DNA of 33,127 nucleotides from Candidatus Baldrarchaeota archaeon (GCA_016840485.1 JAEOSG010000013.1:1-33127); one strand, 5' to 3'; shown: positions 1-33,127, counted from the stretch's first letter. Translations and numbers: made by a program. Notes: a model not told the origin generated them from the sequence alone.

Positions 1-183
1 ATACAGAGAGATGTCTGGGAAGAAGAAAAATATAAAAAAGTAATTAACATTGCCAAAAAAATATTAAAAGAAAATGTAAGATTTTTTAAAATAGAGAATG
101 AAGGAACCGAAGAGGAATTTAAGGAAAAAGTAATCAGTATCTTAAAAAACATTCTAGTAAATTTGGCCTCCGATACCCAATAA
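1..183 (+). CDS. C-terminal fragment of a probable UPF0200-type nucleotide kinase (5' truncated by window edge)
   Basis: Frame 1 is open from base 1 to TAA at 181-183 (IQRDVWEEEKYKKVINIAKKILKENVRFFKIENEGTEEEFKEKVISILKNILVNLASDTQ*). Identity inferred from position just upstream of a UPF0201 gene, a pairing known in archaea. Confidence 0.5.
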   Translation: MQRDVWEEEKYKKVINIAKKILKENVRFFKIENEGTEEEFKEKVISILKNILVNLASDTQ

Positions 184-201
184 CGTAATCGAGGTTAACT
201 C

Positions 202-636
202 ATGATAAAAATAAGAGTCGAAGCTCCAATATATCCAACTGAAGACGTAAATAAAGTGAAAAAGGCAATTGAAAATATTATACCAAACATTGACTGTAAA
301 ATAGAGAAAATAGGTAGAAAAACGTACCTAATAGGAGAAATAGAGGGAAGTAGAGGGTTAAAATCTCTCCACCGCTTGTTAAGAGAACAAAAGATACTTG
401 ATACGGCTCGCTCAGTATTTAAAAGAAGTATGAGCGGGAATACCATTATATTTTATCTTCGCAAGCAAGCTGCGTTCATGGGTAAGATACATTTTTGCGA
501 CGCTTATGCTGAAACGCCTCTTGGTCCAATTGTTATACAAATTATGGCAGATGATCCTCATAAAGTTATAGATTGGCTTGCACCTCCAACAAAAAAAGGA
601 CAGCCCATATTTGAAATAGATATTCAAGATGAATAA
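202..636 (+). CDS. UPF0201 family protein (COG1931-like, RNA-binding-like fold)
   Basis: 144 aa ORF; MIKIRVEAPIYPTEDVNKVKKAIENI N-terminus and ..PLGPIVIQI.. resemble the UPF0201 archaeal family. Confidence 0.7.
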   Translation: MIKIRVEAPIYPTEDVNKVKKAIENIIPNIDCKIEKIGRKTYLIGEIEGSRGLKSLHRLLREQKILDTARSVFKRSMSGNTIIFYLRKQAAFMGKIHFCDAYAETPLGPIVIQIMADDPHKVIDWLAPPTKKGQPIFEIDIQDE

Positions 637-1550
637 GGTATATCGATAGTTAAAAAATCATATGAGATAATACTTTCAGAAAAAATGTTTTTGGCTTCTT
701 CTTCTAATTTTGGTATATCATCCTTAGTATATCTTGGACTAATGTGAAAAAGTACTAATTTTTTTACACCAGCTTTTAAGGCAATTTCCGCTGCATCAGC
801 AATTGTTGAATGACCACCTTCCATAGCTTTCTCTCTTAAACTCCAGCTAAAGGTTCCGTCATGAATTAGGAGATCAGCTTTGCGCGCAAAATTAACCATT
901 TCATCACAAGGCCTGGTATCCCCACTATAAACTATTTTTCTTCCATGTCTAGGCTCCCCAATAACCTGTTCTGGATGAATAACTCTCCCATTTTTTAACG
1001 TAACTGGTTCACCTAATTGAAGTTTCTTCCACAAGGGACCCCTAGGTATTCCAAGTGACTCGGCTTTCTCAGGAGAAAATTTTCCGGGCCTAGGCTTTTC
1101 AATTAAGGCGTAAGCAAGAGTATAAATTCCGTGATCAACTGGCATACATTCTACGTAATAATTTCGGCCGTCAACCACGATCCCTTTTTCAACCTCGTGG
1201 ACTTTTATATCGAAAGTTAATGTAAATTTAACAGTTTTTAAAATGGCTTCGAGAAACCCATGTAAACCTGGAGGACCATAAATTTCTAGAGGCTTATTTC
1301 GGCCTAAAAGTGAAAAAGTTTGAATTAAACCTGGTATGCCAAGTACATGGTCACCATGAAGGTGGGTAACAAATATTTTAGATAATTTTCCCATCTTTAA
1401 ATTAAATTTAAACATTTGTCTTTGGGTACCCTCTCCACAATCAAAAAGTAGTAGTTCACTTTCTTTCCTAATGGCAATAGCTGGTAACCCTCTTTCTTTT
1501 GTTGGCATACTACCCGAGGTCCCCAAAAAAATGATTCTCAAATTGGACAC
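624..1550 (-). CDS. rnz: Ribonuclease Z (tRNA 3' endonuclease)
   Basis: 308 aa; LGTSGSMPTKERGLPAI start, HLHGDH metal-binding motif, YSGDTRPCDEM, HDGTFS; metallo-beta-lactamase fold of RNase Z. Confidence 0.93.
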   Translation of the reverse strand: MSNLRIIFLGTSGSMPTKERGLPAIAIRKESELLLFDCGEGTQRQMFKFNLKMGKLSKIFVTHLHGDHVLGIPGLIQTFSLLGRNKPLEIYGPPGLHGFLEAILKTVKFTLTFDIKVHEVEKGIVVDGRNYYVECMPVDHGIYTLAYALIEKPRPGKFSPEKAESLGIPRGPLWKKLQLGEPVTLKNGRVIHPEQVIGEPRHGRKIVYSGDTRPCDEMVNFARKADLLIHDGTFSWSLREKAMEGGHSTIADAAEIALKAGVKKLVLFHISPRYTKDDIPKLEEEAKNIFSESIISYDFLTIDIPYSS

Positions 1551-1551
1551 C

Positions 1552-2589
1552 TCATATATTTCTAAAAATGACTATTTTGCGTATTAAACTCTTATGAACA
1601 CGCATTAAATAAACTTCAACAAGCTTAAGACCAGAAGATGCAATAAATTCTTCTGTTGGAACCCAAATAGGAGTGGCAACCACAGCACAACCCTCCTTTT
1701 TAAGCATTGACGGAATGTTTTCAATAAATTCATAAATTAGTTTCTTAAGAGGACTACCCATGGTAGAGGAAGAAATTCCATAGGGGGGATCAGTACTAAT
1801 AGAATCAACTTTCAAAATTCTTACAAATCTTGCATCGGCAACAAGCAGCGCATTTACATTTAAACCGTAATGTCTCAAATTATACATAGCACCTTTAACC
1901 ATTTTAGGGCTGATATCGGAACCAATAACTCTACAGCCTATTAGGGCAGCTTCAATTAGAATCCCACCCGCTCCACAAAAAGGATCGTAAAAAATACTGT
2001 TATTTCTTGCTCTAGAAAGGTTAACTAAAAGTCTAGAAAGGAACGGGCTCATAGAACTTGGATGCATATATGGACGCAAATGTGTAGCCCTAAAATTAAA
2101 GGCGCCTCGATCAATTTCAGCCTCACAAACACCAAAAATGAAATCCTCTCCTGTTAAAACGCCGTAAAAAGAAATATCAGGGGTCTCCAAGTCAACCTTG
2201 ATATTCTTTACATCTTTCAGTATGTTTGTCCCGATATGTTTCGCTAATTTGATGGTACTTATGTGGGGAGAAGATTGTTTTATACGTTTAATTCTAATAG
2301 AGAAACTAGACTTCCCAGTCAAAAAATCGTCAAATGATAAGTCTTTTATACGGCTTTCGATATCAAAAATGTTAGCTTCGCAATAAAATATTAATTTGCA
2401 ACATACATGTGTATAAGCAGCTCGTTTAGCAATAATTTTGCACGGATTATCAGAACATTCTAATATAATTACTTGATCCAACGTATCAATAACTCTGTAG
2501 TTGATATTTTCACTTTCCAAAATAGCCTTTATCTCAGCAAAAGGTAAAGATTCTAGTTCTCCCGAAACAACAAAGAAGTATTGGCCCAT
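1552..2589 (-). CDS. THUMP-domain tRNA (guanine10-N2)-dimethyltransferase, Trm-G10/Trm11 family
   Basis: 345 aa; N-terminal THUMP-like region, then FYDPFCGAGGILIEAALIG SAM-binding motif and STDPPYGISSS catalytic motif. Confidence 0.85.
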   Translation of the reverse strand: MGQYFFVVSGELESLPFAEIKAILESENINYRVIDTLDQVIILECSDNPCKIIAKRAAYTHVCCKLIFYCEANIFDIESRIKDLSFDDFLTGKSSFSIRIKRIKQSSPHISTIKLAKHIGTNILKDVKNIKVDLETPDISFYGVLTGEDFIFGVCEAEIDRGAFNFRATHLRPYMHPSSMSPFLSRLLVNLSRARNNSIFYDPFCGAGGILIEAALIGCRVIGSDISPKMVKGAMYNLRHYGLNVNALLVADARFVRILKVDSISTDPPYGISSSTMGSPLKKLIYEFIENIPSMLKKEGCAVVATPIWVPTEEFIASSGLKLVEVYLMRVHKSLIRKIVIFRNI

Positions 2590-2800
2590 ATGTTACACCT
2601 TTTTTCACTAATCGTGTGTGAGTTTAATAGAGATTGTTCATAATAAAATTCATGAATTTAGTTTTCAAATTAACTACACATAATAAGATTAATAGTTATT
2701 AACATGTATCGGAAGATGCTGGTTCTAAATTAGACAATTTACAAAAGTATAGAAAGACTTTTATTCAAAACAATGGTGAATACGAGTAGGAGGAAGCAAA

Positions 2801-3856
2801 ATGATAAAGGAAGCAACTGCACCCTACACGAAGCTACCAGATAACAAGGTAAGATGCGATCTCTGCCCACGACATTGTGTATTAGAAATCAATAAAGTGG
2901 GTGCATGTAGAACAAGAAAAAACATAGATGGAAAATTATATACATTAATTTACGGATCAGTATCAGCAATGGCCGTTGATCCAATAGAGAAAAAGCCGCT
3001 TTTCAACTTCTACCCTGGAAGTTTAGCGTTTTCAATATCGTCAGTAGGCTGTAATCTTTTCTGTAAATTTTGTCAAAACTGGCATTTATCACAATCATCA
3101 CCGGGTCAAATAAAAACTGAAGAAATTTCACCGGAAAAAATAGTAGAATTGGCAAAGCGCTACAAATGTGAATCTATTGCTTACACGTACAACGAACCAT
3201 TAATTTGGTGGGAATATGTCTTTGATGTGTCCAAAATTGCACATAAAGAAGGCATATTCAACGTTCTTGTCACTAACGGTTACATCACTTTAGAAGCATT
3301 AGAAGAACTCTTACCACATATAGATGCCGCTAATGTAGACGTTAAAGCTTTTAAAGATAGCTTTTATCAAGAGCTATGTGGAGCACCAAGTTTAAAACCC
3401 GTACTCGAAGCATGCGAAATGATGAAGGATAAAGGTATACATGTTGAAATCACCAACCTTATTATTCCAGGCTATAATGATGATGCGGACGAGATTAGAT
3501 CTCTCTGCAAGTGGCTGGTTGAAAGTCTCGGTCCCGATACCCCTCTACACTTTTCAAGGTTTTATCCCCACTACAAAATGACTTATGTATCACCAACCCA
3601 AGTATCCACCATAGAAAAAGCTAGAAAAATAGCTTTAGAAGAAGGAGTGCATTATGTGTATGTGGGTAATGTTCCAGGCCACGACGGTGAAAATACCTAT
3701 TGTCCAAACTGTGGTAAGCTTTTGGTGAGACGATTCGGTTTTGATATAGTTGAATGGAATTTAGCCGAAGGAAATAAATGTAAATATTGTGGTGAAAAAA
3801 TAGCTATAAAAGGAAAATTTGTTAAAAGAGGTGGGTGGATACCATTCATAATTTAA
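2801..3856 (+). CDS. amrS: Radical SAM protein, AmmeMemoRadiSam system AmrS / pyruvate formate-lyase activating enzyme-like
   Basis: 351 aa; CDLCPRHC N-terminus, CNLFCKFCQN (CX3CX2C), YTYNEP, C-terminal zinc-ribbon CPNCGKLL..CKYCG. Confidence 0.85.
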   Translation: MIKEATAPYTKLPDNKVRCDLCPRHCVLEINKVGACRTRKNIDGKLYTLIYGSVSAMAVDPIEKKPLFNFYPGSLAFSISSVGCNLFCKFCQNWHLSQSSPGQIKTEEISPEKIVELAKRYKCESIAYTYNEPLIWWEYVFDVSKIAHKEGIFNVLVTNGYITLEALEELLPHIDAANVDVKAFKDSFYQELCGAPSLKPVLEACEMMKDKGIHVEITNLIIPGYNDDADEIRSLCKWLVESLGPDTPLHFSRFYPHYKMTYVSPTQVSTIEKARKIALEEGVHYVYVGNVPGHDGENTYCPNCGKLLVRRFGFDIVEWNLAEGNKCKYCGEKIAIKGKFVKRGGWIPFII

Positions 3857-3857
3857 A

Positions 3858-4079
3858 ATGGTGGTAAATATGCCCATATGTCCAGAATGTGGAGGAGAAA
3901 TGAAATGGGACCGCAATAGATTTATGTATGTTTGTAAAACATGCGGGCTTTCCTTAAAAAGAGAAGAACTAGATAGAATTAGAAATGAGCAAAGAAAAAA
4001 CTACCTTACAGAAGAGGAAGAGAGAAAGAGAAGAAGAAAAGAATACTTAGAATGGTGGCTTTCAAAAGAGAAAAAATAG
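3858..4079 (+). CDS. Small zinc-ribbon protein
   Basis: 73 aa; two CxxC knuckles (CPECGGEM...CKTCG) followed by a charged helix; starts 1 nt after the upstream stop codon. Confidence 0.65.
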   Translation: MVVNMPICPECGGEMKWDRNRFMYVCKTCGLSLKREELDRIRNEQRKNYLTEEEERKRRRKEYLEWWLSKEKK

Positions 4080-4129
4080 CTTTTCTTCACTCATGCACTT
4101 CGTTTACTCCGTGTTGATAGTTTAAATAT

Positions 4130-5251
4130 TCAGCTAACTGGTCTCCACAAAATATATAACTCATCTGCAATTTTGTATGCCTTTTCCATTTCCTTTCCCG
4201 TGGGGCGCCTATCTATATCACTATATTCTGGGTTTCCTGGAACTTGAAATAGGGGTCGGTATTGTCCCATGATGTTTACTAATGCTTTGGAGCAGTTTTT
4301 AGCGATCCATTCTAATATTGGGCGGGTGCAGCATTCTATATGGTTCGGTAATACTAAATGTCTAATGATCATACCAGATGTGCCCTGTGCGACAGTTTCA
4401 TCATAAGCCATCTTATGATTTCTGGAAACTATATTCCAATAGTTTGAAACCTTTGAGAGACGCTCAGCACACTTATCATTTCCGTATTTGAAATCTGGAA
4501 GCCAAAAATCAATGATATCTAAAAGTAGTTTCATTAATTCCTTTGAACAGTACATATTAGAATTCCATAGTTGAGCAATATTTACGGTAGTATGCTTCAT
4601 AGAAGCGATTATATGATACGCATTTGGTGTAGGTTCTCCACCTACCCAATTGACGTTCCGCGCACCTTCCCTTTTGAGACTGTTAACAATTCTAGCTAAT
4701 TTTTCCGGTGTTACCTCTTCACCATTTTCGGGATAATTTGAAATATCGTAGTTCTGACAGAAAACACAAGGACCAAAATTACATCCAGCAAAAAAGATTG
4801 TCCCAGAAGGAACTAGTGGAGCTTCTTCTCCCATATGGAGAAAAGCTGTAGAAACTCTTGCTTTCTCATCAATCCTACAAAAACCTCTTTCCCCTTTTAA
4901 TCTATTGACTTTGCATCGTCTTTCACAGAAACAACATTTTTGAAGAATACGATAAGCGATTTCTATTTTTAGATCCAGATAAGAAACCTTAGGAGTATCT
5001 AGATTTTCAAGATGGACTTCACCAGCATCTATTTTCTTAAGTAAAGACCTAAACTTCTCACTAGTTTTCTCGTGTATATACCAAAGCTTTTCAATATTTT
5101 CATTTAAATCCACATTAACTGAAACCTTTTTTGCAACTAGAAACTTAGCAGGTAATTCATCGTTCATAATTGCATAATATCGACTAAGCCTATCCTTAAC
5201 TTCAGAATTACGCCAAACAGTAACAGCATCGGGCCTATAAATCATCCACAA
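4130..5251 (-). CDS. Radical SAM protein, PflX/COG1313-like, with cysteine-rich N-terminal segment
   Basis: 373 aa; CCFCERRCKVNRLKGERGFCRI, FFAGCNFGPCVFCQNYDIS, WVGGEPTPN, WNSNMYCS, LPDFKYG. Confidence 0.75.
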   Translation of the reverse strand: MWMIYRPDAVTVWRNSEVKDRLSRYYAIMNDELPAKFLVAKKVSVNVDLNENIEKLWYIHEKTSEKFRSLLKKIDAGEVHLENLDTPKVSYLDLKIEIAYRILQKCCFCERRCKVNRLKGERGFCRIDEKARVSTAFLHMGEEAPLVPSGTIFFAGCNFGPCVFCQNYDISNYPENGEEVTPEKLARIVNSLKREGARNVNWVGGEPTPNAYHIIASMKHTTVNIAQLWNSNMYCSKELMKLLLDIIDFWLPDFKYGNDKCAERLSKVSNYWNIVSRNHKMAYDETVAQGTSGMIIRHLVLPNHIECCTRPILEWIAKNCSKALVNIMGQYRPLFQVPGNPEYSDIDRRPTGKEMEKAYKIADELYILWRPVS

Positions 5252-5394
5252 ATCATAAACCTCCGATTACTACCAATAAAACTAAGATGCTAAGCATTAT
5301 ATCTACATTTCTATAAACTTCTCTTCAACTTAAGTTATTGCTGCAAAACCTGCAAAAGAATTCGTAAATAATTTAAAATAGTTGTTAAATTAGG

Positions 5395-7212
5395 TTAAAC
5401 TACTGTTACTGATTTTGCTAAGTTACGAGGTTTATCTGGATCAGCTCCTCTTTTTACTGCTACATAATAGGCGAATAGTTGAAGAGGGATGATGTAGGTT
5501 ATTGGTGTGAATATAGCGGGTGTAGATGGCATTTTAAAGGCAGTATCTGCTAGTTGTGACACGTCTTGATCGCTTTTATCTATTACCGCTATTATTTCTG
5601 CACCTCTTGCTTTCATTTCCATGATATTCCCTATTATATGCTTATGAGTTTCGTCCATTGGTGCTATAAAGACACATGGATAACCCGGTTCTATAAGAGC
5701 TATGGGACCATGTTTTGATTCGCCTGCTGGGTATCCTTCTGCATGAATATACGATATTTCTTTAAGTTTCAGAGCGCCTTCTAATGCTGTTGCAGTGCTT
5801 ATTCCTCTTCCTAGGAAATAAAAATTATTCTTAAGATAGCATTTCTCTGCAAGAGTTTTTGCTCTTTCTTCATGGGTTTCTATAATCTCCTTTACCTTCG
5901 CTGGTATCTGGTATAGTTCCTCAAACAGTTGCTTTGCTTCCACGTCTGTTAATGTTCCATTTTGTCTTGCTAGGTTTATTGTTATTAATGCTAAAGTTGC
6001 GAGTTGAGTTGTAAAAGTTTTTGTTGCTACTACGCCTATTTCTGGCCCTGCCTGCATGTAGAAGGTGTGATGAGCAAGTCTTGTTATTGAACTTCCTAAG
6101 ACATTTGTTATTGCCAAAATTTTTGCACCATATTTCGTTGCATGTCTTACGGCGGTCAATGTGTCTGCTGTTTCACCTGATTGAGTTATTGCTACAATCA
6201 CAGTGTCTTCATCTAAAGTTTCGCCAATAAACTCTGGAAACTCGGAGGCAATTACTGCTTGTGAATATGTTTTTGCAAGCTTCGAAAACATGTACGTGGC
6301 AGTTAATCCTGCGTGGTAAGAAGTTCCAGCAGCTACAAAATATATTCGCTTTGCTTTCATTATGCTTTCAACAAAAACATCCACGTATTCCTGTCGTGTC
6401 CTTAGGGTGTCTCTTATTGCTCTAGGTTGTTCATGAATTTCTTTTAAAACGAAATGAGGAAATCCTCCTTTTTGGGCCATCTCTGCAGTCCAGTTAATGA
6501 TTTTGACTTCCTTTGTTAAAACTTCACCTTCAAGATTTTGCACAGTCACACTATAGGGCGTCAATATTGCAAGTTCACCGTCATTAAGAAAAATTACCTT
6601 GTTGGTCATTGGTAAGAAGGCTGGTATATCAGATGCGCAATAAACAACTTTTTCACCAACTCCAATAACTAAGGGACTATCTTTCCTAGCACAAACAATC
6701 TTATCTGGTTCTTCAGCATATATAACAGCTATAGCGTACGAGCCCTTTAATTGTTTAAGTGTTTCTCGCACAGCATCTGCCAAATTGTAACCCGTTGCTA
6801 TATATTCCTCAATTAAATGCGGAATAACTTCAGTATCGGTGTCTGATTGGAATACATGGCCTTTTTCTTCAAGTTGCTTTCTCAGCTCTAAGAAATTCTC
6901 TATGATCCCGTTATGTACAACAGCTATTTTCCCCGTACAGTCCATATGCGGATGAGCATTACGCTTCGAAGGAGGACCATGTGTCGCCCATCTAGTATGT
7001 CCTATACCTATATGCCCAGGAAGCGTATCAAAATTTAATTTTCGGTGTATTTCATCAATTTTACCCTTATCTTTCTTAGTGTGTAATGTAGAGTTATATA
7101 TTGTTGTTATTCCCACAGAATCATATCCACGGTACTCCAATCTCTTAAGACACTCTCTTAGTAAGCTTGCAACATGTCGGTCATTCGAAACAATACCGAT
7201 AATACCGCACAC
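5395..7212 (-). CDS. glmS: Glutamine--fructose-6-phosphate aminotransferase (isomerizing)
   Basis: 605 aa from a GTG start; MCGIIGIVSNDR N-terminal nucleophile Cys, GHTRWATHGPPS, HNGIIENF, SDTDTEVIPHL, SIS domains (AGTSYHAGL, QSGETADTL), C-terminal PRNLAKSVTV. Confidence 0.98.
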   Translation of the reverse strand: MCGIIGIVSNDRHVASLLRECLKRLEYRGYDSVGITTIYNSTLHTKKDKGKIDEIHRKLNFDTLPGHIGIGHTRWATHGPPSKRNAHPHMDCTGKIAVVHNGIIENFLELRKQLEEKGHVFQSDTDTEVIPHLIEEYIATGYNLADAVRETLKQLKGSYAIAVIYAEEPDKIVCARKDSPLVIGVGEKVVYCASDIPAFLPMTNKVIFLNDGELAILTPYSVTVQNLEGEVLTKEVKIINWTAEMAQKGGFPHFVLKEIHEQPRAIRDTLRTRQEYVDVFVESIMKAKRIYFVAAGTSYHAGLTATYMFSKLAKTYSQAVIASEFPEFIGETLDEDTVIVAITQSGETADTLTAVRHATKYGAKILAITNVLGSSITRLAHHTFYMQAGPEIGVVATKTFTTQLATLALITINLARQNGTLTDVEAKQLFEELYQIPAKVKEIIETHEERAKTLAEKCYLKNNFYFLGRGISTATALEGALKLKEISYIHAEGYPAGESKHGPIALIEPGYPCVFIAPMDETHKHIIGNIMEMKARGAEIIAVIDKSDQDVSQLADTAFKMPSTPAIFTPITYIIPLQLFAYYVAVKRGADPDKPRNLAKSVTVV

Positions 7213-7407
7213 TGATAAACCCCCAACGCTGATAGGGGGATATTTTTAGTAACCTAATTAAACATTATTAAGAATACATTTAGAATTGTTTAAGTCATCT
7301 TTTACATATAATGAGTTGTTCCGAAAACTAAAACCTTTTTAGACGACTGGAAGACCAAAAACTACTTTTTAAGTTGTCTATAACTATCGAGGAATTTGAC
7401 GGTAACT

Positions 7408-7436
7408 ATTATAAAATAATTTATAATATTATAAAA
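7408..7436. promoter_or_regulatory. Inverted plus direct repeat upstream of the winged-helix gene; candidate promoter/operator
   Basis: ATTATAAA-ATAA-TTTATAAT (7408-7427) followed directly by a second ATTATAAAA copy (7428-7436), about 24 bp before the TTG start. Confidence 0.4.
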
Positions 7437-7459
7437 CATCTTCATACGGAGGTTATTCG

Positions 7460-8407
7460 TTGGAACCCTACATATTATTTAAAAAAGAAGGAAAGTATGT
7501 CGCAGCTCCAGCCACATTACTTGATGACTTTAATAAGATATTAGCGGTTGCTAATCCATTAAGATTAAAAATCTTAAAAACGCTTGCTTCTCAACCAATG
7601 TATTCGCGTCAATTAGCCAACTACCTTAAGGTTGATGAGCAAACCATATATTATCATATTAAACTATTAGAAAAAACCGGCCTTATAAAGCTTCAAAAGA
7701 GAGAGGAAAAAAAGGGAGCTGTAGCCAAATATTACGTAGTGGAATCACTCAACCTAGTACTAAACCTAGCTGAGCCAAAAGATGTTGAAGAATTTCCTTT
7801 ACCCGCTATCCCGCTAAGTGAAAAATCCAGACAGTTTCTATACCCTCACGTGAAGAATGGAAAATTAGATACCCTTATCGTTATTGGAAGTCCGGATTCT
7901 CACGGTCCATATAGAAGTCAAGCAAGAGATGGACATTACGCAGTAGACTTAGCCCTATTTCTTGGATCAATCTCCCGTTGCGAACCGGAATTTATTACTC
8001 GATTAGATACAGAAATAAGGGAGGGAGACATGAAAAGAAACCTAATATTGGTCGGCGGGCCAATTGTTAATACAGTTACATATAAAATAAACGAAAAATT
8101 ACCTATATATTTTGACATAACTCATCAAAGTCGCATCGTTTCAAAAATCTCTAACAAAACATATTACGAGGATGAATGCGGCATAATCGTTAAAATACCC
8201 AATCCCTTCAACCCTGATGAAACTGGCATCCTAATCTTGGCTGGAAAACGATACTGGGGTACGCGAGCAGCAATAATTGCCTTTGTTAAGCATCTTGATG
8301 AAGTTGCTGAAAATAACTTTTACAATCCAGATGTCCCAGCAAGAGTGGTTAAAGGAATAGATGAGGATAGTGATGGAATAATAGACACCGTAGAATTCCT
8401 TGAGTAA
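7460..8407 (+). CDS. ArsR-like winged-helix protein fused to an S-layer-protein-like C-terminal domain, ending in an EF-hand-type loop
   Basis: 315 aa, TTG start; N-terminal wHTH (ANPLRLKILKTLASQPMYSRQLANYLKVDEQTIYYHIKLLEKTGLIKL), then LVGGPIVNTVT...GILILAGKRYWGTRAAIIAFVKHL, ending DEDSDGIIDTVE. Confidence 0.7.
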   Translation: MEPYILFKKEGKYVAAPATLLDDFNKILAVANPLRLKILKTLASQPMYSRQLANYLKVDEQTIYYHIKLLEKTGLIKLQKREEKKGAVAKYYVVESLNLVLNLAEPKDVEEFPLPAIPLSEKSRQFLYPHVKNGKLDTLIVIGSPDSHGPYRSQARDGHYAVDLALFLGSISRCEPEFITRLDTEIREGDMKRNLILVGGPIVNTVTYKINEKLPIYFDITHQSRIVSKISNKTYYEDECGIIVKIPNPFNPDETGILILAGKRYWGTRAAIIAFVKHLDEVAENNFYNPDVPARVVKGIDEDSDGIIDTVEFLE

Positions 8408-8440
8408 ATTAAAGATAAAATCGAAAAATAGGTGAAAAAT

Positions 8441-10363
8441 ATGACACAAGAATTTGACTACGAAAAACTTGGGTTTAAGGCTGGTTTGGAGATTCACGTC
8501 CAACTTGATACAAAGAAAAAACTTTTTTGCCGTTGTCCTGTACTTCTTCGTACAGATGAGCCTGATTTCTACGTTAAAAGATTTTTTAGGCCAGTTATGG
8601 GAGAAATGGGAGAATTTGATAAAGCCATGCTAAGAGAATTCGAAAAAGGACTAACCATAATTTATGAAGGATACAATGACACCACATGTTCATATGAATT
8701 CGATGAAACACCACCATTTCCGCCAAACGAAGAAGCTGTAGATATAGCAATCATGATCTGCTTACTATTAAACTGTAATATTGTTGACGAACTGCATGTC
8801 TGCAGAAAAAACTACCTAGACGGCTCGGTTCCTTGTGGCTTTCAAAGAACAATATATATGGGCGGTGGTGGCTACATCCCCATTGACGGGAAGAAAATAA
8901 GTATTTTGCACGTTTATCTCGAGGAAGAAGCGGCAAGAAAAGACGATAAAAAAAGTAGAGGAAAAATTGTCTACTATAAGCTTGACAGACTTGGAATACC
9001 TCTCGTAGAAATAGTAACAGGACCAGATATGAAAACCCCTCAAGAAGTAGTAGAAGCTGCAAGGCGTTTGGGCACGCTCCTAAAAGCAACTGGAAAAGCT
9101 AGAAGAGGCTTAGGAACTATAAGACAAGATATTAATGTAAGTATTGAAGGTGGAGCAAGAGTAGAGCTTAAGGGAGTGCAGCTTTTAGATTTAATCCCTA
9201 AGGCCATAAACATGGAAATAAAAAGACAACTTGAACTCATAAAAATAAAAAATGAACTTAATAATAGAAACATAAAACCAGAAGATATTCAGGAGCATTT
9301 TGTTGACGTAACACAGATATTTAAAAACACAAAATGTAAATTTGTAAAGAAAGCCATAGAGAGAGGAGAAAAAGTACTAGCTTTAAACCTTAAGGGATTT
9401 GGAGGATTACTGGGCAGAGAAATACAGCCAAATAGAAGGTTTGGAACAGAATTTGCAGACAGAGTAAAAGCCTATACAACACTAAAAGGCATAATTCACT
9501 CAGATGAAAACCTAGTATCTTACGGGTTCTCCGAAGAAGAAATCAAAAAAGTTTTTGAACAAGTAGGAAAAACTGAAAATGATGCTGTTGTAATAGTTGT
9601 TGGCGAGGAAAAAGAGGCTAGACGAGCATTAAAATTGGTCGTTGAACGCGCCCAAATGGCCTTAAAAGGAGTGCCGGAAGAAACTAGGCAAGTAAAAGAA
9701 GACGGGACATCTTCTTTAATTAGAGAATTGCATGGTCAGGCAAGATTATATCCTGATACAGATACTCCACCCTTCACGATCTCTCGAGAGAGGATAGAAG
9801 AAATAAGAAAGAAGCTCCCAGAATATCCCTGGGATGCAGTAAAAAGAATAATTAAAGAGTATAATCTAACTAAAGAATTCGCAGAAATGCTTGTCTACGA
9901 TGGATTACACAGATTTTTTGAAGAAATAGTGAAAAAATACAAGTTATCGCCAGTTCTTGTAGCATCCACCTTGCTTCAGACATTAAAAGCTTTACATAGA
10001 GATGGAGTGCCGGTAGAAAATCTTACAGAAAAACATTTGAAGGAAATGTTTGAAGCACTATCTCGTGGGATGTTTGCAAAAGAAGCAATTCCCACCATAT
10101 TAACTTTATGGGCTAAAAATCCAAATCATGATCTAAATTACATCGTAAAGGAGGCAGGAGTTCTAGCCATTTCAGAAGACGAACTTAAGGAAATCATCCA
10201 AAAAATTATTCAAGAAAACTTAGACTTAGTCAAAAAACGTGGGATGGGAGCTTTTGGTCCCCTAATGGGCATGGTTATGAACAAAGTTAGGGGCAGGATT
10301 GACGGTGCAACAGTTAGTAGAGTGCTTCAACAAAAATTAAAAGAGATTACATCCAGCAAATGA
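8441..10363 (+). CDS. gatE: Glutamyl-tRNA(Gln) amidotransferase subunit E
   Basis: FKAGLEIHVQLDTKKKLFCRCP, GFQRTIYMGGGGYIP, DTDTPPF, C-terminal YqeY/GatB-like helical tail. ATG at 8441 is preferred over the GTG at 8432 because the GTG overlaps the AGGTG Shine-Dalgarno-like sequence. Confidence 0.95.
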   Translation: MTQEFDYEKLGFKAGLEIHVQLDTKKKLFCRCPVLLRTDEPDFYVKRFFRPVMGEMGEFDKAMLREFEKGLTIIYEGYNDTTCSYEFDETPPFPPNEEAVDIAIMICLLLNCNIVDELHVCRKNYLDGSVPCGFQRTIYMGGGGYIPIDGKKISILHVYLEEEAARKDDKKSRGKIVYYKLDRLGIPLVEIVTGPDMKTPQEVVEAARRLGTLLKATGKARRGLGTIRQDINVSIEGGARVELKGVQLLDLIPKAINMEIKRQLELIKIKNELNNRNIKPEDIQEHFVDVTQIFKNTKCKFVKKAIERGEKVLALNLKGFGGLLGREIQPNRRFGTEFADRVKAYTTLKGIIHSDENLVSYGFSEEEIKKVFEQVGKTENDAVVIVVGEEKEARRALKLVVERAQMALKGVPEETRQVKEDGTSSLIRELHGQARLYPDTDTPPFTISRERIEEIRKKLPEYPWDAVKRIIKEYNLTKEFAEMLVYDGLHRFFEEIVKKYKLSPVLVASTLLQTLKALHRDGVPVENLTEKHLKEMFEALSRGMFAKEAIPTILTLWAKNPNHDLNYIVKEAGVLAISEDELKEIIQKIIQENLDLVKKRGMGAFGPLMGMVMNKVRGRIDGATVSRVLQQKLKEITSSK

Positions 10364-10374
10364 TGATAATAGGT

Positions 10375-11769
10375 CTAAAGCTGTTTAATAAACTCATCGA
10401 CCCCTGGAATTCCTCCTTGTAGGATAACGTATCCATTATAAGGTTCTCCCTCAGTAATCTCACCGGCAATATTTGTTTGTACAAGTTTCCTTATTTCATC
10501 CATGTTTTGCGTATGTCCCAAGATCCACATCAATTTCATATAAGCTACCTCTGGAAGCATGTTCATAGCAGGAATTACACCCAAATTTAGGAGATCTCTA
10601 CCAGTTTCGTAAACATTCATGCCTACAAAGCCCCAGAGGCATTGAGTTGTCATAACAACTGGGATGTTTTCATCAATTGCCCTCTTTATAGCATCAAAGA
10701 GGTAAATTGAAACGTGTCCTAAGCCAGTTCCAGCGATTACAATCCCTTTATACCTAGTATCAATAAAGTGGTGTATAACATCTGGTTTCATGCCCGGATA
10801 GAAATATATTAGGGCTACACGATCCTCAAGTTTTACATCTGCAATGACATTTCCACTAGATCTCTTCCTATAATCTTTCTTAAACATGATTATTTTCCCA
10901 TTCTCAACTTTACCGAGCGGTATATCACCAATTGTTCTGAATGCATCTCTACGGGAAGAATGCATCTTTCTAACTCTGGTACCTCTATGAATTAGCGAAT
11001 AATTATCACTTGTGGTACCATGCATACAGACAGTAACCTCAGCAATATCACCCTTGGAAGCAAGAGTAACCGCATTTATCAAGTTCATAGCAGCATCGCT
11101 GGAAGGGCGATCACTGCTTCTCTGGGAACCAACCAATACGACAGGAACAGGCAAATCTCTTAACATAAAAGACAATATAGCAGCAGTAAAACTCATAGTA
11201 TCCGTTCCATGACCCAAAACAACTCCATACGCTCCTCCCTCATTAATTTCCTTTTCAACTTCCTTTGCTATCTTAATCCAATGTTCAGAAGTCATATTTT
11301 CACTAAATAATTCGAATAAAAGTCTTGGGTAAACGAAAGCTATATTTGCTAGTTCAGGAACCATACTATAAAGCTCTTCAGGAGTTAAAGCAGGAATAAC
11401 AGCACCGCTACGGTAATCAAGCCTACTAGCAATCGTACCTCCACATCCTAATAAAGGAACTCTTGGCTTCTTTTCATCGGGCTTAACGCTTGGAGATGGA
11501 AGTTTATATCGCCCAGGTTCATAGCCAATTTCTTTTATTTCAATAATTTCATCAACATTTAATCCAGTATTGTACCCTGTAGGAAGCTTAATCGTAATAT
11601 GTTTATCATCAGCAAGCTGATATCTGGGCAAAATAATACCGCGAAAAACTCCAATCTTTGTGATGATCTCTACAACACTCCAAACCTTAACATTAAATTT
11701 CTCCAAAATTTTTCTTGCTTTTCCTCTATAACCTTCGTAAGCATTTTCACTCACTCTAATCCACCTCAA
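10375..11769 (-). CDS. gatD: Glutamyl-tRNA(Gln) amidotransferase subunit D
   Basis: 464 aa; N-terminal beta-barrel region, then asparaginase-like [52 protein letters not shown]. Confidence 0.95.
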
Positions 11770-13367
11770 ACTAAATATTTAGAAACATAAGGTCCATCTC
11801 TTCGATAACCCAAAGAATAATAATACTCTCTTACTCCTATGCCACTAGTCACTAAAATCTTTTTGGCATCAAATTCCTCCCTAGCTATCCTCTCAGCCTC
11901 TCTTAATAGTTTCTTACCATAACCTCTATGTTGCCATTCTTTCCTTTCGGGAGTTTTTCCAAGCTGCACAAGAGGACCGTAAACATGTAATTCTCTAACA
12001 ATTGCTGAAGGCATTTCATTAATCTCAGGTCTGTGCGCTTTCTCGGATGGTATCCGTAATCTAAGAAAACCTATCAAAATATCTTTTTTAATGTCTTCGT
12101 ATGAAAGAAACAACTCCATACCTTCAGATGCCTCATACTTCATAGTCTTCAACTTGATGTTTTCAACATCAGGTTCTAATCCTAATTTCAACATCACGTG
12201 GCCAACTTCTCGGCAGCGAATACAATAACATCGCGCTCCTAATTTCCTAAGTTCTTTCCAAACAAGTTCTCTTAAATTTCCCTTTTTAGGTCCAGCAGCA
12301 ATAACTGTTGCTGGAATATCACGCATAACTCGCTTAATGCGTACATATCTCGGAATATATTTCCTCTTAACCTCAACCAATAGTCGAATAACATCTTCAT
12401 CGGTTAAGGGGGTGTATTCACCTTTTCGCCACATATCGTATAGAATGGTACCAGGAATAACTAATGTAGGGTAGATCTTCAATTCATCAGGTTTAAACCT
12501 AGGATCGGAGAAAACACGTTGAAATACTCTAATATCACGTTCAAAACTTGAACCAGGTAGCCCAGGCATCAAATGATAAGTTACTTTAAGCCCTGTATCT
12601 TTCAATATTCTAGTAGCTTCTACAACATCTTCCACAGTGTGTCCTCTTTGAACCAGTTCATAAATGTAGTTGTAAATTGTTTGTACACCGAGTTCCACTC
12701 TTGTAACTCCCATCTTTAACATGCGATCTACGTGATCTATTTTACAATAATCAGGTCTAGTTTCCACAGTAATGCCAATATTCCTAATGGCGGCTTTCTC
12801 AGCCTTATTCTGAGCTTCTTCTAAGGTTAAAGTTGGTTCATTGCTCATAGCGTCTAAGCATCGTCTAACAAACCACTCTTGATAACAAAGCGGATAGGCA
12901 GGAAAAGTACCGCCCATAATAATTAATTCAACTTTATCAATGGGGTGACCAATAGTTTTCAATTGTTCTAAACGATTTTTAACCTGAGCATAAGGGTTAA
13001 ATACATTATGCAAAGCTCTCATAGTAGCGGGTTCACGGCCAGTATAACTTTGAGGAACATCACCGAAAACAGAATTAGGGCCGCCGGGGCAATAAATACA
13101 ACGGCCATGAGGACACGGATAAGGTTTAGCCATAACAGCAACCACAGCAATACCAGAAATGGTACGAACAGGTTTCTTCTTCAAAATTTTCAGGAACTTT
13201 TCCCTTAAATCGGGAGAAACAAAATTTAAAATCTCAGAATTACTAGGTATCCTATCTAAACCATATCTTTTACAAACTAAGGCTTTAATACGATTAACTT
13301 CTTCTTCCGTTAGAACTTTATGGCTCAAAATTTCCTCGACAATCTCCTTATAAACAACTTCCAACAA
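11766..13367 (-). CDS. elp3: Elp3-family tRNA uridine(34) acetyltransferase (radical SAM + GNAT)
   Basis: 533 aa; [45 protein letters not shown]-terminal GNAT ([21 protein letters not shown]). Stop overlaps the gatD start. Confidence 0.96.
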
Positions 13368-13529
13368 GATCCCTCACGTTGAACCACGCTTTAATTAAAA
13401 TCACTCATGATACCTTATTATATTCAAATTCCAGTTTCTTCTACAAAACTAACAAGTCAGAATAAGATATGAGTATTTCTATGAGAAAAAGTAAACAAAC
13501 AACAAAATCAAGTAATGTCAAATGGAGTG

Positions 13530-13691
13530 TCAAATAGCTTGTCCACTAGACTTTTTAAGAATTACATACTTAATATAGTTCTTTCTATTTCTCACACGTG
13601 GAACAGGACTTCTCCTAGGTTTAGCTTCCACTTTCGGAGTCTGATTCCTAACCTTTCCAGCCTTACTTAATGAACCATGTGAACCAGGCAT
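13530..13691 (-). CDS. rps30e: Small ribosomal subunit protein eS30 (S30e); not in supplied ORF track
   Basis: Reverse-strand translation [53 protein letters not shown], 53 aa; matches the S30e signature HGSLxKAGKVRxQTPKV and the RVxxRxxY region. Confidence 0.9.
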
Positions 13692-13929
13692 AATCTATCA
13701 CCAAACCTATCCTCTTAGCTTTCCCTTATTAAACTTTCTGTTAATAACTTACAAGTAAAAGTTTCACAATTTGTCAGACAGTTGGGCGCATAACAAATAC
13801 AATTTTTTGGATCATAAAATGGGAAACGTTAAAAAATACGCATCTCTGGCACCCATATCAAAAACGATTTTAATGTCTTTCTATTTCATAGAAAAATTAA
13901 ATTAAAGGATCGAACTGTAATAGTTAACA

Positions 13930-13978
13930 AAGCATGGTTGATATGCTAATTTTCATTTTTAGTGTGTCAACCATGCTT
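13930..13978. repeat. Perfect 12-bp inverted repeat AAGCATGGTTGA...TCAACCATGCTT upstream of the subtilase start
   Basis: Arms 13930-13941 and 13967-13978, 25-nt spacer; the stem can extend 4 bp inward using G-U wobbles. Confidence 0.85.
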
Positions 13979-14000
13979 CACAACTTTTTGGGCGTATAGC

Positions 14001-17000
14001 ATGAAAAAGTGGGCATTAACATTGATATGTGCCATAATATTGGCGTCTTCTGCCCATTTATTCCAATTACAAATAAGTGACAACAACCAAACAAACTTAA
14101 TAGAAAAACCACAGCTTTTCGACCTCAAAATATCCGCAGAACTTAAGCAATTGCTCATATCGCCAAAAATCTCCAACCATGACACCATCCCAGCGGTACT
14201 GGTAACCAAAAGAAGCCTTAATGTGTATGAATACAATGAACTTAAAAACATGTGTAAAATCCTCTCTAATACTAGCAGAGTTTTCTTAATAAGGGCAACT
14301 AAGAGAGCCATTAAACAATTAGAATCGTTTCCATTCACACTCTACTTGGATTCAGGACTTAAAACTGCAGATTTCCACCTCATGGATGCATCTACCACAA
14401 CACGTACAAACTATGCATACTACATAAAAGATTCCTCCAACCGAAATATAACCGGCAAAGGTATCAAGATAGGGCTTATCGATACAGGAATAGATTGGAG
14501 ACATCCATTCTTCTACTATGACGATGGACAAAACTGCACAGTTATAAATGGAACTCACGTCGAGCTGCCAAATGGCTCACTCTACAACTATTATTTCATA
14601 GACGTTGTAAATGTTAGTAAAGCCAATCAAGGAGCACTGTCAGGGGATTTTGTAATATTAGCGCCTGACGGGGCATTCAACTTAGGTTATGAATACCTCT
14701 TCGTTGATATTGATGGCGATAATAAACCTGATGCAGATCCTGATGATCCTCAAAAAGTAGAGTACGGAATTCTAATAGATCTTGATGGAAATGGCGCACC
14801 ATCACTAGGTGATATTGTTAAGATGCTAAGAACACCTAAAATTATGAAAGTGCTTGATGAGAGATCATATCCCTATAACGTATATGTTAGTGGAGTAAAC
14901 ATGTCACAATTTAATCCTGTTGACTCAAGCGGGCAGGGACATGGTGCTCATGTTGCGGGTATAATCTTAGGTGGTCATACCTTAATGAAGTTGCATGGTG
15001 TTGCCCCAGACGCAGAGCTTTATGTTATTGCCAATGGTGGATACTTTACATACGAGAATGTTATATATGGTATGACATGGCTTGTAAAGCAAAATGTCAG
15101 CGTAATAAACATGAGTTTCGGTGGAACAATAGGATACCTAGACGGTTCAGACCCATGGGACATAGCAGTAGATGACCTATTTAAACAAGGTATTATATCG
15201 GTTGTATCCGCTGGAAATGGTGGCAGCAGCAATCAACACGTTGAAGTAGAAATACCAGCTTTAAGCAACATAAACCTAACATTTAATGTACACGATCTAA
15301 ACATATATTTAAACATCTTATGGAGAGAACCTTGGAGCAACTTAGAGTTCTCCTTGATTTCACCGTATGGAAACGAATACTATCTAGGGTCTTTTACATC
15401 TCCCTCATTAATAGCCGTACCAGGAGTAAATATTTCTTGCACAAGCTCTATGTCACCAAGATATACGTGTCAGTTTTTAGTAAGCATATACAATCTCACA
15501 CCCCTAGACGGTGCTATATGGACGTTAAAAATCCATAACCCAGCCAATAAAGTGCAGAAAGTGCACGGCTACCTCTTATGGTCATCCTACAATACGTGGA
15601 ACCCACCCTACACAAGTGAAGAGCATACAATTAGCTCCCCGGCTACAGCGGACTCAGCAATATCCGTTGGAGCACTAACAAAAAACGGATGGATAGCATC
15701 GTATAGTAGTAGGGGGCCAAGAATTGACGGCGTTAATAAACCGGAAATTTGTGCACCTGGAGGACATTATGAGATAGGCTACGATAATCCCTATATTCTC
15801 TCAGTCGATGGCACTGTGTCTTTAGCTGGACAACCTCCCTATACTCACGGTCACGGATATTATGCGTATATGTGTGGAACAAGTATGGCAGCTCCCCACA
15901 TTACAGGAGTTATAGCTCTACTTCTACAAGACGACCCGAATATGTCACCAACAGAGATTAGAGAAAACCTCTTTTTGTCTATTGGATACACTCATTTCTT
16001 ACCTCATAAAGTATATCCCATGCCTGACAACACTATCGGTTATGGCGGATTTGGGTACGTAGAGGTTCCCCAACTTCAAACCGACGGGCCCAACGGACCT
16101 GGTCCTGTTTATGTTACATCATGGTATCCAACAGGCTTTTCCATAGCTTATAATTCTTGGCTTTCTGACAACCGGGGAGTTACCATAGATGGTGATGACA
16201 AAGACTGGCTACTACACTATCCAGTAATAATTCACAATGATTCGATATGGTGGTATGAAGAATTCAGTTTTAAGCTATATTCATGGCATGAAAATGAATC
16301 ACATATATTTTTCTACATAAAGTTTGGAGTGAAAAATGCTCCAGCTGGATGCATGATTAATGTCTATATTGGCAGGGATAGACCTGGTTTCACGGGTCTA
16401 ACTGATTTTTATCTGCCAGAATGGAGAATCTCTTATAACACCTCTTCAGGTGTGTCCCAATTAGAGTTGTGGAATGGTCAGACGAATCAATACGGAGTAA
16501 TGCCAGCCTCAGGCTTTTTCGGAGTAAGTACGGGTAGATCTTCAATGGATGGTAACTGGCTCATAGAATTTTACGTTAAAAAGAACTATATTGAAATTCA
16601 GAACCTAAGCGAAGCAATAATATATTTTGCAGTGTACGACATAAGTTATTCAATGTTATTAAATAATAACGATCCTTACAATAGGCCTGGAGCTTCATTT
16701 TACGCATCCATAGATCAAACACCTGTAGTTGGGCACATAAATGTGACATATGCCAGCGATAATCACGGAATGTACATAAACGTCGAAGCAGACCTTAGTG
16801 ATTACTGGAGTGACGTGAGTAAAGTTATTTTTACTTGTCTATCGCCTAACGGCGTATCCAGAACAATACATATGAAATATAATTCCAACACTGGAATCTG
16901 GGAAATTAGTTATAGTATTACTCCAGAGAATCAAAGCATAGGTAAATTTGAGAACACATTAATAATTTACGACAAATTGGGAGCAAAAACGACGGTAAAC

Positions 17001-17654
17001 ATACTACCAACAATTATGTATACGCTAATTGACAATAGTAGTCCCTTGATACTGCTTGAAATGCCATTGTACGTTGCTGGCATAATTCAGATCAATTGGA
17101 CGGTAACCGAGACTAATCTCAAAAAATTAACTCTATACATTGATTCTAATGAATATGATGTGTTCGGAACTACCTCATTTACTTGGAATACAGCACAGTA
17201 TGATGACGGGAATCACATAATTAGGCTATATGCTCAAGATGCTGGTGGACTAGAGAGCGAAATTACAAAAAATGTCATTATTGACAATACGCCTCCAATA
17301 ATTGTTGTAACTTCCCTAATTAACAACACAAAGATAAATAAAGACTCAATAGAAGTTACTTGGCAAGCCGCTGACAATATAAAACTTGATCACTTTGATA
17401 TATACTTAGATGGGGCATTAATATCAGGAAATGTTTCAAAAAGCCAAAGGTCTATTACAATAACAGGATTGTCTCAGGGAGAACATGTAATAACCATAAG
17501 AGCGTACGATGAAGTCGGAAACTACGCGGAAACAAAACTTATATTCACATATAGAACACTAGCGATTCACCCAATATACATAGCGGTAGCAATCGTAGCA
17601 ATAGGATGCACCGCTGCAATCTTAATTAAAGTAAGGAAGAAAAAATTAACATAA
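14001..17654 (+). CDS. Secreted, membrane-anchored S8 subtilisin-like serine protease with C-terminal DOMON-like/Ig-like domains
   Basis: Asp motif IGLIDTGIDW, His motif GQGHGAHVAGI, Ser motif CGTSMAAPHITGV; signal peptide MKKWALTLICAIILASSAHL; C-terminal TM segment IYIAVAIVAIGCTAAILI plus KVRKKK. The tracked GTG at 13962 extends the protein, but ATG at 14001 places the signal peptide at the N-terminus. Confidence 0.92.
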   Translation: MKKWALTLICAIILASSAHLFQLQISDNNQTNLIEKPQLFDLKISAELKQLLISPKISNHDTIPAVLVTKRSLNVYEYNELKNMCKILSNTSRVFLIRATKRAIKQLESFPFTLYLDSGLKTADFHLMDASTTTRTNYAYYIKDSSNRNITGKGIKIGLIDTGIDWRHPFFYYDDGQNCTVINGTHVELPNGSLYNYYFIDVVNVSKANQGALSGDFVILAPDGAFNLGYEYLFVDIDGDNKPDADPDDPQKVEYGILIDLDGNGAPSLGDIVKMLRTPKIMKVLDERSYPYNVYVSGVNMSQFNPVDSSGQGHGAHVAGIILGGHTLMKLHGVAPDAELYVIANGGYFTYENVIYGMTWLVKQNVSVINMSFGGTIGYLDGSDPWDIAVDDLFKQGIISVVSAGNGGSSNQHVEVEIPALSNINLTFNVHDLNIYLNILWREPWSNLEFSLISPYGNEYYLGSFTSPSLIAVPGVNISCTSSMSPRYTCQFLVSIYNLTPLDGAIWTLKIHNPANKVQKVHGYLLWSSYNTWNPPYTSEEHTISSPATADSAISVGALTKNGWIASYSSRGPRIDGVNKPEICAPGGHYEIGYDNPYILSVDGTVSLAGQPPYTHGHGYYAYMCGTSMAAPHITGVIALLLQDDPNMSPTEIRENLFLSIGYTHFLPHKVYPMPDNTIGYGGFGYVEVPQLQTDGPNGPGPVYVTSWYPTGFSIAYNSWLSDNRGVTIDGDDKDWLLHYPVIIHNDSIWWYEEFSFKLYSWHENESHIFFYIKFGVKNAPAGCMINVYIGRDRPGFTGLTDFYLPEWRISYNTSSGVSQLELWNGQTNQYGVMPASGFFGVSTGRSSMDGNWLIEFYVKKNYIEIQNLSEAIIYFAVYDISYSMLLNNNDPYNRPGASFYASIDQTPVVGHINVTYASDNHGMYINVEADLSDYWSDVSKVIFTCLSPNGVSRTIHMKYNSNTGIWEISYSITPENQSIGKFENTLIIYDKLGAKTTVNILPTIMYTLIDNSSPLILLEMPLYVAGIIQINWTVTETNLKKLTLYIDSNEYDVFGTTSFTWNTAQYDDGNHIIRLYAQDAGGLESEITKNVIIDNTPPIIVVTSLINNTKINKDSIEVTWQAADNIKLDHFDIYLDGALISGNVSKSQRSITITGLSQGEHVITIRAYDEVGNYAETKLIFTYRTLAIHPIYIAVAIVAIGCTAAILIKVRKKKLT

Positions 17655-17699
17655 TTTCATACTTTTATTTTTTAATAAAGTTCTGAGACTATAAAAAAC

Positions 17700-18521
17700 T
17701 TAAGAGCTAAATTCGATAGGTAATCCGGAAGAATCTCTCTTAAAAACACCAAATTCATCTTTCAATTTCCTTAGTATCTCACTATTAAACACAGGACCAT
17801 CTTTGCAAACTAAATATTCACCTATACAACAGCTACCGCAAAGTCCTATACCACACTTCATATATCTCTCCAAACAGGCCTGAACCTCTATTCCCTTCTC
17901 TTCAGCTTTATTAAAAATTTTCCTCATCATTATTTCAGGACCACACATATAGATATGGTCGTAGCTTTTTTCCTCGATCAGCTTCGCAGCAATATCAGAG
18001 GCCAATCCTCTTAAACCTGCGGAGCCATCATCAGTAACAACCACAAGGGAATCGCATTCACTTCTCAAAATATTAGAAATTTTATCAAGGAATATTAGCA
18101 TCTTATTGTTTTTAGCAGCTAAAACGACGGTAATACTATCAGTGGTATTCAAAAGATCCATTATTAAGGGATAAAGTGGAGCTATGCCTATACCTCCACC
18201 AACAATAAGAACATCTCCATCGGAAAGAGTAAAACCGTTTCCAAAAGGCCCCCTGACTCCAATCTTATCACCAACAGACAAACTATGTAAAGCAGCGGTA
18301 GCTTCACCAACCTTCTTCACCGTAATCCCTAATTCATTTTCACCAATGAAAGAAACACTCATAGGGACCTCGTCAATACCAGGGATCCATATCATAAAAA
18401 ATTGACCAGCTTTAGGTTTTTCTAGACCTCCTCGACTGAAAAATATACTTTTTACATCATAAGCCTCTTTCATAATTTTCCTAACCTCAACTATCTTGGG
18501 GTAGTTCATACTCATCACCAC
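17700..18521 (-). CDS. pyrK: Dihydroorotate dehydrogenase B electron transfer subunit
   Basis: 273 aa; FAD/NAD-binding (VRGPFGNGFTL, IVGGGIGIAPLYPL), 2Fe-2S cysteines CLERYMKCGIGLCGSCCIG...LVCKDGPVF. True start may be the internal ATG a few codons in. Confidence 0.92.
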   Translation of the reverse strand: MVMSMNYPKIVEVRKIMKEAYDVKSIFFSRGGLEKPKAGQFFMIWIPGIDEVPMSVSFIGENELGITVKKVGEATAALHSLSVGDKIGVRGPFGNGFTLSDGDVLIVGGGIGIAPLYPLIMDLLNTTDSITVVLAAKNNKMLIFLDKISNILRSECDSLVVVTDDGSAGLRGLASDIAAKLIEEKSYDHIYMCGPEIMMRKIFNKAEEKGIEVQACLERYMKCGIGLCGSCCIGEYLVCKDGPVFNSEILRKLKDEFGVFKRDSSGLPIEFSS

Positions 18522-19424
18522 TTAAACTCTATGAGCTAAACCTACTATACAATTAATATCTTCATATCCCCTCTTCTCCAAAAAACACTTCAAACCTTCC
18601 GTAATTTCACTAAAGATTGATAATCCCTTTATTATACCACTTCCAATTTGCACAGCGGAAGCACCAGCCATAAGAAATTCAACGACATCCTGCCACTTAC
18701 AAATCCCGCCTACACCGACAATAGGTACATCAACAACCCTATAAATTTCATAAACACACCTAATAGCAATAGGCTTAATAGCTGGACCAGACAAGCCACC
18801 AAAAACATTACTTAAAATGGGCTTCCCAGTTTCGATATCTATACGCATAGCTCTCACAGTATTAATTGCTGTAATAGCATCAGCGCCTGCATTAGCAGCC
18901 GCCTTAGCAATTTCTGTTATATCAGTAACATTAGGTGTTAACTTTACAAAGACAGGGATCTTAACCTTTTGCTTTACAGCCTCAACAACCTCATATGTTA
19001 ACTCGGCATTCTGGCCAATCAATCCAGCCCCAGCATGAGGACAAGAAACATTTAACTCCAAAGCATCAACACCAGCGGCTTCTAGCTTCAAAGCTACTTC
19101 AACAAATTCCTCGACGCGTTCACCAACGACACTAGCAATAACAGGTACGTCTCCCTCCTTTGCAATAACCACTTCTTTCATAAAATAATCCACGCCAGGA
19201 TTAGGCAAGCCCATAGCGTTAATAAAACCACAATCAACTTCTATGATCGTAGGATTGCGATAACCGGGTCTTGGATGAAGACTAACAGATTTAGTGACGA
19301 CAGCCCCTGCTCCGGCTCTAGCCACTTTTCTTAAAAGTTTTCCACTAATTCCAAGAATCCCGGAAGCTAACATAGTAGGATTTCTAAGACGCACCCCAGC
19401 TATATCAACAGCAAGACTAACCAT
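18522..19424 (-). CDS. pyrD: Dihydroorotate dehydrogenase (class 1B catalytic subunit)
   Basis: 300 aa; GVRLRNPTMLASGILG, LELNVSCPH, VFVKLTPNVTDI, GGLSGPAIKPIA, GVGGICKWQDVVEFLMAGASAVQIG. Confidence 0.96.
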   Translation of the reverse strand: MVSLAVDIAGVRLRNPTMLASGILGISGKLLRKVARAGAGAVVTKSVSLHPRPGYRNPTIIEVDCGFINAMGLPNPGVDYFMKEVVIAKEGDVPVIASVVGERVEEFVEVALKLEAAGVDALELNVSCPHAGAGLIGQNAELTYEVVEAVKQKVKIPVFVKLTPNVTDITEIAKAAANAGADAITAINTVRAMRIDIETGKPILSNVFGGLSGPAIKPIAIRCVYEIYRVVDVPIVGVGGICKWQDVVEFLMAGASAVQIGSGIIKGLSIFSEITEGLKCFLEKRGYEDINCIVGLAHRV

Positions 19425-19823
19425 ACCAAACTCACCAACGTCTTTACCCCTTTTAAACTTATAAATACCATGATTTTATTCAGTCAAGCTTCTATTGCAA
19501 TAGAAACTACTTATGTTATTACTAAAATTTCTATTTCCTTGCCAAGTTCTTTGAAATTAGAAACGTTATGCGCTGAAATGTAAAATTGGTAAAGTATCGG
19601 GAGCTAATAGCTCTAAAGGTAGATGGATATAATGCTTCTTAATATTGATAAGGGTTGTTAAGTGTTTGTTTGAAGATAATGTGCCTTATGGTCTATTTTT
19701 ATTAAATAGTAAAACTTGATAAGGGGTTAAAAGTACGAATAAAAATGATAAATATTAGTTAGGTTAACTATCTAATATGAAAACAAAAACTGAGAATAAC
19801 CGATGATGCTAGGAGGGTGACGC

Positions 19824-21056
19824 TTGAAAAAGATACACCTAGTAGAGACTATATTAGGTATAATGGCGGTAGATGACCAAGGGAATGTAATAGAAAAAGA
19901 GCTATTTGAGAAAAATTCGGAGGAAATCGCGGAAAAAATATACAAACTACAACAAGGAGAAATAATACCTGAACTTCAACAAATCGCTCAGAAAATAAAA
20001 AACGTTGAAGAAATAGTAGTGGAAGACGAATCACTTGCAAAGGCATTAAGAGAAATATATCAGGCTAAAATAACCGTAGAAAAACCAAGCCCAATAGCTC
20101 AACAAATAAGAGCCCAAATCCCAGACTTAGCTCAAAAATATAATTATGCAAAATCACTTCAAGAGTACATTCAATTAGCTCATCAAATAGCCACATATTT
20201 AACAAGAAGGAAAATTAGAACAGCAGCTGAAAAAAGAGATCAGCTCATAGCCCAAGCAATAGAAACAATCGATGACATAGATAAGACACTAAATCTTTTT
20301 GCATCGAGAATACGTGAATGGTACGGACTGCATTTTCCAGAATTAAATAAATTAATAGACGAGCATCGAACATACGTAAGATTAGTTAAGGAATTGGGTT
20401 TAAGGAAAAACTACATACGAGAAAACCTACAGAGAATGGGATTTTCATCGGAGAGAGTTAAAGAACTCGAGGAGCTGGCAAAAACCTCTATGGGTGCAAA
20501 CATAGCAGAAGAGGACATGGAACCTCTACAAAAGTTTGCAAGCATAACATTAAAGCTATATCAATTACGAAAGGAGCTAGAAGAATATATTGATGAATCC
20601 ATGAAAGAAACAGCACCAAACATAAGGGGACTAGTAGGGTCTCTATTGGGAGCAAGACTAATTAGCTTAGCAGGGTCACTGGAGGAATTGGCTAGAATGC
20701 CAGCATCAACCATTCAAGTACTCGGCGCAGAAAAAGCTCTTTTCCGCGCATTGCGAACAGGTGCACGACCGCCAAAACATGGAGTTCTCTTTCAATACCC
20801 AGCTATTCACGGTTCCCCTCGATGGCAACGCGGGAAAATAGCTCGTGCGGTTGCTGGAAAACTGGCGATAGCCGCAAGAATTGATGCTTTTTCCGGAGAA
20901 TACATGGCAGATGAATTAAAAGCAGAACTTGAAAAGCGAATTGAAGAAATAAAGAAGAAATATCCGAAGCCCCCAAAGAGAAAAAAGCCAGAAAAAGTTA
21001 AAAAAATAAAAATACGCAAAAAGAAAAAGGAGAAAAGAAAAAAGAAGGGAAAGTAA
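19824..21056 (+). CDS. nop5: Nop5/Nop56-Nop58 C/D box sRNP core protein
   Basis: 410 aa from a TTG start with a GGAGGGTG Shine-Dalgarno; GANIAEEDMEPL, APNIRGLVGSLLGARLISLAGSLEELARMPASTIQVLGAEKALFRALRTGARPPKHGVLFQYPAIHGSPRWQRGKIARAVAGKLAIAARID, K-rich C-terminal tail. Confidence 0.97.
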   Translation: MKKIHLVETILGIMAVDDQGNVIEKELFEKNSEEIAEKIYKLQQGEIIPELQQIAQKIKNVEEIVVEDESLAKALREIYQAKITVEKPSPIAQQIRAQIPDLAQKYNYAKSLQEYIQLAHQIATYLTRRKIRTAAEKRDQLIAQAIETIDDIDKTLNLFASRIREWYGLHFPELNKLIDEHRTYVRLVKELGLRKNYIRENLQRMGFSSERVKELEELAKTSMGANIAEEDMEPLQKFASITLKLYQLRKELEEYIDESMKETAPNIRGLVGSLLGARLISLAGSLEELARMPASTIQVLGAEKALFRALRTGARPPKHGVLFQYPAIHGSPRWQRGKIARAVAGKLAIAARIDAFSGEYMADELKAELEKRIEEIKKKYPKPPKRKKPEKVKKIKIRKKKKEKRKKKGK

Positions 21057-21057
21057 C

Positions 21058-21756
21058 ATGAGCGTTAAGGTAGAATCTCACGAAAAATTTGAAAACATTT
21101 ACTGGGCAATTTTTAAGGATACGGGAGAAAGGAAACTAGCAACAAAAAATCTAGCTCCGGGTCACACAGTATACGGTGAACGCCTAATAAAATACGAAGG
21201 AGAGGAATATCGCTTATGGGATCCTTACCGATCAAAGCTAGCAGCTGCAATACTTAAAGGAATAAAGGTTATTCCGATAAGAACAGGAGATCGTATATTA
21301 TATCTGGGAGCTGCTACCGGGTCAACAAGTTCCCATTGTAGTGATATTGTTGGGTCTAATGGGATAGTCTTTTGTGTAGAGTTCTCACCACGAGTTCTAA
21401 GAGAACTGGTAGGTGTAGCAGAACACCGCAGAAATATGATACCCTTGCTTGAAGATGCACGTTTCCCTTGGAAATATAGAATGCTAGTACCACAAGTTGA
21501 TGTTATCTACCAAGACGTTGCTCAGCCCGAACAAGCAAAGATATTAGCAGATAATGCTGAGTTCTTTTTAAAGCCTAACGGCTGGGCTCTATTGGCAATT
21601 AAAGCTCGAAGTGTCGACGTTACAGCAGAGCCATCAGAAGTATATAAAAAGGAAATAGAAACACTAGAAAAAAGAAACTTCGAAATAAAAGACGTTGTTC
21701 ACTTAGAACCATTTGACAAAGCGCATGCATTCCTCGTTATGCAGTATAAACCGTAA
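21058..21756 (+). CDS. flpA: Fibrillarin-like rRNA/tRNA 2'-O-methyltransferase
   Basis: 232 aa; YGERLIKYEGEEYRLWDPYRSKLAAAILKG, YLGAATGSTSSHCSDIVG, VYQDVAQPEQA-like motif, LLAIKARSVDVTA. Confidence 0.98.
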   Translation: MSVKVESHEKFENIYWAIFKDTGERKLATKNLAPGHTVYGERLIKYEGEEYRLWDPYRSKLAAAILKGIKVIPIRTGDRILYLGAATGSTSSHCSDIVGSNGIVFCVEFSPRVLRELVGVAEHRRNMIPLLEDARFPWKYRMLVPQVDVIYQDVAQPEQAKILADNAEFFLKPNGWALLAIKARSVDVTAEPSEVYKKEIETLEKRNFEIKDVVHLEPFDKAHAFLVMQYKP

Positions 21757-21858
21757 GACCTCTATAAGCATTCTACATTTCCCTGTATTACCCGTACTGA
21801 AATGTAACATAACAGGCAGTAATTCGTTGAAAAACTTTGTTGAAGGGAGGTTAACGCA

Positions 21859-22338
21859 ATGGGTGAAGATAAGTTCCTAAGAGTTCTATGGAAATATGAA
21901 ATAGAGAGAATTAATGATCATTTACCTAAGAAAACTAAAACTCTATCCAACCTCTTGGAAGAGGAGGAACCGTATGTAATATCTAGGGATGGCAGTAATT
22001 TCCTTATAGATAAGGAAGAATTAAACTTTTTAGCTTCTTTTATTCCTAAAGAATTACACAAATTGGTTAGACTGCCTATTGTCCTTATCCGTAGATTAGA
22101 TTTAGGAAAAGGGGTATTTACCATAGGTGGCGGTAAACTGGAGTCCTTTATAATTCACAAACTTCTAAAAAATACGAATGCCGCATTTTCTGAATACAAA
22201 GATGTTGATTTACCTCCGTACATTTATTGGCCCCACGTTGTTGAGTTGCGAAGAAGATTTAAGACGGTTATTACAATCGGTTTCGGTGTTTCTAAGAAAG
22301 ATCTCAGTGATGCTAAAAGATTTCTTAGAGGCTATTAG
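21859..22338 (+). CDS. UPF0216 (DUF61) family protein
   Basis: 159 aa; LPIVLIRRLDLGKGVFTIGGGKLESFIIHKLL is typical of archaeal UPF0216 proteins. Confidence 0.75.
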   Translation: MGEDKFLRVLWKYEIERINDHLPKKTKTLSNLLEEEEPYVISRDGSNFLIDKEELNFLASFIPKELHKLVRLPIVLIRRLDLGKGVFTIGGGKLESFIIHKLLKNTNAAFSEYKDVDLPPYIYWPHVVELRRRFKTVITIGFGVSKKDLSDAKRFLRGY

Positions 22339-22410
22339 CACATAGTTAATATCCGATTAATTTTTAAGTCAGTTACTTATCTATTTCTTAGAAGTCAAGA
22401 GGCTATTTCC

Positions 22411-23376
22411 ATGCTCCCAGAGCGACTAATATTGTTAGAAAATGTAAAAAGAGCATTTAAGGAAGCTGGTTTTGCTATTTCCATGTATTGCAAAGTAAAA
22501 TCTACGTGTTTCGACCTTGTTGCCAGGAAAAATAAAATTCTTCTTTTCGTTAAAGTTCTATACAACGTAGATAGCTTACAACAGGAGCATGCTAAAGAGT
22601 TAAAACTTCTTTCCCTTATATTCTCTGCTTCTCCATTAGTTGTTGGAGAGAAGAGCGGTCATACGACGTTGGAAGATGGAGTGGTTTATGAAAGATATGG
22701 TATACCGGTGATTAATATTAACTCCCTTATTTATGCTCTAATTGAGGGCAAGTTTCCGATAGTTATTGCTAAAAGAGGTGGATTCTTCGTAAAAATAGAT
22801 AGCAAAGCCTTAAGGTCAGAAAGAATCAGAAAGAACCTATCACTTGGATTATTGGCTGAAATGGTGGGGGTGTCCAGAAAAACTATTTATGAATATGAGA
22901 GAGGTAGTATGGATGCAACTGTTGAAACTGCGCATAAATTGGAAAACCTATTAGATACAAAGTTAACACAGCCCATTAATATCTTTGCGTGGAAAATTGA
23001 GGATGTTGAATCCCTAGAAAATGAAAGTATTGAAAATGAGCTAAAAGAAATTGTGTGCGAACTATTATCAGAACTGGGTTTTGGGGTTATACCAACATTT
23101 AGAACACCATTTGACGTTGTCGCAAAAACTCCGGAAGCTAAAATCGTTATACTAACCGGGGTAGGATATCCTGGGGAAAGAGGTATAAGAAAAAGAATAA
23201 AGGTCGTTAAGAGCATATCTCAAATAATACGAAAGTATGCAGTCTTCGTTTTAGAAGGCAAGCGTGTTTCGCCTAATATTGATGGGGTACCTATATTAAA
23301 AACCAGTGAGCTAAAAAGAATGGAGGAACCGGAAGAACTACTTAATACAATTATAAAAAGACAGATTATTAATTAA
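22411..23376 (+). CDS. Putative HTH-type transcriptional regulator (XRE, COG1395-like)
   Basis: 321 aa; central HTH RIRKNLSLGLLAEMVGVSRKTIYEYERGSMDATVETAHKLENLL flanked by nuclease-like alpha/beta regions. Confidence 0.8.
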   Translation: MLPERLILLENVKRAFKEAGFAISMYCKVKSTCFDLVARKNKILLFVKVLYNVDSLQQEHAKELKLLSLIFSASPLVVGEKSGHTTLEDGVVYERYGIPVININSLIYALIEGKFPIVIAKRGGFFVKIDSKALRSERIRKNLSLGLLAEMVGVSRKTIYEYERGSMDATVETAHKLENLLDTKLTQPINIFAWKIEDVESLENESIENELKEIVCELLSELGFGVIPTFRTPFDVVAKTPEAKIVILTGVGYPGERGIRKRIKVVKSISQIIRKYAVFVLEGKRVSPNIDGVPILKTSELKRMEEPEELLNTIIKRQIIN

Positions 23377-23377
23377 C

Positions 23378-24037
23378 CTACAATAGTTTTCGCTGTAAAA
23401 CGTGTTTTTCATATATTTTCCTTGCAGTTAGCCATGTTTTTCGGACGCAATCTGGCAGTTTATGGTATCGTTTAACATAGTTTTCTAAAAATTGAATAGT
23501 TTTCTTATCTGAGGGATAACCACTGCCAAAATCACCATAAATTTCCTTAAGTCGACTAATTATTTCATCTCTTCTAACTTTAGCTATAATAGATGCCGCG
23601 GAAACGACAGGGTAAGTCTTATCGGCTTTGTGCTCAGAAATAATAGTTATTTTTTTCATTGAATGTGGCAAGAAAGATTTAATAGTCTTAGTAAACCTAT
23701 TTGCTTTAATATCGGCAGCATCTACGTAGACAATGTTAGGCTTTAAACATGCAATTATTTTAGCCATATTTTCTGCTTCTAACACGTTTAACGTTTTGTG
23801 TAGAGAAAATCTCTCATCTATCTCCTTGGGGCTAATTTCCATTATTTTAATTTCATCTGCAATCTGTCTAATTTTATCTACGAGTTTCTCCCGCATATTT
23901 GGCGATAAAAGCTTAGAATCTCTAACGCCAAGACTGCTAAGATAGGTAATATTTTCTTGACTAATTAATACACCTGCAATAACCATCGGTCCTATTACTG
24001 GCCCCCTACCTGCTTCATCAAGGCCTAATACTTGCAT
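23378..24037 (-). CDS. rnhB: Ribonuclease HII
   Basis: 219 aa; LGLDEAGRGPVIGPMVIAGV, DSKLLSPNMREKL, VSAASIIAKVRRDEII, GSGYPSDKKT. Confidence 0.97.
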   Translation of the reverse strand: MQVLGLDEAGRGPVIGPMVIAGVLISQENITYLSSLGVRDSKLLSPNMREKLVDKIRQIADEIKIMEISPKEIDERFSLHKTLNVLEAENMAKIIACLKPNIVYVDAADIKANRFTKTIKSFLPHSMKKITIISEHKADKTYPVVSAASIIAKVRRDEIISRLKEIYGDFGSGYPSDKKTIQFLENYVKRYHKLPDCVRKTWLTARKIYEKHVLQRKLL

Positions 24038-24146
24038 ATTGCTATCTTCTCCCTTGCATAGACTTTAAAGGATCCTTTACTCTAGCATATTAATAGATTT
24101 GATAACATTGATTAAGTATATGCGCTCTGAAAACGTGGAGGAGTGA

Positions 24147-25424
24147 TTGTTGTTTAAATGTACCGATGAATGCCCAGCCTATGAATGGTGCCATACAATT
24201 CGTGAAATGGTGGTTAAAAATTTCGCAAAAGCCGTAAAAGCATTCAGAGAGACTGAAAAACCGCAGTTTTTTAAGCAGATTAGGAAGAAAGGCGTTAGGT
24301 TTTCTTATCCAGCAATGAAACCTGTTAACATGCTCAATAGAGATATTTCAGTTGCAGCAATACAAGTGTTTCAAAAAATCAACAATAAAAAACTAATAAT
24401 TTGTGAGCCGCTTTCTGGATGCGGAGTTCGCGGCATAAGATATGCCAAAGATGTCGATGGGATTGAAAAAGTTGTAATAAACGACTGGAATCCTGTAGCT
24501 TTCTCTTTAATGAACAAAAACATAAAAATTAATCGCGTAGAAAGTATAGTAGAAGCTTATAATGAAGAAGCCTCTTCATTAATGTGTAGACTCTCTGCAC
24601 ATGGTTCACGATTTGATGTTGTAGATATAGATCCGTATGGTTCACCTGTACAATTTTTGGATGCAGCATTTAAAGTCTTAAGAGCCAAAAACGGGCTCTT
24701 ATGCATCACAGCCACAGACACAGCAACCTTATGTGGAGTATATCCCGAGGCATGTTATAGAAAATATCATAGTAAACCCTTAAGAACAGAATATTCTCAC
24801 GAATTAGCTGTAAGAATCCTCATAAGCCACGTTGCAATGGAAGCAGCAAAATATGATATAGGTATTGAGCCAGTTTTCTCCTACTTCAATGAACATCACC
24901 TAAGAATATTCCTAAGAACTAGTCGAGGTGCAAAAAACGCAAATAAAAGTGTTAAAAAATTAGGATATGTGTTACATTGCTTTAATTGCAATCACAGAGA
25001 AGTTTTAAGAGAAATTATAGGTTCTTTACCGAATGTGTGCAGAGTTTGCGGATCTATTAAAATTGAACTGGGAGGTCCACTTTGGGCAGATAAAATACTG
25101 GAAAAAGAGTTTTGCAGAAGTTTGCTCACAATACTCGAAAAATCGGACTTTTACACTAGGAGGTATGCTCTAAAATTTGTGGAGAAAATTTTTGGAGAAG
25201 CTGATGCACCAATTTTTTATCACGATGTTCATAAAGTTTGTAAGGAAGCCAAAGTTCATGTACCTCCTAAAGCGATTTTGATAGAAAAATTGAAAGAAAG
25301 GGGATTTGATGCTTATGAAACACATTTTAGCCCTTATGGAATAAAAACAGATGCGTCTCGTAAGGAGTTGCTGGAAACTGTTAAGACAATTGAAAAAAAT
25401 AATGTTAGAGTTAAAGAGTGTTAG
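24147..25424 (+). CDS. trm1: tRNA (guanine26-N2)-dimethyltransferase
   Basis: 425 aa from a TTG start; AMKPVNMLNRDISVAAI, EPLSGCGVRGIRYAKD, DIDPYGSPVQFLDAAF, TATDTATLCGVYPEACYRKY, zinc-binding CFNC...CRVCG. Confidence 0.95.
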   Translation: MLFKCTDECPAYEWCHTIREMVVKNFAKAVKAFRETEKPQFFKQIRKKGVRFSYPAMKPVNMLNRDISVAAIQVFQKINNKKLIICEPLSGCGVRGIRYAKDVDGIEKVVINDWNPVAFSLMNKNIKINRVESIVEAYNEEASSLMCRLSAHGSRFDVVDIDPYGSPVQFLDAAFKVLRAKNGLLCITATDTATLCGVYPEACYRKYHSKPLRTEYSHELAVRILISHVAMEAAKYDIGIEPVFSYFNEHHLRIFLRTSRGAKNANKSVKKLGYVLHCFNCNHREVLREIIGSLPNVCRVCGSIKIELGGPLWADKILEKEFCRSLLTILEKSDFYTRRYALKFVEKIFGEADAPIFYHDVHKVCKEAKVHVPPKAILIEKLKERGFDAYETHFSPYGIKTDASRKELLETVKTIEKNNVRVKEC

Positions 25425-25445
25425 TATCAGTAAGTCCGTAAAGAG

Positions 25446-26057
25446 GTGAACTTGTTGGGTAAAGATTGGTTAAAAAAGAGAAAAAGAGATTTTTACTATA
25501 GAAAAGCTAAACTCGAGGGACTAAGATCTAGAGCTGCCTACAAACTTAAACAACTAGACAAAAAATTTAAGATTTTCAAAGGAGTTAAAAAAGTTCTCGA
25601 TTTATGTTGTGCACCGGGAGGTTGGTTACAGTATTCTCTAAGCAGAATAGGTGAAGACGGCCTAATTATTGGTGTTGACTTGGTTGAAATCGCCCCTCTT
25701 CCCAACGTGCGCTTTATCCGAGGAGACATAACTCGTGAGGAGACTTTGGAGAAAATTGTTAAAGTAGCTAATGGTAAGATAGATCTTGTTTTAAGTGACT
25801 GTTCGCCTAATGTAAGTGGTATTTGGGAACTCGATCACGCTAGGCAAATATATCTAGCTGAAACTTCTCTAAAGATAGCTAGAAAAGTTCTTAGAAAGGG
25901 CGGGAAATTTGTTGTAAAGGTTTTCCAAGGAGACCTTTTTAATAACTATCTAGATAAAGTGAGAGAGCTTTTTAAAATAGTTAAAGTAACAAAACCTGAA
26001 GCATCCCGCAAGGAAAGCGCAGAAATGTACATAATAGCCTTTAATTTTAGTGGCTAA
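25446..26057 (+). CDS. rlmE: RlmE/FtsJ family 2'-O-ribose methyltransferase
   Basis: 203 aa; RSRAAYKLKQLDKKFKIF, VLDLCCAPGGWLQYSL, LVLSDCSPNVSGIWELDHARQIYL, GGKFVVKVFQG. Confidence 0.93.
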   Translation: MNLLGKDWLKKRKRDFYYRKAKLEGLRSRAAYKLKQLDKKFKIFKGVKKVLDLCCAPGGWLQYSLSRIGEDGLIIGVDLVEIAPLPNVRFIRGDITREETLEKIVKVANGKIDLVLSDCSPNVSGIWELDHARQIYLAETSLKIARKVLRKGGKFVVKVFQGDLFNNYLDKVRELFKIVKVTKPEASRKESAEMYIIAFNFSG

Positions 26058-26060
26058 AAA

Positions 26061-26426
26061 CTAAGTAGAACTCTTTTTTATGAGTTTCTCTATCCATTCC
26101 GTTAGATTTTTACACATTGCTGGCGTGATCGCGCTTCCGAGCTTACATTCTCTGATATTAGGACACGTAAAGCATGGACATCCATCCAAAGTTGTCCACT
26201 GTACTTCTTTTGTTTCAGTTTTAACCGGAACAAGTTTAAATGTCCATCTCCCTTTATAAAGAACTTTCTCCCTTTTAATTAATCCCTTACTTTCCAATCT
26301 GGTAGCTATTCGTGATCCTTCCCGGCTATTTGTTTTGAGCATCTTCCATAACTCACTTTGTAAAACGCCTTTTTCTCCTGCACGTTTAATAAGTTCATAT
26401 GCTTCTTCTTCCATGTTCATTCCCAT
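26061..26426 (-). CDS. RPC34/RPC39-like winged-helix protein with a C-terminal four-cysteine (predicted Fe-S) motif
   Basis: 121 aa; w[63 protein letters not shown], then [23 protein letters not shown]. Confidence 0.75.
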
Positions 26427-27352
26427 GTTATATTTTGTAATGTTTTCAAATCTAATTTTTCAACGAGTTCCTTATATCGGTTCCTAATCGTAACCTCCGT
26501 TACACGTGCAACTTCTGCAATTTGCTTTTGAGTTCTTCTCTCTTCCATAAGTATCCCAGCAATATATATTGCTGCTGCAGCAATACTTTTTGGGCCCTTA
26601 CCGAAGGTTATGCCTTTTACACTGGCTTGTTTAATTATATTGATTGCCATATTTTGCACTTTACTTGAGAGGCCAAGTTCAGAGGCGAACTTGGGAACAT
26701 AGTCGATCGGATTAGCTGGAGGAAATAACATATGGAGTTTTTTTGCCAAGAACCTATAATTCCTACCTAAGTTCTTCTTTTTTATCCTTGAAACCTCTGA
26801 AATTTCGTCGAGTGTGATGGGAATTTTACACTGTCGACACGCTGCATAAATTGCAGCTGCTGCGACTTCCTCAATGGAACGTCCCTTAATCAAATTCAAC
26901 TCGACAGCTTTTCTATAAATAACGGCTGCTGACTCTTTAACATTTTTTGGCAAACCTAGATGTGACGCCATTCTGTTCAATTCTGATAATGCAAAGACGA
27001 GGTTTCTTTCGATGACATCCGAAACAGATAAACGTCTTTGAAGCTTACGTAACCTATATATTTGAGCCCGCTTTATTGGTGGCAAATTTCTTCCATATAT
27101 ATCTTTACCTTTCCAACCTATCACCGTTGTTAATCCCTTGTCATGTATGGTATAAGTTGCTGGTGCACCAACACGCACTCTTTCTTTTGTTTGTTCCTTG
27201 TCGAAAATCCGCCATTCAGGCCCAAAATCCATCATTTTTTCCTTAATTACAAGGCCACAATTTGTACATATGAGTTCTGCTCTTTCATAATCCTTTATTA
27301 ATTCAACTTCCCCGCATTCGGGGCATCTTATTTTTTGATCTTTTTTTGTCAA
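26417..27352 (-). CDS. tfb: Transcription initiation factor IIB
   Basis: N-terminal zinc ribbon [24 protein letters not shown], two cyclin-like repeats. The TTG start at 27352 is preferred over the tracked 27421 because AGGAGG lies at the right spacing (AGGAGGAAAACATTTG on the minus strand). Confidence 0.93.
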
Positions 27353-27620
27353 ATGTTTTCCTCCTGAGCTTAGCTTTTTTCGTTTTTCTAGGAGAAGGAA
27401 GAATGTAAAGAAGTTGCCCAATCAAATGATCCAAATTTAGGCCTTCTTTCGGCTTGACAGCTACATATGGCTCTGAAATCGGACCAAAAACATCAGAAAC
27501 CTTTCCTATTTCAGTTAATTTTTTTGTAACAACAGTATCGCCAATTCTAGGAACAAATTCCGACTTTAAAATAAGCATTTTATGAGAGGACACATGAGAA
27601 ACTTTCCCCAATCGTTTCAA
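27303..27620 (-). CDS. gar1: H/ACA RNP protein Gar1
   Basis: 105 aa; [56 protein letters not shown], basic C-terminal tail; TTG start preceded by GGAGGA. Confidence 0.9.
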
Positions 27621-27722
27621 TAATCATCCTCCTGCATACTCTCTGAACAGGTTACATCCCTTATCTAAATGTTCTTATCTTTATTAAAGAATCTTGCTTT
27701 TAAAGATAGTTCACAATTAAAT

Positions 27723-28022
27723 TTATTGAATCTTAAGTTCTTTCAAAATTTTCCCGATTTTTTTAAGAATTAAAGTTTTTCTTAATCTTTCTTTCTCGGT
27801 TTCGATCAAAATCCTTCCCCTGTAATTCCACCAATCCTTCGGATACCTTTTATCAGGTTCAATTATAGTTTTAAAACCAAGTTTTCGAGCAGCTTTATCT
27901 ATTTCTGTGAGTGAAGGATTTTCAACACTAAGTTTTAAAGGAACTCGTCTTCCCTGGCTTCTTGACAGTTTTTTATCGAAGTAAGCTGGCCACAAAATGA
28001 TATAGTTTCCCTTTTTACGCAT
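27723..28022 (-). CDS. srp19: Signal recognition particle 19 kDa protein
   Basis: 99 aa; YIILWPAYFDKKLSRSQGRRVPLKLSVENPSLTEIDKAARKLGF..KRYPKDWWNYRGRILIE. Confidence 0.95.
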   Translation of the reverse strand: MRKKGNYIILWPAYFDKKLSRSQGRRVPLKLSVENPSLTEIDKAARKLGFKTIIEPDKRYPKDWWNYRGRILIETEKERLRKTLILKKIGKILKELKIQ

Positions 28023-28093
28023 AAATAGTCTCCTCAGTAAAATTTAAGGACAAGAGTATAACAATTTGTAAATAAATCAAACAAAATTTTATT

Positions 28094-28483
28094 TTACCCT
28101 TTTTCTCTAATCAATATAGCATTTACAACTCCATTCTGACCGGGGCGGCTTGTCACTCTAGCTATTCCCATCTCTGTCTTTATGACTGCTCCCTTAGTTA
28201 TTACTCCTCTGCGAGAGTAATCTATGTTTGCTGGATTCTCCAGTACATCAACAATCTTCACTTTCTTGGTAGTTCCACTGTCTGGATCGGTGACGTTGGC
28301 ATACTCAGTGGACAATAATCTTACTTTAGTGTTTCCTCCACGTGTTCTAATAATTTTCCTTTTGTCTGGACCTAAGATAGTTTCAGCCGGATCACGACCC
28401 ATTTCATACTTTCTCTTTTTCCTAAATTTCTTTCTCCTAGCTCCAGTTGGTAGTCGACGCGACCTTCCATGCCATATTACCAA
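28094..28483 (-). CDS. rps8e: Small ribosomal subunit protein eS8 (S8e)
   Basis: 129 aa; [90 protein letters not shown]. Confidence 0.97.
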
Positions 28484-28520
28484 CGAAGATCACCCTCTGC
28501 ATACTCAGCATTTAGACCTT

Positions 28521-28547
28521 TGAGAACAAATTTATAAATTTATCTCA
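28521..28547. promoter_or_regulatory. Palindromic TATA-like element in the rps8e/hypE divergent intergenic region
   Basis: 14-bp perfect palindrome AAATTTATAAATTT at 28528-28541, flanked by TGAGA (28521-28525) and TCTCA (28543-28547). Confidence 0.5.
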
Positions 28548-28578
28548 GCAATCCTATGCAGAAAGGAGGCGACAACCC

Positions 28579-29598
28579 ATGGAAAAAACCATCGAATTAT
28601 CCCATGGTGCTGGCGGGACATTAATGGAATTGCTGATAAAACAAGTAATAGTACCTAAATTCAAAAAGAGAACTGTTGGCGGCCTAGGTTTGGATGATTT
28701 AGATGACGGGGCAACAATTCCACTAAATAATTATGAAATAGTTGTCACAGCTGATGGTCACACGGTGGATCCTCTCTTCTTTCCAGGTGGGGATATTGGT
28801 ACTTTAGCCGTTTCCGGGACAATAAATGATCTAGCTGTAATGGGAGCTAAACCAATAGCAATAACCACTGCATTAATAATAGAGGAAGGTTTCTCAATTA
28901 GCGATCTTGAAAAAATATTAGATTCAATGGCAAAAGTGGCTGAAGAAACTAACGTGGCTGTAATTGCTGGTGATACAAAAGTAATGCCGAGAAATCATAT
29001 AGATAAATTAGTGATAGCAACTTCCGGGATAGGTTTAGCTAAAAGAGGACAAGTTATAAGTGATGCAGGTCTTAAACCTGGAGATAAAATTATTGTAACT
29101 GGAACAATAGGAGATCATGGCATAGCACTGCTAGCGGTTAGAGAAGGATTAGATTTTGAAACCGAACTTAAATCAGACGTGGCTCCAATATGGGAAACGA
29201 TAGAAGCGGCATTAAACGTTGGAGGAATAACAGCAATGAAAGATCCGACAAGAGGAGGATTAGCATCGGCATTAAACGACCTAGCAGAGAAATCAAAGGT
29301 TTCTATCTGGGTAAATGAAGAATCGATACCTGTTAGGGGAGAAGTCAGAGCAGCTGCTGAAATGCTAGGAATTGATCCTCTTGAAGTTACAAACGAAGGA
29401 AAAGCAGTAATCGGGGTAAATGCTGAATATGCTGAGGAAGTCCTAGAAGCAGTAAGAAAAACTAAGTACGGAAAGGATGCGCAGATCATTGGAGAAGTTA
29501 AAAAAGAGAAACCTGGGTATGTCTTCCTTAAAACCGTAGTAGGCGGAGTAAGAGTACTTGAAAAGCCGTATGGAGAACCGATACCACGAGTATGCTAA
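28579..29598 (+). CDS. hypE: Hydrogenase expression/formation protein HypE
   Basis: 339 aa; LSHGAGGTLMELLI, LDDGATIPL, TADGHTVDPLFFPGGDIG, GDTKVMPR, DPTRGGLASALND, C-terminal PRVC carrying the thiocarboxamide-accepting cysteine. SD AAAGGAGG upstream. Confidence 0.97.
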   Translation: MEKTIELSHGAGGTLMELLIKQVIVPKFKKRTVGGLGLDDLDDGATIPLNNYEIVVTADGHTVDPLFFPGGDIGTLAVSGTINDLAVMGAKPIAITTALIIEEGFSISDLEKILDSMAKVAEETNVAVIAGDTKVMPRNHIDKLVIATSGIGLAKRGQVISDAGLKPGDKIIVTGTIGDHGIALLAVREGLDFETELKSDVAPIWETIEAALNVGGITAMKDPTRGGLASALNDLAEKSKVSIWVNEESIPVRGEVRAAAEMLGIDPLEVTNEGKAVIGVNAEYAEEVLEAVRKTKYGKDAQIIGEVKKEKPGYVFLKTVVGGVRVLEKPYGEPIPRVC

Positions 29599-29750
29599 TT
29601 CGATAAACATAAATGTTGCGAAAACGTAAATAGAATTTTATGATATTAGTTTAGTATTTCAGAATCAGATATCACATCATATAACATTATTTCTTGTTTT
29701 TAATGATTTTAAGCGAGATAAAAGCAAATAAAACAAAAAGATTAAAATAA

Positions 29751-30137
29751 CTATGCTAATATATTAAGAATCTTCCGCAAATTCATCATTATTAAACCAA
29801 GTTGTGCTCTGGCATCTGAACCAGCGAGGGCTATAAGAGACAGGGTAGGCGACGAAGCAATTATAACATAGCCTTCATCACCAACTAAATGGACTTCTTT
29901 AATCATACCCTTACCTAATTCCTTACTTAGACTATCTAGTTCTTGAACAATCTTTGCGAGTTTCATTAATGTGGTTTCGCTTGGACTTCTAGAGATAGAT
30001 TCGGAGGAAATAATATTTCCATCTCTTGAAATGGCAATTATACCTTCAATAGCGGTTATTTCATCCATTAATTTTAAGAGCATTTTTCTGATTCTTTCTA
30101 CATCATGCATTCTCTTCACTTCCCGTAAATAAGCCAT
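29751..30137 (-). CDS. Roadblock/LC7 domain protein (1)
   Basis: 128 aa; ITAIEGIIAISRDGNIISSE...IVQELDSLSKELGKGMIKEVHLVGDEGYVIIASSPTLSLIALAGSDARAQLGLIMMNLRK matches the roadblock/LC7 pattern. Confidence 0.85.
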   Translation of the reverse strand: MAYLREVKRMHDVERIRKMLLKLMDEITAIEGIIAISRDGNIISSESISRSPSETTLMKLAKIVQELDSLSKELGKGMIKEVHLVGDEGYVIIASSPTLSLIALAGSDARAQLGLIMMNLRKILNILA

Positions 30138-30291
30138 ATAGTTTATTAGCGGCTAGTTATATTTAAATTAACCCCTTAGTCACACTTCTTTTAAACATCG
30201 GAATTTATTAAAAAATTTTAATTCTTACACTAAGGTTTAAAAGAAAGTTAATATGATATTTTTGTGAGCATAAACGATTAAGGGAAGTAAT

Positions 30292-30576
30292 ATGATTAGC
30301 CAGAAATGGATAAAAGACACTATAGAAAGACTATCTAGCCACGAAGGTGTCAAAGGAGTTGTAATTACGAGCGCTGAAGGAATACCATTAAGTTCCACGT
30401 TAAGTTCTGATGAAACAGAAAAAATAGCAGCATTTGTTACATCAATTGTTGATAAAGCAAAGAAAATAATTAATGAACTGGGAACGGGTAAGCTTAACTT
30501 TCTAACAGTTGATGCATCCAAAAAAGAACTACTCATAGCGCCCGAGAAAGATTACATTTTAGTAGTTTTACGATAA
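30292..30576 (+). CDS. Roadblock/LC7 domain protein (2), short
   Basis: 94 aa; HEGVKGVVITSAEGIPLSSTLSSDETEKIAAFVTSIVDKAKKIINELGTGKLNFLTVDASKKELLIAPEKDYILVVL. Confidence 0.85.
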   Translation: MISQKWIKDTIERLSSHEGVKGVVITSAEGIPLSSTLSSDETEKIAAFVTSIVDKAKKIINELGTGKLNFLTVDASKKELLIAPEKDYILVVLR

Positions 30577-30607
30577 TGTTAAATTGTTTATTATGAAGGT
30601 GTAAATT

Positions 30608-31072
30608 ATGATAGATGTTAAATTATTTGAGAAAATCCTCAGCGACCTCATTAAGAGTGAAAGTGGAATCAGGAAAGTCATTCTTGTGGATAGAACAGGA
30701 CTTACAATTGCGCATGCATCAAAATTTTCCTATTACCCGGTGGATATAGATGGAATAGGAGCCATTGCAAGTGCTGTCTTTGTTGCAAGTGAAGAACAAG
30801 GAAAAAATCTGGACATAGGAGAGTTAATGTTAGTAACCTCGGAATTTGAACAAGGAAAAATCTTTGCTGCAAGCTGCGGAAAAGGAGTATTATGCGTAAT
30901 AACAGATTCTGATGTTAACATAGGAATGGTGCGACTATTAATGAAAAGGGCAGCCACAGAACTGGAAAAAGTTCTAGACGAATTTCTTTCCGAGCAACCC
31001 ACACTACCAGCAACAGAAGAAAAGACGCGTGAGAAGCTAAAGTCAGCATTAGACAAATTGGAAGAATTTTAA
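30608..31072 (+). CDS. Roadblock/LC7-like protein (3) with C-terminal helical extension
   Basis: 154 aa; SGIRKVILVDRTGLTIAHAS...IDGIGAIASAVFVASEEQGKNLDIGELMLVTSEFEQGKIFAASCGKGVLCVITD, then the charged tail EQPTLPATEEKTREKLKSALDKLEEF. Confidence 0.78.
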   Translation: MIDVKLFEKILSDLIKSESGIRKVILVDRTGLTIAHASKFSYYPVDIDGIGAIASAVFVASEEQGKNLDIGELMLVTSEFEQGKIFAASCGKGVLCVITDSDVNIGMVRLLMKRAATELEKVLDEFLSEQPTLPATEEKTREKLKSALDKLEEF

Positions 31073-31096
31073 CACTTTTTTGGGAGCGTTAGAGCA

Positions 31097-31678
31097 TTGA
31101 AAAAGGACAAAGATGGAAGAGTACATTTCAAAATCGTATTCTGGGGGCCTTCCTTATCGGGAAAAACCACTTCACTTAGATGGATATATAGTAATGTATC
31201 AGGGTTATCGAAAGGTGGATTTACCTCTATTGAGGACCCTACTGGGAGAACGTTATACTTTGACTATACACCGTTATCGGCTAGCGGTGATGTAATATTT
31301 GATGTTTACACAGTAGCGGGTCAAAAAAGACACAAGCATCAACGAAAAATAATTTTACAAGGGGTAGATGGTATAATTTTTGTAGCTGACTCAGATCCTT
31401 CACAGCTTGATGCAAATGGGGAAAGTATGGAAGAATTGAAGGAATTATTAAAAGATCGTCTCGGAACAGAGGTTCCACTAGTGATAATGATTAACAAAAG
31501 GGATCTGCCAAATGCTGCAGATAAAGAGGAAATTTTAGAGAAACTTAATATTGCAACCATGGATGTACCTATATATGAAACAATTGCAACAAAAGGAATA
31601 GGTATAAAAAGAGCTTTCCAAGCAATTGCTAGGGAAGTTTTATTAAGAAAACTCTACAATTTAAAGACCATGACATAA
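31097..31678 (+). CDS. MglA-like small Ras-superfamily GTPase
   Basis: 193 aa from TTG; G1 GPSLSGKTT, MglA-type G3 YTVAGQ (no DxxG aspartate), KIILQGVDGIIFVADSDPSQLDANGESMEELKELL, G4 NKRD, G5-like ETIATKGIGIKRAFQAIAREVL. Confidence 0.88.
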   Translation: MKKDKDGRVHFKIVFWGPSLSGKTTSLRWIYSNVSGLSKGGFTSIEDPTGRTLYFDYTPLSASGDVIFDVYTVAGQKRHKHQRKIILQGVDGIIFVADSDPSQLDANGESMEELKELLKDRLGTEVPLVIMINKRDLPNAADKEEILEKLNIATMDVPIYETIATKGIGIKRAFQAIAREVLLRKLYNLKTMT

Positions 31679-31742
31679 AATACACAACTTATGTAATTAT
31701 TAAATTAGTGGTCTAAAATAAGCTGCAAACAAGGTGACAACC

Positions 31743-32114
31743 ATGTCCGAGTCGAGTAGTGAAACCTTAGAAGACGTACTTAAGGATCTTGAAGCTACGG
31801 TACCCGATATAGAGGCTGCTGCAATCGTTAGCATAGAAGGACTGCCAATTGCCTCAGCGTTGCCCACCGACGTAGATGAAACCCGAGTAGCTGCTATGAC
31901 AGCAGCTATGTTATCTCTAGGAGAAAGAGCTGCATCAGAGCTAGGAAAAGGAGAGCTAGAACAAATATTCGTTAAAGGTAAAGAGGGATATATAGTTACA
32001 ATGAGCGCTGGACCAAGTGCTGTGTTAACTGTGACAGCAAGAAAACAAGCAAAATTGGGCTTGATTTTTCACTACATGAAACAAGCAGCAGAAAAAATAT
32101 CAAAAATGATTTAA
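31743..32114 (+). CDS. Roadblock/LC7 domain protein (4)
   Basis: DIEAAAIVSIEGLPIASALPTDVDETRVAAMTAAMLSLGERAASELGKGELEQIFVKGKEGYIVTMSAGPSAVLTVTARKQAKLGLIFHYMKQAAEKI. ATG at 31743 follows AGGTGACAACC; the ORF track starts at the upstream 31734 codon. Confidence 0.9.
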   Translation: MSESSSETLEDVLKDLEATVPDIEAAAIVSIEGLPIASALPTDVDETRVAAMTAAMLSLGERAASELGKGELEQIFVKGKEGYIVTMSAGPSAVLTVTARKQAKLGLIFHYMKQAAEKISKMI

Positions 32115-32144
32115 AAATAGTATTAATAAAGCTAGGGGAAACAT

Positions 32145-32909
32145 ATGCGTATACTTGCACCAATATACAAACTTTACGAGTGGTTATTGTGGAAGCAAAT
32201 AAAACAAGGAGAAAAACCAAAACATATCGGCGTAATCCTAGACGGAAATAGACGTTATGCAAGACAACTAGGATTAGAAACATGGAATGGACATAAAATA
32301 GGTGCTGAAAAAGTAAAAGATTTCTTAGAATGGTGCTGGGAAGCAGGAATAAAGGTTGTAACCCTCTATGTTTTCAGCACAGAAAACTTCAATCGCAATA
32401 AAAGAGAAGTAGAAGAAATAATGAGACTGGCCAAACAAAAATTTGAAGAAGTTCTTACAGATCCTCGAATTCATAAACATCAAGTTAGAATAAAAGCCAT
32501 AGGAAGGCTGCACCTGCTACCCAAAGATTTACGTGATATCATAAGGAAAGCAGAAGAGGAAACTAAATCGTATAACAAATATTTCTTAAATGTTGCAATA
32601 GGATATGGTGGACGTGCCGAAATAGTTGATGCGTTCAGAAAAATTGCAAAAATGGTAGCAGAAGGGAAACTCAACCCTGAATTAATAGATGAAAATCTTG
32701 TCGAAAAACATTTATACACTGCAGGTTTACCGGATCCGGATCTTATTATCCGTACATCTGGTGAAGAAAGGCTCTCAGGTTTTCTTCTTTGGCAGTCAGC
32801 GTATTCTGAATTCTATTTCCTAGATGTTTATTGGCCTGCAATTAGAAAAATAGATTTATGGCGTGCTATAAGAACCTATCAGCAACGACAACGACGATTT
32901 GGACGATGA
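32145..32909 (+). CDS. uppS: cis-prenyltransferase (undecaprenyl/polyprenyl diphosphate synthase family)
   Basis: 254 aa; HIGVILDGNRRYARQLGLETWNGHKIGAEKVKDFLEWCWEAGIKVVTLYVFSTENFNR, GYGGRAEIVDA, PDPDLIIRTSGEERLSGFLLWQSAYSEFYF. Confidence 0.97.
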   Translation: MRILAPIYKLYEWLLWKQIKQGEKPKHIGVILDGNRRYARQLGLETWNGHKIGAEKVKDFLEWCWEAGIKVVTLYVFSTENFNRNKREVEEIMRLAKQKFEEVLTDPRIHKHQVRIKAIGRLHLLPKDLRDIIRKAEEETKSYNKYFLNVAIGYGGRAEIVDAFRKIAKMVAEGKLNPELIDENLVEKHLYTAGLPDPDLIIRTSGEERLSGFLLWQSAYSEFYFLDVYWPAIRKIDLWRAIRTYQQRQRRFGR

Positions 32910-32925
32910 CGTCCACTTACTCAAA

Positions 32926-33127
32926 TTATACATTTTCTTCCTTAACTAAGATAATGTCTTCGACTGCGTTGAGCCAGCGATATGGGATTAATATCCTCTG
33001 TTTACCGTTCGATGACTTAGTACTTACATCGATTTTCGCGACTTCTTTTTTTCTTAAATCAACTATAACGTCGACAACAGTTCCAATATACTTACCTAGA
33101 ATACTATATACTTTTTTACCGAGAAGG
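32926..33127 (-). CDS. PRC-barrel domain protein (5' end truncated by window edge); not in ORF track
   Basis: Reverse-strand translation LLGKKVYSILGKYIGTVVDVIVDLRKKEVAKIDVSTKSSNGKQRILIPYRWLNAVEDIILVKEENV*; typical PRC-barrel 'GKxVYsxxGkyiGtVxDvxvD' pattern. Confidence 0.82.
   Translation of the reverse strand, partial: LLGKKVYSILGKYIGTVVDVIVDLRKKEVAKIDVSTKSSNGKQRILIPYRWLNAVEDIILVKEENV

Follow-up and report, generated by a model that had tools for sequence, protein, structure and literature searches.

A conserved Asgard gene array combining an MglA-like small GTPase with four roadblock families

Asgard archaea, the prokaryotes most closely related to complex cells, encode small GTPases by the dozen along with many roadblock proteins. 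In the Ragulator, LAMTOR2/3 and LAMTOR4/5 heterodimers serve the Rag GTPases. In Myxococcus xanthus, the C-terminal tail helix of one MglB chain drives nucleotide exchange, and Asn37 and Arg98 of the second chain serve GAP activity (PMC11016934); MglB and MglC set a precedent for a single GTPase served by multiple roadblock paralogs (PMC12719032). Group 1 of the MglA family is characterized by an Arg beside the G2 Thr and a TVPGQ G3 motif, in which Thr replaces the Asp of Ras, and the actinobacterial conservons (Cvn/Mfp) are conserved operons in which a roadblock protein accompanies a GTPase of the MglA family (PMC4316618). Among Asgard roadblocks, which Tran et al. (2024) studied one by one, Odin-RBLC7 (PDB 7f8f) was proposed as a helix-binding platform, and GTPase genes of strain MK-D1 were found generally outside operons with roadblock genes, making it difficult to match the two from gene order (PMC10933270).

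Here, we analysed a 33,127-nt stretch of DNA from a Candidatus Baldrarchaeota archaeon (GCA_016840485.1; hereafter, the window), in which an initial annotation had described a small GTPase amid four roadblock genes. All five open reading frames were present, and all four roadblocks exceeded the Pfam Robl_LC7 cut-off of 23 bits:

29751..30137, minus strand: RB1, divergent roadblock/LC7 protein, 128 aa (Robl_LC7 29.2 bits)
30138..30291, no strand: intergenic region between the divergent RB1 and RB2, 154 nt
30292..30576, plus strand: RB2, short roadblock of the RBLC7 type, 94 aa (Robl_LC7 67.7 bits, LAMTOR5 31.2 bits)
30608..31072, plus strand: RB3, MglB-like roadblock with a charged tail, 154 aa (Robl_LC7 45.5 bits)
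31097..31678, plus strand: MglA-type small GTPase, 193 aa, TTG start, in frame with RB3
31743..32114, plus strand: RB4, canonical roadblock with both terminal helices, 123 aa, ATG at 31743 (Robl_LC7 74.8 bits)
32145..32909, plus strand: UppS-type cis-prenyltransferase, 30 nt past RB4 (Pfam Prenyltransf E 3e-84)

RB2, RB3, GTPase, RB4 and UppS run in the same direction, with gaps of 31, 24, 64 and 30 nt in this order. The GTPase lies in tight array with three of the roadblocks, but the picture of a GTPase surrounded by roadblocks needs one correction: the array is not one-way, as RB1 points away from the remaining genes across 154 nt that likely form a shared promoter region. The source genome, a bin of 333 contigs with an estimated contamination of 8%, yielded 15 roadblock and 14 related GTPase matches in total.

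To judge conservation, 17-kb regions of relatives were annotated with profiles of the five families and grouped into tool-defined families (f1–f29), to which lineage names are given only where a named contig belongs. The closest named contigs were those of Candidatus Odinarchaeota AUK032 (98% identity in the GTPase), Baldrarchaeota MAG_95 (91%) and Baldrarchaeum yapensis (68%), the last of which has the gene order of the window; they place the window in a Baldrarchaeia-type Asgard. A divergent RB1 followed by RB2-RB3-GTPase-RB4 in order recurred in f1, f2, f4, f11, f13 (Jordarchaeia, Freyarchaeota), f14 (Borrarchaeum) and f28 (a Sigynarchaeota bin, whose array in genome G180 is nearly identical to those of f13 and may stem from a mis-binned genome). 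All five genes were also present in f12, with RB4 inverted, and f7, f8 and f17 (a Njordarchaeum bin) carried the set without RB1 alongside. Recurrence of these five orthologs in unchanged order across many Asgard families shows that the array is not a chance assembly, and we consider it a real, conserved module with very high confidence. Lack of conservation in related genomes had been named beforehand as a possible refutation; the array proved conserved across Asgards.

Occurrence and linkage were counted in draft genomes of at least 88% completeness (n = 124), considering only the genomes listed for each search. RB1 (profile A1) was found in 89 of 124 Asgard genomes, RB2 in 115 of 124 with weaker matches included, and RB4 in 121 of 124 at a threshold that may admit close paralogs, each among the matches listed. 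The profiles were specific, e.g. RB3 orthologs scored 200–292 bits vs. ~50 bits for the next family. At E < 1e-18, RB3 was present in 205 of 232 Asgard genomes, including 46 of the 46 best. Across 397 archaeal genomes of at least 95% completeness, most Asgard copies scored well above 170 bits, whereas matches outside the Asgards peaked at 83 bits and were ordinary roadblocks of ~120 aa devoid of the tail. No RB3 ortholog was found among the ~350 non-Asgard genomes and, given this separation in score, the family is Asgard-specific within the sample.

The initial annotation had called the four roadblocks unlike one another, and indeed the best cross-match between any two of them reached only E 4e-7. 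In a tree of 87 roadblock sequences, RB1 and RB3 each formed one clade (support 100/99); RB2 and RB4 were coherent, with some paralogs from the same genomes attached on long branches, and the few alignment columns give no firm order of the deeper branches. The four roadblocks represent ancient, separate families whose orthologs keep a common order across many Asgard families.

As judged from its motifs and best matches, the GTPase is MglA-like. It carries GPSLSGKTT, GRT, YTVAGQ and NKRD (the first and the last two as initially annotated), and its best PDB match was MglA (3t12, E 3.3e-40); MglA chains spanned 3e-40 to 4e-38, followed by Arf at 1e-11. Foldseek, queried with the model of a GTPase ortholog, likewise ranked the MglA structures 6izw, 3t1q and 3t12 first. 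An Arg preceding the G2 Thr (xRT), corresponding to an intrinsic Arg finger, was present in 31 of 33 GTPase orthologs and missing in two (GFT in Borrarchaeum, and GLT). The G3 motif read TVAGQ in 28, TTAGQ in four and TTAGR in one of these orthologs (T[VT]AGQ in 32 of 33), and NK[RQ]D was invariant (33 of 33). The stretch between G1 and G2 aligned gap-free to Thermus MglA, i.e. the insertion typical of bacterial MglA is present. Compared with MglA Group 1, all features fit except for an Ala where the G3 Pro is expected, with Thr and Gln in place. A further feature of the MglA family, a homolog of MglB encoded within four genes, is found in the window, where RB3 lies directly upstream of the GTPase. 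From these features, we infer an active, slowly hydrolysing switch that would need its own Arg and Gln to be oriented.

An ordinary Ras/Rab or Arf identity is rejected on the motifs and best matches. For Arf, the Pfam model did score 59.5 bits, yet MglA gave the best PDB and fold matches, and the protein lacks the G3 Asp of the DxxGQ motif typical of Arf. Neither is the protein of the Rag/Gtr type, whose GTPases carry a C-terminal roadblock domain and pair up as heterodimers, as it consists of a single 193-aa domain and scored only 24.8 bits with Gtr1_RagA. Fusions of GTPase and roadblock domains were considered as direct evidence of pairing, but the longer GTPase paralogs (276–303 aa) bear N-terminal extensions rather than roadblock domains. 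Genomes of f4 (L092:8016-8846, L093, L115, L116) encode a second MglA-like GTPase, ~48–52% identical, with an N-terminal extension of ~90–110 aa. A search for plasmid-borne relatives returned one distant match, from Deinococcus.

Among the four roadblocks, RB3 is the MglB-like one. Its best structural relative by sequence was Thermus MglB (PDB 3t1r), matched over residues 11–151 (E 1e-8), and it also hit the NCBIfam model of Thermus MglB, NF052242 (E 4e-11); with 43 bits against a cut-off of 200, however, it is not an MglB equivalog, and it also scored 31.5 bits with Pfam MAPKK1_Int, a LAMTOR3-like feature. At its C-terminus, a variable linker leads into a helix motif, LxxALxxL[ED], retained in all 33 non-Loki loci examined; the tail of Loki RB3 carries another motif, LDLSDLD. 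At sequence level, linker and helix reproduce the layout of the exchange-active tail of MglB, with the helix predicted at low confidence in the AlphaFold2 model. The position of M. xanthus MglB Asn37 is occupied by Thr in all 37 RB3 rows parsed, and that of Arg98 by Lys or Arg in most. Together, the MglB match, the tail and these two positions lead to the hypothesis that RB3 is an MglB-like regulator, with the tasks of an MglB dimer shared among several genes. RB3 probably regulates the adjoining GTPase. The initial annotation had suggested GAP, GEF-like or scaffold roles for distinct roadblock pairs; similarity to MglB would extend a GAP or GEF role to RB3 only, and not to the other roadblocks.

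RB2 (94 aa, without a C-terminal helix) fits the dynein-roadblock/LAMTOR5-like RBLC7 type, matching 7f8f over its full length (residues 1–94, E 1e-24) and dynein light-chain roadblock chains at E ~1e-16. The RB2 encoded in the Odinarchaeum array is identical in sequence to Odin-RBLC7 (7f8f). RB1, the most sequence-variable of the four, is represented in MK-D1 by PDB 9jq8 ("Roadblock2 homodimer"; 113 of 113 residues identical). Hence, structures exist for two members of the module, each determined on its own. The best PDB match of RB4 was 7f8m (E 8e-26); MK-D1 RB4 and 9jue (Roadblock3) matched only at E 7e-18 and are not the same protein.

Where the array breaks up, it tends to do so into two linkage units, RB3-GTPase-RB4 and RB1-RB2. 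Among the genomes listed for each pair, RB1 and RB2 lay within 3 kb of each other in 76 of 87 genomes (11 of 13 families), and RB3 and the GTPase in 37 of 41 (10 of 11 families); the GTPase adjoined RB4 in 42 of 61 genomes and RB2 in 46 of 55. The pairing of RB1 and RB2 extends to the Loki lineages, i.e. f18, which holds MK-D1 (5 of 5 genomes listed), and f3 (36 of 40 genomes listed), assigned to Loki from its kinship in gene content to f18. In these, RB3 and RB4 are sited elsewhere, and a GTPase ortholog was not found at E < 1e-50; as all four roadblocks are kept, they may serve other GTPases. MK-D1 thus represents a lineage whose array has broken up. Other partial arrangements include f21, retaining RB3-GTPase-RB4 only, and f5 and f16, with RB2-GTPase kept and RB1 absent at the threshold used. 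In Odinarchaeum (L160, L161), RB1|RB2-RB3-RB4 remain together and the GTPase is gone from the RB3/RB4 interval. A genome of f21, a family without RB1 and without a good RB2, also encodes two tandem short roadblocks downstream of a Rab-like GTPase (L182:2228-4431).

Such linkage would also be expected if RB1-RB2 and RB3-RB4 heterodimers formed one platform that recruits the GTPase, in the manner of the Ragulator, rather than acting as GAP or GEF. The number of roadblocks, the short LAMTOR4/5 type of RB2 (LAMTOR5 31 bits), the MAPKK1_Int score of RB3 (31.5 bits), and the retention of four roadblocks as a set in Odinarchaeum, with the GTPase not adjacent, fit this explanation. However, no LAMTOR1-like wrapping protein was seen in the conserved neighborhood; the GTPase, although small, is MglA-type and lacks the C-terminal roadblock domain of Rag; RB1 and RB2 crystallized as homodimers; and AlphaFold models showed no confident pairing. 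By the features compared, the module is not a Ragulator, and we regard a Ragulator-like mode of action as doubtful.

Structural modelling of the assembly took advantage of shared reading frames: RB3, GTPase and RB4 (locus L057), as well as RB2 and RB1 (L167), were each read as one chain, stops being read as residues. Both AlphaFold2 models contained well-formed domains in no confident arrangement (RB3-GTPase-RB4, pLDDT 83, pTM 0.49; RB2-RB1, pLDDT 68, pTM 0.47). The underlying alignments were shallow (44 and 19 rows) and mostly unpaired, and the inputs comprised no extra copies to form homodimers; two further MAFFT alignments (A4, A5) were discarded, because single roadblock rows had been placed on the wrong roadblock domain. 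The low pTM values support neither a GTPase-roadblock nor an RB1-RB2 interface and, given the shallow alignments, weigh little either way. The distinct roadblock heterodimers proposed in the initial annotation thus found no backing in the models, and the crystals of MK-D1 RB1 (9jq8) and Odinarchaeum RB2 (7f8f) contain homodimers.

These crystals raise the alternative that different homodimers stack and jointly tune one GTPase, as in M. xanthus, where MglB works jointly with a paralog, MglC, at 4:2 with RomR (PMC12719032). Proteins expressed singly may homodimerize by default, though, and stacking leaves the RB1-RB2 and RB3-GTPase-RB4 linkage unexplained; we consider this arrangement unlikely. 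For hetero-assembly of some of the roadblocks, in whichever combination, the odds appear even.

Our preferred reading, to which we assign a probability of roughly 0.6, is an Asgard GTPase-roadblock module in which four specialized roadblock subunits divide MglB-like tasks around one MglA-type GTPase. In such a module, the roadblock core of RB3, by itself or paired with RB4, would bring the Arg and Gln of the GTPase into position for hydrolysis. Nucleotide exchange would be promoted, as in MglB, by the C-terminal helix of RB3 on a flexible linker. RB2, lacking a C-terminal helix, would offer an open groove to a partner helix, and RB1-RB2 would link the GTPase switch with an effector or scaffold. 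In MglB, asymmetry arises within a homodimer of identical chains; in this module, it would be split among several genes. Speaking against this reading are the low-pTM models, the two homodimeric crystals, the loss of the Arg in two GTPase orthologs, and the Loki lineages, with four roadblocks but no GTPase ortholog at E < 1e-50 and another RB3 tail motif.

By analogy, the module would work most like MglA/MglB with paralog expansion. MglA is the nearest GTPase by both sequence and fold, and the intrinsic Arg, a Thr-type G3 and the Gln occur in both systems, as does an MglB-matching roadblock with a linker and, here, a predicted C-terminal helix. They differ in that the module is archaeal, carries TVAGQ instead of TVPGQ, and comprises four roadblock families, two of them short or strongly divergent, rather than one or two. 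Conservons, in contrast, combine one roadblock with a histidine kinase and group 2 GTPase motifs, compared with four roadblocks and no kinase here. While the components are of known kinds, the occurrence of the five genes as a set throughout the phylum and their grouping into two linkage units are new: open-licence PMC papers yielded no description of the array or of Asgard roadblock gene clusters of this kind, in agreement with the initial suggestion of an undescribed combination. The array shows probable matches of switch and regulators, held in the literature to be unreadable from Asgard genomes, and, as one GTPase is matched with four roadblock families throughout the phylum, makes a defined five-protein reconstitution possible. 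A possible division of MglB-dimer roles among genes also bears on the origin of Ragulator-type multi-roadblock regulators.

Given its location in a housekeeping region (TFB, Gar1, SRP19, eS8, UppS), the array might have been kept together by slow rearrangement and common descent, without any joint work of its products. The order of the neighboring housekeeping genes is partly conserved as well. Yet the five-gene core outlasts the change of these neighbors in some families, sub-groups stay paired after relocation (RB1-RB2 in Loki, RB3-GTPase-RB4 in f21), and a GTPase paralog in the source genome again lies beside a short roadblock (L103), so that descent alone seems a highly improbable explanation. 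The UppS/DHDDS-type cis-prenyltransferase follows RB4 in many families, even where other neighbors have changed; it is a recurrent neighbor and probably not a working part of the module.

The initial annotation had further envisaged a polarity or trafficking switch, a role for which the analysis found no support; the recurrent neighbors are SMC-ScpA-ScpB, the cis-prenyltransferase and information-processing genes. In f4, f11, f13 and f28, SMC, ScpA and ScpB follow RB1 in the same direction (Pfam-confirmed in L065). In f23 and f7, RB1 is parted from the other roadblocks, yet adjoins SMC or ScpB. Among the genomes listed, ScpA lay no more than 6.5 kb from RB1 in 42 of 82, representing 8 of 11 families. 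Loki genomes, including MK-D1 (L168) and G110 (L169), carry a divergent ScpA homolog next to the RB1-RB2 pair, which fell under the Pfam cut-offs and matched an Asgard ScpA profile at E 1e-22 to 1e-26. The ScpA alignment behind the 6.5-kb count contained Loki roadblock-adjacent copies, which inflates the Loki E-values in that count. In the window's own genus, the SMC operon is sited elsewhere (L198). SMC-ScpA-ScpB or a divergent ScpA kleisin was seen beside RB1 at L065:10332-15999, L072, L074-L079, L081, L159, L162, L165, L179, L183 and L186, and beside the Loki RB1-RB2 pair at L167-L169, L172 and L184. The proximity of RB1 to SMC-ScpA-ScpB may reflect shared ancestral gene order or a functional tie, and constitutes the main unexplained lead. 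That RB1-RB2 touches SMC-ScpA-ScpB, with the GTPase and RB3-RB4 controlling when or where condensin acts in Asgards, is a long shot; in open-licence PMC papers, we found no description of SMC control by a small GTPase and roadblocks, or of a roadblock-SMC link.

Several additional features were noted. In Loki genomes and one f28 genome, a very large protein is encoded convergently with RB1 (L168:1-3834, L171:4886-9001, L172:1-4035, L173:5146-9000, L184:4999-9000, L185:1-3963, L178:1-3648). Where it was read (L168, L172, L178), the protein terminates in a membrane segment and a charged tail; no Pfam family was assigned except for a weak CARDB match. In the source genome, a GTPase paralog, 50% identical, is convergent with a 131-aa short roadblock on two near-duplicate contigs (C187/C18; L103:3488-4471, L104:490-1473), suggesting that the bin contains redundant strains. 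The source genome also has a second small array, in which another GTPase is followed by two RB4-like roadblock genes (C188; L105:5392-7320). Finally, positions 13962-17654 of the window encode a 1230-aa protein that, from inspection of its translation by eye, appears to be a subtilisin-like secreted protease bearing a membrane segment at its C-terminus.
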